Origin: Egicoccus halophilus
GTDB taxonomy: Bacteria > Actinomycetota > Nitriliruptoria > Nitriliruptorales > Nitriliruptoraceae
Assembly: GCF_004300825.1 (NCBI RefSeq)
Contig: NZ_CP036250.1
Location: forward strand, 3,855,001 to 3,919,000
DNA: 64,000 bases
Direction of reading: 5' to 3'
The translations under genes and the position numbers were made by a program. Below are positions 1-64,000 of the stretch, piece by piece. Under the pieces are notes generated by a model, which searched no databases, had not been told where the DNA came from, and saw only the letters and a list, made by a program, of their open reading frames with translations. Each line of letters begins with the position of its first letter. Within the stretch, counting starts at the first letter, position 1.

Positions 1-1032
1 AGCGACGACCAGTTCACGCTCGTCACCGTGCCCTCGCGGGTGGAGGTCGACGAGGTCCGTTCCGTGCACGTGACCTCCCATGCCTGGGCGACCGAGAGCT
101 TCCGCGAACGCCTGCTGCAGATGGCCGACGACGGCATCATCAACTCGATCGCCCTCACCCTCAAGGACGAGGGTGGCCGCATCGGCTGGGACAGCGACGT
201 GGAGCTCGCCCAGCTGTCGGGGGCCAACGAGGGCGTCTACGACCTCGAGCAGACGATCGCCGACCTGCACGAGCGCGGCATCCACGTCGCGGGGCGCATC
301 GTCGCCTTCCGTGATCCGATGCTCGGGCCCTACGCGCGCGACAACGGCGACCTCGACTGGCTGGTGCAGACCACCTCCGGGGAGCCCTACACCGGCCGCT
401 ACGAGTGCTGCTTCACCAACTTCGCCCATCCCGAGGTGATCGAGTACAACCTCGCGATCGCCGAGGAGGCCGCCCGGGCCGGCGTCGACGACATCCTGTG
501 GGACTACATCCGCAAGCCCGACGGCCCGCGGGACAACCTCGTGCTCGAAGGCATCCCCAACGACGAGCCGCTCGAGCCGGCCATCATCGAGTTCACCCGG
601 CAGGCCGACGAACGGCTCTCGCGCTACGGGATCGGGCACGGTGCGTCGCTGTACGGCATCGCCGCCGACCGGCCGACCCAGATCGCCCAGGACGTGCCGG
701 GCATGTCCGAGCACCTCGACTACGTCGCCCCGATGATCTACCCGTCGCACTGGGGGCCGGGCGAGTACGGCGTGGCGGATCCCAACCGGCAGCCCTACGA
801 CATCATCACCGCCACGCTCGAGGTCTGGCAGGACGCGGTCGAGGGCACCGACACGCGCATCGTGCCGTGGCTCGAGGACACCACCTACCGGGCCTGGGAC
901 CGGCCGTTCCAGGTCCGGGAACAGATCCGGGCCTCGCGTGACCAGGGCATCGACGAGTTCCTCATGTGGGACCCGAGCGTGCGCTACACGCCGGAGGCCT
1001 ACGACGCGATGCCGCAGGACCGCGAGGAGTGA
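1..1032 (+). CDS. Putative glycoside hydrolase (DUF4015-like), 5' end outside the window
   Basis: The frame is open from base 1 and ends with TGA at 1030-1032, so the N-terminus is missing. The GTG at 28 is internal, because coding-like residues precede it. The visible part resembles the DUF4015 putative glycosyl hydrolase domain, a (beta/alpha)8-type fold. Landmarks are TLKDEGGRIGW, an ADLHERGIHVAGRIVAFRDP stretch, DDILWDYIRKPDGPR and DYVAPMIYPSHW. Members are usually secreted or surface-anchored, and the substrate is unknown. Family assignment rests on pattern recognition. Localisation cannot be judged without the N-terminus. Confidence 0.75.
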   Translation, partial: SDDQFTLVTVPSRVEVDEVRSVHVTSHAWATESFRERLLQMADDGIINSIALTLKDEGGRIGWDSDVELAQLSGANEGVYDLEQTIADLHERGIHVAGRIVAFRDPMLGPYARDNGDLDWLVQTTSGEPYTGRYECCFTNFAHPEVIEYNLAIAEEAARAGVDDILWDYIRKPDGPRDNLVLEGIPNDEPLEPAIIEFTRQADERLSRYGIGHGASLYGIAADRPTQIAQDVPGMSEHLDYVAPMIYPSHWGPGEYGVADPNRQPYDIITATLEVWQDAVEGTDTRIVPWLEDTTYRAWDRPFQVREQIRASRDQGIDEFLMWDPSVRYTPEAYDAMPQDREE

Positions 1033-1120
1033 CCCGACCGCGACGGCGGGCGCGGTCGCGGGCAGCCCGGCGTGGCGACCGCGCGGTCGTCACGCCGTGC
1101 CGGCTGGCTAGCTTCCCCCC

Positions 1121-1738
1121 ATGCACCGCTCCCCGACGCACGAGGTCGAGACCGACGTGGCCTACTCCGCCCTGCTGCACGAGCACGAGGTGACGTTCGA
1201 GGACGTCGGTGGGGAGGGGCCACCGATCCTGCTGACCCCAGGCGTCGACACGTCGGCGTCGCAGTTGGCGGCGCGCTTCACCGCCTTCGCGACCATCTAC
1301 CGCGTGATCGCCTGGAACCCTCCGCCGGTGCTGGACTCGGACGCGACGCGGGAGCACGCACGCCTGGCCCTGGCCCTGCTGCACCACGTCGGCATCGAGC
1401 GGTCGATCTTCGGTGGGGACGGCCCAGGGGCGCTCGTCGGGCTGCGCGCGGGCCTGTTCGCCCCCGACCGGGTGCGCGGGGTGCTGTTGTTCGACCTTCC
1501 GGCGCACGACGCCGACGAGTACGCCCGCCTCGACGAGCTCGACATCCCGACCGTCGTCGTGCACGCCCCGGCGGCGCCCGGCACCCGTTCACGCGCGTCG
1601 CTCGAGACGCTGACCTCGCCCCTGCGCGACGCCCGGGGCGTGCACCTGCTGGAGGGCGACGACCACGCCCTGGCCCCGGCACGTGCCGGCACGGTCGACC
1701 TCGCGATCCGCGACTACCTCGAGTCCCTGCCCGCCTGA
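1121..1738 (+). CDS. Alpha/beta-hydrolase-fold protein with atypical catalytic positions
   Basis: A 205-residue protein with alpha/beta-hydrolase layout: an early strand with PILLTPG, a nucleophile-elbow region FGGDGPGAL, and a late histidine in EGDDHALAP. At the elbow the usual Ser of GxSxG is Asp, and the +2 Gly is Pro. The strand that normally carries the acid (GxxD) reads VVVHAPAAPG, so no catalytic Asp/Glu is obvious. It may be a dehalogenase-type relative or a non-catalytic fold. It lies 88 bp after the glycosidase on the same strand, with no clear operon signal. Function unknown. Confidence 0.7.
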   Translation: MHRSPTHEVETDVAYSALLHEHEVTFEDVGGEGPPILLTPGVDTSASQLAARFTAFATIYRVIAWNPPPVLDSDATREHARLALALLHHVGIERSIFGGDGPGALVGLRAGLFAPDRVRGVLLFDLPAHDADEYARLDELDIPTVVVHAPAAPGTRSRASLETLTSPLRDARGVHLLEGDDHALAPARAGTVDLAIRDYLESLPA

Positions 1739-1768
1739 CCCCTGGGCCAGGTCACTGTTCGCGCGTCC

Positions 1769-1793
1769 TTCCGTCGCCCGCGCGGGAAACCGC
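1769..1793 (-). repeat. Inverted copy of the palindromic repeat at 2966 and 3028
   Basis: Read on the minus strand, this stretch matches the core of the two direct repeats at 2966-2995 and 3028-3057: a GCGGTTTCC arm, then a divergent centre. It lies between the alpha/beta-hydrolase gene and the 3' end of the antitoxin-like gene. The three copies therefore bracket that gene. The centre carries two or three changes, so this copy's own palindrome is weaker. Confidence 0.55.
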
Positions 1794-1831
1794 AGCCAGC
1801 AGACCAACCACGCCCTGCCCTTCGAGCGGCC

Positions 1832-2877
1832 TCAGGTCTGCGGGGAGCGGACGGCGACGGGAGGCTGGACCCCGAGCTCATGGGCGCGAACGGTCAGGCT
1901 CGCGACCATCGTGGCGAACAGGGCCGTCGGTTCGTCGAGGTCCGCCTTGGTGACGTAGCCCAGCCGGATGCCCTCACGCGCAGCTCGGCGTCGCGCTCGT
2001 CGTCGGCGATGCGCTGTGCGACGTACTGGTGGTCGACCTTGCCGACGTACTCCCAGCCGAACCGGCAACGCCGCGAGAAGTAGTCGAGACGACGAGCCGG
2101 GGTGACCCACACCTGCGCCTCGAGAACCGGCTCGAAGCAGGACACGAAGGGCCACAGCAGGCGTTCACCCTCGCTCTCGACGAGGTACCCGCCGGACGCC
2201 TCGAGGACCGCAGCGAGAATCGACGCACCCGGCGCCACGGCACGGAGACGCTCGGGCTGGCGACGGAGCCGGGCCACGGTCACCATGCCCGTGGCCCGCA
2301 GGTGGTCCCAGGCGACCCGCAGGCTGCGCTCGTCCACCTCGGCGCGAAACGCCGCACTGTCGATCAGCGCATCGAGCGGGCTCGCCACCCGGACAGCGCC
2401 GTACGGGGCGGTGCCCCGCCGCGCCTGCCGGTCCGGCCGATGGGCGAACTCGACGTTGCGCAGCCAGCGGTGCTCGGCCGTGAGGATCTCGAACGCCTCG
2501 GCGCCGATGAAGCCAGGCACCGCGTACAGCCCCAGTGCCACGGGTCCGGTGACGCACGCGCCGGGACGGGCACGCAGGGCCGCCGCGAAGGCCGCCTGCT
2601 CGGGCAGCAGCGCACCGCCACGGACCCGCCAGACGCCACGCACGAGCGGCGCCAGCCGCCCGGTGCGCAGCAGGTGGTCGGTCGGGCCGGACCCGAGCAG
2701 ATCGACCAGCTGGCACCGGGCGATGACGCCGTGTTGTCGCTCGGCCAGCGAGAGCGCACGGTCCATCGGCGAAGGCGCAGAGCGATCGCGGCGTCGGGCG
2801 GCGGGTTCGGCGTCGGGCGCCTCGGGCGCGATGGCCGTCGGTGTCGGCGGGGGGAAGTCGTCCATGGCCGGCAGCAT
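1832..2877 (-). pseudogene. AbiEi-type antitoxin-like protein, frameshifted near 1978
   Basis: This belongs to a common actinobacterial family that joins an AbiEi-like N-terminal winged helix (near residues 40-95: HGVIARCQLVDLLGSG then a VRGVWRVRGG wing) to a C-terminal DUF559/Vsr-like region (YLVESEGERLLW, WEYVGKVDHQY). The frame starting at ATG 2877 runs through AELR near 1980 and then turns into low-complexity residues, ending at 1894. The next minus frame continues with the expected tail (EGIRLGYVTKADLDEP) and stops at 1832. Adding one base near 1978 restores a single frame of about 348 codons. The gene is either a pseudogene or carries a sequencing error. No AbiEii-type toxin partner is adjacent. 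Confidence 0.75.
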
Positions 2878-2965
2878 GCTCGCGGTGGACCCTTCGACGC
2901 CGACGACGCTCTTCCGGCCTGTGGACGACGTCGGGCGTCACGGCCGGCGGCCCGCAGCCACCGGA

Positions 2966-3057
2966 CCCGCGAGCGGTTTCCGTCGCGGGCGACGGGAACA
3001 ACAAGTCGGTGGACGGTGGGAGCGGTCCCCGCGAGCGGTTTCCGTCGCGGGCGACGG
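2966..3057 (+). repeat. Pair of identical 30-bp direct repeats, each with a palindromic core
   Basis: Identical 30-bp copies occupy 2966-2995 and 3028-3057, with 32 bp between them. Each contains TTCCGTCGC-GG-GCGACGG. In the second copy the palindrome extends to a perfect 9+2+9 (3040-3059). A degraded inverted copy lies at 1769-1793 on the other side of the antitoxin-like gene. These could be REP-like elements, or operators just upstream of the minus-strand gene that starts at 2877. Most of the 2878-3240 gap is made of these repeats, the fragment at 3076-3180 and the kgd terminator. Confidence 0.75.
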
Positions 3058-3075
3058 AAGTGGTGGCCGCGTCGG

Positions 3076-3180
3076 TCAGCGGTAGGGGTCGAGGGTGACG
3101 AAGCGGTAGCCGCGTGCCTCGGCCTGCCGGATGATCTCCGTGGAGGAGGTTGCCGAGCGCCACCCGGCCCACGCGTGAAC
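3076..3180 (-). pseudogene. Possible polysaccharide-deacetylase C-terminal remnant
   Basis: On the minus strand an open stretch of about 34 codons ends with TGA at 3078-3076. Its last part reads TEIIRQAEARGYRFVTLDPY, the kind of ending seen in NodB-fold polysaccharide deacetylases. There is no start codon or NodB core: upstream the frame runs straight into the kgd terminator hairpin. If real, it is a decayed gene end stranded between kgd and the antitoxin-like gene. The match rests on a short C-terminal pattern, so confidence is limited. Confidence 0.35.
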
Positions 3181-3183
3181 CGC

Positions 3184-3214
3184 GGACGCCCCGGCCGAGA
3201 TGGCCGGGGCGTCC
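3184..3214 (-). terminator. Strong hairpin terminator of kgd
   Basis: A perfect 13-bp stem (3184-3196 with 3202-3214) and a 5-nt loop lie 27-57 bp past the kgd stop codon. It has no long U tract, which is common for terminators in G+C-rich actinobacteria. Confidence 0.75.
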
Positions 3215-3240
3215 GAGGTGGTGCGGGTCGGGCGGGGGGA

Positions 3241-6200
3241 TCAGCCCTTGCCGACGGGGTCGAAGGTGTCGCCGAGCAGCTGCTCGAGTTCCTGGTCGTG
3301 CACCACGTGCTGACCGGCGGCCGGCGACGCCGACGGCACCCGGGCCGCGTGGCGCAGCTTGCGGCCGTCGTCGAGCTCGTCGAGCAGGTTCCACAGCCGC
3401 CCGTCGACGAAGCCCCAACCGCCCATGTTGGACGGCTCCTCCTGCACCCAGACGACGTCCTTGGCGTTCGGATAGGACGCGAGGATCTCGCGGATCTGGT
3501 CGCCGGGGAACGGGTAGAGCTGTTCGACGCGAACCACCGCGACCGGCGCCTCGCGCGTGTCGCGGGCCTTCATCAGGTCGTAGGCGACCTTGCCGAACGA
3601 CAGCGTCACCGCCTGCACCTGCGACCGGTCGCCCTCGGCCCACGTCGGGTCGTCGAGCGTCTCGCGGAACGAACCCGCCGTGAACTCGTCGATGTTCGAG
3701 AAGGCGTTGGGCGAGCGCAGCAGCGACTTCGGCGTGAAGATGATCAGCGGCTTGCGGACCTCGCGGTGCATCTGCCGCCGCAGCACATGGAAGTACTGCG
3801 CCGCGGTGGTGCAGTTCACGACCTGGATGTTGTCCTCGGCGCACAGCGTCAGGAACCGCTCGATGCGGCCCGACGAGTGCTCCGGCCCCTGGCCCTCGAA
3901 GCCGTGCGGGAGCAGCAGCACGAGCCCGGAGGTCTCACCCCACTTGTCCTCGGCGGCGACGATGAACTGGTCGATGATGATCTGGGCGCCGTTGACGAAG
4001 TCGCCGAACTGGGCTTCCCAGGCGACCAGGGACGTCTTGTCCTCCACCGAGTAGCCGTACTCGAAACCGACGGCCGCGTACTCGCTGAGCAGCGAGTCGT
4101 AGATGAAGAACTTGCCCTGCTCGTCGTCGAGCTTCTGCAGCGGCAGATGGTCCTCGCCGGTCTTGAAGTCGACCTGGACCGCGTGCCGTTGCGAGAAGGT
4201 GCCGCGCCGCGAGTCCTGCCCGGCGAGCCGGACGTTGGTGCCCTCGAGCACCAGCGAGCCGAACGCGAGCGTCTCGCCGAAGGCCCAGTCGATCGTCCCG
4301 GCGTCGTAGCGCTCCCGGGCCTTCTTGAAGATCCGGTCGAGCTTGGGGTGCCGGGTGAAGCCCTCGGGCACGTCGAACTGGTTGGCCGCGATGCGGTCGA
4401 GGACGTCCCTGGCCACCCCCGTCTCGGCCGGCGGCAGGATGGAGGTCGACTCCTCGGGACGGATCGCCTTGGGCGGTTCGGGCGGGGCGGCCTGCTTGGT
4501 GGAGCTGAACGCCTCCTCGAGACGTGCCTCGAAGTCCTGGAGGAACTCCTCGGCCTGCTCGATGGAGATGTCGCCGCGGCGGACCAGTCGCTCGGTGTAG
4601 AGCTTGCGCACCGAGCGCAGGTTGTCGATGACCTCGTACATCTGCGGCTGCGTGAACGACGGGTCGTCCGCCTCGTTGTGGCCGTGACGCCGGTAGCAGA
4701 TCAGGTCGATGACGATGTCGCGGTGGAACCGCTGGCGGTACTCGAACGCCAGCCGGGCCACCCGCACGACCGCCTCGGGGTCGTCGCCGTTGACGTGCAG
4801 GATGGGCGCGTGGACCGTCTTGGCCACGTCGGTGGCGTAGTACGACGAGCGGGCCGCGTGCGGCGAGGTGGTGAACCCGACCTGGTTGTTGATGACGACG
4901 TGGATCGTCCCGCCGGTGCGGTAGCCCCGCAGCTGCGAGAGGTTGAGGGTCTCGGTGACCACGCCCTGGCCGGCGAAGGCGGCGTCGCCGTGCATCAGCA
5001 GCGGCAGCGCCGGGTAGACGTACTCCTCGCCGCGGTCGTAGCGGTCCTGCTTGGCCCGCGCGATGCCCTCGACGACCGGGTTGACGGCCTCGAGGTGCGA
5101 GGGGTTGGGCGGCAGGTGCAGCTCGACGGTGTTGCCCGAGCGGGCCTCGTACACCCCGTGGGTTCCCAGGTGGTACTTGACGTCGCCGGAGCCCTGGACG
5201 GTGTCGGGGTCGATGTGCCCCTCGAACTCGCCGAAGATCTGGTGGTAGGACTTGCCCACGATGTTGGAGAGCACGTTGAGGCGGCCGCGGTGCGCCATGC
5301 CCATCACGATGTCGGCCATGTCGGCGTCGTCGGCGGCGGCCTCGCAGACCGCGTCGAGCAGCGGGATCAGGCTCTCGCCACCCTCGATGCCGAAGCGCTT
5401 CTGCCCGACGTACTTGGTGTGCAGGAACGACTCGAACGCCTCGGCCGCGTTGAGCCGTTCGAGGATCCACAGCTGGTCCTCCGGCGAGAGCTCGTCGTCG
5501 ACGCCCTCGACCTTCTCGCGGATCCAGTGCTTCTGCTCGGGGTCGAGCACGTGGCCGTACTCGATGCCGATGGTGCGGCAGTAGGCGTCACGCAGCACAC
5601 CCAGGATCTTCTGCAGCGGCATGCGTCGCGGCGTCCCGCCGATGTCGGTGATGAAGTCGCGGTCGAGGTCCCAGATCGAGAGCCCGTAGTAGGTCGGGTC
5701 GAGCTCGTTGTGCATCGCCTTCGGCTGCAGGCGCAGCGGGTCGAGGTCGGCGATCAGGTGGCCGCGCACGCGGTACATGTTCGCCAGCTGGTCGACCTTG
5801 CTCTGCTTGGCGAGCAGGTCGAACTCGTCGTCGAAGTCGCTCGAGTCCGGTCGCCAGCGGGCCGGCTCGTAGGGCAGGCCGAGCGCACTGAAGACCTCGT
5901 CGTAGAAGCCGTGCTCCCCGAGCAGCAGTTCGTGGACGCGCTTGAGGAACAGCCCCGACTCGGCGCCCTGGATGACCCGGTGGTCGTAGGTCGAGGTCAG
6001 CGTGATGACCTTCGACACGCCGAGCTTGGCGATCGTGCGCGGGTCGGCTGCCTGGTAGCCGGCCGGGTAGTCGATCGACCCGACGCCGAGGATCGCCGCC
6101 TGGCCCGACATCAGCCGCGGGATCGAGTGCACGGTGCCGATGGTGCCCGGGTTGGTGACGGTGATGGTGCCACCGGAGAACATCGCCGGGTCGAGCTTGC

Positions 6201-6879
6201 CCGTGCGGATCTTGCGGATGATCTCCTCGTAGGCCCGCAGGAACTCGTCGAAGGCGAGCGCGTCGGCGTCCTGGATCACCGGGACGAGCAGGCTGCGCGA
6301 GCCGTCCTTGTTCTCCACGTCGACGGCGAGACCGAGCCCGAAGTGGTCGGCGCGGCGCAGCGCCGGCTTGCCGTCCTCGGTCTGGGCGTAGGTCGACTTC
6401 ATGGCCGGCACGGCGTCGACGGCGCGCACCATCGCGTACGCGATCAGGTGGGTGAACGACACCTTGCCGCCACGGGTGCGGCGCAGGTAGTTGTTGACGA
6501 TGCGCCGATTCACCTCGAGCAGCTTCGCGGGGACGTCGCGCACCGAGGTGGCGGTGGGCACGCCGAGCGAGGTCTCCATGTTCTCGACGATGCGCGCGCC
6601 CACGCCACGGATCCGGCTGGCCGCGGGGTCGTCGGCGGCCACGGTCGGCGCGGTGCGCGCGACACCGGACGCGCCCGCAGCACCGTTGCCGGAGGGCTTC
6701 GAGGCCGTGCGAGCGGCACCGTTGCCGGTCCGGCCCTGGTCCTCGGGCCGGTAGTCGGCGAAGAAGTCTCGCCAGCTCTTGGACAGCGCGTCCGGGTTGT
6801 CGCGGTACTGCTCGTACATCTCCTCGACGAGCCAGGCGTTGAGCTCCGACTGGGACGAGGCGGCGGGTTGGTTGGCCAT
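3241..6879 (-). CDS. kgd: Multifunctional 2-oxoglutarate decarboxylase/dehydrogenase E1-E2 fusion (Kgd)
   Basis: A 1212-residue actinobacterial Kgd/OdhA-type enzyme of the TCA cycle. Order: an N-terminal helix (ELNAWLVEEMYEQYRDNP), a linker rich in Ala/Gly, an E2 succinyltransferase-like core (about residues 85-330; GGTITVTNPGTIGT and the TYDHRVIQGAES active-site motif), then the thiamine-diphosphate E1 domain (MGMAHRGRLNVLSNI, HGDAAFAGQG, GHNEADDPSFTQP) and the transketolase-like C-terminal part (LAGQDSRRGTFSQRH). No lipoyl domain is present, as usual in this family. ATG 6879 was chosen because MANQP begins the conserved helix. The upstream ATG at 6957 adds a Pro-rich, unconserved stretch. 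A strong terminator follows, so it is likely monocistronic. Confidence 0.95.
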   Translation of the reverse strand: MANQPAASSQSELNAWLVEEMYEQYRDNPDALSKSWRDFFADYRPEDQGRTGNGAARTASKPSGNGAAGASGVARTAPTVAADDPAASRIRGVGARIVENMETSLGVPTATSVRDVPAKLLEVNRRIVNNYLRRTRGGKVSFTHLIAYAMVRAVDAVPAMKSTYAQTEDGKPALRRADHFGLGLAVDVENKDGSRSLLVPVIQDADALAFDEFLRAYEEIIRKIRTGKLDPAMFSGGTITVTNPGTIGTVHSIPRLMSGQAAILGVGSIDYPAGYQAADPRTIAKLGVSKVITLTSTYDHRVIQGAESGLFLKRVHELLLGEHGFYDEVFSALGLPYEPARWRPDSSDFDDEFDLLAKQSKVDQLANMYRVRGHLIADLDPLRLQPKAMHNELDPTYYGLSIWDLDRDFITDIGGTPRRMPLQKILGVLRDAYCRTIGIEYGHVLDPEQKHWIREKVEGVDDELSPEDQLWILERLNAAEAFESFLHTKYVGQKRFGIEGGESLIPLLDAVCEAAADDADMADIVMGMAHRGRLNVLSNIVGKSYHQIFGEFEGHIDPDTVQGSGDVKYHLGTHGVYEARSGNTVELHLPPNPSHLEAVNPVVEGIARAKQDRYDRGEEYVYPALPLLMHGDAAFAGQGVVTETLNLSQLRGYRTGGTIHVVINNQVGFTTSPHAARSSYYATDVAKTVHAPILHVNGDDPEAVVRVARLAFEYRQRFHRDIVIDLICYRRHGHNEADDPSFTQPQMYEVIDNLRSVRKLYTERLVRRGDISIEQAEEFLQDFEARLEEAFSSTKQAAPPEPPKAIRPEESTSILPPAETGVARDVLDRIAANQFDVPEGFTRHPKLDRIFKKARERYDAGTIDWAFGETLAFGSLVLEGTNVRLAGQDSRRGTFSQRHAVQVDFKTGEDHLPLQKLDDEQGKFFIYDSLLSEYAAVGFEYGYSVEDKTSLVAWEAQFGDFVNGAQIIIDQFIVAAEDKWGETSGLVLLLPHGFEGQGPEHSSGRIERFLTLCAEDNIQVVNCTTAAQYFHVLRRQMHREVRKPLIIFTPKSLLRSPNAFSNIDEFTAGSFRETLDDPTWAEGDRSQVQAVTLSFGKVAYDLMKARDTREAPVAVVRVEQLYPFPGDQIREILASYPNAKDVVWVQEEPSNMGGWGFVDGRLWNLLDELDDGRKLRHAARVPSASPAAGQHVVHDQELEQLLGDTFDPVGKG

Positions 6880-7162
6880 GTCGGCGTTCAGGCTCCGGGG
6901 CGACGTGCCCCCAGGGTAGGGCGGCGGCGGCGAGGCTCCCCATCGGCGCACGGACACGGCGGTCGCGGAACGCGGGACCGGGAGGTGGGCGGCCGGCGCG
7001 GGGAGACACGGGAACGGCAGTCGGGGACGACCCCGCTGCCACGACCGGCAGTGGACCGGCCCTCCGGGCGCACGTCAAGCCCCACGGCGCGCCGATCGGG
7101 CCGTGCGCGGGGACCCGGGCGGGTACCGTTCGCGCACGGAGCCGACGGGCGTGGAGGTAGCC

Positions 7163-9094
7163 GTGAAGGACCTGCTCGTGGCGGTCCTGTCGCTGTGTGC
7201 TCTCGCCGTCGTCGCCCTGGGTGGCTGGTGGGTGCTGACCGAGAGCGAACTGTTCGCCGACTCGGCCGCCGAAGCCGACCCGGCCGAGACGGCAGGCGCC
7301 TTCGCGGCTGCCTGGGAGCGCGGGGACGCCGAGAGCCTGGCAGAGCTGGCCCGCGAGGACGACGACACGGTGCGTGCCACCTACGAGCAGTTCGCCGAGG
7401 GGCTGATGGCGGACAGCGACGCGCTGGAGGTCCGGCCCGGGCCGACCGAGCAGGTCCAGGACGGCCGCGCGCGCACCCCGGTGGCCGTCACGGTGGACGG
7501 TCCGTTCGGCGAGGTGAGCTGGGACGTCGAACTCGAGACGGTGCGCGAACGGGGCGCGTGGGGCGTGGTGTGGTCGACCGCGACGGTGCACCCCTCGTTG
7601 CGGCCGGGCATGGTCTTCGACGTCGTGCGCGAGGAGGTCGACCGCGCGCCGATCCTCGCCGTCGGTGGACAGGAGCTGGCCGGCGAACGCGAACAGGTCA
7701 CGGTCGGGTTCGAACCCGGCACCGTCGCCGACCGCGACGAGCTCGTGGCCACGTTCGAGGAGGTGCTCCCCGACACCGGCGAGATCGTCGAGCGGCTGTA
7801 CGCCCGCGGCGGGTTGGTCGACGACTGGTTCTACCCGGTCATCAGCCTGCCGGCCGAGCAGGCCGACGAGGTGCGTGCCGCGCTGCGGGGGGTGCGGGGG
7901 GTGGTACTGCGCAGCGGCACCGGCCGGGCGTTGTACGACGCCGGTTTCGCCCACCACGTCGTCGGTGTGGTCGGTCCGGTGACCGCGGAGCAGCTCGAGC
8001 GGCTCGGGCCGAGCTACGCGTCGGGCGACGAGGTGGGACAGTTCGGGCTCGAGGCCGTCTACGAGTCCGACCTCGTCGACGCCGTCCGGATCCGTGCGGT
8101 CCTGCGCGAGCGCGCCGAGGGCGCAGTCCACGAGGTCCTGGGCGAAGCGCTGGCGGGCGGGCTGGACGCCGTGCGCACCACGCTGGACGTACCCGTGCAG
8201 CAGGCGGTCGAGAACGCCCTGGCCGGCGTCGAGGACGAGGCCGCGATCGTGGTCGTCGACGCTGCCGACGGCGCGATCCGGGCGGCCGCGAGCCGGCCGC
8301 TGACGGCCTACAACCGGGCCTTCGAGGGCCGCTACGCGCCCGGATCGGCGTTCCGGCTGGTGACCGGCGAGGCCCTGCTCGCGGCCGGCAACGTGCCGGG
8401 CTCCGAGGTCGTGTGTGACGAGCGGACCACGGTCGGCGGGCGCACGGTGACCAACGCCGAAGGTCCGGCGCTGGGCACCACCTCGCTGCAGCAGGCCTTC
8501 GCCGCCGGTTGTGACACCACCCTGGCGACGCTCGCGGCCGACGCGCTCGGGCCCGAAGGGCTCGCCGCCGCCGCCGAACGCTTCGGGGTCGGGACCCAGC
8601 CGCAGCTGCCGGTGCCGTCCTTCGGCGGTTCGTTCCCGACCCCCGCCGACACCACCGAGCTGGTCGAAGCGGCGGTCGGGCTCGGGCGGGTCGAGGTGTC
8701 GCCGTTGCAGTTGGCCAGCATGGCGGCCGCCGCCCGCTCGGGCGTGTGGCACCCGCCCTCGCTGATGGTCGACGACGAGCCGGACGAGGCCCGCCAGCTC
8801 GCGGCCGGGACGCTCGACGACCTGCGAACGTTGCTGCGGGCGGCGGTCACCGACGGCGACGCCGTCGCGGCCGCCGGCGCGGCCGGGGACGGCGCGACGG
8901 GCGAGCTGGTCGAAGGGGTCGCCGGCACGGCCCGCACGAGCGGTGGCGAGCGACACGCCTGGTTCGCCGGCTCCTGGGGGCAGTACGGTTTCGCGGTGCT
9001 CGTCGAGGACGGCGGGAGCGGGGCCGAGGTCGCCGCCCCGATCGCCGGCCGACTCGTCGACGAGTTCGAGCTCCAGCTCGCCGCCGACGGTTGA
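7163..9094 (+). CDS. Penicillin-binding-protein-like membrane protein lacking transpeptidase motifs
   Basis: A 643-residue protein with an N-terminal membrane anchor (LLVAVLSLCALAVVALGGWW), an NTF2/MecA-N-like domain (about 40-160), a dimerisation-type middle part and a transpeptidase fold (about 320-640). It is a paralogue of the PBP at 11001-12938. All three catalytic motifs are changed: SxxK is S395-A-F-R398, SxN is C450-D-T452, and KTG is V586-A-G588. It should not acylate, so it is probably a non-enzymatic scaffold or regulator of cell-wall synthesis. GTG 7163 is preceded by GGAGG at 7153-7157, 5 bp away, which decides the start. Confidence 0.85.
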   Translation: MKDLLVAVLSLCALAVVALGGWWVLTESELFADSAAEADPAETAGAFAAAWERGDAESLAELAREDDDTVRATYEQFAEGLMADSDALEVRPGPTEQVQDGRARTPVAVTVDGPFGEVSWDVELETVRERGAWGVVWSTATVHPSLRPGMVFDVVREEVDRAPILAVGGQELAGEREQVTVGFEPGTVADRDELVATFEEVLPDTGEIVERLYARGGLVDDWFYPVISLPAEQADEVRAALRGVRGVVLRSGTGRALYDAGFAHHVVGVVGPVTAEQLERLGPSYASGDEVGQFGLEAVYESDLVDAVRIRAVLRERAEGAVHEVLGEALAGGLDAVRTTLDVPVQQAVENALAGVEDEAAIVVVDAADGAIRAAASRPLTAYNRAFEGRYAPGSAFRLVTGEALLAAGNVPGSEVVCDERTTVGGRTVTNAEGPALGTTSLQQAFAAGCDTTLATLAADALGPEGLAAAAERFGVGTQPQLPVPSFGGSFPTPADTTELVEAAVGLGRVEVSPLQLASMAAAARSGVWHPPSLMVDDEPDEARQLAAGTLDDLRTLLRAAVTDGDAVAAAGAAGDGATGELVEGVAGTARTSGGERHAWFAGSWGQYGFAVLVEDGGSGAEVAAPIAGRLVDEFELQLAADG

Positions 9095-9132
9095 ACCGCA
9101 CCACGCCCCGCCCGACAGACAGGCCAGCCGCG

Positions 9133-9726
9133 ATGCCGACCCTGACCCTCACCGGGGACCCCGACGCCGACCGGCTGCTGTCGGACAACGCCTTCGCCCT
9201 GCTGGTCGGCATGCTGCTCGACCAGCAGATCGCGATGGAGCAGGCGTTCGTCGGGCCTCGACGGCTCGAGGAGCGACTCGGTCGACCGCTGACCCCGGCC
9301 AACCTCGCCGCGGTCGATCCCGACGAGCTCGAGCGCCTGTTCCGGATCTCCCCCGCCGTCCACCGCTACCCCGGTTCGATGGCCAAGCGGGTCCACGCAC
9401 TGGCGACCACGCTCGTCGAACGTCACGACGGCGACACCGAGGCGCTGTGGCGCGAGGTCCCCGACGGTCGCACGCTGCGCGAGCGGCTGAAGGATCTGCC
9501 GGGCTTCGGGGACCAGAAGGCGCGCATCTTCGTCGCGCTGCTCGGCAAGCAGTGCGGCGTCACCCCCGACGGCTGGCGGGAGGCCGCGGGTGACTACGGG
9601 CAGGACGGTCGCCGCTCGATCGCCGACGTCGTCGATGCCGACACGTTGCTCGAGGTCCGCGCGTTCAAGCAGGCCCGCAAGGCGGAGGCGAAGGCCGTGA
9701 AGACCGGGAGCGCCGCGAACGGGTGA
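9133..9726 (+). CDS. HhH-GPD-type base-excision DNA repair protein
   Basis: A 197-residue protein of the small actinobacterial HhH-GPD family. It begins with the typical NAFALLVGMLLDQQIAMEQA helix and carries a helix-hairpin-helix with LPGFGDQKARIFVALLGKQ. No Fe-S cysteine cluster follows, unlike MutY/Nth. It is expected to bind DNA and perhaps excise damaged bases; the exact lesion is unknown. It starts 38 bp after the inactive PBP gene, in the same direction, so the two may be co-transcribed. A short GAGGGG/CCCCTC hairpin lies at its end. Confidence 0.8.
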   Translation: MPTLTLTGDPDADRLLSDNAFALLVGMLLDQQIAMEQAFVGPRRLEERLGRPLTPANLAAVDPDELERLFRISPAVHRYPGSMAKRVHALATTLVERHDGDTEALWREVPDGRTLRERLKDLPGFGDQKARIFVALLGKQCGVTPDGWREAAGDYGQDGRRSIADVVDADTLLEVRAFKQARKAEAKAVKTGSAANG

Positions 9727-9752
9727 GGGGGTGCGAGCCCCTCTCCTGCGGT

Positions 9753-9914
9753 TCAGCCCTCGGGGACGACGGCGTACTGGAACAGCAGCATCGTGGCCAG
9801 CCCCATCATGAGCATCCCGGCGGGTGCCCACGACCAGCCGCGGCTCCACGGCCACAGCGGCGCCGCGAGCAGGATCAGCACGGCGATGATCACGAAGGGC
9901 ACGGGACTCGGCAT
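9753..9914 (-). CDS. Small membrane protein, DUF3309-like
   Basis: A 53-residue protein with two hydrophobic segments around a WPWSRGWSWAPAG turn. This resembles the DUF3309 family of tiny membrane proteins, whose function is unknown. ATG 9914 was chosen because the frame upstream is Arg-rich and unlike a protein. It faces the repair gene on the opposite strand and is divergent from rimK. Confidence 0.65.
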   Translation of the reverse strand: MPSPVPFVIIAVLILLAAPLWPWSRGWSWAPAGMLMMGLATMLLFQYAVVPEG

Positions 9915-10095
9915 GCCCGGACGGTAGCGCCTGACCGTCACGCCGCGACACGCGGCACGCCGACCTGCTCGCGGCGCGCCTGCGCACCACCGCCCGCGCC
10001 ACGCGTCGCGTTCTCGCCCACTACCGTGCGCACCGTTCCACGCCCTTCGTCGCCCGGGAGACGCCCCGGTCGATTCGTCGTTATCGGATGCGTAC

Positions 10096-11004
10096 GTGAA
10101 GCTCGCGATCCTCTCGCGCAACTCCCAGCTGTACTCGACCCGTCGGCTCCGCGAGGCGGCCGAGCAGCGCGGTCACGAGGTCCGCATCGTCGACTACCTG
10201 CGCTGCGTGATCGACATCACCTCGCACCGACCGGCGATCCACTACGGCGGCGCGCGTCTCGACGCCGTCGACGCGGTCCTGCCCCGGATCGGCGCGACCC
10301 ACACCTTCTACGGCACGGCGGTGGTGCGCCAGTTCGAGATGATGGGCGTCTACCCGACCAACGACTCGCAGTCGATCTCGCGTTCCCGCGACAAGCTGCG
10401 GGCCCTGCAGTTGCTCGCTGCCGAGGGGGTGGGCCTCCCGGTCACCTCGTTCGCCCACTCGACCAAGGACATCGACGGGCTGATCTCGCTGGTCGGTGGG
10501 GCCCCCGTCGTGGTCAAGCTGCTCGAGGGCACCCAGGGCATGGGGGTCGTCCTCGCGGAGACCAAGAAGGCGGCCGAGTCGGTCATCGGTGCCTTCCGGC
10601 AGCTCAACGCCAACATCCTGGTGCAGGAGTTCATCAAGGAGGCCGGCGGGTCCGACATCCGCGCCTTCGTGGTGGGCAACCGGGTCGTCGCGGCCATGGA
10701 ACGCACCGCCGCGCCGGGCGACTTCCGCTCCAACGTCCACCGTGGCGGCGAGGCCCGCAAGGTCCGCCTCACCCCGGAGGAGCGGGCCGCCGCCAAGCGG
10801 GCCGCGAAGATCCTCGGGCTCAACGTGGCCGGTGTCGACCTGATGCGCTCGAACCACGGCCCGGTCGTGCTCGAGGTGAACTCCTCTCCCGGCCTCGAGG
10901 GCATCGAGACCACCACCGGCATCGACGTCGCCGGCAAGGTCGTCGAGTACATCGCCACCAACGCCGACGGCCGCGCCCCCTCGCGCGCCAGCAAGAAGGC
11001 ATGA
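10096..11004 (+). CDS. rimK: RimK-family ATP-grasp ligase (ribosomal protein S6-glutamate ligase type)
   Basis: A 302-residue RimK homologue. RimK enzymes add glutamate residues to the C-terminus of ribosomal protein S6 using ATP; some relatives act on other peptides or cofactors. Visible features: the pre-ATP-grasp domain ([17 protein letters not shown]), the ATP-binding Lys in [35 protein letters not shown], and metal ligands in [15 protein letters not shown]. The start is GTG 10096, because the ATG at 10088 hits a stop after three codons. The stop overlaps the ATG of the next PBP gene (ATGA), so the two are translationally coupled. Confidence 0.9.
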
Positions 11005-12938
11005 CCGACACGCTCGACCTCGGCCGCATCGCCACGCGACCACGTCGCCGGCATGCCCTCGTCGGGCTCGCGGTGCTGCTCGTCGTCGGGGTGGCCGCGG
11101 GCGGCTGGTGATGGTGGACCAGTCGGGACGAGGGGCCGGGCCCCGCCGCGGAGGCCTTCGCGGTGGCCTGGGACGACGGCGACCCGGCGTCAGGTCCGGT
11201 CTCCGGTGCCCCCGCCGGGGTCCGCGAACGCTACGCGGCGCTCGTCGAGGGCCTCGGCCCCGACGCGCCCGACGTCGCGCTCGCCTCGGTGTCGGAACCG
11301 GTCGACGGCACCGCGACCGCCGAGCTGACGGTGGGCTGGGACCTCGGTGGGGAGCGCCGCTGGAGCTATCCCACGCGGGCCGAGCTGGTTCGGGGCGACG
11401 ACGGCTGGCAGGTCGTCTTCACGCCCGAGGTGGTGCACCCCGAGCTGGGCGACGACCTTGGCCTGACCATCCGGCGTACCCGGCCGGTCCGCGGCGAGGT
11501 CGTCGGCACCGACGGCACGCCGATCGTGACGCCGCGTCCGGTCGTGGACGTCGGCGTCGAGCCGGCACGGACCGACGACGTGGCGACGCTGGTCGACGAC
11601 CTGCGCGACATCCTCGCCATCTCCGGCGACGGGCTCGCGGAACGGATCGTGTCCGCGGACCCGAACGCGTTCGTGCCGGTCGTCACGCTGCGCGAGGACG
11701 CCTTCGCGGCCGTCGAGGACGAACTGCTGCCGCTGCCGGGCACGGTGGTACGCCGCGGCACGCTGCCGCTGGCGCCGACCGCGGACTTCGCCCGGGCCCT
11801 GCTCGGCCGGGCCGGGGACGTCACGGCCGAGCGGATCGAAGCGCACCCGCAGCGCTACGCCCCGGGCGACGTCGTCGGCCTGTCCGGCCTGCAGCGCCGC
11901 TACGACGAGCAGCTGTTCGGCGAGGCCGGCCGACAGGTGGTCGCCGTTCCCGTCGCGGACGCGCCCGAGGGCGTCGAGGAGGCGGTGCTGCACGAGGTGC
12001 CCGCGGTCGACGGCAGCGACGTGACCGTCACGCTCGACGAGCGGGTGCAACGCGCCGCCGACGAGACGCTGGCCGACGTGTCCGACGCCCCGAGCGCGCT
12101 GGTCGCCGTCCGGGTGAGCGACGGACACGTGGTCGCGGTCGCCAACGGCCCCGGCACGGCCGGCGCCGAGATCGCGGTGTCCGGGCAGTACGCACCCGGT
12201 TCGACCTTCAAGGTGGTGACGACCGCGGCGCTGCTCGCCGACGGTCTCGATCCCGACGCGACCGTCGGGTGCGAGGCCGAGGCCGTGGTCGACGGCCGTC
12301 GCTTCACCAACGCCGAGGACGGCGCCCGCGGCCGGGTCCCGTTCCGTGAGGCGTTCGCCCAGTCGTGCAACACCACCTTCGTGTCGCTCGCCGACGACCT
12401 CGACGACGACGAGCTGGCCGAGGCCGCCGGCCGGTTCGGCGTCGGCGGCGGACACACGCTCGGCGTGGACGCGTTCACCGGCTCGATCCCCGTCAACGAC
12501 GGCGCGACCGACCGGGCCGCGGCGGCGATCGGGCAGGGCCGCAACCTCGCCAGTCCCCTCGCGATGGCCGACGTGGCCGCGACCGTCGCCCGTGGTGGGC
12601 ACCGGACGCCGCGGCTGGTGCTCGACCCGGATCCGCGGGACCCGGCCGGCGAGGCCCCGCTCGACCCGCAGCTCGCCACCGACCTGCAGGCGCTGACACG
12701 GCAGGTCGTCACCGACGGCACCGGCTCGGCCCTCGCCGACGTGCCCGGCGACCCGGTGCACGGCAAGACCGGCACCGCCGAGTACGGCACCGAGACGCCC
12801 CCACGGACCCACGCGTGGTTCATCGGCCACCAGGGCGACCTCGCCTTCGCCGTCCTGGTCGCCGAGACCCGGGACAGCGTCGGCGGGCGCGTGGCGGCCC
12901 CGCTCGCCGCCGACTTCCTGACCCGCCTCGCCGACTGA
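11001..12938 (+). CDS. Penicillin-binding protein with intact transpeptidase motifs, interrupted by in-frame TGA at 11109
   Basis: From ATG 11001 the frame encodes a basic N-terminus and a membrane anchor ([19 protein letters not shown]). It then meets TGA at 11109-11111 and continues in the same frame ([10 protein letters not shown]...) to 12938. The paralogue at 7163 has GGWWVLT where this reads GGW-stop-WWT, so the stop looks like a TGG-to-TGA change. Downstream lie a MecA-N-like domain and a transpeptidase with STFK (Ser codon 12201), SCN (12363) and KTG (12765), all intact. If translation restarts, the first in-frame start is GTG 11163. That gives a 591-residue protein without an anchor or signal peptide. 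Possible causes are pseudogenisation, readthrough or a base error. Confidence 0.8.
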
Positions 12939-12939
12939 C

Positions 12940-14319
12940 TCAGCCGTCCAGGTCGGCCAGCACGGCGTCCCAGGCCTTGCGGGCGCCGATCAGCACCGGA
13001 TCCCAGACCGGGGAGAACGGCGGTGCGTACGACAGGTCGACGTTGAGCAGCTCCTCGACCGTCATCTCGTTCCACAGCGCCGCGGCGAAGGTGTCGATGC
13101 GCTTGCACGAGCCCGCGCCCCCCACGACCTGCGCACCGAGCAGCCGGCCCGAACGGCGCTCGGCGATCACCTTCACCTCCATCGAGGCGGTGTCGGGCCA
13201 GTAGCCGGCCTTCGTCGTCGTCTGGACCGTCGCGGTCACCGGGGCGTAACCGGCGCGTTCGGCGTCGCGCTCGCCGAGGCCGGTGCGGCCGATCTCGACC
13301 CCGCAGACCTTCGTCACCGCGGTCCCCAGCACGCCGGGGAACGTCGCGTAGCCGCCACCGAGGTTGATGCCCGCGACCCGTCCGGTCTTGTTGGCGATGG
13401 TGCCCAGCGCGATGGCGGCCGGTGCGCGCGAGACACGGTGGTGCACCTCGGCGCAGTCACCGGCCGCCCACACCCCGTCGACCCTCGTCCGCTGCCGCAC
13501 GTCGACGACCACCCCGCCCGTCTCGGGCCCGACCGGCACGCCGGCCTCGACCGCGAGGCGTGCGTCGGGGGTGGCGCCCAGGCCCAGCACGACCACGTCG
13601 GTGGGCAGCTCGCCGACCGAGGTGGCGACGGCACGCAGACGGTCTCCGTCGTGCATGACGCCCTGCACGTCGGTCTCGAGGTGCAACCGGATGCCCATGC
13701 CGTCCATCGCGTCGGCGACCCGACCGCCGAGGTCGGCGTCGAGCGTGGTCATCGGCCGGTCGCTGCGTTCGACGAGGTCCACCTCGTAGCCGCGCACGAC
13801 CATCGCCTCGGCCATCTCGAGGCCGATGTAGCCCGCGCCGATCACCACGGCACGTCGCGGCCGGCAGGCGTCGAGGTGGTCGAGGATCGCCTGACCGTCA
13901 TCGAGGGTCTGCACGCCGAACACGCCGGGACCGTCGAGGCCGGGCAGGTCGGGGCGGCGTGGCGCGGCCCCGGTCGCCAGCAGCAACTGGTCGTAGGACT
14001 CGTCGTACTCGCGCCCCCGGTCGAGGTCGCGCACCCGCACGGTGCGGGCGGCCGTGTCGACGCCGACCGCCTCGGTGCGCGTGCGTACGTCGATCGCCTG
14101 CCGGTCGCGGAACTCCTGCGGCGTACGCACCACCAGGTCGGCACGGTCGTCGACGACCTCGCCGATCCAGTACGGGATGCCGCAGGCGGAGTAGGAGGTG
14201 TCGTGGCCGCGCTCGAACACCACGATGCCGAGGGCGTCCGGGCCGCGTCCGCGGCGGGCCTGGCTCGCGGCGCTCATGCCGGCCGCGTCACCCCCGACGA
14301 CGACGAGACGCTCGGTCAT
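12940..14319 (-). CDS. CoA-disulfide reductase / NADH oxidase-family flavoprotein
   Basis: A 459-residue pyridine-nucleotide-disulfide oxidoreductase. It has an N-terminal FAD motif (VVVGGDAAGMSAASQAR), the single redox Cys in YSACGIPYWIG, an NAD(P)H-binding GAGYIGLEMAEAM, the FAD motif VWAAGDCAEV and a C-terminal dimerisation domain. This Cys pattern belongs to CoA-disulfide and persulfide reductases rather than to glutathione-reductase CxxxxC enzymes. It overlaps the upstream rhodanese gene by 4 bp. In several bacteria these two activities are fused in one NAD(P)H-dependent persulfide reductase; here they are split. It faces the PBP gene, with 1 bp between their stops. Confidence 0.88.
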   Translation of the reverse strand: MTERLVVVGGDAAGMSAASQARRGRGPDALGIVVFERGHDTSYSACGIPYWIGEVVDDRADLVVRTPQEFRDRQAIDVRTRTEAVGVDTAARTVRVRDLDRGREYDESYDQLLLATGAAPRRPDLPGLDGPGVFGVQTLDDGQAILDHLDACRPRRAVVIGAGYIGLEMAEAMVVRGYEVDLVERSDRPMTTLDADLGGRVADAMDGMGIRLHLETDVQGVMHDGDRLRAVATSVGELPTDVVVLGLGATPDARLAVEAGVPVGPETGGVVVDVRQRTRVDGVWAAGDCAEVHHRVSRAPAAIALGTIANKTGRVAGINLGGGYATFPGVLGTAVTKVCGVEIGRTGLGERDAERAGYAPVTATVQTTTKAGYWPDTASMEVKVIAERRSGRLLGAQVVGGAGSCKRIDTFAAALWNEMTVEELLNVDLSYAPPFSPVWDPVLIGARKAWDAVLADLDG

Positions 14320-14639
14320 GCGACGACCCCGGGCGCGCCGTCGTCGCGCACGACCGGCAGCCCCTCGGCCGCCCACTCGTGCATGCCCCCGACCAGGTTG
14401 TGCGCGTCGTAGCCGGCGCGGGTGAGCGCCTCGACGACCGCGGCGCTGCGCATGCCACTGCGGCAGATCGCCACGATGGTCCGCTCGGCGGGCAGCTCCT
14501 GCTGGCGTGACCCGAGCTCGGCCATCGGGATGTGGACGGCTCCGGGGGCATGTCCGGCGATCCACTCGACGGGTTCGCGCACGTCGAGCAGGAAGGCGTC
14601 CGGGAGATCGGCAGCGGTCCGGGGGTCCACGTCAGCCAT
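14316..14639 (-). CDS. Single-domain rhodanese sulfurtransferase
   Basis: A 107-residue single rhodanese domain with LLDVREPVEWIAGHAPGA and the active-site loop CRSGMRS, whose Cys carries the persulfide. It probably transfers sulfane sulfur, with the adjacent CoA-disulfide-reductase-like enzyme as reductant. It overlaps that gene by 4 bp and the upstream nitrobindin-like gene by 8 bp, so the three are likely translated together. The short basic-poor N-terminus has no signal peptide, so it is cytoplasmic. Confidence 0.9.
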   Translation of the reverse strand: MADVDPRTAADLPDAFLLDVREPVEWIAGHAPGAVHIPMAELGSRQQELPAERTIVAICRSGMRSAAVVEALTRAGYDAHNLVGGMHEWAAEGLPVVRDDGAPGVVA

Positions 14640-15204
14640 GCTCCCCTGGGTCTGGTCCTGGTGGTCCTGGATTCGGTGGGCCTGGGTCCGGTGGTCCTGG
14701 GCGTGCGGCCCGGGGCTGGCGGTGCAGGGTGGCGCGCAGGTGGTGGGTCTCGGGGGTGTCGGCGTGTGCCATCCACAGATCGTAGGCGAGCACGTCGCCG
14801 TCGAGGACGAAGCGGCGGCGCAGGGAGCGCACCGGTTTGGCGGTCGCGGTCAGGCCCACCGTCGTGGTCGCGAGCTCGAGCACCCCGTCGGCGAGGCTGC
14901 CTTCCTCCACCTCCGCGACGCCGGTGGGATGCGCCAGCACCAGCTCGATCGCGGGCCGCGCCGGGTCGTCGCTGCCCACCACCCGCAGGAAGCCGGTCTC
15001 GGCGTGCATCGGCAGTCCGGTCGCCGGCGAGGTGGTGCGCTGGGCGTAGGCGAGGAACGGCCGCCCGACGTGCGTGAACGTGACCTGTTCGGTGTAGGTG
15101 AACCGGTCGATCGTCGGGTAGTGCCCCTCGCCCGCACCGGCCCAGGTACCGACCAGCCCGGCCAACGGCGCCAGGGACGGGTGCAGCTCGGTCGCGCTCG
15201 ACAC
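14632..15204 (-). CDS. Nitrobindin-like heme-binding beta-barrel protein (DUF1794/THAP4-like)
   Basis: A 190-residue protein with the nitrobindin signature near the start, GTWAGAGEGHYPTI. This is followed by a beta-rich barrel and the ETHHLRATLHR strand, which holds the expected heme-ligand histidine region. Nitrobindins bind ferric heme, react with NO and isomerise peroxynitrite. The last 25 residues are a Pro-Gly repeat (PGPP/DPGPP type) that is not part of the fold. It lies at the head of an overlapping set with rhodanese and the CoA-disulfide-reductase homologue, consistent with handling reactive nitrogen and sulfur species (inference). Confidence 0.85.
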   Translation of the reverse strand: MSSATELHPSLAPLAGLVGTWAGAGEGHYPTIDRFTYTEQVTFTHVGRPFLAYAQRTTSPATGLPMHAETGFLRVVGSDDPARPAIELVLAHPTGVAEVEEGSLADGVLELATTTVGLTATAKPVRSLRRRFVLDGDVLAYDLWMAHADTPETHHLRATLHRQPRAARPGPPDPGPPNPGPPGPDPGEHG

Positions 15205-15206
15205 CG

Positions 15207-15722
15207 TCAGTCGTTCACCTCGAGCAGGTCGACCACGAACACCAGCGTCTCGCCCGGCGCGATGACCCCGGCCGCGCCCTGGTCGCCGTAGGCGAGCTCG
15301 GGCGGGATCGTCAGCCGACGGCGACCGCCCTCACGCATGCCCTCGACACCCTGGTCCCAACCGGGGATGACCTGCCCGGCGCCGAGCGTGAAGTCGAACG
15401 GCCCACGGTCCCAGGAGGCGTCGAACTCCTCGCCGGTCGACCACGCCACGCCGACGTAGTGCACGCTCACCTGCGAGCCGGGGGTGGCCTCGGCGCCGTC
15501 GCCCTCGACGACGTCGACGGTGACGAGTTCGTCGGGCGGGGCCGAGCCGTCGTCGGGGAGCGAGGCGGCCGGGTCGGGGCGTTGTTCCATGTCGGCGTCC
15601 TGGGTCGTGTCGGTGGTGGCATCCCCGCCGGCACCGTCGCCACCGCCGTCGTCGCCGCAACCGGCGAGCACGAGGGCGGCAGCGGTGGCCGCCGCCAGGG
15701 TGGCACGTCGCATCCGTGTCAT
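15207..15722 (-). CDS. FKBP-type peptidyl-prolyl isomerase lipoprotein
   Basis: A 171-residue lipoprotein. The signal peptide ends in a lipobox (LVLAGC) and is followed by an acidic Gly/Asp/Thr linker. A single FKBP domain occupies the C-terminal 110 residues: VSVHYVGVAWSTGEEFDASW, FTLGAGQVIPGWDQGVEGM, IPPELAYGDQGAAGVIAPG. It would catalyse prolyl isomerisation on the outer face of the membrane. ATG 15722 (MTRMRR) gives a proper basic n-region. It lies just upstream of the nitrobindin gene on the same strand, with 2 bp between them. Confidence 0.9.
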   Translation of the reverse strand: MTRMRRATLAAATAAALVLAGCGDDGGGDGAGGDATTDTTQDADMEQRPDPAASLPDDGSAPPDELVTVDVVEGDGAEATPGSQVSVHYVGVAWSTGEEFDASWDRGPFDFTLGAGQVIPGWDQGVEGMREGGRRRLTIPPELAYGDQGAAGVIAPGETLVFVVDLLEVND

Positions 15723-15846
15723 TCCAGCAGTCCTGGGTCGTGCCGGCAGAGGTGGGGGGCGGTCGGACCGCACGCGCGCACGGGCCGCCGTCGGGGGTAT
15801 CGGACGCCGAGCCTACCGCCGGGCCCCGACCGGCTACCGTCCGCGC

Positions 15847-16788
15847 ATGCTGCTACCCGTGCTGGGGGTCGTCGCCGGCCTCGCCCTGCTGACGTTCGCC
15901 GCCGACCAGTTCGTGGCCGGCGCCGCACGCATCGCCGCCGCCCTGCGCCTGTCGGCGGTCGTCATCGGTGCCGTCGTCATCGGCTTCGGGACCAGCGCAC
16001 CCGAGATGGTGGTGTCGGGGCTCGCCGCCGCCCAGGGGTCGCTGGACATCGGTGTCGGCAACATCGTCGGCTCGAACGTCGCCAACCTCACGCTCGTGCT
16101 GGGGGTGGCCGCGATGCTCACCCCGATCGCGGTCAGCTCCCCGGTCCTCAAGCGCGAGGCGCCGCTGTCGTTGGCACTGACGGTGGTGTTCGCCGTGCTG
16201 GTCCAGGGTGGGCTCAGCCGGTGGAACGCCGCCGTGCTCGGGCTGCTGCTGGTCGTCGCCCTGGCCCTCATCCTGCGCTCCGCCCGCAGCGGCGACCCGT
16301 CGTTGAGCGGCGAGGTCGACGGTTACCTGGCCGACGGCGCGGTGTCGCTGCCTCGCGAGTGGGTCCGGACGGTACTGGGGTTGCTGGGCACCCTCGCGGC
16401 GGCACAGCTGCTGGTGGCCTCGGCCACCACGATCGCCGCGGAACTCGGCCTCGCCGAGGGCTTCGTCGGACTGACCGTGGTGGCGATCGGGACCTCGCTG
16501 CCGGAGCTGGCGACGGCGGTGCAGGCGGCACGCAAGGGCGAGACCGACCTGATCGTGGGGAACCTGCTCGGCAGCAACCTGTTCAACTCCGGCGCGGTCA
16601 GCATGGTCGCGGGGCTCGCCGGACCGGGGCCACTGGCCGATCCGACCATCGTCGGCTTCGCGACCGTGCTGATGGTCGCGGTCGCCGTGCTCGCCACCGC
16701 GTTCATGGTCACCGGCAAGCGCGTCGTGCGCTGGGAGGGCGCCGCGTTGCTGATCGGCTACCTGGTCTGCATCCCGTTGCTGGCCTGA
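15847..16788 (+). CDS. CaCA-family Na+/Ca2+ exchanger (YrbG-type)
   Basis: A 313-residue integral membrane protein with about ten hydrophobic segments and the two inverted alpha-repeats of the CaCA family: GFGTSAPEMVVSGLAA with GNIVGSNVANLT, and AIGTSLPELATAVQAA with GNLLGSNLFNSG. The Glu residues in the repeats are the cation-binding residues. It would exchange Ca2+ for Na+ or H+ across the cytoplasmic membrane. A hydrophilic loop near the middle (about residues 140-170) separates the halves, as usual. It is divergent from the FKBP lipoprotein and followed by a 9-bp tandem repeat. Confidence 0.92.
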   Translation: MLLPVLGVVAGLALLTFAADQFVAGAARIAAALRLSAVVIGAVVIGFGTSAPEMVVSGLAAAQGSLDIGVGNIVGSNVANLTLVLGVAAMLTPIAVSSPVLKREAPLSLALTVVFAVLVQGGLSRWNAAVLGLLLVVALALILRSARSGDPSLSGEVDGYLADGAVSLPREWVRTVLGLLGTLAAAQLLVASATTIAAELGLAEGFVGLTVVAIGTSLPELATAVQAARKGETDLIVGNLLGSNLFNSGAVSMVAGLAGPGPLADPTIVGFATVLMVAVAVLATAFMVTGKRVVRWEGAALLIGYLVCIPLLA

Positions 16789-16791
16789 GCT

Positions 16792-16827
16792 CCGGACGCA
16801 CCGGACGCACCGGACGCACCGGACGCC
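16792..16827 (+). repeat. 9-bp tandem repeat (CCGGACGCA x4)
   Basis: Four head-to-tail CCGGACGCA units lie just past the exchanger stop; the fourth differs at its last base. They are between convergent genes and in no recognised coding frame, so this looks like slippage-generated filler. Confidence 0.7.
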
Positions 16828-16849
16828 GCCGGCTTCCGCCCGTCGTCTC

Positions 16850-17332
16850 TCACGCCCCCCCGTCACAGACCGGGCCGCGCAGGTCGCGGACGGTCTCGGC
16901 CTCGCGCACCCGCTCCTCGACCGGCGTCACACGGACCCGCAGCTGGGCGACCACGGTGTCACACGCCGGCTCGGCGGTCGGCAACAGGCGCAGCGGCGAC
17001 GAGACGAGCTCGCCGGCGGTCACCGGCCAGGCGGGTGGGGCGTCCAGGACGACCGGCACCGGCGCGTTCCCGATCCCGACCAGCTCGGCCGAGACCACCA
17101 GCCGGGTGTCGGCAGGCAGCGGACGTCCGTCGGTGTCGGTCAGCGCGAGCCCGACCGGGGACGGGTGACCGGCCACCAGGTACCGGGGCGGGGTCACGTG
17201 CAGGCGCAGGGTCGCCTCGTTCGCGCCTCCGGTCGCCGCCTCGGTCGTCGCCGGTGCCGCCGCGATCCCGGGCGGCTCGGTGACCCAGGTCGCCGCCACC
17301 CAGACCGTGGCGGCGCCCAACACCAGCACCAT
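16850..17332 (-). CDS. Uncharacterised membrane-anchored/exported protein
   Basis: A protein of about 160 residues with an N-terminal hydrophobic segment (MVLVLGAATVWVAATWV), a Thr/Ala-rich linker and an Ig-like beta-rich region (LRLHVTPPRYLVAGHPSPVGLALTD) ending in a Cys-containing tail. I do not recognise the family. The start is uncertain. The frame stays open and looks coding upstream (AIRGIGWGRG, then FAAVFAG) all the way to the stop of the sulfur-carrier gene at 17543, but that stretch has no ATG, GTG or TTG. Either the annotated ATG is used or a base error hides the true start. It lies 210 bp downstream of the carrier gene on the same strand. Confidence 0.5.
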   Translation of the reverse strand: MVLVLGAATVWVAATWVTEPPGIAAAPATTEAATGGANEATLRLHVTPPRYLVAGHPSPVGLALTDTDGRPLPADTRLVVSAELVGIGNAPVPVVLDAPPAWPVTAGELVSSPLRLLPTAEPACDTVVAQLRVRVTPVEERVREAETVRDLRGPVCDGGA

Positions 17333-17542
17333 CCCCGCGAAGACGGCCGCGAAGGGACCGTCGCCTCGACCCGTGCCCCCACGTCCCCATCCGATCCCGC
17401 GGATCGCGTCGATCGGAGTCTCGCGCTCCGCGTCCTCCGACGGCCAGGGCCGAACGGCGCGCGCACGGCCGCGGGCGCGAGTGCCCCTGCGCGCCGGGCA
17501 GCCGCGCGGGCCACCTGCGCCGGACGGGCGTGCCCCTCGCGC

Positions 17543-17818
17543 TCAGGCGCCGCCCGCGACCGCCGGGACGATGGAGACGGTGTCGCGCTCCTCGACCCGG
17601 GTGTCGAGCCCGTCCTGGAAGCGCACGTCCTCGTCGCGGACGAACACGTTGACGAACCGACGCAGCTGCCCGTTCTCGTCGAGCAGTCGGTCACCGAGTC
17701 CGGGGTGGGCCGCGTCGAGGTTGCCGACGACCGTGCGCAGGTCGTCGCCCTCGACGGCGACCTCGGACTGTCCGTCGGTCAGCTTGCGCAGCGGGGTGGG
17801 GATGCGAACGGTGGGCAC
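17543..17818 (-). CDS. CysO/MoaD-type sulfur-carrier protein with Gly-Gly-Ala C-terminus
   Basis: A 91-residue ubiquitin-like carrier closely patterned on mycobacterial CysO: VRIPTPLRKLTDGQ, GDRLLDENGQLRRFVNVFV, DEDVRFQDGL and VSIVPAVAGG. Such proteins carry sulfur as a C-terminal thiocarboxylate on a terminal Gly-Gly. Here one Ala follows the Gly-Gly (codons GCC then TGA at 17548-17543). A peptidase would have to remove it before activation, as described for the HcyS carrier of Wolinella. Start GTG 17818 has AAAGGA upstream. It lies 31 bp after thrC, in the same transcript and under the same SAM riboswitch. Confidence 0.88.
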   Translation of the reverse strand: MPTVRIPTPLRKLTDGQSEVAVEGDDLRTVVGNLDAAHPGLGDRLLDENGQLRRFVNVFVRDEDVRFQDGLDTRVEERDTVSIVPAVAGGA

Positions 17819-17849
17819 GGCAGGTCCTTTCGGAAACGGCGGGCGGAGG

Positions 17850-19160
17850 TCAGGCGCCGAGCGCCTGCAGGAAGTCGTCGAGCGCCGGGGTGGTGCGGTG
17901 GGTGACGCCCACGGCGGCCTCGACCGCCTCGATGGTCTTGTAGCCGTTGCCGGAGATGACGGCGACGACGCGCTCGTCGCGGTCGACGTGCCCCTGCTCG
18001 ACGAACCGGACCAGGTTGGCGACGGTGACGCCGCCGGCGGTCTCCGCGAACACCCCCTCCGTGCGGGCCAGCAACTGGATGCCGGCGACGATCTCGTCGT
18101 CGGGGACGTGCCCCACGACGCCGCCGGTCGCCCGGGCGACCTGCAGGGCGTAGTAGCCGTCCGCCGGGTTGCCGATCGCCAGCGAGCGGGCGATCGTGTC
18201 GGGCCGTTGCGGGCGCACGTCGAGGCTCTCACGGGCGAAGGCCTCGGCGATCGGCGAGCAGCCGGTCGCCTGGGCACCCGACATCCGCGGCGTGGGCTGG
18301 GCGTCGTCGACCAGTCCGTAGCGGCGCAGTTCACCGAAGGCCTTGTCGATCTTCGTGAACATCGCGCCCGAGGCCAGCGGTGCCACGACGTGGTCGGGCA
18401 GCTGCCAGCCGAGCTGTTCGGCGATCTCGTAGCCGATGGACTTCGATCCCTCGGCGTAGAACGCCCGCAGGTTCACGTTGACGAAGCCCCAGCCCTCGCG
18501 GTCGGCGACCTCGACACACAGGCGGTTGACGTCGTCGTAGTTGCCCTCGACGGCGACGACGTTGGCGCCGTAGACGGCCGCGCCGACGACCTTGCCGCGT
18601 TCGAGGTCGTGCGGAATGAACACGTAGGCGGGCATGCCGGCAGCGGCGGCGTGCGCGGAGACGGAGCCGGCCAGGTTGCCGGTCGAGGCACAGGCGACGG
18701 TCTCGATGCCCAGCGCCCGGGCAGCGGAGAGCGCGATGGTGACCACGCGGTCCTTGAAGGAGCCCGACGGGTTGCGGGTGTCGTCCTTGAGCCACAGCTC
18801 CCGCAGGCCCAGGTGCGCGGCCAGGCGCGGCGCGGGACGCAGCGGGGTGAAGCCGGTCCCGAGGTCGATGCGGGTGGCCGGGTCGTCGCTCAGCACGGGG
18901 AGCAGGTCGCCGTAGCGCCACAGCGAGCGCGGGCCGGCCTCGATCCGTTCCCGGCTCACCCGCGAGGCGAGCAGTGCCTCGTCGTAGGCGACCTCGAGCG
19001 GGCCGAAGCACCAGCTGCACACGTGCGAGGAGGCCAGCTCCTCGGGCTCACCGCACTCGCGGCAGCGCAGTCCGGTGACGTTGACGCCGAGGGCGGGGAC
19101 GCCGGCGGTGTTGGGCGGCACCGCGGTCGCCGTCGGGGAGGGCGGGGTCGTGAGGGTCAT
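17850..19160 (-). CDS. thrC: Threonine synthase (PLP-dependent)
   Basis: A 436-residue fold-type II PLP enzyme of the threonine synthase family, which converts O-phosphohomoserine to threonine. It carries an N-terminal zinc-ribbon-like CxxC pair (CRECGE ... CSWCF), the PLP lysine in NPSGSFKDRVV, the phosphate-binding ASTGNLAGSVSAHAAAAG loop and VISGNGYK near the C-terminus. Two things are unusual: the SAM riboswitch in its leader and the sulfur-carrier gene directly behind it. The reaction may therefore be tied to sulfur amino-acid metabolism. Classical threonine synthesis remains the default reading. Confidence 0.92.
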   Translation of the reverse strand: MTLTTPPSPTATAVPPNTAGVPALGVNVTGLRCRECGEPEELASSHVCSWCFGPLEVAYDEALLASRVSRERIEAGPRSLWRYGDLLPVLSDDPATRIDLGTGFTPLRPAPRLAAHLGLRELWLKDDTRNPSGSFKDRVVTIALSAARALGIETVACASTGNLAGSVSAHAAAAGMPAYVFIPHDLERGKVVGAAVYGANVVAVEGNYDDVNRLCVEVADREGWGFVNVNLRAFYAEGSKSIGYEIAEQLGWQLPDHVVAPLASGAMFTKIDKAFGELRRYGLVDDAQPTPRMSGAQATGCSPIAEAFARESLDVRPQRPDTIARSLAIGNPADGYYALQVARATGGVVGHVPDDEIVAGIQLLARTEGVFAETAGGVTVANLVRFVEQGHVDRDERVVAVISGNGYKTIEAVEAAVGVTHRTTPALDDFLQALGA

Positions 19161-19261
19161 CGTCGTCGCCTTGTCTCATCGTTGCCGACCGGGACGTCGC
19201 GGTCGCGACGTTCGGGCGGGAGACCGGCGACCGGGTCCCCGACGGGACGGGAAACGGCGAC

Positions 19262-19282
19262 GGCCTCCCCACCGGGGAGGCC
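19262..19282 (-). terminator. Hairpin between SAM riboswitch and thrC, likely expression platform
   Basis: A 9-bp perfect stem (19262-19270 with 19274-19282) with a 3-nt loop lies 35 nt past the riboswitch and about 100 nt before the thrC start. It could act as a regulated terminator, though no long U run follows. The alternative antiterminator pairing was not worked out. Confidence 0.5.
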
Positions 19283-19316
19283 GCTGACGACGATTCGTGG
19301 ACGACGGTGCGTCCTC

Positions 19317-19435
19317 GCTCATCGACCGCGCCTTCCGGCGGGACCGGGTTTGGCACCTTCCCCGTCCGTGTCTCCACCGACGAAGGGGTTGCCGAGGCGT
19401 CAATGGGCCCGAGCCCTCGACCTCTCTGGATGAGC
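19317..19435 (-). promoter_or_regulatory. SAM riboswitch (S-box/SAM-I type) upstream of thrC
   Basis: On the minus strand the 119-nt region has the S-box core in order. The P1 stem GCTCATC (19435-19429) pairs with GATGAGC (19323-19317). Between them are AGAGAGGTCGAGGG, GGCCC, CTCGGCAACC and GGTGCCAAACCC, then a P4 hairpin with a GGAA loop. These are the conserved SAM-binding and kink-turn elements. It should sense S-adenosylmethionine and control thrC and the sulfur-carrier gene. By analogy with most S-boxes, SAM would turn expression off. Confidence 0.88.
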
Positions 19436-19457
19436 ACCAGTGCGACGAGTCTGCCAG

Positions 19458-19498
19458 TTCGCGTGCGATCGCGCCACTCGGGCGCGATCGCACGCGAA
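19458..19498 (-). terminator. 18-bp hairpin terminator of the AGCS symporter gene
   Basis: A perfect 18-bp stem (19458-19475 with 19481-19498) with a 5-nt loop starts 8 bp after the symporter stop. It separates that gene from the thrC riboswitch. Confidence 0.8.
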
Positions 19499-19506
19499 CG
19501 CGGACG

Positions 19507-20904
19507 TCAACTCCTCGGACGGTCGCCGCCGGTCGTCGTACCGGGCGCGTCCACGTCCTTCCAGTCCGGGCGCGAGAGGTAGGCGCGGGTCTCGCGGGCG
19601 ATCAGTCCCGACAGCAGCAGCAGACCGATGAGGTTCGGCAGCGCCATCAATCCGTTCATGATGTCCGAGAAGGTCCAGACCACGTCGAGATCGGCCGTCG
19701 CCCCGACGAAGATGACCGCGATGAACACCACCCGGTACGGCACCACGGCCTTGCGTCCGAACAGGAAGTCCATGTTGCGCTCGCCGTAGTACGCCCAGCC
19801 GAGCAGCGTGGAGAACGCGAAGAAGGCGACGCTGATCGTCACCAGGATGCTGCCCCACTCACCCGGCAGGCCCTGGGAGAAGGCGGCCGAGGTCATCGTC
19901 GCGCCCTCCTCCTCGCCCGTCCACACGCCGGTCACGACCAGCGTCAGCCCGGTGAAGGTGACCACGACGAGGGTGTCGAGGAAGGTCTGGGTCATCGACA
20001 CCAGCGCCTGCCGCACCGGGTTGGTCGTCTGCGCCGCGGCCGCCGCGATACCGCCGGTGCCCAGGCCCGACTCGTTGGAGAAGATGCCGCGGGCGACACC
20101 CATGCGGATCACCGTCAGCAGGGCGGCACCGGCGAACCCACCCGTCGCGGCGGTCCCGGTGAAGGCGTCGGAGAAGATCATGCCCAGCGCACCGGGGATC
20201 TCGGCGGCGTTGGCGGCGAGGACCACCGTGGCGGCGACGAGGTAGATCACGGCCATCAGGGGCACGAAGGCGGCCGCGAACCGGCCGATCGACTTGATGC
20301 CGCCGATGAGCACGACACCGGCGCCGACCGTCAGCACCAGGCCGGTGATCCACGTCGCCAGCCCGAACTCGTCGAGCATCACGTCGGCGACGGTGTTGGC
20401 CTGCGCGCCGTTGCCGATCCCGAAGGCGGCGATGGCGGCGAAGACGGCGAACGCGACGCCGAGCACCTTGCCGAACGAGCCGCCCACCCCGTCGCGCAGG
20501 TAGAACATCGGTCCGCCGGACTGCTCTCCGGCGGTGTCGCGACGGCGGTACTTCACGCCGAGGAAGGCCTCGGCGTACTTGGTGGCCATGCCGACCAGAC
20601 CGGTCAGCCACATCCAGAACAGCGCGCCCGGACCACCGATGCCGATGGCGGTCGCGACGCCGGCGATGTTGCCGACGCCGACGGTCGCGGCCAGCGCCGT
20701 GGCCAGCGCCTGGTAGTGGGTGACGTCACCCTCACCGCCGACCTCCTTGCGCTTCACGAGCGCCAGCCACAGCGAGTAGGTGAGCTTGTGGAACTGCACC
20801 CCGCGGAGCACCACGGTGAGATACAGACCCGTCAGCAGCAGCAACGGGATCAGCAGCCACGGACCCCACACGAAGTCGCTGATCGTGCCCAGTGCGTCGG
20901 ACAT
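19507..20904 (-). CDS. Alanine/glycine:cation (Na+) symporter, AGCS family
   Basis: A 465-residue AGCS-family transporter with about ten transmembrane segments. Signature stretches are ATVGVGNIAGVATAIGIGGPG, FWMWLTGLVGMATKYAEAFLG, GGPMFYLRDGV and GIFSNESGLGT. It takes up Ala or Gly with Na+. ATG 20904 is preceded by an AGGGGAG ribosome-binding site, and the frame further upstream is Arg/Ser-rich non-protein. A strong hairpin ends the transcript. It is divergent from the spermidine-synthase-like gene, with about 200 bp of shared upstream DNA. Confidence 0.93.
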   Translation of the reverse strand: MSDALGTISDFVWGPWLLIPLLLLTGLYLTVVLRGVQFHKLTYSLWLALVKRKEVGGEGDVTHYQALATALAATVGVGNIAGVATAIGIGGPGALFWMWLTGLVGMATKYAEAFLGVKYRRRDTAGEQSGGPMFYLRDGVGGSFGKVLGVAFAVFAAIAAFGIGNGAQANTVADVMLDEFGLATWITGLVLTVGAGVVLIGGIKSIGRFAAAFVPLMAVIYLVAATVVLAANAAEIPGALGMIFSDAFTGTAATGGFAGAALLTVIRMGVARGIFSNESGLGTGGIAAAAAQTTNPVRQALVSMTQTFLDTLVVVTFTGLTLVVTGVWTGEEEGATMTSAAFSQGLPGEWGSILVTISVAFFAFSTLLGWAYYGERNMDFLFGRKAVVPYRVVFIAVIFVGATADLDVVWTFSDIMNGLMALPNLIGLLLLSGLIARETRAYLSRPDWKDVDAPGTTTGGDRPRS

Positions 20905-21106
20905 GGAGGCACTCCCCTCGGAACACGGTCGACGGCCGGACCACCCCCGGCCAGCGCGGGAACCTAGCCCGGGCCGGCGGATCCATCGCGCAACCCCGCC
21001 CGCACGCCCCGGTCGGGTGACACCGGGGCAGCAGCCACGCCACACTGCCCGCCGTCCCCACGCCGCTGCGCCCACCGACCGGGCCGGCCCGACCACAGGC
21101 CCCGAC

Positions 21107-21829
21107 ATGCCCCTGTTCGAGCAACTCGACGCCGCGTCGACGCCGATGGGCCCGATCTCGCTGCGCCGTCGGCGCGAACTGACGCTCGACGTCGACGTGT
21201 TCGAGGTCAAGCTCGGTGACGAGTTCCTCATGTCGAGCCTGTTCCCGGTGGCCGAGATCGAACTGGCCCGCCTCGGGCTCGGCGCGGTCGAGGGTCGGCG
21301 ACTCGACGTCGTGGTCGGCGGCCTCGGCCTGGGGTACACGGCACGCACCGTGCTGGAGGACGAGCGGGTCGCGTCACTGACGGTCGTCGAGGCGCTGCCG
21401 CAGGTCGTGTCGTGGCACGAACGGCAGCTGCTGCCCGAGGTCGCCGGCCTCGCGTCGGACCCGCGCACCCGGCTGCTCACCGCCGATTTCTTCGCGCTGG
21501 TCCGCGACGCCGCCGGCTTCGCCCCGGGTCGACCCGAGGACCGCGTCGACGCGGTCCTGCTCGACATCGACCACACGCCGCGTCACGTCCTGCACCCGAG
21601 CCACGCCAGCTTCTATGCGCGTGACGGCCTCCGGCAGCTGCTCCGGTCGCTGCGCCCGGGCGGCGTCTTCGCCCTGTGGTCCGACGACCCGCCCGACGAG
21701 CCGTTCCTCGCCGATCTCCGCGCGGTCTTCGACGACGCCACGGCCGAGGTGGTCGACTTCCCCAACCCGCTCATCGGTGGGCGGTCGGCCAACACGGTGT
21801 ACGTGGCGCGGGTCGGCGACGGGCGCTGA
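21107..21829 (+). CDS. Spermidine-synthase-like methyltransferase-fold protein
   Basis: A 240-residue Rossmann-fold protein resembling the SpeE-like group in actinobacteria. Landmarks are the AdoMet-type motif VVVGGLGLGYTARTVL, an acidic residue in LTVVEALPQVV, and DAVLLDIDHTP followed by LRSLRPGGVFALWSDDPP. The N-terminal tetramerisation strand of true spermidine synthases is shortened. No polyamine gene is nearby, so the substrate is uncertain. Confidence 0.75.
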   Translation: MPLFEQLDAASTPMGPISLRRRRELTLDVDVFEVKLGDEFLMSSLFPVAEIELARLGLGAVEGRRLDVVVGGLGLGYTARTVLEDERVASLTVVEALPQVVSWHERQLLPEVAGLASDPRTRLLTADFFALVRDAAGFAPGRPEDRVDAVLLDIDHTPRHVLHPSHASFYARDGLRQLLRSLRPGGVFALWSDDPPDEPFLADLRAVFDDATAEVVDFPNPLIGGRSANTVYVARVGDGR

Positions 21830-21931
21830 GCACGCCGTCCGTGCGCTGACCCACCGCGGGTGGCCAACCGCCGCGCGTGTCACACGTGTCGGCCATACTT
21901 GGCCTCCCCGCGTCAGAAAGGCGGCCCACGC

Positions 21932-22378
21932 ATGCTCGACGACCGACGGCGTCGTGTCCTGGTGGTCGACGACGAGCCCGACGTCCTGTTGCTGTGCCGG
22001 GTGAACCTCGAGTTCGAGGGCTACGAGGTGATCGAGGCCACCGACGGCGAGGCCGCGCTGACGGCCGTGCGCGCGCACCAGCCCGACGTGGTCCTGCTCG
22101 ACGTCATGCTCCCCCGGCGTGACGGCTGGCAGGTCCTGCAGGCACTGAAGTCGGACCCGGACCTGCGCGAGATCCCTGTGGTCATGCTGACGGCCAAGGT
22201 CCAGGATGCCGACCAGCTGCGGGGCTGGGCCCACGGGGCCGCGGACTACATCACCAAGCCCTTCTCTCCGCTGGCGCTGTCCCAGGTGCTGCAGGACGTC
22301 CTGGCCACCGATCCCGTCGAGGAGGAACGGCGGCGGCGGCTGATCATGGAGAAGCTCGAGCTCCTGCGCAACGACTGA
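21932..22378 (+). CDS. Stand-alone response regulator (receiver domain)
   Basis: A 148-residue protein with one CheY-like receiver domain: acidic pair VVDDEPD, phospho-acceptor Asp in VVLLDVMLPRRDGW, Thr in VMLTAKV and Lys in YITKPFSP. A short charged helix (EEERRRRLIMEKLELL) follows, and there is no DNA-binding output domain. ATG 21932 has an AGAAAGG ribosome-binding site. No histidine kinase is adjacent. A chemoreceptor-like gene follows 150 bp downstream and may be functionally linked. Confidence 0.9.
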   Translation: MLDDRRRRVLVVDDEPDVLLLCRVNLEFEGYEVIEATDGEAALTAVRAHQPDVVLLDVMLPRRDGWQVLQALKSDPDLREIPVVMLTAKVQDADQLRGWAHGAADYITKPFSPLALSQVLQDVLATDPVEEERRRRLIMEKLELLRND

Positions 22379-22528
22379 CGCGTTCCCGGACCCGTCCGGC
22401 AGGGCCCGACCTGCGGCGGCCCGACACGCGACGCTGCTGGACGGGCGACCAACATCTGCTTGCGCGGCGGAGCGGACGGCCGACGTCTCCGGACGTGGAC
22501 CCGCCGGGTCCGGCAGGAGCCGCCGTCC

Positions 22529-23527
22529 GTGCGCACGCTGGGCAGGAACCGTTCGACCGCCGACACCGAGACCGCCCTGGCCGCGCTGCTGCGCCGGTCC
22601 CGGCCGTTGCTCGACGCGCTCGGCACCAACGTCTTCGTCGCGGACCTCGAGCTGGTCATCGTCCACGCCAACCGCCGGGCCGAGCAGACCCTGCGCGCGA
22701 TCGAGCCCCAGCTGCGCGCCCAGTTCGGTATCGCCGCCGCCGACATCGTCGGCGGCTCGATCCACCGTTTCCACCGGGACCCGCGACGTGTCGAGCGCAT
22801 CCTGCACCGCGAACCGGGGTTCCGCCTCCCCCACGACGCGACCTTCCGCTTCGGCGAGGTGAGCCTGCAGACCCGCATCGATGCACTGGTGGCGCCCGAC
22901 GGGCAGCAGCTCGGTTACGTCGTCGCCTGGGAGGACGTCTCGGAACTGCGCCGCTCCAACGAGTCCGTCGCCGCGCTCGGTGATCACCTCGACACCGCGG
23001 CCTCCGCGGTCGAGGAACTGTCCGCATCGGTGGCGCAGATCGCCGGCACGGCCGAGCTCGCCACGGCCATCACCACCCGAGGGGTCACGGAAGCCGACCA
23101 CAGCCAGCAGGCCGTCCTCGCACTCGGCGCCGCCAGCGAAGGCATCCGCGACGTCGTGCGGACGATCGCTTCCATCGCCGAACAGACCAACCTGTTGGCG
23201 CTCAACGCCACCATCGAGGCCGCGCGAGCCGGCGAGGCCGGCAAGGGCTTCGCCGTCGTCGCGGGTGAGGTGAAGCAGCTGGCCCGGGACACCGCCGACG
23301 CGACCGAGGACGTCAGCGGCCGTATCGCCGCCATCGGCGAACGCGTCGAGGAGGTCGTTGCCGCCCTCACGGCCGTCGTCGGGGTCCTCGAGGAGATCGA
23401 CCAGACCCAGACGCAGGTGTCGGGCGCAGCCGCCGAACAACGCTGCGCCACCGACCAGCTCGCGCGCACCATCAACGACGCGGCCACGTCCAGCCGCCTG
23501 GCGATCGAACGCGCCGCTCGTGGCTGA
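22529..23527 (+). CDS. Soluble PAS-domain methyl-accepting chemotaxis-like protein
   Basis: A 332-residue cytoplasmic receptor. It has a PAS domain (about residues 15-135; [17 protein letters not shown]) and then the MCP signalling hairpin with the highly conserved tip [20 protein letters not shown] and [18 protein letters not shown]. It has no transmembrane segment, HAMP domain or C-terminal receptor-modification tail. GTG 22529 was chosen for its GGAG upstream and because the preceding frame is Arg-rich. CheA, CheW and flagellar genes are absent from the window, so its partner is unknown. Confidence 0.85.
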
Positions 23528-23572
23528 GCAGTGCGGTCCCCGTCCCGGCGCGCACGCCGCCGAGCGGCGCGG

Positions 23573-24295
23573 TCAGGCGCGGTCGGCGCCGACCACGACA
23601 TGGACCGCCACCGACTCGGAGAGGCTCCCGGGCTGTGGGCGGACGTCGCCGGCGCCGATGGCGGCCGCGACCTGTCGCGCCGCGGCCTCGTTGCCGCTCG
23701 TCCACAGCACGGTCGTCACCGAGTAGTCGAGCGCGATGTTCTCCGCGACGATGTCGTAGCCCTGGCCCCGCAGCGTCTGTGCAACGCCCTGCGCGGCGGC
23801 GCCACCATCGGCCTTGTACCCGTCGAGCACCTGGACCGTGACGTTCCCGGGGGCGATCGCCGGTTCCGGCTCGGGCTCGGGCTCGGGCTCCGGCTCGGGT
23901 TCCGGCTCCGGCTCGGGCTCCGGCTCGGGCTCCGGCTCGGGTTCCGGCTCGGGTTCCGGCTCCGGCTCGGGTTCCGGCTCGGGCTCGGGTTCCGGCTCGG
24001 GCTCGGGTTCCGGCTCGGGCTCGGGTTCCGGCTCGGGCTCGGGTTCCGGCTCGGGCTCGGGTTCCGGCTCGGGCTCGGGCTCGGGTTCCGGATCGGGTTC
24101 CGGCTCGGGCTCGGGCTCGGGTTCCGGCACCTCGACCAGGTCACCGGCGGCGAGCTGTTCCCCCGGGTCGCGCTGACGCTCACCGACGAAGGCGAAGGCC
24201 CCCGCGGTGATCACGACGACCACCAGCGCGGCAGCGGCCCGCTTGCCCACGGCCACGCCGAGCCGTTCGCTGCCCGTGCTGCCCGGCGTCGTCAC
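23573..24295 (-). CDS. LytR_C-domain protein with membrane anchor and long Glu-Pro repeat
   Basis: A 240-residue protein. It has an N-terminal transmembrane anchor ([19 protein letters not shown]), then roughly 88 residues of alternating Glu-Pro with a single Asp-Pro, then a LytR_C-type C-terminal domain ([39 protein letters not shown]). The domain occurs in LytR-CpsA-Psr proteins and in small partners of the cell envelope. The stiff EP linker probably spans the wall. GTG 24295 is preceded by AGAGGAGG. The DUF3263 gene lies 11 bp upstream on the same strand. Confidence 0.85.
23861..24128 (-). repeat. About 44 hexamer repeats coding for (Glu-Pro)n
   Basis: A tandem array of GGCTCG/GGCTCC/GGTTCC-type hexamers on the plus strand. 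Read on minus it codes for Glu-Pro pairs inside the LytR_C protein. Because the unit is 6 bp, copy changes keep the frame and would vary the linker length. Confidence 0.9.
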
Positions 24296-24306
24296 GGTCG
24301 CCTCCT

Positions 24307-24603
24307 CTAGCGGGCGTCGGCGCCCGAACGCTTCGCGGCCCGCTGCCGCTGACGCGCGGAGCGGAGCCGACGCAGCCGCTTGACCAGCATCGGATCGTAT
24401 GCCAGTGCCGCATCGTCGTCGATCACGGTGTTGAGCAGTTGGTAGTAGTCGGTCGGGGCCAACGTGAACCGTTCCCGGACCGCCTGCTCCTTGGCGCCGG
24501 CGTACCGCCACCACTCACGTTCGAAGTCGAGGATCTGCCGGGCGCGCTCGTCGATCCCCGGGTCGGGGTCGACGGCGACGACGTCCTGCGGGTCGGCGCT
24601 CAC
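24307..24603 (-). CDS. DUF3263 protein (small actinobacterial DNA-associated family)
   Basis: A 98-residue protein matching the DUF3263 pattern: [20 protein letters not shown], then [17 protein letters not shown] and [16 protein letters not shown]. The family is specific to actinobacteria, resembles a helix-turn-helix and has no established role. GTG 24603 is preceded by AGGAG at good spacing, which favours it over the ATG at 24642. It is placed 11 bp before the LytR_C gene, probably as the first gene of a two-gene unit, an arrangement I recall from other actinobacteria. Confidence 0.85.
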
Positions 24604-24805
24604 GGCGGCTCCTGGTCGGACAGCGGATCGGTCGACGGACATTGGACGGCAGATCGGACGGCAGATCGGACGAGAAGGGGATCGGACGATCGACGCAGTG
24701 TCCCGTCAGGGTCGCAGACGAACCACAGGCCTGCAACTACGCCGTGGTGACCCGTCGGGCAGCGCGCATCGACGCCCGTGACGGCCGGCTACGGTGGGGC
24801 CCCGT

Positions 24806-24882
24806 GCCGGGTTAGCTCAGCTGGCCAGAGCAGCGCTCTTGTAAAGCGAAGGTCGCGGGTTCGAATCCCGCACCCGGCTCCA
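24806..24882 (+). tRNA. tRNA-Thr (anticodon UGU)
   Basis: The acceptor arm GCCGGGT pairs with ACCCGGC (24872-24878). The D-arm AGCTCAG...GAGC, the anticodon loop CTTGTAA (UGU) and the T-arm GGTTCGAATCC are all present, and CCA is encoded (24880-24882). No integrated element is seen at its 3' end. Confidence 0.95.
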
Positions 24883-24926
24883 ACGACGTCCCTCCATGTG
24901 TTGCCCCGCACCGTGGGCCGTCGCCG

Positions 24927-26966
24927 TCAGACGCGTGGCGAGCCGGGCGCCACCGTCGCCGGGTCACCGTCGGGGTCCGCCGCACCGAGCAGGTGTCGGG
25001 CGTGCCAGTCGAGCACCACCTCGAAGCGCTCGATGCGGTGCTTCGGGCTGCCACTGCGCGACAGCTCGTGGGTCTCGTCCGGGAAACGCACCATCTCGGT
25101 GGTCACGCCCGCCCGCTTGAGCGCGACGAAGTACTGCTCGCCCTGCTCGATCGGGCAGCGGTGGTCCGCCTCGCTGTGCAGCACCAGGGTCGGGGCGGTG
25201 ACCGACGACGCCGTGCCGACCGGACTCGCCGCCCGGTGGGCCTCGACCCCGTCGGGCAGGGAGGCGGACAGGAACATGCGGTCGAAGTACGGACCGATGT
25301 CGGAGGTGCCGGAGAACGACTCCCACTGCAGCAGACCGCGCTCGACGATCGCCGAGCGGTAGCGGTCCGAGCGGGCGAGCAGCCGGGCGGTCGCGTACCC
25401 GCCGTAGGAGCCGCCCATGATCCCGATCCGGTCCGGGTCGGCCTGCGGGAAGCGCTCCAGGGTCGCGTCGACCAGCGCCTCGAGGTCGAGGGTGTCGACC
25501 GAGCCGTGGTCGGTCCACGCACCGACGACCGCCCGTGCCCAGTCCGCACCACGCCCCGACGAACCCCGGGGGTTGGACCCGACCGCCAGGTAGCCGGCAC
25601 CGGCCTCGACCTGGAACTCGTCGAAGAAGTAGTCGCCGTACTGCGAGGTCGGTCCACCGTGGATGTTGATCAACAGCGGCACCGTGCCGGGCGCCGCCTC
25701 GTCGAACCCGTCGGGAAGCACCGCCCACGCATCGATCTCGGCATCCTCGCGGACGAAGGTGAACCGCTGCGTGGGCAGGATCCGGGACCGGGCACGGAAG
25801 CCGGGCGTCAGGTCGGTGAGGTTGCGCTCGCGCCCGTCGTGCGACCACACCAGCTCACCCGGGGTCGCCGGGTCGGTCACGGTGAACACCAGGGCGGACG
25901 CGTCCCGGCGCACGCCGAAGCCGGTGACGCTGCGCCGTCCGCCGACGACGTCGCGCACCGACGGTGGCGTGTCGCCGTCCGGGTCCCAGCCGTCGAGGTC
26001 GACGTGCACCACCTTGGTGGTCCCACGGTCCTCGAGCGCGAGGTGGAAACCACCGGCGACGAACTGCGGACCGACGGTGCTGGTACCGGGCGCCCCCGGC
26101 AGTACGTCACGGTCGAGGGAGGCGAGCAGTTCGACCGGCGCGAACGGATACGCGCCGTCGTCGGTGGGCCGGCACCAGAACACGTCGTGGGTGCCGGGCC
26201 AGTCGAACGGATCGACGTGGCCGAGCGCGAACAGGCGCCCGTCGGGCGACCAACCGACCCACGACCACGCCCCTGGGGCGAGCAGCGGCCGGACGTCGCC
26301 CGTGTCCAGGTCCAGTTCGAAGACCTGCACGTGCGGGTCGAGTTCGTCGCCGTCCTCGGGGCGCGCGACGAAGGCGATCGCCCGCCCGTCGGGACGCCAG
26401 GCCGGCTCCCGGTGGTCGCGCGCGACGGTGGTGAGCTGACGGGGCGGCTCGGTGCCGTCACGATCGACGAGCCAGAGGTGGACCGTGCGGTCGTGGACCC
26501 ATCCTCCCGCATCGGTGCGGTAGGGCAGGCGGGTGATGCGCTTGGGCCGGCGACGTCGCTCGTCGTCGTCGAGGTCGGCCACCTCGTCGACCCAACGGGC
26601 GGCCACCAGCACGAGCTGCCGACCGTCGGGCGACCACGCGAAGTCCGACACGCCCAGCGGCAGTTCGGTGCGGCGCTGTGCCTCACCACCGTCGGCGGGC
26701 ATCAGCACCAGTTGCGGCCGCTCGCCCTCCTCGACCCCGGTACGCAGGAAGGCCAGGCACGACCCGTCCGGCGACCAGCGCGGCAGCGAGTCGCTGGGGC
26801 CGTGGGTGAAGCGACGCGTGCGCACCCCGTCGAACAGGTGGATGGTGCGCAGCGTCCGGTCGTCCTCCACGTCCAGCTCGCTGAGCACGAAGGCGACCCG
26901 CCGTCCGTCGGGGTGCAGCTGTGGGTCGCTGGGCAGCACCAGGTGCTGCAGGTCCTGCGGGCGCAC
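24927..26966 (-). CDS. S9-family serine peptidase (prolyl oligopeptidase/acylaminoacyl peptidase type)
   Basis: A 679-residue protein. The N-terminal beta-propeller (about 1-400) has repeated WSPDG blades. The C-terminal alpha/beta-hydrolase domain has INIHGGPTSQYGDYF, the catalytic Ser in GIMGGSYGGYA, the Asp in HSEADHRCP and the His in DETHELSRSGSP. It should cleave short peptides or N-acyl aminoacyl peptides in the cytoplasm, and no signal peptide is seen. GTG 26966 has an AGGAG site upstream and starts the conserved VRPQDL segment. Confidence 0.92.
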   Translation of the reverse strand: MRPQDLQHLVLPSDPQLHPDGRRVAFVLSELDVEDDRTLRTIHLFDGVRTRRFTHGPSDSLPRWSPDGSCLAFLRTGVEEGERPQLVLMPADGGEAQRRTELPLGVSDFAWSPDGRQLVLVAARWVDEVADLDDDERRRRPKRITRLPYRTDAGGWVHDRTVHLWLVDRDGTEPPRQLTTVARDHREPAWRPDGRAIAFVARPEDGDELDPHVQVFELDLDTGDVRPLLAPGAWSWVGWSPDGRLFALGHVDPFDWPGTHDVFWCRPTDDGAYPFAPVELLASLDRDVLPGAPGTSTVGPQFVAGGFHLALEDRGTTKVVHVDLDGWDPDGDTPPSVRDVVGGRRSVTGFGVRRDASALVFTVTDPATPGELVWSHDGRERNLTDLTPGFRARSRILPTQRFTFVREDAEIDAWAVLPDGFDEAAPGTVPLLINIHGGPTSQYGDYFFDEFQVEAGAGYLAVGSNPRGSSGRGADWARAVVGAWTDHGSVDTLDLEALVDATLERFPQADPDRIGIMGGSYGGYATARLLARSDRYRSAIVERGLLQWESFSGTSDIGPYFDRMFLSASLPDGVEAHRAASPVGTASSVTAPTLVLHSEADHRCPIEQGEQYFVALKRAGVTTEMVRFPDETHELSRSGSPKHRIERFEVVLDWHARHLLGAADPDGDPATVAPGSPRV

Positions 26967-27048
26967 GGGCGGCTCCTGATGCCGGTGGACGAGAGCGAGG
27001 CCCGACCGTACCCGTGCCCCGGCCCGGTACGGCGGCCGCACACGCCGC

Positions 27049-27861
27049 TCACCCGCGGTGGCGCAGCACCTCGTAGAGCGCGACCGCGGCCGCCACCGAG
27101 GCGTTGAGCGAGCCGACGGCACCCCGCATCGGCAGGTGCACGAGCTCGTCGCAGGTCTCGCCGGCGAGCCGGGACAGGCCCCGGCCCTCGGCCCCGACGA
27201 CCAGCACCAACGGGTCGCCGAGCAGACGGCTGTCGGCCATCGCCGTCGGCGCCTCGCCGTCGAGCCCGACCGCCCAGACCCCCTCGCCCTGGAGCGCCCG
27301 GATGGTGCGCACGAGGTTGGTGACCTGCACGACCGGCAGGTGGGCGAGCGCACCTGCCGCCGCCTTCTCGGCCGTGGTCGTCACCGACGCCGCCCGCCGC
27401 TCGGGCACCAGCAGGCCGTGGGCCCCGACGGCGTCGGCGGAACGGGCGATGGAGCCGAGGTTGTGCGGATCGGTGACCGAGTCCAGGGCGACCAGCAGCA
27501 GCGGCTCGTCCGCCGCACGGCGGCGGGCGTCGTCGAGCGTCGCGTAGGGGAAGGGCGGGGCCAGGGCGAGCACGCCCTGGTGCACCAGGCCCTCGGCCCG
27601 CTCGTCGATGCGGTGGCGCTCGACCTCCTCGACCGGGACACCGGCGGTGCGGGCCAACGCGAGGATCTCGTCGAGCACGGCGGAGGCGTCGCGGGTGTCG
27701 GCGACCAGCAGCCGGCGCACGGCTGCCCCGGCCCGCAGCAGCTCACGGACCGGGTGCAGTCCGGCGACCAGGCGCTCGTCGCGGTGCTCCCGCCCGGCCG
27801 GGCGCGGGCCTCGCCCGGTATTCCGGCCACGGCGGTTGCCGGCGGGCGGTCGCGGACTCAT
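27049..27861 (-). CDS. rlmB: 23S rRNA (guanosine-2'-O-)-methyltransferase RlmB
   Basis: A 270-residue SpoU-type methyltransferase. It has a basic N-terminus, a substrate-binding domain (LVAGLHPVRELLRAG) and a SPOUT trefoil-knot domain with VALDSVTDPHNLGSIARSA, VVGAEGRGLSRLAGETCDEL and the final IPM-like loop LPMRGAVGSLNASVAAAVAL. It methylates the 2'-OH of G2251-equivalent in the 50S P-loop. ATG 27861 has GAGGAG upstream. It sits 19 bp downstream of cysS, and the pair recurs in many actinobacteria. Confidence 0.93.
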   Translation of the reverse strand: MSPRPPAGNRRGRNTGRGPRPAGREHRDERLVAGLHPVRELLRAGAAVRRLLVADTRDASAVLDEILALARTAGVPVEEVERHRIDERAEGLVHQGVLALAPPFPYATLDDARRRAADEPLLLVALDSVTDPHNLGSIARSADAVGAHGLLVPERRAASVTTTAEKAAAGALAHLPVVQVTNLVRTIRALQGEGVWAVGLDGEAPTAMADSRLLGDPLVLVVGAEGRGLSRLAGETCDELVHLPMRGAVGSLNASVAAAVALYEVLRHRG

Positions 27862-27880
27862 CAGCTCCTCCGCACGCTGG

Positions 27881-29296
27881 TCACGAGACGTACCAGCGCG
27901 GACCGTCGGGACGGTCCTCGACGACCACGCCGGCTGCGGCGAGCTGGTCACGGATGCGGTCGGCCGTGGCGAAGTCCCGGTCCCCGCGGGCGTTGCGGCG
28001 CTGGTCGAGCAGCTGCTCGACGAGCGGGGCGAGCTGGCGCTCCAGGCCCGCCGCGTCGGCGAGTGCCGCCTCCAGACCGAGCGCGAACACGCCGTCGCCC
28101 AGCGTGACCAGGGCCTCGGCGAGCGACGCGACCTGCGCACGGGCGGTCTCGTCGCCCCGCTCGGCAGCGGGGAGGCGCTCGTTGCCGGTCGAGACCAGCT
28201 CGTGCAACGCCGCCACGGCCTGCGGGGCGTTGAGATCGTCGTCCATCGCGGCCGTGAAGGCGTCGAGGTGCGGCCGTGCCGCCTGCTCGTCGGCGGACAC
28301 GTCGTCGGCGGCCCGCCGCGCCGAGCGCAGGAACGTGGTGAGCCGCTGGTGCGACGCGGCGGCGTCACGCAACCGCTCGGTGTCGAAGGTGAGCGGGCTG
28401 CGGTGGTGGGCGGACAGGTACCACAGTCGCAGGGGGCCGACGCCCCACTCCTCGACGGCGTCGTGCAGCGAGACCACGTTGCCGATCGACTTCGACATCT
28501 TCTCCTCGCCCATGCGCACCATGCCGTTGTGCACCCAGTGGCGGGCGAAGACGCCGCCGTGGGCGGCCTCGTGCTGGGCGATCTCGTTCTCGTGGTGCGG
28601 GAACACCAGGTCGAGTCCACCACAGTGGATGTCGAAGCCGCTGCCGAGGTGCCGGACCGCCATCGCCGAGCACTCGATGTGCCAGCCCGGACGGCCGTCG
28701 CCCCATGGCGAGGGCCACGACGGCTCCCCCGGCTTGGCCGACTTCCACATCGCGAAGTCGAGCGGGTCCTCCTTGCGGTCGGCGCCGACGACGTCGTCGC
28801 CCTGCTGCATGTCGTCGATCGGCCGCCGCGAGAGCTTGCCGTAGCCCTCGAAGGAACGCACCCGGAAGAACACGTCACCATCGACCGCGTAGGCCTTGTC
28901 CTGGTCGATCAGCTCCTGGATCAGGGCGTGCATCTCGAGCAGGTGGGCGGTCGCCAGCGGCTGCACGTCGGGGGCGAGCACGTCCAACGCGTCCATGGTG
29001 CGGTTCCACGCCCGCGTGTAGCGGGTGGCGACGACGGCGGGGTCGACCTTCTCGCGACGGGCGCGCAGGATGATCTTGTCGTCGATGTCGGTGACGTTCT
29101 GCACGAACGTCACCTCGTTGCCGGCATGGCGCAGGTGCCGACGCAGGACGTCGGTGACGACCGCCAGGCGCCCGTGTCCGACGTGTGCGTCGGCCTGCAC
29201 GGTCGGGCCGCACACGTAGACCGACACGCGTCCGGCGTCCCGCGGCTCGAAGGGGACCTTCTCGCGGCGCAGGGTGTCGTAGAGGACCAGGGACAA
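27881..29296 (-). CDS. cysS: Cysteinyl-tRNA synthetase
   Basis: A 471-residue class I aminoacyl-tRNA synthetase. It has Zn-ligand Cys in YVCGPTVQADAHVGHGR (which also holds the HIGH-type motif), further Zn ligands in WHIECSAM and FPHHENEIAQ, and EKMSKSIGN. It is full length, including the C-terminal DALR helical bundle. It is long enough to be CysS rather than MshC. It is transcribed with rlmB, and the ispF gene lies 153 bp upstream. Confidence 0.96.
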   Translation of the reverse strand: MSLVLYDTLRREKVPFEPRDAGRVSVYVCGPTVQADAHVGHGRLAVVTDVLRRHLRHAGNEVTFVQNVTDIDDKIILRARREKVDPAVVATRYTRAWNRTMDALDVLAPDVQPLATAHLLEMHALIQELIDQDKAYAVDGDVFFRVRSFEGYGKLSRRPIDDMQQGDDVVGADRKEDPLDFAMWKSAKPGEPSWPSPWGDGRPGWHIECSAMAVRHLGSGFDIHCGGLDLVFPHHENEIAQHEAAHGGVFARHWVHNGMVRMGEEKMSKSIGNVVSLHDAVEEWGVGPLRLWYLSAHHRSPLTFDTERLRDAAASHQRLTTFLRSARRAADDVSADEQAARPHLDAFTAAMDDDLNAPQAVAALHELVSTGNERLPAAERGDETARAQVASLAEALVTLGDGVFALGLEAALADAAGLERQLAPLVEQLLDQRRNARGDRDFATADRIRDQLAAAGVVVEDRPDGPRWYVS

Positions 29297-29392
29297 CGTC
29301 GTCGACCACCGGATCGGGAGTGTGGTGGGAAGCGGCGGGCAGCACAGGCCGGCTCCGCAGCAGGCGCAGTCTAGAGGCCGCGTTCACCCCTC

Positions 29393-29470
29393 GTCGGCGG
29401 CCACGCCCGGCACGCGTCGGCGGCCCCGCCCGCAGGCGTCGGCGGCCGCTCAGGCCTCGTCGGCGGCGAC
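29393..29470 (-). repeat. Imperfect CGTCGGCGGCC repeats between ispF and cysS
   Basis: Four CGTCGGCGG(C/G)-containing units recur at uneven 18-26 bp spacing across the ispF stop codon. They look like local duplication of G+C-rich filler. No hairpin or promoter was convincing here. Confidence 0.45.
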
Positions 29471-29950
29471 CACCAGGACCGAGGCGTAGGCCGCGATGCC
29501 CTCGCCCCGGCCGAGGAAGCCGAGCCGATCGGTGGTGGTGAACTTCACCGACACCGCGTCGAGCTCGACGCCGATCACCGCGGCCAGCCGCGCCTGCATC
29601 GCGTCGCGGTGTGGTGCCAGGCGTGGCCGCTGCGCGACGACCGTGAGATCGAGGTTCCCGGTCCGCCAGCCCCGCTCGGCGAGCGCGGCGACCACCGTCG
29701 CGAGCAGGCCGGTGGAGTCGGCGCCGGCGGTGTCGGGACGGTCGACGCCGAACCACGCCCCGAGGTCCCCCAGCGCCAGGGCACCGAGCAGCGCGTCGGC
29801 GGTGGCGTGGGCGGCCACGTCGGCGTCGGAGTGGCCGGCCAGGCCGACGGCGTCGGGGATGGTCACCCCGCCGAGCACCAACGGACGGTCCGGGTCGTCG
29901 GCGAAGGGGTGGACGTCGACGCCGCTGCCGATGCGGATCGGCGGCGTCAC
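29450..29950 (-). CDS. ispF: 2-C-methyl-D-erythritol 2,4-cyclodiphosphate synthase
   Basis: A 166-residue MEP-pathway enzyme that cyclises CDP-ME 2-phosphate. Metal-ligand motif GSGVDVHPF, AGHSDADVAAHATADALLGA, and the C-terminal TTTDRLGFLGRGEGIAAYAS are all present. It starts with GTG, overlapping the ispD stop by 4 bp (GTGA), which implies translational coupling. Trimeric cytosolic enzyme of normal length. Confidence 0.96.
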   Translation of the reverse strand: MTPPIRIGSGVDVHPFADDPDRPLVLGGVTIPDAVGLAGHSDADVAAHATADALLGALALGDLGAWFGVDRPDTAGADSTGLLATVVAALAERGWRTGNLDLTVVAQRPRLAPHRDAMQARLAAVIGVELDAVSVKFTTTDRLGFLGRGEGIAAYASVLVVAADEA

Positions 29951-30630
29951 TGGGGGCCTGCTCGCAGCAGCGCCTCGGCCACGACCAGGTCGGCCGGGAA
30001 CGTGACCTTCATCGCGGCGAAGGCTCCCGGGGTCACGACCACCCGGCCCGGCAACCGCCCCTGTGTCACCAGCGCCTCGACGAGCGCGAGATCGTCGGTC
30101 GCACGCGCACCGGTGGCGTGCGCGGCGGCCAGCGCGGCACGGTCGAAGGCCTGCGGGGTCTGGACGGCGACGAGGCCCTCACGCGCGACGGTCGCCACGA
30201 CCTCGCTCCCCACGACACGTTTGAGCGTGTCGCTCACCGGCACTCCGGGCGCGGCCGCCACGACGTCACCGGTGACCGCCGCCGCGACCTGTCGGATCAC
30301 GTCCGCGGGCACCAGTGCGCGCGCCGCGTCGTGCACCAGCACCACCTCGACGTCCTCGGGCAGGACGGCCAGTCCGGCCGCGACGCTGGCGGTGCGGTCC
30401 TCGCCGCCCGCGACGAGCGCCGCCACGGTGAGCCCGGCCAGCGCACGACGGAACGCGGCCTGCTCGCCGGGGGCGCACACCACGACCGGCGGCGGCAGAC
30501 CCGCGGCCGCCAGTCCGGCAACCGCATGGTGCACCAGCGGGCGGCCAGCGAGTTCAACCAGGGCCTTGGGGCGGTCGTGCCCGAGCCGCTCACCGCGGCC
30601 GGCCGCGACGACGACGACGCCGAACGTCAC
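29947..30630 (-). CDS. ispD: 2-C-methyl-D-erythritol 4-phosphate cytidylyltransferase
   Basis: A 227-residue enzyme that joins CTP and MEP. Features are VVVVAAGRGERLG, RPKALVELAGRPLVHHAV, VLVHDAARALVPADV and AVQTPQAFDRAALAAAHA. GTG 30630 puts the nucleotide-binding loop right at the N-terminus, as in other IspD proteins. It precedes ispF with a 4-bp overlap. A strong terminator lies between it and carD upstream, so it must have its own promoter unless readthrough occurs. Confidence 0.94.
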   Translation of the reverse strand: MTFGVVVVAAGRGERLGHDRPKALVELAGRPLVHHAVAGLAAAGLPPPVVVCAPGEQAAFRRALAGLTVAALVAGGEDRTASVAAGLAVLPEDVEVVLVHDAARALVPADVIRQVAAAVTGDVVAAAPGVPVSDTLKRVVGSEVVATVAREGLVAVQTPQAFDRAALAAAHATGARATDDLALVEALVTQGRLPGRVVVTPGAFAAMKVTFPADLVVAEALLRAGPQ

Positions 30631-30655
30631 GCCGCATCCGCTCCCGACTGGCAAC

Positions 30656-30687
30656 GACCGTGGCCGGTGCGGCCACCGGCCACGGTC
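30656..30687 (-). terminator. Hairpin terminator of carD
   Basis: A perfect 13-bp stem (30656-30668 with 30675-30687) with a 6-nt loop starts 7 bp past the carD stop codon and lies ahead of ispD. Confidence 0.8.
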
Positions 30688-30694
30688 AACAACC

Positions 30695-31186
30695 TCAGAC
30701 CTGGGACTCGGCCAGGACCTTCTCGACCAGTTCCTCGGCCTTGGCCTCGTCCTTCTTGATGGCCACGGCGAGCTCCGAGAGCAGGATCTGCTTCGCCTTG
30801 GTCAGCATGCGCTTCTCGCCCGCGGACAGACCCTTGTCCTTCTCGCGCGTGGCGAGGTTCCGCACGACCTCGGCGACCTGGTAGATGTCGCCGGAGCGCA
30901 ACTTCTCGTAGTTGGCCTTGAAACGCCGCGACCAGTTGCCGGCGGCCTTGCCCTCGGGCTCGCGCAGGACGTCGAGGACCTGCTCGACCTCCTTCTTGGA
31001 GACCACGGAGCGGATGCCGACCTCTTCGCACGAGTCGGCAGGCACCATCAGCGTCAGGTCCCCGTAGGTCAGCCGCAGCACGAGGTACTCGCGGGCCTCG
31101 CCCTTGAGTTCACGAGCTTCCTTCCGCTCGATGACCGCTGCGCCGTGGTGGGGATAGATGACGGTGTCGCCGACGCTGTAGGCCAT
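30695..31186 (-). CDS. carD: CarD-family RNA polymerase-binding transcription regulator
   Basis: A 163-residue CarD. It has the N-terminal RNAP-interaction Tudor-like domain (YSVGDTVIYPHHGAAVIE, REYLVLRLTYGDLTLMVPAD) and the C-terminal helical DNA-binding domain (NWSRRFKANYEKLRSGDIYQVAEVVRNL). CarD stabilises the open promoter complex and is essential in mycobacteria. ATG 31186 follows an AGGAGCTG ribosome-binding site. It has a long structured leader and a recognisable promoter. It is followed by its own terminator and then ispD-ispF. Confidence 0.96.
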   Translation of the reverse strand: MAYSVGDTVIYPHHGAAVIERKEARELKGEAREYLVLRLTYGDLTLMVPADSCEEVGIRSVVSKKEVEQVLDVLREPEGKAAGNWSRRFKANYEKLRSGDIYQVAEVVRNLATREKDKGLSAGEKRMLTKAKQILLSELAVAIKKDEAKAEELVEKVLAESQV

Positions 31187-31287
31187 GAGTGGCAGCTCCT
31201 CGGTTCGTCCAACAAGTCGAACGGCCGCGCGCACGGACCGGGGCGGCAGGAGGGCGCGCAGGCTGGACGGGCACCCGGAGTTTCGAG

Positions 31288-31334
31288 CGTGCCGACCCAC
31301 ACGGTTCCCGGTTGCAGCCTCCGCGGTCGGCACG
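31288..31334 (-). promoter_or_regulatory. Inverted repeat in the carD 5' leader
   Basis: Ten-bp arms (31288-31297 and 31325-31334) are perfectly complementary across 27 nt. They lie in the roughly 160-nt untranslated leader predicted from the promoter at 31357-31386. It could fold as a stem-loop in the mRNA or serve as a split operator. The rest of the 31187-31496 gap holds the promoter, a palindrome and the disA hairpin. Confidence 0.5.
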
Positions 31335-31356
31335 TGCAGTGCGAACGTGTAGAGGG

Positions 31357-31386
31357 ACCCTACCACACGGCCGGGGGCGGCCTCAA
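31357..31386 (-). promoter_or_regulatory. Predicted sigma-70-type promoter of carD
   Basis: On the minus strand TTGAGG (31386-31381) and TAGGGT (31362-31357) are 18 bp apart, a good match to vegetative -35 and -10 boxes. The transcription start would fall near 31350. Confidence 0.55.
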
Positions 31387-31422
31387 CAGGCCTCTGGTGC
31401 ATCCGTGCTGGTCAGCGGCTGA

Positions 31423-31436
31423 TTACGCCGGCGTAA
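31423..31436. promoter_or_regulatory. 14-bp perfect palindrome upstream of carD
   Basis: TTACGCCGGCGTAA is a perfect palindrome 37 bp upstream of the predicted carD -35 box and 61 bp past the disA stop. Its position suits an activator or repressor site, but I do not recognise the motif. Confidence 0.45.
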
Positions 31437-31450
31437 CTCGTCGTTTCCGG

Positions 31451-31472
31451 CCGAACGGCCACCACCGTTCGG
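31451..31472 (-). terminator. Hairpin downstream of disA
   Basis: An 8-bp perfect stem (31451-31458 with 31465-31472), 25 bp past the disA stop, with a 6-nt loop. A weak terminator candidate. Confidence 0.5.
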
Positions 31473-31496
31473 ACGCCCGCGCGGGCGGCGGCGGGG

Positions 31497-32564
31497 TCAG
31501 ACGTAGCGCTCCAGCAGGCTCGCCTCCGCCAGTCGCCGCAGGCCGTCCTGGATGGTCCGCGCGCGGGACTCACCGACACCCTCGACCTCGTCGAGCTCCG
31601 CGATCGAGGCCTCCATGATGCGTGGCAGGTTCCCGAAGCGGTCGACCAGTCGCTCGACCACCCGGGGGGGCAGCCGCGGGATCCGCGAGAGCAACCGGTA
31701 GCCACGGGGAGTCACCGGCCGGTCGAGCTCCTCCTCGTCGTAGGCGAGGATCGACGCCACCAACTCGCTGTCGAGCAGGTCGTCGGTCGACAACGCCGCG
31801 ACGTCGTCGAGGACCCGCGGCAGCTTGCGCCGACGGTCCGCGAGGTAGTCGCGCACGACCAGTTCGCGGTCGTCGGCGACCGAGGCGACCAGCTCGTCGA
31901 GCTGCAACTGGATGAGCCGGCCCTCGGAGCCGAGCTCGACCACGTGGTCCTCGACCTCGAGTGCGATGCGGCGCAGCATCTCGGCGCGCTGCAGGGTGAG
32001 CACCACGTCGCGCACCGTGACCGCGTCCTCGACCTCGCGGGCCGCCAGGGTGGCCGACACCTCGTCGAGGCGGGCGCGGTAGCGCTCCAGCGTGGACAGG
32101 GCCTGGTTGGCGCGGAACAGCAGCGCCGAGACCTCCTCCACCGTGTGGCGTCGGTCGCCGTAGTAGAGGGTGACCATGCCCATCGACTCGGACACCGCGA
32201 TCACCGGCTGGCCGGTCTGCCGGGCGGTCCGCTCCGCTGAGCGGTGCCGGGTACCGGTCTCCGAGGTCTCGATCGCGGGGTCGGGCACGAGGTGCACGTT
32301 GGCCCGCAGGACCCGTTGGGCGTCGCCGTCGAGCACGAGCGCGCCGTCCATCTTGGCCAGCTCGGCCACCCGCTGGCTGGTCGCGCCGATGTCGATCACG
32401 AAGCCGCCCGACACGACCGCCTCGATCTCCGGCGTCCAGCCGATCACGATCAGGGCGCCGCGTCCGGCGCGGATCACGCGCTCGATGCCCTCACGCAGTG
32501 GCGAGCCCGGTGCCAGCATGGCGAGGACGCTTCGCAGCCCCTCGTCACGCATCGGTTCGGGCAC
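31497..32564 (-). CDS. disA: DNA integrity scanning protein DisA (diadenylate cyclase)
   Basis: A 355-residue DisA that makes c-di-AMP from two ATP and scans DNA for branched lesions. The N-terminal DAC domain has KMDGALVLDG (DGA) and TGTRHRSAERTARQTG (RHR). A helical spine follows. The C-terminal helix-hairpin-helix domain reads IPRLPPRVVERLVDRFG and EVEGVGESRARTI. GTG 32564 is preceded by GGAAGGA, and the frame further upstream is not protein-like. It is upstream of carD on the same strand; in many actinobacteria radA is the neighbour instead. Confidence 0.95.
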   Translation of the reverse strand: MPEPMRDEGLRSVLAMLAPGSPLREGIERVIRAGRGALIVIGWTPEIEAVVSGGFVIDIGATSQRVAELAKMDGALVLDGDAQRVLRANVHLVPDPAIETSETGTRHRSAERTARQTGQPVIAVSESMGMVTLYYGDRRHTVEEVSALLFRANQALSTLERYRARLDEVSATLAAREVEDAVTVRDVVLTLQRAEMLRRIALEVEDHVVELGSEGRLIQLQLDELVASVADDRELVVRDYLADRRRKLPRVLDDVAALSTDDLLDSELVASILAYDEEELDRPVTPRGYRLLSRIPRLPPRVVERLVDRFGNLPRIMEASIAELDEVEGVGESRARTIQDGLRRLAEASLLERYV

Positions 32565-32738
32565 CGCACGTCCTTCCGTCGTTCCTCTGCGGCGTTCGGG
32601 AACGCCGACGGCCGCCTCGCCCGGACGCGACACCACCTCGATGGCACACCCGCACGAACGTCCTGACGGGTATGCGCGGCCGCCGCGCAGACTACTGGAA
32701 CGGCGCGCGTTCGTGGTCAGCGGATGCGGACCGGTCGA

Positions 32739-34295
32739 TCATGGCCCGTCGCTGCCGGCGTCGCCGAGCCAGTCGCGCAGTCGCCCCGGGGCCGCGTCGG
32801 CGTCATGGGTCGCGACCTCGAGGGCCACGTCGCGGACCTGCCGCAGGAAGTCGGCGTGGCCACCGCGCGACGGGTCCTCGAAGGTGTCGAGCGCGTGCGC
32901 CAGGACCAGGATCGCCGTGCGCCCGTCGGGCTTGACCCGCAGGACCCGGCCCAACCGCTGGACCAGCTGTCGGCGGGTGCGGAAGTTGGCGAGCACCAGC
33001 GCGACGTCGGCGTCGGGGACGTCCACCCCTTCGTCGAGGACACGCGGCGCGACCAGCGCGTCGATCCGGCCCCGCCGGAACTGCGCCAAACGGATCCGTC
33101 GCTTGTCCCCGGGCAGCTCCCCGTGCAGCGTCTCGGCGTGTACGCCGCGCCGGGTCAGCTCGGCGGCGGCGGCATCGGCCTGGTCGACGGTGTCGGTGAA
33201 CACCAGCGACCTTCGACCGGCCAGTCCGGGTGCGGCGGCGGCGCACAGCCGCAGTTTGCCGACGCAGGCCGCGGCGACCTCGCGACGCTCGCGCACCCGG
33301 ACGAGGTACTCCCGACAGGCGCGCACCTGCGGGCCGTCCGAGCGGGCCGTCTCCGCCTCGGCGACGACGGCCGACACGGCGGCGAAGAGCTTGCGGGGGT
33401 CCTTGGGCATCCCCAGCCCGCCGACGAGCTCGCGGTGGAGCTGACGTGCTCGGGCGTCGGCGCGGTCGTAGGCCTCGCGCTCCGCAGGTTCGAGACGCAC
33501 ACCGGCCAGAGCGATCCGGAACGGGGCGACCGTGCCGTCGGCCACCGCGCGGTCGTAGCCGTAGCGGTGCACGACCGCGCCGAAGTAGGGCGCGAGCACG
33601 TCGGCCACGCCGTCGTCGTTGCGCTCGTAGGTGGCCGTGAGGGCCAGTCGCAGGGAGAACGCGTCGGCCAGCGCCGCCCCCCAGGTGGGCGCGCCGTAGC
33701 GGTGGGCCTCGTCGGCGACGAGCAGGCCCAGCTGACCGGGTGGCGGTTCGAGCGGCACGCTCGCCGCGGAGTGGGGCGTGGCCACGACGACGTCGCGCTC
33801 GAACAGGTCGTCGCGGTGCCCCCCGCCGAGCCGCCCGATCCGCAGGTCGGGTGCGGCCGCCCGCAGTTCGCGCACCCACTGGTCCTGCAGTTCCAGCGTC
33901 GGCGCGAGCACCAGCGCACGGCCCCCACGGTCCACGACCAGCCGGATCGCGGCCATCGCCAGCCGGGTCTTGCCGGTACCGGTGACGGCCTCCACCACCC
34001 CACGGCCGGTCGCGGACCAGGCCGCCAGGGCCTCGGCCTGCCAGTCGCGCAGCGCCAGCAGGTCGAGCCGGGCGCGGGTGTCGGTCGCCACGTCCCGTCC
34101 CGCGTCGGTGTGCAGTGACCACCGCGGCTTGAGCGGGTCGTCGTCGGAGACGAACCGGCCGTCGGCCGCCAGGACCTGCTCGATCATCCGACGTGGCAGC
34201 CGTGGCCCGTCGTCGCGCAACTCACGCACCAGCACCGGCACGGTGCGGGCACGGCCGTCGGACAGCCGCGCGACGATGCGAGCGGCGAGGTCCAC
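32739..34295 (-). CDS. XPB-like superfamily II DNA helicase
   Basis: A 518-residue helicase. A short N-terminal region precedes the RecA-like core: Q-motif-like RDWQAEALAAW, Walker A EAVTGTGKT, DEAH box VADEAHRYGA, motif III LALTATYERND, then the second core with VFTDTVDQ, LDEGVDVPDADVAL and motif VI QRLGRVLRVKPDG. It resembles bacterial XPB/ERCC3 helicases used in DNA repair. GTG 34295 begins 1 bp after the mutY stop codon, so translation is probably coupled to mutY, and both genes fit a repair role. Confidence 0.9.
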   Translation of the reverse strand: MDLAARIVARLSDGRARTVPVLVRELRDDGPRLPRRMIEQVLAADGRFVSDDDPLKPRWSLHTDAGRDVATDTRARLDLLALRDWQAEALAAWSATGRGVVEAVTGTGKTRLAMAAIRLVVDRGGRALVLAPTLELQDQWVRELRAAAPDLRIGRLGGGHRDDLFERDVVVATPHSAASVPLEPPPGQLGLLVADEAHRYGAPTWGAALADAFSLRLALTATYERNDDGVADVLAPYFGAVVHRYGYDRAVADGTVAPFRIALAGVRLEPAEREAYDRADARARQLHRELVGGLGMPKDPRKLFAAVSAVVAEAETARSDGPQVRACREYLVRVRERREVAAACVGKLRLCAAAAPGLAGRRSLVFTDTVDQADAAAAELTRRGVHAETLHGELPGDKRRIRLAQFRRGRIDALVAPRVLDEGVDVPDADVALVLANFRTRRQLVQRLGRVLRVKPDGRTAILVLAHALDTFEDPSRGGHADFLRQVRDVALEVATHDADAAPGRLRDWLGDAGSDGP

Positions 34296-34296
34296 C

Positions 34297-35199
34297 TCAG
34301 TGCGGCAGCGAGAGCTGGCCGTCGACGTACTCGGCCAGCCCTTCGGCCACGAGCGTGTCGGCGATGCGCTGCGCGCGGTCGGGGTCCTCGGGCCACCCGG
34401 CGACGTCGGCCAGCCGCCCGCGCTCCAGCGGCCCGGTGCGCAGGGCCTGTACCAGCCGTCCGCGTCCCTGCCGGTCCGAGCCCTCGAAGCGGGCCTGCGG
34501 CGTGGAGACGCCGGCGCTGCCCACCGCCGGGTCCGGTTCGGCAAGTCCGGCGGAGAACCAGGCGCACGCGGGTTGCAGGGGACAACGCTCGCACCGCGGC
34601 GAGCGCTTGGTGCAGACCGTGGCGCCGAGGTCGAGCATGGCCTGGTTCCAGGCCCACGCCGCACCGGCCGGCACCTGCGCGTCCGCCAGCGCCTGCGCCT
34701 CCCGGGGCCCGAGACGTCGTCCGGCCACGGCCCGCGCGAGGACCCGGGCCGCGTTGGTGTCGACGACCCCATGGTCGCGCTCGAACGCGAACGCGAGCAC
34801 CGCCCGGGCGGTGTAGGGGCCGACGCCGGGCAGGGCGAGCAGTGCCTCGAGGTCGTCGGGGAGCCGACCGCCGTACTCGTCGACGATCACCACGGCCGCG
34901 CGGTGCAGGTTCAGCGCGCGCCGGTTGTAGCCCAGGCCGTCCCAGCGTCGGACGACCTCGCCAGGAGCCGCGTCGGCGCACGCCTGCGGCGTCGGGAAGC
35001 GGTCGAGGAAGTCGCGGTAGCGCGGCAGCACCCGGGCCACCTGCGTCTGTTGGAGCATCAGTTCCGAGACGAGCACCGCCCACGGGTCACGGGTGCGACG
35101 CCAGGGCAGGTCACGGCGGGTCTCGGCGCCCCACTGCAGGAGACGGTCCGCGAGGGTCGGGACGCGCACGGGCACAGGGGCCGGCAGGAGCGAGGACAC
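34297..35199 (-). CDS. mutY: A/G-specific adenine glycosylase MutY
   Basis: A MutY-type base-excision enzyme that removes A opposite 8-oxoG. It has the RRDLPWRRTRDPWAVLVSEL start of the HhH-GPD fold, MLQQTQVARV, the hairpin LPGVGPYTARAVLAFAF with catalytic Asp in VVDTNAARVL, and a 4Fe-4S loop C-x6-C-x2-C-x5-C (VCTKRSPRCERCPLQPAC). The C-terminal NUDIX-like domain is reduced to a short winged segment. The start is uncertain: GTG 35199 gives 300 residues, typical of actinobacterial MutY, while an ATG at 35268 would add 23 poorly conserved residues. The stop lies 1 bp from the helicase start. Confidence 0.92.
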   Translation of the reverse strand: MSSLLPAPVPVRVPTLADRLLQWGAETRRDLPWRRTRDPWAVLVSELMLQQTQVARVLPRYRDFLDRFPTPQACADAAPGEVVRRWDGLGYNRRALNLHRAAVVIVDEYGGRLPDDLEALLALPGVGPYTARAVLAFAFERDHGVVDTNAARVLARAVAGRRLGPREAQALADAQVPAGAAWAWNQAMLDLGATVCTKRSPRCERCPLQPACAWFSAGLAEPDPAVGSAGVSTPQARFEGSDRQGRGRLVQALRTGPLERGRLADVAGWPEDPDRAQRIADTLVAEGLAEYVDGQLSLPH

Positions 35200-35449
35200 G
35201 ACGGAGCGGGCCTTGGTCGGGTTGCGGCGAGCGCGCGACGGTACCGGTCCCGCCGCGGCCATGGCCATGGGTCCGGCACGACGACGGTGGACGACATCCG
35301 GACGCAGGAGCGCCGCCACGCCGGCCCGGCGGTGGGTGTCGGACGGGTGCCGGTGACCGCTGGGCGGGTGGACGACGTGCAGGCCTCGACGCGCACACGA
35401 CGTCGCCCGGTGCGGCACGGTCGCCCCTCCCGGCACAGAGAGGCAGCCA

Positions 35450-35914
35450 GTGAGCACCGTCGAGCAGTCCATCGACGTCGAGGTCCCGGTCCGGACCGCC
35501 TACGACCAGTGGACGCAGTTCGAGAGCTTCCCGAAGTTCATGGAGGACGTGGAACGCATCGACCAGGTCGACGACACGACCACGCACTGGGTCGTCAACG
35601 TCGCGGGCAACGAACGGGAGTGGGACGCCGACATCACCGAGCAGGAGCCCGACCAGCGGGTGGCCTGGCAAGCCCGTGGCGAGACCAAGCACGCGGGCGT
35701 GGTGACCTTCCACCGCATCGACGAGGGTCGCACCCGCGTCATGGTGCAGATGGACGTCGAGCCGAACGACTGGGCCGAGAAGCTCGGCGACGCCGTCGGT
35801 GCCTACGACCGCATCGTCCGGCGCGACCTCGAGAACTTCAAGGGCTTCATCGAGCAGCGCGGCGTCGAGACCGGCGCGTGGCGCGGCGAGGTCGACCAGG
35901 ACCCGACCTCCTGA
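35450..35914 (+). CDS. SRPBCC (START-like, polyketide cyclase/dehydrase) family protein
   Basis: A 154-residue single-domain protein. The family pattern is clear: IDVEVPVRTAYDQWTQFESF, FPKFMEDVERI, and VVTFHRIDEGRTRVMVQMDVEP, with a long C-terminal helix (AVGAYDRIVRRDLENFKGFIE). Such proteins have a hydrophobic pocket for a small lipophilic ligand; this one's ligand is unknown. GTG 35450 is preceded by GAGAGG. Two short hydrophilic ends and no signal peptide suggest a cytosolic protein. It converges with the DtxR-type gene across a strong hairpin. Confidence 0.85.
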   Translation: MSTVEQSIDVEVPVRTAYDQWTQFESFPKFMEDVERIDQVDDTTTHWVVNVAGNEREWDADITEQEPDQRVAWQARGETKHAGVVTFHRIDEGRTRVMVQMDVEPNDWAEKLGDAVGAYDRIVRRDLENFKGFIEQRGVETGAWRGEVDQDPTS

Positions 35915-35943
35915 CGCAGCCCGCGACGCAGCGTACGAACGAG

Positions 35944-35972
35944 CAACGGCGACCCCGACGGGGTCGCCGTTG
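35944..35972. terminator. Bidirectional terminator between SRPBCC and DtxR-type genes
   Basis: A perfect 13-bp stem (35944-35956 with 35960-35972) with a 3-nt loop sits between the two convergent stop codons and is followed by TTCC on the plus strand. Confidence 0.8.
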
Positions 35973-35995
35973 TTCCGCCGCGCACGGCGCTCGGC

Positions 35996-36649
35996 TCAGA
36001 CCGGGGTGACGAAGACCAGCTTGGCGTCATCGGCCGGCAACTCGACCTCGTGCCCGTCGGTGCGCAGGCGGACGACGTCCGGCGACCGCTCGACCGCGAC
36101 CTGCGCCCCGGTCCACATCCCGTGCTCGCGCAGCTGTGACACCACGTCGTGGTCGCTCTGCAGCCGCTCGGAGATGTAGCTGATCGTGACCTCGGCGGCG
36201 TCGATCGAGGCAAGACTGACCGGCTCGTGGTCGCCCGGCGTGGCACCCGGGATCGGGTTGCCGTAGGGCGAGGTGGTCGGGTTGCCGAGGAACTCGAGCA
36301 GCTTGGCCTCGACCCGGTCGGAGATGACGTGCTCCCAACGGCACGCCTCCTCGTGGACGTGCTCGTGGTCGAGTCCGAGCACGTCGACCAGCAGCCGCTC
36401 GGCCAGGCGGTGCTTGCGCATCACGTGCTCGGCGCGCTCGCGCCCCTGCTCGGTGAGCTCGATGTGCCGGTCGGGCTGGAGCACGACCAGTCCGGACTGC
36501 TCGAGCCGGGACACGCCCTCGGAGACCGCCGGGGCCGACAGGCCGAGCCGCTCGGACAGGCGCGCCCGCAGTGCCGGCACCCCCTCCTCCTCGAGCTCGA
36601 GGACCGTGCGCAGGTACATCTCGACGGCTTCGCTCGGCTGATGGCTCAC
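35996..36649 (-). CDS. DtxR/MntR-family metal-dependent transcription regulator
   Basis: A 217-residue regulator. The N-terminal winged helix is MYLRTVLELEEEGVPALRAR with LSAPAVSEGVSRLEQSGLVVL. The dimerisation/metal-binding domain has EHVMRKHRLAERLLVDVLGL and HVHEEACRWEHVISDRVEAKL, which hold the expected Cys/His/Glu ligands. A C-terminal SH3/FeoA-like domain follows. It should sense Fe2+ or Mn2+ and repress uptake genes. No metal transporter is adjacent, so its target is elsewhere. It would be monocistronic, ended by the shared hairpin. Confidence 0.92.
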   Translation of the reverse strand: MSHQPSEAVEMYLRTVLELEEEGVPALRARLSERLGLSAPAVSEGVSRLEQSGLVVLQPDRHIELTEQGRERAEHVMRKHRLAERLLVDVLGLDHEHVHEEACRWEHVISDRVEAKLLEFLGNPTTSPYGNPIPGATPGDHEPVSLASIDAAEVTISYISERLQSDHDVVSQLREHGMWTGAQVAVERSPDVVRLRTDGHEVELPADDAKLVFVTPV

Positions 36650-36741
36650 GCTTCGTCTCCTGCGTCCCTGCGGGAGATCGAGGGTACCCGTCGCGCACCA
36701 CGCCGACCGGCGTCGCTGTCCGTGGTGTCCGCCGGAACACG

Positions 36742-36772
36742 TCGAGGGCGGGCCGGTTCGGCCCGCCCTCGA
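36742..36772 (-). terminator. Hairpin terminator of clpC
   Basis: A perfect 13-bp stem (36742-36754 with 36760-36772) and a 5-nt loop, 31 bp past the clpC stop. Confidence 0.8.
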
Positions 36773-36802
36773 GGTGTGCGGCTTCGTGTCAGCCGGAAGC
36801 GC

Positions 36803-39331
<2,529 letters not shown>

Positions 39332-39734
39332 AGGACTGACTCCCACGTCGGGCCGTGGGCATCCTCCGGATGAGGAGCCTTGTGGCCCGGACGATCGTAA
39401 CGGAAGCTCGAAAGCTGACCCTCGGTGTACGTCACGTCCGTAGGGGACGGACGTCGGCCTGAGTGATGGCGGCGCAAGGAATCGGCGCCGGACCGCCCGC
39501 GCACGCCCGGCCGACGGAATGCCGGTCAGCAGTACCGGACCGGGCGGGACGCGACCCGGGGGTGACCGCACCACCCCGGGTGGGGGAACAACGCACGCCC
39601 GCCGCTGTACCTTCCGCCTCGCTCACGGCAGCGGCACACGCGAACGCTCTGGGCGAGAGGCGCACGCGGCCGTGGCCGGCCGCCGCCACCGGTTCCGGTG
39701 GCGTGTCGGTCACCGCCGTAGCCTCCGCCACGAC
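39332..39734. other. Intergenic region between divergent clpC and lipoprotein genes
   Basis: About 400 bp without a convincing gene. The clpC side holds a possible -10 box (TACGAT near 39395 on minus) but no clear -35 box, and no CtsR or HAIR-type heat-shock operator was recognised. The lipoprotein side is very G+C-rich. I found no repeats or RNA elements here. Confidence 0.4.
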
Positions 39735-40202
39735 ATGCCTGTGCTCCCCCGCCGCCCTGCCATGCCCTGCCGTCGACGAGGCCTGCGCCCCCGACACGCC
39801 ATCAGGGCCCTGGTCGCGTTGTCACTGCTGGGCCTCGGCGCCGGGTGCGCCAGCGCCCCCACGACCGAGCCGGCCTCCGGCACGACCGGGGACCTCGCCG
39901 CCGGCGCGGAGCAACTGGCCGGACTGCTGGAACGCGACGCCGCCTGTGAGGCCATCGAGCAGGCCCGGACGTTGGCGACGCAGGCGCGCGACGGGTTCGC
40001 CGCCGGCGACGTGCCCGAGGACGTGGTCTCCCGCTTCGAGTACGTCGCCGACCAGGTGGTCGACGACCTCACCTGTGAGTCCACGGTCGCCGACGGTGGG
40101 GCCTCGGAGGGCACCCCGGGGACGACCGTCTCCGACGTCACGACCGTCGACGACGGAGCGGAGCCGGAGCAGGCCAGTGGTGACGAGGGCGCGACGGGCT
40201 GA
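39735..40202 (+). CDS. Uncharacterised lipoprotein
   Basis: A 155-residue protein with a basic n-region (RRRGLRPRH), a hydrophobic core and a lipobox (LGLGAGC), so Cys35 or so is probably lipidated. The mature part has a helical segment with two Cys residues (DAACEAIEQARTLATQARDG ... VVDDLTCEST), which may form a disulfide, and an acidic, Thr-rich tail. No family is recognised. It is convergent with the XRE-cupin gene across a shared hairpin. Confidence 0.65.
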   Translation: MPVLPRRPAMPCRRRGLRPRHAIRALVALSLLGLGAGCASAPTTEPASGTTGDLAAGAEQLAGLLERDAACEAIEQARTLATQARDGFAAGDVPEDVVSRFEYVADQVVDDLTCESTVADGGASEGTPGTTVSDVTTVDDGAEPEQASGDEGATG

Positions 40203-40237
40203 GTGACCGGCCACCGTTGCCGCCCCCGGCCGGTCAC
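40203..40237. terminator. Bidirectional terminator overlapping the XRE-cupin stop codon
   Basis: A perfect 10-bp stem (40203-40212 with 40228-40237) and a 15-nt loop between convergent genes. The distal arm includes the XRE-cupin stop codon. Confidence 0.6.
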
Positions 40238-40842
40238 GGCACGGCGTCCCCGGTGCGCAGGTGGACCCGTTCGCCGTGGGCGCCGAGGATCGCGATCAGC
40301 TCGACCGGTTCGTCGACGACGCCGAACCAGTGGGGGGTGAGCGTGGAGAACTCCACCGCCTCCCCGGGCTCGATGACGAGGTCGTCGTCCCCGAGCAGCA
40401 GCCGTAGACGGCCACCGAGCACGTACATCCAGTCGTGCCCCTCGTGCACCGGCAGTGGATCGGGTGGCGTGTGGCGCTCGGCCTCGACCCGGAACTTGTA
40501 GGCCTGCAGCCCGCCGGCCGGCCCGCGGTGCGTGAGCGGCCAGGACGTGATGCCGTCGTGGCGCTGCGGGCCACGCCGCACCCGCGGGTCGGGCGTGCGC
40601 GTCGGCCCGAGGAGGTCGTCGACACGGACCCCGAGCGCCGCGGCGAGTCCCGGCAGGTGGTCGATCGCGAGACGACGCTTGCCCGACTCGAGCCGGCTGA
40701 GCGTGGACACGTCGAGGTTCGCCGCGCTGGCCACCTGCTGGAGGGTCAGGCCCCGCTCGGCCCGCAGCCCACGCAGCCGGTCGCGGACCCGCTGGTCGAG
40801 CGACGGCTCGGCGCTCGCCGACGTCGGAGGTTCCCCGGACAT
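40234..40842 (-). CDS. XRE-family regulator with C-terminal cupin domain
   Basis: A 202-residue regulator. The HTH_XRE domain (about 20-80) reads LRGLRAERGLTLQQVASAAN and LDVSTLSRLESGKRRLAIDH. The C-terminal cupin has HEGHDWMYVLGGRLRLLLGD and PGEAVEFSTLTPHWFG. Such regulators bind a small ligand in the cupin and often control a divergent enzyme gene. Here the divergent gene is a thioredoxin-reductase-like flavoprotein, and a TTTGC-N7-GCAAA inverted repeat lies between them. ATG 40842 follows GTGGTGG. Confidence 0.9.
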   Translation of the reverse strand: MSGEPPTSASAEPSLDQRVRDRLRGLRAERGLTLQQVASAANLDVSTLSRLESGKRRLAIDHLPGLAAALGVRVDDLLGPTRTPDPRVRRGPQRHDGITSWPLTHRGPAGGLQAYKFRVEAERHTPPDPLPVHEGHDWMYVLGGRLRLLLGDDDLVIEPGEAVEFSTLTPHWFGVVDEPVELIAILGAHGERVHLRTGDAVP

Positions 40843-40863
40843 CCACCACACCCCTGGACGAGC

Positions 40864-40880
40864 TTTGCCGGTTCAGCAAA
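40864..40880. promoter_or_regulatory. Putative operator (TTTGC-N7-GCAAA) of the XRE-cupin regulator
   Basis: An inverted repeat with 5-bp arms (40864-40868 and 40876-40880) lies 22 bp upstream of the regulator start and 68 bp before the divergent flavoprotein. It is the only A+T-rich spot in the gap, as expected for a promoter/operator. Confidence 0.5.
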
Positions 40881-40947
40881 CGATGTTGCGGGACGGTCCG
40901 CCGCCCGTCAACCTCGGACTCCCGCGCCGACCTCACCGGAGCCCGTC

Positions 40948-41907
40948 ATGCGACCCGAACCCGCTCGATCCCCTGCCGAGGCCGACGTCGTGGTCGTCGG
41001 TGGCGGCCCCGCCGGCCTGTCCGCCGCCCTGGTCCTCGGACGGTCACGGCGCGCCGTGACCGTCGTCGACACCGGCGAGCCCCGCAACGCCCCGGCCGAC
41101 GGCGTCCACGCCTTCCTCACCCGCGACGGACTCGCCCCCGCCGAGTTCGTCGCGATCGCCCGCGACGAGGTGAGCCGCTACGGCGTCGAGCACCGCTCCG
41201 CCCGGGCGGTGGCGCTGCGTCGCCGCGGCGAGCGGTTCGCGGTCGAGCTGGACACCGGCGCCGTGCTCCTCGCGCGCCGGCTGGTGGTGACGACCGGCCT
41301 CGTCGACGAGCTGCCCGACGTCCCGGGTCTGCTGGAGCGCTGGGGCCGCGACGTGGTGCACTGCCCCTACTGCCACGGATGGGAGGTCCGCGACCGCCGC
41401 ATCGGCGTGCTCGCCACCTCTCCGCTGTCGCTGCACCAGGCGGGACTGTTCCGGCAGTTGAGCGACACGGTGGTCTTCCTGCCCCACACCTCGCCCTCTC
41501 CCGCCCCCGACGACGCCGCGACCCTCGCCGCCCGGGGCATCGAGGTCGTCGAGGGCGAGGTCGTCGAGGTGGAGCACGCCGACGACACGCTCACGGGCGT
41601 CCGACTGGCCGACGGTCGCCGCGTCGCGCTCGAGGCACTGGCGGTCGGTCCCCGGTTCGTGGGCCGTTCCCAGCTGCTCGACGACCTCGGGGTACCGACG
41701 CTCGAGCACCCCTCGGGCACCGGCCTGCACGTGCCGGCCGACCCGATGGGCGCCACCGAGGTGCCCGGCGTGTGGGTGGCCGGCAACCTCACCGACCCCT
41801 CCGCGCAGGTGATCGCGGCCGCCGCGCAGGGGACCCGGGTCGGTGCCGCCGTCAACGCCGACCTGGTCGCCGAGGACACCCGACGCGCCCGGGCCGCCGC
41901 GGCCTGA
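40948..41907 (+). CDS. Thioredoxin-reductase-like NAD(P)/FAD-dependent oxidoreductase
   Basis: A 319-residue flavoprotein with the TrxB layout: FAD-binding VVVVGGGPAGLSAALVLGRS, the redox-active pair CPYC in VHCPYCHGWEVRDRRIG, and the FAD motif GVWVAGNLTDPSAQVIAAAA. The usual NADPH-binding GxGxxA is changed to GVLATSPLSLHQA, which may alter nucleotide binding or the partner. Similar proteins act in mycothiol or thioredoxin-like pathways, or in biosynthesis of dithiol natural products. It is divergent from the XRE-cupin regulator, which likely controls it. Confidence 0.85.
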   Translation: MRPEPARSPAEADVVVVGGGPAGLSAALVLGRSRRAVTVVDTGEPRNAPADGVHAFLTRDGLAPAEFVAIARDEVSRYGVEHRSARAVALRRRGERFAVELDTGAVLLARRLVVTTGLVDELPDVPGLLERWGRDVVHCPYCHGWEVRDRRIGVLATSPLSLHQAGLFRQLSDTVVFLPHTSPSPAPDDAATLAARGIEVVEGEVVEVEHADDTLTGVRLADGRRVALEALAVGPRFVGRSQLLDDLGVPTLEHPSGTGLHVPADPMGATEVPGVWVAGNLTDPSAQVIAAAAQGTRVGAAVNADLVAEDTRRARAAAA

Positions 41908-41968
41908 CCGCGAGGCGTCGCGGCCCGACCGCGAGGCGTCGCGGCCCGACCGCGAGGCGTCGTGCGGG
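41906..41968. repeat. 21-bp tandem repeat forming hairpins
   Basis: Three 21-bp units begin at 41906, 41927 and 41948; the third is altered after 15 bases. Units 1 and 2 each contain CCGCGA-GGCG-TCGCGG, which can fold into a small hairpin. They sit between convergent genes and may serve as a bidirectional terminator. Confidence 0.65.
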
Positions 41969-42538
41969 TCAGGCCCACTTCTCGGGGACGGCCCCCGGCC
42001 GGTAGCCGTCGACGTGGGCGAAGACCTCGTCCACGGCGGCGGCCACGGCGTAGAGCGCCCGGTAGGCCTCGGCCGCGAACGACGTCGCGAACAGTTCCTC
42101 GAAGAACGCGAGCAGCGGGTCGTAGAACCCGTCGAGGTTCAGCAGCACGATCGGCCGGTCGTGGTAGCCGAGCTGCTTGAGCGTGAGCACCTCGAGCAGT
42201 TCCTCGAGCGTGCCGAACCCGCCGGGCAGCGCCACGAACGCGTCCGCGCGGGCGATCATCTGCTGCTTGCGCTCGCTCATGCCGTCCGTCACCAGCAGCT
42301 CGTCGCAGGCCTCGTCGCCGATCCCCCGCTCGTACATCCTGCGGGGCAGCACGCCGGTCACGTGCCCGCCCGCCTCGCGGACCGCCGCCGCCAGCACGCC
42401 CATCACCCCGACGTCGGTGCCGCCGTAGACGAGCGCGTCGCCACGCTCCCCGAGGCGGCGACCGAACGCCCGGGCCGCCGCCGGGTAGCGCGGGTCGATG
42501 GCGTCCGAGGACGACGTGTAGACCGTGAACGTCGTCAA
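41969..42538 (-). CDS. LOG-family (lysine-decarboxylase-like) nucleotide phosphoribohydrolase
   Basis: A 189-residue LOG protein. It has the ALVYGGTDVGVMGVLA Rossmann loop, SERKQQMIARADAFVALPGG and the catalytic PGGFGTLEE motif. LOG enzymes release the base from nucleoside 5'-monophosphates, which gives free cytokinins in plants; bacterial members are otherwise housekeeping proteins of unknown need. It starts 40 bp past the lysS stop on the same strand and may be the last gene of the cofactor cluster. Confidence 0.93.
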   Translation of the reverse strand: MTTFTVYTSSSDAIDPRYPAAARAFGRRLGERGDALVYGGTDVGVMGVLAAAVREAGGHVTGVLPRRMYERGIGDEACDELLVTDGMSERKQQMIARADAFVALPGGFGTLEELLEVLTLKQLGYHDRPIVLLNLDGFYDPLLAFFEELFATSFAAEAYRALYAVAAAVDEVFAHVDGYRPGAVPEKWA

Positions 42539-42578
42539 CCGCCGCTCCGTGCGTGCCCGGTGGGGACCACCGTCGTGC

Positions 42579-44120
<1,542 letters not shown>

Positions 44121-44164
44121 GGCGGTCTCTCACGGGAGCGGTGGTTGGCGCGCAACGCTACCGG

Positions 44165-44932
44165 TCACGGGTTGCGGTGCCAGATCAGCCGCAGGCCCTC
44201 GAGGGTCAGCCACGGGTCGTAGGTGTCGATCGTCTCGCAGGCGGACAGCACCGCAGGCGCCGCGCCACCGGTCGCGATGGTCGCCACCTCGCCCCCGAGC
44301 TCGGTCAGGATGCGACGCACGATGCCGTCGACCTGCCCGGCGAAGCCGTACACGATCCCCGCCTGCAGGGCCGTGACCGTCGACCGGCCGATCGGCGAGG
44401 GCGGCGCCACCGTCGCGACCTTCGGCAGGCGCGCGGCCCGTTGGACCAGGGCCTCGGCCGAGACGTGCACGCCCGGGGCGATCGCCCCGCCGACGAACGC
44501 CCCGTCGGCACTGACGACGTCGAAGCTGGTCGCGGTCCCGAAGTCCACCACGACGGCGGCCGTGTCGTAGCGGGCATGGGCCGCGACCGCGTTGACGATC
44601 CGGTCGGCCCCGATGTCCTGCGGTTGGTCGTGGCGCAGCGAGATGCCGGTGCGCACCCCCGGCTCGACGACGACCGGCGCGAACGGCAGGTGCCGCGCCG
44701 CCATCTCGCGCACCACCTCGGTCACCGTCGGCACGACGCTGCCGGCCACCAGCCCGTCCACGTCGGTGAGCAGGTCGATGCCGGCGAAGTCGAGGAAACC
44801 GGCCAGGGCCAGCACGAATTCGTCGGAGGTGCGGTCCACGTCGGTCTTGAGCCGCCAGTGCCGCACCAGGTCCTCGCCGTCGTAGACGCCGACCACGGTG
44901 TTGGAGTTGCCGACGTCGAGGGCGAGCAGCAT
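44165..44932 (-). CDS. coaX: Type III pantothenate kinase
   Basis: A 255-residue CoaX of the ASKHA fold: LALDVGNSNTVVGVYDG phosphate loop, PQDIGADRIVNAVAAHARY, and VVVDFGTATSFDVV, with TGGAAPAVLS near the end. It phosphorylates pantothenate, the first step of CoA synthesis, and is not feedback-inhibited by CoA in known members. It lies 4 bp after nadC, so the two are probably translated together. panC and panD upstream provide its substrate. Confidence 0.95.
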   Translation of the reverse strand: MLLALDVGNSNTVVGVYDGEDLVRHWRLKTDVDRTSDEFVLALAGFLDFAGIDLLTDVDGLVAGSVVPTVTEVVREMAARHLPFAPVVVEPGVRTGISLRHDQPQDIGADRIVNAVAAHARYDTAAVVVDFGTATSFDVVSADGAFVGGAIAPGVHVSAEALVQRAARLPKVATVAPPSPIGRSTVTALQAGIVYGFAGQVDGIVRRILTELGGEVATIATGGAAPAVLSACETIDTYDPWLTLEGLRLIWHRNP

Positions 44933-44936
44933 CGGT

Positions 44937-45842
44937 TCAGCGCTCCGTGTCGTCGAGGCGGATGTCGAGCCCGACGTCGAGCTGCGGGGCCGAGTGGGTG
45001 ATCGCCCCGACCGAGACCCGGTCCACCCCGGTGCGGGCGTAGCCGGCGACCGTGTCGAGGTCGACCCGCCCCGACGACTCGAGCCGGATGCGACCGTGGT
45101 CGCCCTCCAGCTCGCGCACCCGTGCCACGGCGGTCGCGGTGTCCTCGACGCCGAAGTTGTCGAGCAGCAGGTCGCGGGCTCCGGCCTCGACGGCCTCGTC
45201 GAGCTGCGCGAGCGAGTCGACCTCCACCTGGACCGGGCGACCGCCGCTGCCGGCGAGGGCACGGCGGGTCGCCGCCTCGATCGATCCGGCCGCGGCGACG
45301 TGGTTGTCCTTCACCAGCAGCGCGTCGAACAGCCCGGTGCGGTGGCTGACCCCGCCGCCCGCCCGCACCGCGGCCTTCTCCAGCAGCCGCAGGCCCGGCG
45401 TGGTCTTGCGGGTGTCGCGCACGACACACCCGGTGCCCTCGATCGCCCCGACGAACGCGGCGGTCCGGGTCGCGATCCCCGACAGGTGGGTCAGGAAGTT
45501 CAGCGCCGTCCGCTCGCCGGTGAGGATCGAGCGCAGCGGACCGCGGACGGTGGCCAGCCGCTGACCGGCATCCACGCCGTCGCCGTCGTGCACCTCGAAC
45601 GTCACCACCACGTCGGGGTCGACCTGTTCGTAGGTCTGCGCCACCAGCGCCAGGCCCGCGACGACGCCGGACTCACGGGCGACGAACGCCGCGTGCCCGC
45701 TGGCGTCGGCGGGCACGGTGGCGATGCTGGTCAGGTCCCCGGCCTCGCCCAGGTCCTCCTCCAGGGCCCGGCGCACCGCCTCCCGACCGGCCGCCGACAA
45801 CGCGTCAGGCGACGCTCCTCCCGCGTCAGGCGACGACACCAT
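44937..45842 (-). CDS. nadC: Nicotinate-nucleotide pyrophosphorylase (QPRTase)
   Basis: A 301-residue quinolinate phosphoribosyltransferase of NAD synthesis: [68 protein letters not shown] and [17 protein letters not shown]. The PRPP- and quinolinate-binding Arg/Lys/His residues are present. Its ATG lies 17 bp inside the panD 3' end. nadA and nadB are not in the window, so quinolinate must be made by genes elsewhere. Confidence 0.96.
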
Positions 45843-46206
45843 GGATCTCCCTTCCGGCGGCGGTGGGGCGGTTGTCGGCGTCGACGAACACGACGGTCGG
45901 CGCGAAGGTCCGCGCTTCGGCGTCGTCGAACTCGGCGTAGCTGATCACGATGACGGTGTCGCCCGGGTGGACCAGGCGGGCCGCGGCGCCGTTGAGACAG
46001 ATCGTCCCGCTGCCGCGCGGGCCCTCGATGACATAGGTCTCGAGCCGGGCGCCGTTGTCGTTGTCGACGACCTGCACCTTCTCGTTGGGCAACAGGTCCG
46101 CGGCGTCCATCAGGTCCCGGTCGATGGTGATGGACCCGACGTAGTGCAGGTTCGCCTCGGTGATCGTGGCGCGGTGGATCTTGGACTTCATCAGCGTGCG
46201 TCGCAT
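45826..46206 (-). CDS. panD: Aspartate 1-decarboxylase (pyruvoyl enzyme)
   Basis: A 126-residue proenzyme that makes beta-alanine. The self-cleavage site is G24-S25 in [10 protein letters not shown], which yields a pyruvoyl group on the alpha chain. [15 protein letters not shown] and [21 protein letters not shown] follow the family pattern. It overlaps nadC by 17 bp. The ribosome-binding region contains GGGGTACCCC (46207-46216), a palindrome directly before the ATG, which could mask the site. Confidence 0.96.
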
Positions 46207-46230
46207 GGGGTACCCCGTGTCGTTCCCGTG

Positions 46231-46259
46231 CCGGACCCGCCATCGTGATGGCGGGCCGG
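46231..46259 (-). terminator. Hairpin between panC and panD
   Basis: A stem of CCCGCCATC with GATGGCGGG (46236-46255), extended by CCGG pairs around one bulged A, lies 25 bp upstream of panD and about 40 bp past panC. It may be a terminator or attenuator that reduces readthrough from panC. Confidence 0.5.
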
Positions 46260-46297
46260 GGCCGGAGGTTCCAACCGGTCACTGGTGCGGCGTCGCG

Positions 46298-47257
46298 TCA
46301 GTCGGTCGCGGCGAGCAGCCGGTCCTCGTCCTCGACGTCACCCACCTCGACGTTGTCGATCAGGCGGACGCCACCGACGACGGCGGCCGTCGCGACGAGC
46401 AACCGTCGGGACGGTCCCGGGGCGGACGACGACGCCGCGGGGACACCGGCCGCCTCCCCGCGCGCGGCGTCGGGGGGTGCCAGCGTGTCGGGATCGACCA
46501 CCTCGAGGTAGTCGACGGCCACGTCCGGAACGCTCGCGAGGGTAGCGAGGGCGGCGTGGCGGACCCGTCCCGGATCGGGGGCCCGGTCCGCCTCGCGGTC
46601 GACACGTGCCGCCAGCACCCCGGCCCGCAGCGCCCGCGGCAGCCCCACCGCGGCCGCGCGCGCCCCGGCCGACAGCCGTTGGTTGCGCGACGAGCGCGCC
46701 AGTCCGTCGGCCTCGCGGACCGTCGGGGTGAACACCAGCCGCACCGGGACGTCGAGATCGGTCACGAACCGGCGGATGACGAGGTTCTGCTGCGCGTCCT
46801 TGCGACCGAACAGCGCCACGTCCGGCTCGACGACGTGGAACAGCTTGGTGACCACGGTGGCGACCCCGTCGAAGTGTCCCGGACGCGACGCCCCCTCGAG
46901 GACCTCGGTGATGCCGCCGCCGACGTGCACGGTCGTCGTCGGCGTCGTCGGGTACATCTCCCGCTCGAACGGGGCGAAGACGTAGGCGGGAGCGGCGCCC
47001 CCCAGGCCACGCAGTGCCGCTTCGTCCGCGTCGAGCGTCCGGGGATAGGCGGCGAGGTCGTCGGCACGGTCGAACTGGGTCGGGTTGACGAAGATGCTGA
47101 CCACCACGACGTCGGCCTCGGCGGCCGCGCGACGCACGTTGGCGAGGTGGCCGTCGTGCAGCGCCCCCATCGTCGGCGCCAGCGCGACCGTACGGCCGGC
47201 GCGACGCTCGGCGGCCAGGGCGGTGCGCAGGTCCGCGATCGAGGTCACCCGTCGCAC
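46298..47257 (-). CDS. panC: Pantothenate synthetase
   Basis: A 319-residue ligase that joins pantoate and beta-alanine using ATP. It has APTMGALHDGH (HIGH-like), VVSIFVNPTQF, FGRKDAQQNLVIRRFVTDL, and SSRNQRLS (KMSKS-like). The C-terminal tail (about residues 255-300) holds an Ala/Ser-rich insertion after DPDTLAPPDA before the final VATAAVVGGVRLIDNVEV strand. It starts with GTG 13 bp before the upstream DUF2520 gene ends. panB is not seen. Confidence 0.95.
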   Translation of the reverse strand: MRRVTSIADLRTALAAERRAGRTVALAPTMGALHDGHLANVRRAAAEADVVVVSIFVNPTQFDRADDLAAYPRTLDADEAALRGLGGAAPAYVFAPFEREMYPTTPTTTVHVGGGITEVLEGASRPGHFDGVATVVTKLFHVVEPDVALFGRKDAQQNLVIRRFVTDLDVPVRLVFTPTVREADGLARSSRNQRLSAGARAAAVGLPRALRAGVLAARVDREADRAPDPGRVRHAALATLASVPDVAVDYLEVVDPDTLAPPDAARGEAAGVPAASSSAPGPSRRLLVATAAVVGGVRLIDNVEVGDVEDEDRLLAATD

Positions 47258-48117
47258 GGCGTCGCCTCCAGCGCCGCGCGCAGGGCGGCGACCGCGTCGT
47301 CGTCGAGGCCCGGCGTCGCCTGCGCGAGCACCGCGGCGGCCAGGTGCCGGTAGGTCGTCGCGAGCGCGGGGAGGTCGGCGTGCAGGACCTCCAGATGCCG
47401 CGCGACCGTGCCCGCGTCGCCCCGCACCACCGGCCCGGTCAGCGCCGCGGCGCCGCGGTCCAGCACGTTGGTCACGCTGGCGGCGGCCAACGGTCCCAGG
47501 AAACGCTCCGGTTGGCGGATCCCGGCGCCGAGCAGCGCCTGTCGCGCGGCCGCGACCGCCGCGCCGACCGCGTTGGACCCGAGGCTGAGGCCGGCGTGGT
47601 AGAGGCCGCGGGCGGCCTCCGGGACGTCCAGCGGGTCGCCACCGAGATCGGTCACCAGCTCATGGGCCCAGGACCGGTCGGCCGCCGCGGCCGTCACCGC
47701 CCACGCCGTCCCGTGCAGCAGCTCGGGGTCGCTCGCACCGGCCGACACCGTCATCGCCGGGTGACAGGCGGCCGTGGCGGCGCCCGCGCGGCGGGCGAGA
47801 TCGAGCGGGGCCAGCCCACGTGCCCCCGCGACGTGGACCACCCGCTGGCCCGGCGCGATCGCGTCGTCGCGGACCAGGTCGCGGACCACGCCCTCGATCG
47901 CGTCGTCGGGGACGCTGAGCACCAGCAGCTGGGCACGCGCCGCGGCCTCGGTCACCGAGGCCAGCGGACGCACCCCGGCGACCAGGGAGCCGACCCGCTC
48001 GCGTGCCGCGGCCGAGCCGCCGGCCACGGCCACGACCCGGTGACCGGCCCGCGACAGCGCCACCGCGAGCAGGGTGCCCACCCGGCCCGGGCCGACCACG
48101 GCGACGCGGGCGCTCAC
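47245..48117 (-). CDS. Rossmann-fold DUF2520 protein (ProC/ketopantoate-reductase-like)
   Basis: A 290-residue protein with an NAD(P)-binding N-terminus (VAVVGPGRVGTLLAVALSRAG), LVLSVPDDAIEGVV, ACHPAMTVS and the C-terminal DUF2520 helices (RGLYHAGLSLGSNAVGAA). This family often lies next to panC and has been considered a substitute for ketopantoate reductase (PanE); this has not been proven to my knowledge. It overlaps folK by 4 bp and panC by 13 bp, linking the folate and pantothenate blocks. Confidence 0.88.
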   Translation of the reverse strand: MSARVAVVGPGRVGTLLAVALSRAGHRVVAVAGGSAAARERVGSLVAGVRPLASVTEAAARAQLLVLSVPDDAIEGVVRDLVRDDAIAPGQRVVHVAGARGLAPLDLARRAGAATAACHPAMTVSAGASDPELLHGTAWAVTAAAADRSWAHELVTDLGGDPLDVPEAARGLYHAGLSLGSNAVGAAVAAARQALLGAGIRQPERFLGPLAAASVTNVLDRGAAALTGPVVRGDAGTVARHLEVLHADLPALATTYRHLAAAVLAQATPGLDDDAVAALRAALEATPCDG

Positions 48118-48728
48118 GCGCCGTCCGTGGGGTCCACGACCGGACGGGTGAACGACGCCCGGGGAGCGCGCGGGCCCTCGGGCCGTTCGAAGCGGCGGCC
48201 GGGGACGTCCTCGAGTCGCACGACGAGCTCGATGCCCTCGAGCGGGGCGAGCGCCGCCAGCAGCCGGGTCAGCCGGCGACCGTCCGGCAGCTCCCCGCCC
48301 GGCAGCAGCTCGAGCAGAGGGACGAGCACGAAGGCCCGCTCGGTCAGACGTGGGTGCGGAATGGTCAACCGGGGCGTGTCGAGCTCGCGGCCGCCGAACA
48401 GCAGCAGGTCGATGTCGAGCGTGCGTGGCCCCCAGCGCACCTCGCGGTCACGGTCCCGCCCGAAGGCCTGCTCGAGCAGCTGGGTCTCGGCCAGCAGGGC
48501 GTGCGGATCGAGCGAGGTGACCGCCTTGACCACGAGGTTGAAGTACGGCTCCTGGGAGACCGCTCGCGGATCGTCCGGTGGCGGCCACGGCGGGGTCTCG
48601 TAGACCGCCGAGACGTCCTGGACCGCGACCCCGTCGAGATCGTCGATGGCGTGGACGGCCGCGGCCAGCGTCTCGAGGCGGTCGCCGACGTTCGCGCCCA
48701 GACCGAGCAGCACCTGCTCGCTCGTCAC
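48114..48728 (-). CDS. folK: 6-hydroxymethyl-7,8-dihydropterin pyrophosphokinase
   Basis: A 204-residue HPPK: LLGLGANVGDRLETLAAAV, SAVYETPPW, EPYFNLVVKAVT, the RWGPRTLDIDLLLFG catalytic strand with two metal-binding Asp, and IPHPRLTERAFVLVPL. A longer C-terminal tail is poorly conserved. It acts after FolB and before FolP. GTG 48728 overlaps the folB stop by 4 bp, so the fol genes are translationally chained. Confidence 0.95.
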   Translation of the reverse strand: MTSEQVLLGLGANVGDRLETLAAAVHAIDDLDGVAVQDVSAVYETPPWPPPDDPRAVSQEPYFNLVVKAVTSLDPHALLAETQLLEQAFGRDRDREVRWGPRTLDIDLLLFGGRELDTPRLTIPHPRLTERAFVLVPLLELLPGGELPDGRRLTRLLAALAPLEGIELVVRLEDVPGRRFERPEGPRAPRASFTRPVVDPTDGA

Positions 48729-49102
48729 GCCGCCCCACCCGCTCCGCCACGTTCCCGACGCAGCGTGACCGCCACCTCGCGGGCGACGACCGGCAGCGGC
48801 GCCGACGGCTTGTGCACGGTCACCTCGACCGCGACGACCCGCCCGGGCTGCAGCGCCCGATCGGCGATACGCCCGGCCAGGGCCTCGATGAGGTCCACCG
48901 GTGCTCCCGCCACCTCGTCGGCCACCTGCCCGGCCAACTCGCCGTAGTGGACGGTGTCGGCCAGGTCGTCGGACGCGGCGGCGGTCGACAGGTCGAGCTC
49001 CAGGACGACGTCGACGACGAAGCGTTGGCCGAACTCGCGCTCGTGCGGGAGTACACCGTGATGACCGAACGCCTCGATGCCGGTCAGGACGATGCGGTCC
49101 AC
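48725..49102 (-). CDS. folB: Dihydroneopterin aldolase
   Basis: A 125-residue enzyme: VLTGIEAFGHHGVLPHERE, DTVHYGELAGQVADEV, LIEALAGRIADRAL and VEVTVHKPSAPLP, with the active-site Glu and Lys. It cleaves dihydroneopterin to 6-hydroxymethyl-dihydropterin. GTG 49102 overlaps the folP 3' end by 19 bp, and its stop overlaps folK by 4 bp. Confidence 0.95.
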   Translation of the reverse strand: MDRIVLTGIEAFGHHGVLPHEREFGQRFVVDVVLELDLSTAAASDDLADTVHYGELAGQVADEVAGAPVDLIEALAGRIADRALQPGRVVAVEVTVHKPSAPLPVVAREVAVTLRRERGGAGGAA

Positions 49103-50250
49103 GCGGACTCCTCGGCGTCGTCGTCCCCGGCGGTGGCGGTGGCATGGGCGACCCGGACGGCCTGCACCGTCTCGGCCACGTCGTGCACGCGCACCATACG
49201 GCTTCCCGCGGCGACGGCCAGGGCCGCGGAGACCACCGAGCCGACCAGCCGGTCCCCGGCCTCCTCGACGCCGCCGACGCGCCCGAGGAACGACTTGCGC
49301 GACGTGCCCACCATCAGCGGACGTCCCAGCGAGGTGAACTCGCGCAGGTGACGCAGCAGCAGCAGGTTGTGCGTCGCGGTCTTGGCGAAACCGATGCCGG
49401 GATCGACCACGACCAGCTCCCGTGGGATGCCGAGCCGCTCGAGCTGGTCGAGCCGGTCGGCGAGGAAGTCGAACACCTCGCCGACGACGTCGGTGTACTC
49501 GGTCTGGTCCTGCATCGTGCCCGGATTGCCCCGCAGGTGCATCAGCACGTAGGGCACGCCGAGCTCGGCGACGGTCGGCAGCAGCTGCGGGTCGAAGGTC
49601 CCGGCCGACACGTCGTTGACCAGCACCGCACCGGCCTCGACCGCGGCCCGGGCGACGACGGCCTTGGTGGTGTCCACCGAGACCAGCGCCCCCTCGGCCG
49701 CCAACGCCTCGACGACCGGCACCACGCGGCGCAGTTCCTCGTCGGCATCGACCGGTTCGGCGCCCGGACGGGTGGACTCCCCACCCACGTCGAGCACGTC
49801 GGCACCGGCCTCCCGCAGCGCGAGGGCGGCCCGTACCGCCGCCGCCGGGTGGTCGTCGGGGTCGTAGGCCGTGCCGCCGTCCGAGAACGAGTCGGGGGTG
49901 ACGTTGACGATGCCCATCACGACGGGTCGACGACCGGTGGGCAGCGCCTCCCGACCGGGCAGGGCCAGGTCGGTGGGCTCCCCCAACCAGGCGGCGACCG
50001 CCGGCTCGACCGAGCCCCCGACGAGGTCGGCGAGTTCGCGGCCGCCGACGCGGCCGGCCGCGTCGATCAGCCGCGAGGGCACCGCCGTGACGACCAGACG
50101 CCCGTCGATCCAGTTGGACACCCCCCGTGCCGCCGCCACCGCATCGGCGATCGCCTGGGCCCGGGGCAGTCGGGACAGCGCGAGGCGCGCCGGTCCGCCG
50201 GCGGGGACCAGGGCGGCGTCCTCGACGCGCGTGATGGGGGTGTCGCTCAC
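49084..50250 (-). CDS. folP: Dihydropteroate synthase with long N-terminal extension
   Basis: A 388-residue DHPS. The TIM-barrel core begins near residue 110 with VVMGIVNVTPDSFSDGG and has ADVLDVGGESTRPGA, VSVDTTKAVVARAAVEAG, VNDVSAG, VVDPGIGFAKTATHN and LMVGTSRKSFLG. About 100 residues precede the core, compared with about 20 in the E. coli or mycobacterial enzyme. They include LSRLPRAQAIADAVAAARGV, and their role is unclear. GTG 50250 is the first start in frame after a non-conserved stretch. It joins pABA to the pterin and is the sulfonamide target. Confidence 0.93.
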   Translation of the reverse strand: MSDTPITRVEDAALVPAGGPARLALSRLPRAQAIADAVAAARGVSNWIDGRLVVTAVPSRLIDAAGRVGGRELADLVGGSVEPAVAAWLGEPTDLALPGREALPTGRRPVVMGIVNVTPDSFSDGGTAYDPDDHPAAAVRAALALREAGADVLDVGGESTRPGAEPVDADEELRRVVPVVEALAAEGALVSVDTTKAVVARAAVEAGAVLVNDVSAGTFDPQLLPTVAELGVPYVLMHLRGNPGTMQDQTEYTDVVGEVFDFLADRLDQLERLGIPRELVVVDPGIGFAKTATHNLLLLRHLREFTSLGRPLMVGTSRKSFLGRVGGVEEAGDRLVGSVVSAALAVAAGSRMVRVHDVAETVQAVRVAHATATAGDDDAEESAWTASS

Positions 50251-50362
50251 TGCAGGTGCCTGTCCGGTCGCGAAGCGTGACCGCCGGGGAAGTGCCGGCA
50301 CGCGGTCCACCAGCGTACGGCACCGGGTCCGGCTGCCCCCGACGCATACGGTGTGGGATCTG

Positions 50363-51025
50363 TCAGTTGCGGCGTGGATCCCCGCGCAGCAACGACAGCG
50401 CCTCGGCCCGCGTGCGCGGGTCCTCCCGGAAGATGCCCCGCACGGTCGACGTGACCGTCTCCGCGCCGGGCTTGCGCACGCCCCGCATCTCCATGCAGAA
50501 GTGCCGGGCCTCGACCACGACGATGACGCCGCGCGGATCGAGCGCCCGCTCCAGCGCGTCGGCGATCATCGTGGTCATGCGTTCCTGCAGGCCCGGCCGC
50601 TTCGCGCAGACGTCGACGAGCCGGGCCAGCTTGGACAACCCGGTGACCTGCCCGGCGACGTTGGGCAGGTAGCCGACGTGCGCGTGCCCCACGAAGGGCA
50701 CCAGGTGGTGTTCGCACTGGCTGTGGAACGGGATGTCGCGCATCAGCACGAGCTCGTCGTGACGCTCGTCGAACACCACCGAGAGCACGTCGGAGGGGTC
50801 GTCGACCAGCAGTCCGGCGAAGATCTCGTCGTACTCACGGGCGACGCGGGCCGGGGTCTCGACGATGCCGGGCCGGTCGGGGTCCTCGCCGATCGCCTCG
50901 AAGAGCATGCGGACGGCCCGCTGGATCTTGTCGTGGTCGAAGACCCGTCGGGGCTCGACGCCGGGCAGGTCGGCGACCGATCCCGCGTCCTCCTGGGGCT
51001 CGGGCTGGACGGGCAGCTCGCTCAC
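50363..51025 (-). CDS. folE: GTP cyclohydrolase I
   Basis: A 220-residue type IA cyclohydrolase: zinc ligands in [12 protein letters not shown] and [13 protein letters not shown], and [17 protein letters not shown] and [11 protein letters not shown]. It opens GTP to 7,8-dihydroneopterin triphosphate, the first folate step. The GTG start overlaps the ftsH stop by 4 bp. The arrangement ftsH-folE-folP-folB-folK is a conserved actinobacterial order. Confidence 0.97.
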
Positions 51026-53019
51026 GCGTCACCGCGTTCGCTGGTGGAGCCCGCACCGAGCGCACCCTGCGGAGCGTGCCCGTTGCCGTTGCCGTTGGTG
51101 GCGCCGGTCAACCGCCGCAGCTTGCTGATCACCACGCGCGGGTCGTCCGCCTCCGGGGCGGAGACGGCGCGCGTCGGCCGCTTGTCGATCGGCGAGAACA
51201 CCTCGGCGAGCAGCTCGCCGTCGACGGTCTCGACCTCGAGCAGCTTGGTCGCGAGGTGCTCGAGGACGTGGTCGTTCTCCACCAGGATCTCGAGCGCCTC
51301 GTCGTGGGCCTCGTCGAGGAGTTGGCGTACCTCCTCGTCGATCTGGAAGGCGACCTGCCCCGAGTAGTCCGGGGCGTGACCGAACTCCTTGCCCAGGAAC
51401 GGCTGCGAGTCGCGCTGGCCGAGGGTGATCGGACCCAGCTTCGAGCTCATGCCGTACTGGGTGACCATCTCCTTGGCGGTCGCGGTGGCCTTGCGGATGT
51501 CGTCGCCGGCGCCGGTGGTGATGTCGCCGATCTTGATCTCCTCGGCGACCCGGCCGCCGAGCATCACCGCGAGACGGTCGATCAGCTCGCTGCGCGAGAT
51601 CAGGTACTTGTCCTCGGTCGGCAGCTGCATCGTGAAGCCGAGCGCCTGCCCACGCGGGATGATCGTGATCTTGTGCACCGGGTCGGCGTTGGGCAGCGCG
51701 TGCCCGACGATGGCGTGCCCGGCCTCGTGGTAGGCGACCGTTCGGCGCTCGTTCTCGCCCATCAGGCGCGTCTTGCGCTCCGGACCGGCGATGACGCGCT
51801 CGATCGACTCCTCGAGCTCGGTGTGGCCGATCTCCTTCTTGCCGAAGCGCGCGGCGAGCAGCGCGGCCTCGTTGATGAGGTTGGCGAGGTCGGCACCGGT
51901 GAAGCCGGGGGTCTGACGGGCCAGGACCGACAGGTCGACGTCGCTCGACAGCGGCTTGCCCCGCGCGTGCACCTTGAGGATCGCCTCGCGACCGATCAGG
52001 TCGGGCCGGTCGACGACGATCTGGCGGTCGAAGCGGCCCGGACGCAGCAGCGCCGGGTCGAGGATGTCGGGCCGGTTGGTGGCCGCGATCAGGATCACCG
52101 AGCTACGGACGTCGAAGCCGTCCATCTCGACGAGCAGCTGGTTGAGGGTCTGCTCGCGTTCGTCGTGCCCACCGCCCATGCCGGCGCCGCGGTGACGGCC
52201 GACCGCGTCGATCTCGTCCATGAAGATGATCGCCGGGGCGTTGGCCTTGGCCTGCTCGAACAGGTCGCGTACGCGGGAGGCACCGACACCGACGAACATC
52301 TCGACGAAGTCCGAGCCGGAGATCGAGAAGAACGGCACCCCCGCCTCGCCGGCGACGGCACGCGCGAGCAGGGTCTTGCCGGTTCCCGGGGGTCCGAACA
52401 GCAGCACGCCCTTGGGGATCTTGGCGCCCATCTGCTGGAACTTGGTCGGGTTCTCGAGGAACTCCTTGATCTCGCGCAGTTCCTCGATGGCGCTGTCCGA
52501 GCCGGCGACGTCGCTGAAGGTGACCTTCGGCGCGTCCTTGGAGACCATCTTGGCCTTCGACTTGCCGAACTGCATCACCCGGCCGCCGCCGCCCTGCATG
52601 TTCTGCATCAACAGGAAGAAGATCAGCAGGATCAGGATGAACGGCAGCACGGTGGCCAGGATCGAGGTCAGCGCGCCCGGCTGCTCGGGGTCGAACTGCA
52701 CCGTGCCGATCTGTCCCTGGTCGACCCAGGCGGCGAGCTGGTCGGCGTTGATGTCACGGTTGTAGTGGACCGAGAACTCCTCGGTCTGGTTGCCGACCCG
52801 ACGCTCACCCGCGATCTCGTCGGAGCGGTTGCCGATCGTGGTGACCTCGAGGTCCTGCCCCTGCAGCTGGCCGTTGTCGACCGCCTGCGCGAACTGGGTC
52901 CAGGTGAGCTCGTCCGGGGCGCCCTGCCCCGCCACGAAGCTCACGCCGAGCCACAGCGCGGCGGCGAGGGCGAGCACCCACGGCAGGGGGCCGCGGAGAA
53001 GGCGCTGACCTGGCTTCAC
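51022..53019 (-). CDS. ftsH: ATP-dependent zinc metalloprotease FtsH
   Basis: A 665-residue membrane protease. Two transmembrane helices ([17 protein letters not shown] and [18 protein letters not shown]) flank an extracytoplasmic domain. The AAA+ domain has [32 protein letters not shown] and RPGRFDR. The M41 domain has the HEAGH zinc motif in [14 protein letters not shown]. The Gly/Asn-rich C-terminal tail is unconserved. GTG 53019 has GGAGGA upstream and gives a basic N-terminus. Confidence 0.97.
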
Positions 53020-53199
53020 GATTCCTCCACCTGTCCGGCGCGGCGAACAGGCGGTGGAGCCTGTCCGAGGGGCACGTCCGACGCGCACGGACCAGTTGTG
53101 CTAGGGAGGTTCGATGCTACCACCGGCGCAGACGGCCCCTCGGGCTGTGACAGGCCCTGCGGGCGCCGGCACGCCCCGGCCCGACCGCCGGCGGCAGGC

Positions 53200-53769
53200 T
53201 CAGGACCCGTAGACCTCGGGTCGCAGGGTCACGATGTCGCGCAGCGATCGGTACCGCTCGGCGAAGTCGAGCCCGTAACCCACCACGAACACGTCCGGGA
53301 CCTCGAATCCGACGTACTTGACCGGGAGGTCGACCTCCCGCCGCGACGGCTTGGTCAACAGCGAGAGGATCTCGACGCTGGCCGGCCGGCGGGAACGTAA
53401 ATTCTTGGTGAGGTAGTCGAGGGTGAGGCCGGAGTCGACGATGTCCTCGATGATCAGGACGTCGCGGCCCTCGATCTCGGTGTCGAGGTCCTTGAGGATG
53501 CGCACCACCCCCGACGACGAGGTGGAGGCGCCGTAGGACGAGACCGCCATGAAGTCCATCGCGGTCGACAGCGTCAGACGACGGGCGAGGTCGGCCATCA
53601 CGAAGATGGCGCCCTTGAGCACCCCGACCAGCAGCAGGTCGCGGCCGGCGTAGTCGCGGTCGACCTCGGCGGCGAGCTCGGACAGACGCGCCTGCAGCCG
53701 TGCCTCCGGGATGAGGATCGACTCGATGTCGTCACGGAAGCCCGGGGGGATGTCGGCGAGCTCGTCCAT
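53200..53769 (-). CDS. hpt: Hypoxanthine-guanine phosphoribosyltransferase
   Basis: A 189-residue type I PRTase: LLLVGVLKGAIFVMADLARR, SSYGASTSSSGVVRILKDLD, and the PRPP loop VLIIEDIVDSGLTLDYL, with VGYGLDFAERYRSL at the end. It salvages hypoxanthine and guanine. ATG 53769 gives the standard length. It lies between tilS and ftsH, the usual actinobacterial order, with 180 bp before ftsH that probably carries a separate ftsH promoter. Confidence 0.96.
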   Translation of the reverse strand: MDELADIPPGFRDDIESILIPEARLQARLSELAAEVDRDYAGRDLLLVGVLKGAIFVMADLARRLTLSTAMDFMAVSSYGASTSSSGVVRILKDLDTEIEGRDVLIIEDIVDSGLTLDYLTKNLRSRRPASVEILSLLTKPSRREVDLPVKYVGFEVPDVFVVGYGLDFAERYRSLRDIVTLRPEVYGS

Positions 53770-53878
53770 GTGGCTGGCGCTTTCGTCGTCCGGGTGGGCG
53801 GGTCGCGAGACGGGCGGCGCCGCCGCGACGGGGCGGCGGCGACGCTGCGGGTGACGGTGCGGCGCGAGGAGCGGGATC

Positions 53879-55348
53879 CTAGTGGGCCGGCTGCACGACG
53901 AGCAGCGCCCGGGGTGTCGAGCGGCCGGCACGGACGACCTCGGCGTCGGCGGCGACACCGGGCACCCACACGACCCGGTCGCCGTCGGAAACGACCGGCC
54001 ACAGCTCACGCACCGGCCGGGGCACCCCGGCGTCGACGAGCACGTCCTGCAGGTGGCGGGTGCCGGCGGCGGTGCGCACCCGGTCGCCGGGGCGGCGGTG
54101 GCGGACCTGCAGCGGCCCGAGACCGGGGCCCAGCGCCAGGGACAGCCGCTCGCGGCGTCCCCCGGGTGGGACCAGACGGGCCGGGACCCGTACCGGCGGG
54201 GGCGTCCAGGCGTCGGCGAGCGCGAAGGCGATCTGCACCTGCCCACCCTCCTCGAGCGGAGGCCGCGCCGCCTCGGGCGTCAACGCGTCGATGCGCAGAC
54301 CGGCCGGCGCCCACGGCGTCTGCCCCGGGATCGCGATCGCGTGCGCCTCTCCACCGGCGGACACCGGTGGCCCCAGGGTCCGCCAGCCACCTCCGGCCGT
54401 CGCCCGCACCCCGCCGGGCAGGTCGAGTGCGGCGCCGGGCCCCAGCGTCAGGACCCGTTCGACCGCCACCGCGCCGACGGGCTGGTCGAGCAGCTCCCCC
54501 AGCACCCGCCGCACGACGCGCCGCCGCAGCGCCACCGGCAGCGCGTCGAGCCCTCCGTCGGGCAGGCTGCGCACCGGTCCGGTGCGCAGCACGAGCCGAC
54601 GCGTGGCGTCGGCGGCCTGTTCGTCGAGCGCCTCGGCGTCGGCGCGCGCGAGCTCCGCGAGCCGGCCCAGCGCCCCGACCGGGTCCCCCGCCGCGCGTGC
54701 GAGCGCCGGCAGCACCTCGTGGCGGATCACGGTGCGGCGGATGGCCGGGTCCTGGTTGCCCGGGTCCTCGACCCACCCGATCCCCTCGGCCACCAGGAAC
54801 TCGCGCAGCGCCTCGCGTCGCAGCCGCAGCAGCGGCCGTACCAGCCGACGCCGTCCGTCCAGTGCCCGGTGCGCGGTCATCGCGGCCAGCCCGTCGGTCC
54901 CCGTGCCGCGTGCCGCCCGCAACAGCACGGTCTCGGCCTGGTCGTCGGCGGTGTGACCCACCAGCACGAAACGGGCGTCGTGTTCCTCGGCCAGCGTGCC
55001 CAGGGCTGCGTACCGGGCGTCGCGGGCGGCGGCCTCGACCCCGCGTCCCCGCGCGACGACCTCGACCTCGCGGCACGCCAGCGGCAGCCCGAGCCAGGAC
55101 GCGTGGCGCGCGAGCGAGCGCTGCTCGTCGTCGTCGCTGCGCAGTCCGTGCCGGACGTGGGCCAGGGTCAACTCGAGGTCGGGGCGGGCCTCGGCGACGA
55201 GGTAGGCCAGCGCGGTGGAGTCGGACCCGCCCGAGACGGCGACCAGGGCGAGCGCGCCCGAGGGCAGCGGGGCGAGGCCGGCGGCCACCGCGGCCACGAG
55301 CTGTGCCCGCGGCCGGCCGGTCGCCAGCGGGCCGACCGGCGGCTCCAC
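53879..55348 (-). CDS. tilS: tRNA(Ile)-lysidine synthetase TilS
   Basis: A 489-residue enzyme that converts C34 of tRNA-Ile(CAU) to lysidine. The N-terminal PP-loop is VAVSGGSDSTALAYL, followed by LAHVRHGLRSDDDEQ and LVGHTADDQAETVLLRAARG. The C-terminal TilS domains are present (LQVRHRRPGDRVR). It is slightly longer than many TilS proteins owing to Ala/Pro-rich stretches. A GTG start lies 1 bp after the zincin stop. Confidence 0.94.
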   Translation of the reverse strand: MEPPVGPLATGRPRAQLVAAVAAGLAPLPSGALALVAVSGGSDSTALAYLVAEARPDLELTLAHVRHGLRSDDDEQRSLARHASWLGLPLACREVEVVARGRGVEAAARDARYAALGTLAEEHDARFVLVGHTADDQAETVLLRAARGTGTDGLAAMTAHRALDGRRRLVRPLLRLRREALREFLVAEGIGWVEDPGNQDPAIRRTVIRHEVLPALARAAGDPVGALGRLAELARADAEALDEQAADATRRLVLRTGPVRSLPDGGLDALPVALRRRVVRRVLGELLDQPVGAVAVERVLTLGPGAALDLPGGVRATAGGGWRTLGPPVSAGGEAHAIAIPGQTPWAPAGLRIDALTPEAARPPLEEGGQVQIAFALADAWTPPPVRVPARLVPPGGRRERLSLALGPGLGPLQVRHRRPGDRVRTAAGTRHLQDVLVDAGVPRPVRELWPVVSDGDRVVWVPGVAADAEVVRAGRSTPRALLVVQPAH

Positions 55349-55349
55349 G

Positions 55350-56414
55350 TCAGCCGGCCCGTACCCGGGCCAGCCACGCGGCGGGATCGGCGACCTCGCG
55401 CCCCATGGGCAGGTGCTCGGGGCGTTCGAAGGCGAGGTTGAGCGCCTCCATGCCGCCGAGGTCGAGGACCCCGCGCACGAACTCCTCGCCCTCGCGGTAC
55501 TGCCGGCGCTTCATCTCCAGGCCTGCCACGGCCGTGAGCACCTTGGAGGTCAGGTCGTTGTGGCGCTCGGCCATGGCGGCGCGCACCGCCTCCGGGTCGG
55601 CGATCAGGTCCTGCGCCGCGGCGTCGAACATCGCCGTGTTCCCGTGGCCCTCGAGCAGGCTCATCAGGCCCTGCGCCTGGGAGACGAGGCGGGCCTGCTC
55701 CTCGGTGAGCACCGCGTCCATCAGTGGCTGGATGGTGCCGGTCCGTTTCACGTCGGCGACCAGTTGCGGCAGGCGCGGCGCCAACTCGCGCACCGCGTCC
55801 CCGTCGACCCGGGCCTCGGCGAGGTAGCGGTCGATCAACCCGCGCAGGTGGTCGCCGAGCCAGGGCGTGCCGTCGAACTGCAACCGGTGGGTGATCTCGT
55901 GGAGGACCACCGCGCGGCGGATGTCGGTCGCCAACTCTCCGTGGCGCTCGGCCAGCTCGAGCACGTTCGGACCGACCACGAGCAGCTGCCCCCCACCCGG
56001 CCCGCCGAAGGGCAGCACGAACTGACCCAGCACCTTGGCCGAGAGCAGCCCGAACAACGCTCCGAGCTGGACGCCGACGACCCGGGACGCGACCGCCCGG
56101 TTGCCGCCCATGCGCTCGGCGAGCGGCGAGAAGGCGCCACGCAGGCTCGAGAGGTTGATCCGGATCCAGCCCAGCCGTCCGACCACGGAGGCCGACGTCG
56201 GCGGCAGTCCGAGGCCGAGTCCGCTCCAGCGGCGGGCTGCCGCGTCGAGGTCGGGCACGTCGGCCGCCACCTCGGAGCGCAGCCGCGCAGCGGCGTCAGG
56301 GTCGTCGCGGCGACGAGGAATGGTGAGGCTGGCGGCCCACAGGGCCGCCGACTCGTCGATCACGGGCACGGCAGGCCGATCGCCCTCCGTCGCGTTCGAG
56401 AAGGGCGTTGGCAC
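55350..56414 (-). CDS. Zincin-like metallopeptidase, coenzyme F420-associated family
   Basis: A 354-residue protein with a clear HExxH motif (VVLHEITHRLQFDGTPWLGDH) in a mainly helical protein. It belongs to the actinobacterial family named for its link with F420 biosynthesis genomes (TIGR03624/DUF2342-type), typically found beside tilS, hpt and ftsH as here. Its substrate is unknown, and no signal peptide is obvious. It is 1 bp upstream of tilS, implying coupling. Confidence 0.88.
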   Translation of the reverse strand: MPTPFSNATEGDRPAVPVIDESAALWAASLTIPRRRDDPDAAARLRSEVAADVPDLDAAARRWSGLGLGLPPTSASVVGRLGWIRINLSSLRGAFSPLAERMGGNRAVASRVVGVQLGALFGLLSAKVLGQFVLPFGGPGGGQLLVVGPNVLELAERHGELATDIRRAVVLHEITHRLQFDGTPWLGDHLRGLIDRYLAEARVDGDAVRELAPRLPQLVADVKRTGTIQPLMDAVLTEEQARLVSQAQGLMSLLEGHGNTAMFDAAAQDLIADPEAVRAAMAERHNDLTSKVLTAVAGLEMKRRQYREGEEFVRGVLDLGGMEALNLAFERPEHLPMGREVADPAAWLARVRAG

Positions 56415-56435
56415 GAGTCGCCTCGATGTCCGCGG

Positions 56436-56774
56436 TCAGCGCCGTCCGGCGCTCTGGCGCGAGGGCCGCTCGACGAGCAGGTAGTACAGCCCGCCGAGAA
56501 GGGTGACACCGAAGGCGCCGGCGACCAGCAGGATCCAGGCCGCCCCCCACGTGAACTGTGTCTCCCGGTCCTCGTAGCCGGCCAGCGTGCGGGCCGGGTT
56601 CTCCTCCTGCGTGCGCGGTGCGGGCGTCGGACCCTGGGGTTCGGCGTCCGCGTCCGCAGCGAGCACGATCGTCGCACCGAGGTCGCCGCCGTCGTCGGCG
56701 AACGCCGCCACGGGCGTCGCCAACAGGCCGACGAGGAGCAGCAGGGGCACCAGCGGCCCGAGAACGCGGCGCAT
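56436..56774 (-). CDS. Small membrane protein, uncharacterised
   Basis: A 112-residue protein. It has a signal peptide (LVPLLLLVGLLATPVAAFA), an acidic exported stretch with DGGDLGATIVLAADADA, a Pro/Thr linker and one C-terminal transmembrane helix (AAWILLVAGAFGVTLLGGLYYLL) with a short basic tail. It would be a type I membrane protein. ATG 56774 follows GGGAGGAA. It is 21 bp upstream of the zincin gene and likely in the same transcript. No family recognised. Confidence 0.7.
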   Translation of the reverse strand: MRRVLGPLVPLLLLVGLLATPVAAFADDGGDLGATIVLAADADAEPQGPTPAPRTQEENPARTLAGYEDRETQFTWGAAWILLVAGAFGVTLLGGLYYLLVERPSRQSAGRR

Positions 56775-56873
56775 CGGTCGGTTCCTCCCAGCAGGCGAAC
56801 GTGCACGCACAAGCAGGCGCGGATCCTAGCCGAGCCGGGACCCACCGCCGAAGCGGGCCCGGTCCGACGTCGC

Positions 56874-57644
56874 TCAGACGTGCTCGCGCAGGTCGAGTCG
56901 GTACTCGCGCACGGATTCCCCACCCGACCCCGGGCGCCGGGCGCCCGCGACCCAGCCCAGGCGGTCGTAGAACGCCTCGGCGCCACCGCCGGCCTTGGTG
57001 ACCAGGCGGGCCTCACTGGCACCGGCCTCCCGGGCCGCGGACACGAAGGCCTCCACGAGTGCGCGGCCCTCACCGCCGCCCTGGCGGACCGGGTCGACGG
57101 CGACGTGGGTCAGCACGGCGATCCGGTGCGCGGGTGACTCGTCCGGGTCACCGGCCGCGGCGGTCCCACCGGCGTCGTCGGTCGCGTCGCCCGCGACGTC
57201 CGGCACCGGGTCGGACCCGCTGGCCGCGGTGTCCGGCGTCGCGTCGGGCGCCTCCGCACCACCGTCTGCGCCCCGCAGTCGCTGCAGCGGATAGCGCACC
57301 ACCCAGCGCGCATAGTGGAGCGCCCGGGTACGCACGAACAGCCACCCCATCCGGGGGCGGGCGAGCAGCGCCAGCAGGCCCCGCAGCGCCAGGCGCCACG
57401 CGCATCGACGGACGACGAAGCGGTAGTGGGTGCGGTTGTCGAGCGTGCCGACCAGGAAGCCACCCGGGCGCCCCGGTTCACCGGTCACGATCGCGATCGC
57501 GTCCGGGCTGCGCCGGAACGTGGCGTGGTACGTGCGCAGGAAGCCCGGCCCGAGTCGTGCGAAGAAGCCGTCCGGAAGTTGGTCCCGGTGCAGCCGCGCG
57601 GTGGACCGCAGGTCGCGTCGGGAGGCGGGTCGCACGGAGGGCAA
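56874..57644 (-). CDS. GNAT-family N-acetyltransferase with disordered insertion
   Basis: A 256-residue protein. The N-terminal half has RPASRRDLRSTARLHRDQLP and LGPGFLRTYHATFRRSP. The acetyl-CoA-binding half has VLTHVAVDPVRQGGGEGRAL and VTKAGGGAEAFYDRLGWV. Between them lies about 50 residues of Asp/Ala/Pro/Thr-rich low complexity (near 140-190), an unusual insertion. TTG 57644 is chosen because AGGAGG sits 7 bp before it; GTG 57635 is the alternative. The acceptor substrate is unknown. Confidence 0.85.
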   Translation of the reverse strand: MPSVRPASRRDLRSTARLHRDQLPDGFFARLGPGFLRTYHATFRRSPDAIAIVTGEPGRPGGFLVGTLDNRTHYRFVVRRCAWRLALRGLLALLARPRMGWLFVRTRALHYARWVVRYPLQRLRGADGGAEAPDATPDTAASGSDPVPDVAGDATDDAGGTAAAGDPDESPAHRIAVLTHVAVDPVRQGGGEGRALVEAFVSAAREAGASEARLVTKAGGGAEAFYDRLGWVAGARRPGSGGESVREYRLDLREHV

Positions 57645-57843
57645 GGGACGTCCTCCTCGGACGGACGAAGCGGGACCGGCGGGACGCGTCGACGGACGGA
57701 GCGGCGACCGGCAGATCCGGCGCATCGGACGCCGGGCCGGCACGCATGCAAGCACGCTACGGAGCGGAGGTGGACCACCCGGCCCATGGTGGTGGCCGAT
57801 CGGCCGGTACGTCGGAGGAGTCGGCGCCGCCTGGCGCGCGGGC

Positions 57844-58956
57844 TCACGCCGCGCCGGCCCCGTCGGGATCGGTCTCCTGCACGAGCCGGGCGACCGCGTC
57901 CTCGAGGCGTCCGCGCACCGCGACCGCTGCGCGCTGCCGTTCGGCGCTGGTGCCCTCGACCAGCATCCGCTGGACGTGGTCGTGGACGAGGTCGAGATCA
58001 CCGTGGCGGTCGAGCGCCCCGGCGAGCTCGTCGACCAGTCGCCGGACGAGTTCGGGTGCCGGCACGCAGACCGCCCCCACGGGGTCGATCAGCTGGTCAC
58101 CGAGGCCCGAGCGCGACGCGCGCCACAGCGCCGCGTCGAGCAACGCGGGCGGCGGCTCAGGAGCGTCGACCCCCCGCTCCAGCCGCTCGAGTGCGGTCGC
58201 CACCAGCCCGCGACACAGCGCCGCCTGCAGCACCGTCTCGTCGAGCCGGGTGCACGCATCCGCGACCCGGAACTCCAGTGTCGGGAACTGCTCCGACGGG
58301 CGGACGAACCAGTACAGCTGCTTGCGGTCGATCACCGTGCCCGTCTCCACCAGCGACGCGGCGAGCCGCTCGTAGGCGGCCACGTCGGTGAGCGTCGGCG
58401 GGAATCCGGCGGTGGGCCAGCGCCCCCACAGCGGCGTCCGGAAGCTGGCGTAGCCGGTGTCGAGCCCCTGCCAGAACGGCGAACTCGACGACAACGCCAA
58501 CAGCACCGGCAGCCAGGGCAGCACGTGCGGCACGACCTGCAGTGCCGTCGCCCGGTCGGGCACGCCGACGTGGACGTGGCAGCCGCAGACGATCTGTTCC
58601 TCGGCCAGCGTGCCGTGTTCGGCGCGCAGGCGCTGGTAGCGCTCGTCGCCGCTCATGCGCTGCTCGCGCCAGTCGCTCAGGGGCACGGTGCCGCTGGCGA
58701 CCAGCGACGCCCCGTGGGCATCCGCGACGGTCCGTAGCGCCCGCCGGCGCGCGGCCAGGTCCGCCCGCAGGTCGCCCAGGGCCACGTGCACGCCCGAGTG
58801 CGTCTCCACCATCGAGCGCTGCAACTCGTGCTCGTAGGCCTCGTGGTCGAGATGCTCGAGCACCGCGTCCGCCGCCGACACCAGCACCCCACGGTCGGCG
58901 TCGACGAGGTGGTACTCCTCCTCGGCTCCGACGGTGAGCCGTTCCGTCCCGGCCAC
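57844..58956 (-). CDS. YbdK-type carboxylate-amine ligase (glutamate-cysteine ligase family 2)
   Basis: A 370-residue GCS2-family ligase: LTVGAEEEYHLVDADRG at the N-terminus, SMVETHSGVHVALGDLRADL, CGCHVHVGVPDRATAL, FRTPLWGRWPTAGFPP and TLEFRVADACTRLDETV. Family members make gamma-glutamyl or related amides with ATP; some have weak glutamate-cysteine ligase activity. GTG 58956 has GGAGGTG upstream. No other thiol-synthesis gene is beside it. Confidence 0.9.
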   Translation of the reverse strand: MAGTERLTVGAEEEYHLVDADRGVLVSAADAVLEHLDHEAYEHELQRSMVETHSGVHVALGDLRADLAARRRALRTVADAHGASLVASGTVPLSDWREQRMSGDERYQRLRAEHGTLAEEQIVCGCHVHVGVPDRATALQVVPHVLPWLPVLLALSSSSPFWQGLDTGYASFRTPLWGRWPTAGFPPTLTDVAAYERLAASLVETGTVIDRKQLYWFVRPSEQFPTLEFRVADACTRLDETVLQAALCRGLVATALERLERGVDAPEPPPALLDAALWRASRSGLGDQLIDPVGAVCVPAPELVRRLVDELAGALDRHGDLDLVHDHVQRMLVEGTSAERQRAAVAVRGRLEDAVARLVQETDPDGAGAA

Positions 58957-59235
58957 GCACGCACCTCCGTCTGCGCCCCGACCGGAACCGCCTCGCAGCC
59001 CCGCCGGACGTGCGCGCCAGGCTGTGCCAAGCCGGGCGCAGCGCGGTCCGCCCAGGCCCGCACTTCGCCCGGGGCCGGTCACCACTCGCCGGGTGGTCGG
59101 TGGTCGACGGTCGGCCGTCTCCCGGCTGGCCCCTGCGCACGGACGTCGGCGAGGCAGTGGTGGCCCACCTTGGCAGGGCTGCCCTGACTGGTCCATCCGT
59201 TGCTTCACTCCCGTTCCGCTGCTCCGGAGGACGCG

Positions 59236-59520
59236 ATGGCCTACGAACTCGACGACGTGGCCGTGCAGGCGATCGTCGGCCACCTCAACGCCGACCATGC
59301 CGAGGACACGCTGCTGCTGTGTCGGACGCTCGGCGGCGTGGAACGGGCGACGGCGGCGCGGGCGACCGGCGTGGACGTGGACGGACTCGACGTGCGCGCC
59401 ACCACGCCGTCGGGCGAGGTCCGGGTGCGTCTGCCCTTCGCCGCGCGGGTCACCGAACGCGCGCAGGTTCGCACCGAGGTCGTCGCCCTCTACGACCGGG
59501 CCGTCACCGCCCGGGACTGA
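59236..59520 (+). CDS. DUF2470-domain protein (HugZ/pyridoxamine-oxidase-like C-terminal domain)
   Basis: A 94-residue single-domain protein matching DUF2470: VQAIVGHLNADHAEDTLLLC and VRLPFAARVTERAQVRTEVV. The domain is usually the C-terminal part of heme-degrading HugZ-like flavin proteins; here it stands alone. ATG 59236 has GGAGG 6 bp upstream. Function unknown; heme or iron handling is only a guess. It converges with the M28 peptidase across a strong hairpin. Confidence 0.8.
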   Translation: MAYELDDVAVQAIVGHLNADHAEDTLLLCRTLGGVERATAARATGVDVDGLDVRATTPSGEVRVRLPFAARVTERAQVRTEVVALYDRAVTARD

Positions 59521-59526
59521 CGACGG

Positions 59527-59557
59527 CGCCGCCCCCGGCCGAGGACCGGGGGCGGCG
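59527..59557. terminator. Bidirectional terminator between DUF2470 and M28 peptidase genes
   Basis: A perfect 12-bp stem (59527-59538 with 59546-59557) and a 7-nt loop sit between convergent stop codons. Confidence 0.8.
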
Positions 59558-59580
59558 TTCACGACGGGATCCCACGCGGG

Positions 59581-61266
59581 TCAGTCGACCTCGTGGTGCT
59601 CGTGGTCGTGGTCGTGGTCATGACCGAGGCCACCGGCGTTCTCGCCGACGGTGCCCTCCGGCCCCTGCGGCGCCGGCAGCGTCAGCGGCTTGCCCGGCAC
59701 CCGACGACCCGGGACGCCGTTGACGTCCTCGGTGGAGAAGGCGTAGGTCAAGGCCGCGAAGGCGATGGCCTGGCTGTTGGTCAGCAACGCCCCGTCGTCG
59801 ATGTTGCCGAGGTCGTCACACGCCTGGTGGTAGCACGGGTCGTAGGAGATCCCGGCCGTACCACCCCAGATCGCCGCCTGCTCGGGCGTCTTGACGACCT
59901 CGGCGCCGGTGAACAGCCCGCCGGCGGGGATGTCGTTGACGATGAACTCCTGGTAGTCACTGCGCCCGGAGAACTCCGCGTCCTCGTAGGGCAGCCCCTG
60001 CCAGGTGAAGTAGCGCTCGAACAGCCGCTCGATCGCCACCGAACCGTCGGGGACGGGCACCGGCGCGGTCCAGGACGACTCGTCGCCGTCGTAGACGAAC
60101 CGCACGAAGTTCGGCGAGCCGACCATGTCGAAGTTCAGGTAGAGGGCGATGCGGTCGCGTTCGGCTTCCGACAGGCCACGGACGTACTCGCGCGAGCCGA
60201 TCAGGCCGAGTTCCTCGGCGCCCCACCAGGCGAAGCGCACCGTGTTCTCCGGCGAGACCTTGCGCATGCGGATGGCGGTCTCGAGGATGGCGGCCGACCC
60301 GGAACCGTTGTCGTTGATCCCGGGTCCGCGCTGGACCGAGTCGAGGTGGGCGCCGAGCATCACGACGTTGTCGTCGTTGGCGCCGGGCAGCTCCGCGATC
60401 ACGTTGACGTCGGTGCGCGTCTCGGGTGCGTCGACCCGTACGCGCGCCGTGGAGCCGGGCTGCGCGAGCGCGACACCCTGCTCGTAGCTGGCGCCGACGA
60501 CGGGGATGGTGGCCCCCTCGAAGGCCGGCAGCAGCGTGCCGACGATCAGCCCCTCGTTGGCCGGGACGTTGCCGGTGTTGAACAGGACCATGGCCCGGGC
60601 GCCCGCCGCCTCGGCGTTGGCGGCCTTCTGCCCGAACGGGCAGCTGCCGCGCTGCACCAGCGCGATGTCCCCCGTCGGGAAGCCGGCGAAGTCGGCCGCC
60701 TCGCAACCGCTGTTGAGCGCCTCGGGCGGCACCTCGGCGGGATTGGTGACGTTGACGTCCACCGGCGTGACCGTCGCGGTCACGTCCCCGGCGCCGCTGC
60801 CGGTGAAGGCCCCGGTCTCGTAGTCGGCCGACACCGGGGACAGCTGCTGGAGCACCGCCGGGGCGACGTAGGTGAACTCGAACTCGTCGAACTCGACCTC
60901 GTAGCCGGCCGCCTCGAGTTGTGAGGCGACGTAGGCGACCGAGGCGCTGTAGCCCGACGTCCCCGCGGCGCGGTTGCCGTCGTTGGCGTCGGCGATGGCC
61001 TGGAAGGCCGCGAGGTGCCGCCGGACGCCCGGCAGGGTGATGCAGTCGAGCAGCTTGTCGTAGCTGTTGTTGTTGCGGTTGTCGCAAGCGGCGCTACCGG
61101 CCTTCGCCGCAGCGGCCGGCGCGGCCTTCACCGCAGCGGCCGACGCCGCCACCTTCGCCGCCTTGTCCTGTTGCGGCGCGGCGGCCGCAGGGACCGTCAG
61201 GCTGGTACCGAGCAGGGCGGCCAGGGCGAACGTCAGCCCCCGGCGCGCCGTGGTGGATCGTCTCAC
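59581..61266 (-). CDS. Secreted M28-family zinc aminopeptidase with PA domain and His-rich tail
   Basis: A 561-residue exported protein. A signal peptide (GLTFALAALLGTSLTVPAAAA) precedes an Ala/Lys-rich stretch. A PA insertion (GDIALVQRGSCPFGQKAANA) lies in the first half. The M28 core has the five zinc ligands in GAHLDSV, GINDNGSGSA, GAEELGLIGSREY, NFDMVGSP and YHQACDD. The C-terminus GHDHDHDHEHHEVD is His/Asp-rich and may bind metal. It resembles Streptomyces aminopeptidases. GTG 61266 follows GGAGGG. Confidence 0.93.
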   Translation of the reverse strand: MRRSTTARRGLTFALAALLGTSLTVPAAAAPQQDKAAKVAASAAAVKAAPAAAAKAGSAACDNRNNNSYDKLLDCITLPGVRRHLAAFQAIADANDGNRAAGTSGYSASVAYVASQLEAAGYEVEFDEFEFTYVAPAVLQQLSPVSADYETGAFTGSGAGDVTATVTPVDVNVTNPAEVPPEALNSGCEAADFAGFPTGDIALVQRGSCPFGQKAANAEAAGARAMVLFNTGNVPANEGLIVGTLLPAFEGATIPVVGASYEQGVALAQPGSTARVRVDAPETRTDVNVIAELPGANDDNVVMLGAHLDSVQRGPGINDNGSGSAAILETAIRMRKVSPENTVRFAWWGAEELGLIGSREYVRGLSEAERDRIALYLNFDMVGSPNFVRFVYDGDESSWTAPVPVPDGSVAIERLFERYFTWQGLPYEDAEFSGRSDYQEFIVNDIPAGGLFTGAEVVKTPEQAAIWGGTAGISYDPCYHQACDDLGNIDDGALLTNSQAIAFAALTYAFSTEDVNGVPGRRVPGKPLTLPAPQGPEGTVGENAGGLGHDHDHDHEHHEVD

Positions 61267-61411
61267 GCGCGTTCCCTCCGTCAACGCGGTCCGCCGTCCG
61301 GCGGGACCGCTCCGGCGGTGTCTCCCGACCGCCGGAGGGGCCACCCTGCCACGCGTCACCCGAAAGACTTCAGGGCTTTTTCAGAAACGCACGTCTGGCG
61401 CACGTCCTTCC

Positions 61412-62404
61412 TCAGGCCGCGCGGGGCAGGGCGAACGCGTCGGCCACGAGCTCGAAGGAGCGCAGGCGGGCGTCGCGGCCGATGCCCGCGGCGGCGAGGA
61501 TCAACTCGTCGGCATCGGCGTGGGTGCGGAAGCGTTCCAGGTAGGCGCGGACCTCGTCCGCGGTCCCCACGGCGGTGTAGCGCACCATCTGCTCGACCTG
61601 CTGGCCGGCCGGCGAGGCGAGCACGGCGTCCACGTCCGCGGACGAGAGCTGCTGACCGCGACCGAACAGCAGTTGGACCCGACGGCGCTTGGCCTGCTGC
61701 AACTGCGCCTGCGCGTCGTCGTGCTCGTCGGCGGCGACGACGTTGACGGCCGCCAGCACGTGCGGCCGGTCGAGCTGCGCCGAGGGCCGGAACTCGCGCC
61801 GGTAGACGGCCACCGCCTGCTCGAGCGCCGCAGGGGCGAAGTGGGACGCGAACGCGTAGGGAAGCCCGAGCGCGGCGGCCAGCTGCGCCCCGAACAGCGA
61901 CGAGCCCAGCACGTACAGCGGCACGTGGGTGCCCTTGCCCGGGGTCGCCTCGACCCCGGGGATGCGCGAGGTGTCGCCGAGGTACGCCTGCAGTTCCAGC
62001 ACGTCGTCGGGGAACCGGTCGGCGGCGGCGAGGTCGCGCCGCAGGGCACGGAACGTCGCCTGGTCGCTCCCGGGCGCACGACCCAGGCCCAGCTCGATGC
62101 GGCCGGGGTGCAGCTCGGCGAGCGTGCCGAACTGCTCGGCGACGACCAACGGCGAATGGTTGGGCAGCATCACGCCGCCGGCCCCGAGCGTGATCGTCTC
62201 GGTGTGCGCGGCCACGTGGGCGATCAGGACGCTGGTCGCAGCCGACGCGATCGTGGCCACGTTGTGGTGCTCGGCGTACCAGATCCGGCGGTACCCGAGC
62301 CCCTCGGCGGCGCGCGCCAGCGTGACGCTGGCCTGCAGGGCCTGGGCGACCGTCTCTCCCTCCCCGACGTCGGCGAGGTCCAGCAGCGACAGTGGGAAGG
62401 ACAC
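61412..62404 (-). CDS. LLM-class (luciferase-like) flavin-dependent oxidoreductase
   Basis: A 330-residue TIM-barrel protein of the luciferase-like group that includes MsnO8-type oxidoreductases: [72 protein letters not shown] and [20 protein letters not shown]. It uses FMN (or possibly F420); the substrate is unknown. GTG 62404 gives the conserved [10 protein letters not shown] start. A single-gene unit divergent from the GGDEF gene. Confidence 0.9.
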
Positions 62405-62604
62405 GGCGGACACCTCGAGGATGGGAGCGCGACAGCGCTCGAGGACGGAGCGCGACAGCGAACGAACGACGCCGTCGGCGCAGGCGGAGCGGCGGCGCAG
62501 GCGTCGCACCGGGACAACTCGCGACGGCCGTGTCGTATTCCCGTCGCCGACCCACGGGGCTCCCGACCACTCAGGTCGTCGATCGCCGGGCCGACGGACA
62601 CGGC

Positions 62605-64000
62605 ATGCAACGGTCCTGGGTCCGCTTCGGCGCCGTCGCGAGCGGACTGCTCGCGGCGTGTCTCGTCACGACCGGTCTCGCCCAGGCGGCGACGTGGACC
62701 ACGCTGCTCGGCCTGACCACGATCGCCATCGAGCGCGGCCGGCGTCGCCATCGTCCCCGTGATCCGCTCGCCTGGCGGCTGCTGTCGATCACGACGCTCG
62801 GCTTCGCCGCCGCCCTGACGGCGCACGTCGTGCTGCCGCCGGTCGGTTCGGGGATGCACCCGGTCGCCGGCGGGCTCATGGTCCTCGCCTACCCCTTGCT
62901 GGGGGTCTCGGCGGGCCGATTCGCACGGGCCCAGAGCGACGGTTGCGATCGCGGGCCGTGGCTCGACAGTCTCATCGTGACCGTCGCCTGTACCGCCGCC
63001 ATGTGGGAGGCTGCGCTGGTGCGCCATGCCCGCGGGGCGTTGGACACCGAGGCCGAACTGCTCGTCATCCTGGTGACGGCGTCGCTGGCCTGCTGGGTCG
63101 CGGCCATGACGATGCGCGTCGTGTTCGCCGGCGGGTACGCCACCTTCAGCGGTTGGACGCTGGCGGCCGCGAGCACGGCAGGTGGTGCCGCTGCCGTTCA
63201 CCTGGTCTCGAGCGGGATGCCCGACGGACACCTGCCGCGAACGACGGTCGTGCTGTGGGGGGTCGGGCTGCTGCTGTTGGGCGTCGCCGCCCTGCATCCC
63301 TCCATGGCGCGGCTGACCGAGCCGGCCGACGTCGACACCGCGCACGTGATCGTGCGCACCGTGCTGCCCTCCCTCGCGTTGTTCGTCTGTCCGCTGGCAG
63401 TCGCCCTGCGATGGCGGCTCGACGACAGCGTCGCCCCGGTCGCCACCATCGGCAGCCTGGCCGTCTGTCTCGCCGTGGCCGCGCGCTTCACCCTCCTGGT
63501 CGTCGATCGGGAGCGGGCTCGCGACCAGTTGCGCGAGCAGGCGTTGCGCGACCCGCTGACCGGTCTCCCCAACCGCGTGCTGTTCTTCGATCGCCTGACC
63601 GTGGCACTCGACCGCCGTCGGCGCCGGGGAACGCAGGTCTGGGTGCTGTTCGTCGACCTCGACGGCTTCAAGCGGCTCAACGACCGCCATGGGCACGCCA
63701 TCGGTGACCTGGCACTCGTGGAGGTGGGACGCCGGTTGTCCGCGGCCAGCCGGGCGTCGGACACCGTCGCCAGGCTCGGCGGCGACGAGTTCGTGCTGTT
63801 CACGGAGGTGGAGACGACGGCGGACGCACGGGCACTGACGGCGCGGCTCCAGGACGAGTTGTGCCGTCCGCTCGTGCTGCCCTGTGGTCCCACGCGCCTC
63901 GGCGCCAGCATCGGCGCGGTCAGCGCCGACGACGTCGGCAACAACCCGCACGCGCTGCTCTCGGCGGCCGACACGGCGATGTACGTCGTCAAGCGACGGC
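62605..64000 (+). CDS. Membrane-bound GGDEF diguanylate cyclase, 3' end outside the window
   Basis: At least 465 residues. The N-terminal half (to about 300) holds about nine hydrophobic segments (for example [18 protein letters not shown]). It then has the coupling helix [20 protein letters not shown], and the GGDEF domain with [16 protein letters not shown] and [15 protein letters not shown] is intact, so it should make c-di-GMP; the RxxD I-site upstream (RASD) is present. The C-terminus after about 64000 is unseen, and an EAL domain may follow. It starts with ATG 62605, 200 bp from the divergent flavin oxidoreductase. Confidence 0.9.

What the first reader, a model, noticed from the sequence alone, without database searches (positions are those of the whole stretch)
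7163..9094. PBP paralogue that has lost all three catalytic motifs
SxxK is S-A-F-R, SxN is C-D-T and KTG is V-A-G, while the fold and membrane anchor are kept over 643 residues. The frame is intact over its full length, which argues against simple decay. It may be a pseudo-transpeptidase that regulates or scaffolds cell-wall synthesis, possibly by pairing with the active paralogue 2 kb downstream.
Basis: seen in the sequence. Interest (0 to 1): 0.6.

Follow-up and report, generated by a model that had tools for sequence, protein, structure and literature searches.

The report
Cell-wall enzyme that lost its catalysis
A cell-wall cross-linking protein in this actinobacterium has kept its whole fold while changing almost only its active-site residues, and the same gene has lost catalysis independently at least three times in its family, so it is probably kept as a non-catalytic partner rather than as an enzyme.

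Summary
All eight other transpeptidase-domain proteins of the genome keep their motifs. Orthologues at the same kgd-linked locus in three same-genus genomes (61-66% identity) are fully intact, so the loss is specific to this lineage. It does not look like decay: of 44 columns invariant in 43 intact homologues it changes seven, five in the catalytic triads and one in the adjoining helix; frame, codon signature and fold are kept. The orthologous locus lost catalysis independently at least twice more (single-clade tree rejected). In one other genus the dead form is shared by two species 63% identical and still under purifying selection, so a dead PBP there probably does a non-catalytic job. Losses track the presence of a second, active paralogue (PBP-b). 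Best reading: a natural pseudo-transpeptidase with a structural or allosteric role in wall synthesis, inferred not shown.

The parts
7163..9094 (+). PBP-a: catalytically dead MecA_N-type class B PBP, 643 aa, GTG start
   Evidence: open frame, Pfam domains, start matches sister species
7153..7157 (+). Shine-Dalgarno-like GGAGG, 5 nt before the start codon
   Evidence: read directly
7166..7243 (+). N-terminal membrane helix, residues 2-27
   Evidence: hydrophobic stretch, helix 2-27 in the AF2 model
7280..7606 (+). MecA_N (NTF2-like) domain, residues 40-148
   Evidence: PF05223, E 1.2e-9
7634..8074 (+). PBP dimerisation (pedestal) domain, residues 158-304
   Evidence: PF03717, E 1.4e-12
8243..9058 (+). 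Transpeptidase domain, residues 361-632, catalytically dead
   Evidence: PF00905, E 2.2e-28
8345..8356 (+). SxxK site: S395-A-F-R398 (Lys to Arg)
   Evidence: alignment
8507..8515 (+). SxN site: G449-C-D451 (Ser to Gly, Asn to Asp)
   Evidence: alignment
8522..8524 (+). F454L, in the helix after SxN; Leu or Ile in all three dead lineages
   Evidence: alignment
8681..8683 (+). Q507L, otherwise invariant Gln, changed only in this species
   Evidence: alignment
8918..8926 (+). KTG site: V586-A-G588 (Lys to Val, Thr to Ala)
   Evidence: alignment
11001..12938 (+). PBP-b: paralogue with intact STFK/SCN/KTG, 37% identical to PBP-a, interrupted near its 5' end
   Evidence: translation, Pfam, homologues
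11109..11111 (+). in-frame TGA (codon 37) in PBP-b, just after its membrane helix; TGG in four other genomes
3241..6957 (-). kgd (multifunctional 2-oxoglutarate dehydrogenase), divergent neighbour that marks the orthologous locus
   Evidence: Pfam, synteny
10096..11004 (+). RimK-like ATP-grasp ligase, conserved neighbour between PBP-a and PBP-b
   Evidence: Pfam, synteny

Best explanation
PBP-a is a natural pseudo-transpeptidase. It descends from an active MecA_N-type class B PBP at the kgd-linked locus, and in this lineage it lost the general base, the SxN serine and the KTG lysine while the membrane anchor, NTF2-like domain, pedestal and transpeptidase fold stayed under selection. It most likely still sits in a peptidoglycan-synthesis complex and acts by binding: holding or allosterically modulating partner synthases or nascent glycan, while cross-linking is done by other class B PBPs (originally PBP-b, plus the three SEDS-linked ones). 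Shown here by computation: motif loss, orthology by synteny, intact sisters, at least three independent losses, active-site-focused substitution, a modelled PBP fold, and purifying selection on the dead form in another genus. Inferred: that this species' protein is made, that it has a function, and that the function is structural or allosteric. The partner is unknown.
For: Of 44 columns invariant (at least 97%) in 43 intact homologues, PBP-a changes 7 (K398R, S449G, N451D, F454L, Q507L, K586V, T587A); twelve intact proteins left out in turn change 0-4. Five of the 7 fall among 7 catalytic columns, p 3.7e-4; no neutral simulation of 1600 gave this pattern. With the main motif columns and other columns altered in dead lineages removed, the tree still needs three losses, and one dead clade is rejected (p-AU 4e-18). 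S449G is shared by all three losses, F454 becomes Leu or Ile, and K586 becomes Val or Ile: convergent remodelling. Dead G059a and G060a share D-V/M-F-M, GCD and IVG, are 63% identical, and differ at codon positions 1/2/3 by .23/.20/.48 in the transpeptidase domain; omega = 1 is rejected. In PBP-a, omega is unchanged in the NTF2-like and pedestal domains (.097 vs .102.069 vs .061) and raised only mildly in the transpeptidase domain (.076 vs .046). GC by codon position is normal (.80/.52/.93). AF2 mean pLDDT is 92, with full-length PDB matches to PBP2a and B. subtilis PBP3. Precedent: inactive B. subtilis PBP2B keeps a crucial structural role while the MecA_N-type PBP3 supplies catalysis (PMC5656894); C. 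difficile PBP3 supports division without its catalytic activity (PMC12713402).
Against: Synonymous sites are near saturation, so omega is an average over the branch: a very recent release of all constraint cannot be excluded from rates alone. The mild rise in the transpeptidase domain is matched by PBP-b in the same lineage (.076 vs .049). No expression, binding or localisation data. PBP-b, the presumed catalytic stand-in, is itself interrupted in this genome. The AF2 alignment holds intact homologues, so the model shows compatibility, not stability.
Confidence: 0.6

Rival explanations
1. Early decay by redundancy: a second PBP of the same class made PBP-a dispensable, the active site went first, and the gene is on its way out, with a frame that merely has not broken yet.
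For: Sister orthologues are intact, so the loss is young. Dead PBP-a occurs in 3 of 5 genomes with PBP-b and in none of 22 without it (Fisher p 0.003; 0.011 if G060, dead with no PBP-b found, is counted; not corrected for phylogeny). The PBP-a branch is longer than its sister's (0.37 vs 0.15). PBP-b in the same genome carries a nonsense codon.
Against: Random decay should hit the other 37 invariant columns in proportion; only two are hit, one next to SxN. Indels against sisters are all in frame. The N-terminal domains show no relaxation. In the genus of G059 and G060 a dead form is maintained.
Confidence: 0.27
2. PBP-a is a peptidoglycan or muropeptide-binding sensor that works through its NTF2-like and pedestal domains, with the dead transpeptidase domain as a passive or ligand-binding module, comparable to the allosteric site reported for S. 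aureus PBP2a.
For: NTF2-like and pedestal domains are the most normally constrained parts in this lineage; full-length fold match to PBP2a, including entries with ligand at its allosteric site.
Against: No ligand-site residues were tested, there is no signalling domain, and identity to PBP2a is only 17% over the structural alignment.
Confidence: 0.07
3. PBP-a keeps an altered chemistry (Ser395 with Arg398), for example slow hydrolysis or acyl transfer on a different substrate.
For: Ser395, the KTG glycine and the surrounding fold are kept.
Against: The general base, the SxN serine and the KTG lysine and threonine are all gone, and the other dead lineages have lost the nucleophile serine as well (T or D).
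Confidence: 0.05
4. Sequencing or assembly artefact.
For: The in-frame TGA in PBP-b is a single-base difference that could be an error.
Against: Seven concordant codon changes concentrated at active-site positions in an open frame with normal codon statistics are not expected from read errors; unrelated assemblies show the same kind of loss.
Confidence: 0.01

Closest known systems
Bacillus subtilis PBP3 (PbpC) and S. aureus PBP2a (MecA), MecA_N-type class B PBPs
   Same: Domain order (helix, NTF2-like, pedestal, transpeptidase) and full-length fold
   Different: Those are active transpeptidases with intact motifs; PBP-a keeps only Ser395 and Gly588 of the catalytic triads
Catalytic mutants of class B PBPs made in the laboratory (B. 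subtilis PBP2B S309A; C. difficile SpoVD S311A and catalytically inactive PBP3)
   Same: A class B PBP without transpeptidase activity that can still support wall synthesis (PMC5656894, PMC12713402)
   Different: Those are engineered mutants; here the loss is natural, involves several motifs and has recurred. PBP-a has no linked SEDS gene
Degenerate LytM factors EnvC and NlpD (from memory, not tested)
   Same: Cell-wall enzyme homologues that lost catalysis and act as activators
   Different: Different enzyme class (amidase activators); no homology claimed

Membership tests
Class B PBP, MecA_N type | MecA_N, PBP_dimer and Transpeptidase domains above curated cut-offs | tested here: met
Class B PBP, MecA_N type | N-terminal membrane anchor | tested here: met
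   helix 2-27 in sequence and model
Class B PBP, MecA_N type | Full-length fold of PBP2a, PBP3 or PBP5 | tested here: met
   Foldseek best E 1e-38 over about 650 columns, TM 0.5-0.6 with large rmsd, read as a difference in domain angles; residues 159-643 reach Z about 47 against class B PBP structures
Catalytically active transpeptidase (DD-transpeptidase) | SxxK, SxN or SxD, and KTG or KSG | tested here: not met
   SAFR, GCD, VAG
Catalytically active transpeptidase (DD-transpeptidase) | Acylation by beta-lactam | not testable with these tools
   needs a Bocillin assay
Pseudoenzyme (retained non-catalytic homologue) | Catalytic residues lost, fold residues kept | tested here: met
   7 of 44 invariants changed, 5 of them catalytic
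Pseudoenzyme (retained non-catalytic homologue) | Dead state maintained by selection | tested here: inconclusive
   met for the G059 and G060 orthologues; in this species only one genome is held, and the loss lies on its terminal branch
Pseudoenzyme (retained non-catalytic homologue) | A demonstrated non-catalytic function | not testable with these tools
   needs genetics or interaction assays
Low-affinity resistance PBP (PBP2a, PBP5) | Active transpeptidase with low beta-lactam affinity | tested here: not met
   catalytic motifs absent; below all MEC cut-offs

The most novel reading that the evidence does not exclude
A MecA_N-type class B PBP has repeatedly been converted into a non-catalytic component of the cell-wall machinery in one actinobacterial family, with convergent remodelling of the same active-site positions, once a second active copy had appeared: a natural separation of the structural and catalytic roles of class B PBPs that, in the papers found here, has been seen with engineered mutants.
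Probability: 0.5. Interest if true: 0.72.

Novelty: new variant of a known kind. Interest (0 to 1): 0.58.

Why it matters
Whether a class B PBP has a role separable from cross-linking has been argued from engineered active-site mutants in a few Firmicutes. A lineage in which nature removed catalysis at one locus at least three times, and in one genus kept the dead form between species, gives a test set: intact, dead-with-active-paralogue and single-copy species can be compared directly. It also warns that annotation by domain (penicillin-binding protein) can name a protein that probably binds no penicillin.

Tried and rejected
Opposite-strand frames over the gene: open by GC bias only; the + frame carries all domains and homologues. 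A separate ancient dead paralogue: rejected, since all dead copies sit at the kgd-linked locus and the AU test rejects one dead clade. Branch-specific omega as a test of relaxation: limited by saturated synonymous sites; the joint model shows a mild rise confined to the transpeptidase domain (2dlnL 6.7) that PBP-b in the same lineage shares, so it is not used as evidence. The fit for the 54 shared NTF2 codons of G059a and G060a did not behave (omega at or near the bound) and is discarded. Stop-codon counts alone cannot exclude short neutral drift (P(no stop) 0.40 at 40 amino-acid changes). Compensation of the PBP-b TGA by frameshift: the overlapping ATG frame is arginine-rich and non-coding; GTG re-initiation downstream would lack the membrane helix. 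Viral contigs: no relatives. Paper searches for naturally dead PBPs found none; the library is open-access only, so this is weak evidence of absence. Foldseek TM of only 0.5-0.6 is read as a domain-angle difference, not a different fold.

Full report
OBSERVATION. The window is G000:C1:3855001-3919000 of a single-contig 3.98 Mb genome. The frame 7163-9094 (+) runs for 643 codons without a stop, has GGAGG five bases before its GTG start, and its N-terminus aligns with MKDLL... in sister species. Pfam assigns MecA_N, PBP_dimer and Transpeptidase. Read against aligned homologues, SxxK is SAFR (Ser395 kept, Lys398 to Arg), SxN is GCD, and KTG is VAG. All eight other PF00905 proteins of the genome have SxxK, SxN (one SxD) and KTG.

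ORTHOLOGUES. The class was searched with PBP-a and with PBP-b (66 genomes). In same-genus genomes G040, G041 and G042 (61-66% identity) the orthologue has STFK, SCN and KTG. The locus is the same: kgd divergent on one side, then HhH-GPD, a small DUF3309 gene and RimK on the other. The loss is therefore specific to this species' lineage. Three further orthologues at kgd-linked loci are also dead: G046 (TAFA, GCA, ITG), G059 (DVFM, GCD, IVG) and G060 (DMFM, GCD, IVG). All other sampled members are intact apart from minor variants such as KSG in G011, and G003 has a broken frame across the KTG region. Fourteen homologues elsewhere in the phylum are intact.

INDEPENDENCE. The tree needs three changes, and well-supported branches force three (quick tree; the careful search did not finish). 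With the catalytic and other dead-altered columns removed the result stands, and a single clade of dead rows is rejected (delta lnL 149, p-AU 4e-18). The AU p-value assumes a group named beforehand, and the G059/G060 branch is long, but the synteny of PBP-a with G042, G041 and G040 alone makes the loss in this species independent.

DECAY OR RETENTION. Of 44 columns at least 97% identical among 43 intact homologues, PBP-a differs at K398R, S449G, N451D, F454L, Q507L, K586V and T587A. Twelve intact sequences left out one at a time differ at 0-4. Five of seven changes fall among the seven catalytic columns (p 3.7e-4), and none of 1600 neutral simulations gave that pattern. F454 lies in the helix after SxN in the model; whether Q507 lies at the active site was not tested. 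The three losses converge: S449 to Gly in all, F454 to Leu or Ile in all, K586 to Val or Ile in all. That is what one expects if catalysis is dropped while the fold is still needed. Codon models reject omega = 1 for the PBP-a branch in each domain. With branch times shared across domains, the NTF2-like and pedestal domains show no relaxation, and the transpeptidase domain shows a mild rise (.076 vs .046) which PBP-b of the same genome also shows. Because synonymous sites are near saturation, a very late release of constraint is not excluded by rates alone.

THE CONSERVED DEAD FORM. G059a and G060a share all three lost motifs, so the loss predates their split. They are 63% identical overall, with codon-position differences of .23.20 and .48 in the transpeptidase domain, and omega = 1 is strongly rejected for the pedestal and transpeptidase domains (the omega estimates themselves are unreliable because of saturation). 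AF2 models of PBP-a (pLDDT 92) and of G059a (pLDDT 90) both have the complete PBP architecture. These models were made with intact homologues in the alignment, so they show compatibility with the fold and no more. PDB matches for PBP-a are PBP2a, B. subtilis PBP3 and E. faecium PBP5 over the full length.

THE PARALOGUE. PBP-b (11001-12938) has STFK, SCN and KTG. It forms a separate clade present in G000, G040, G042, G046 and G059, with single-copy relatives in other families. PBP-a is dead in three of the five genomes with PBP-b and in none of 22 without it; G060 is dead with no PBP-b found in an 87%-complete assembly (Fisher 0.003, or 0.011 with G060 counted; not corrected for phylogeny). In G000 itself codon 37 of PBP-b is TGA where four other genomes read TGG, directly after the membrane helix. 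The rest of the gene is intact, so this is either a very recent nonsense mutation or a sequence error.

MECHANISM. The best-supported reading is a pseudo-transpeptidase kept for binding. Literature precedent: in B. subtilis a catalytically inactive PBP2B still supports division by a structural role while PBP3, a MecA_N-type PBP, supplies catalysis (PMC5656894). In C. difficile the catalytic activity of PBP3 is dispensable for its support of asymmetric division (PMC12713402). PBP-a has no linked SEDS gene, so a dedicated SEDS partner is not indicated; the partner is unknown. Retention in this particular species is an inference at about 0.6.

NOVELTY. Domain family and fold are known. What is new, as far as the searches here show, is a natural, recurrent and in one genus conserved loss of catalysis in a class B PBP. 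Six full-text searches in an open-access library found no described case, which is weak evidence of absence.

Noticed in passing
window 11109-11111: In-frame TGA at codon 37 of the active paralogue PBP-b, TGG in G042, G040, G046 and G059; the rest of the gene is intact.
   Followed up: partly
L069 (G041): G041 has an intact PBP-a and no PBP-b between RimK and the downstream oxidoreductase, where G000 and G042 have it.
   Followed up: partly
L076:5033-6909 (G003): The single homologue in G003 is split over two frames, so the only copy may be broken there, or the assembly has an indel.
   Followed up: no
L048 (G029): The G029 homologue carries an in-frame TAG near its C-terminal end.
   Followed up: no
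L003: The PBP2-like (MrdA) protein of this genome has SCD rather than SxN, so Asn to Asp alone need not mean loss of activity.
   Followed up: no
window 28-1032: DUF4015 putative glycosyl hydrolase near the kgd/PBP locus, also found there in G042, G040, G052 and G047.
   Followed up: no
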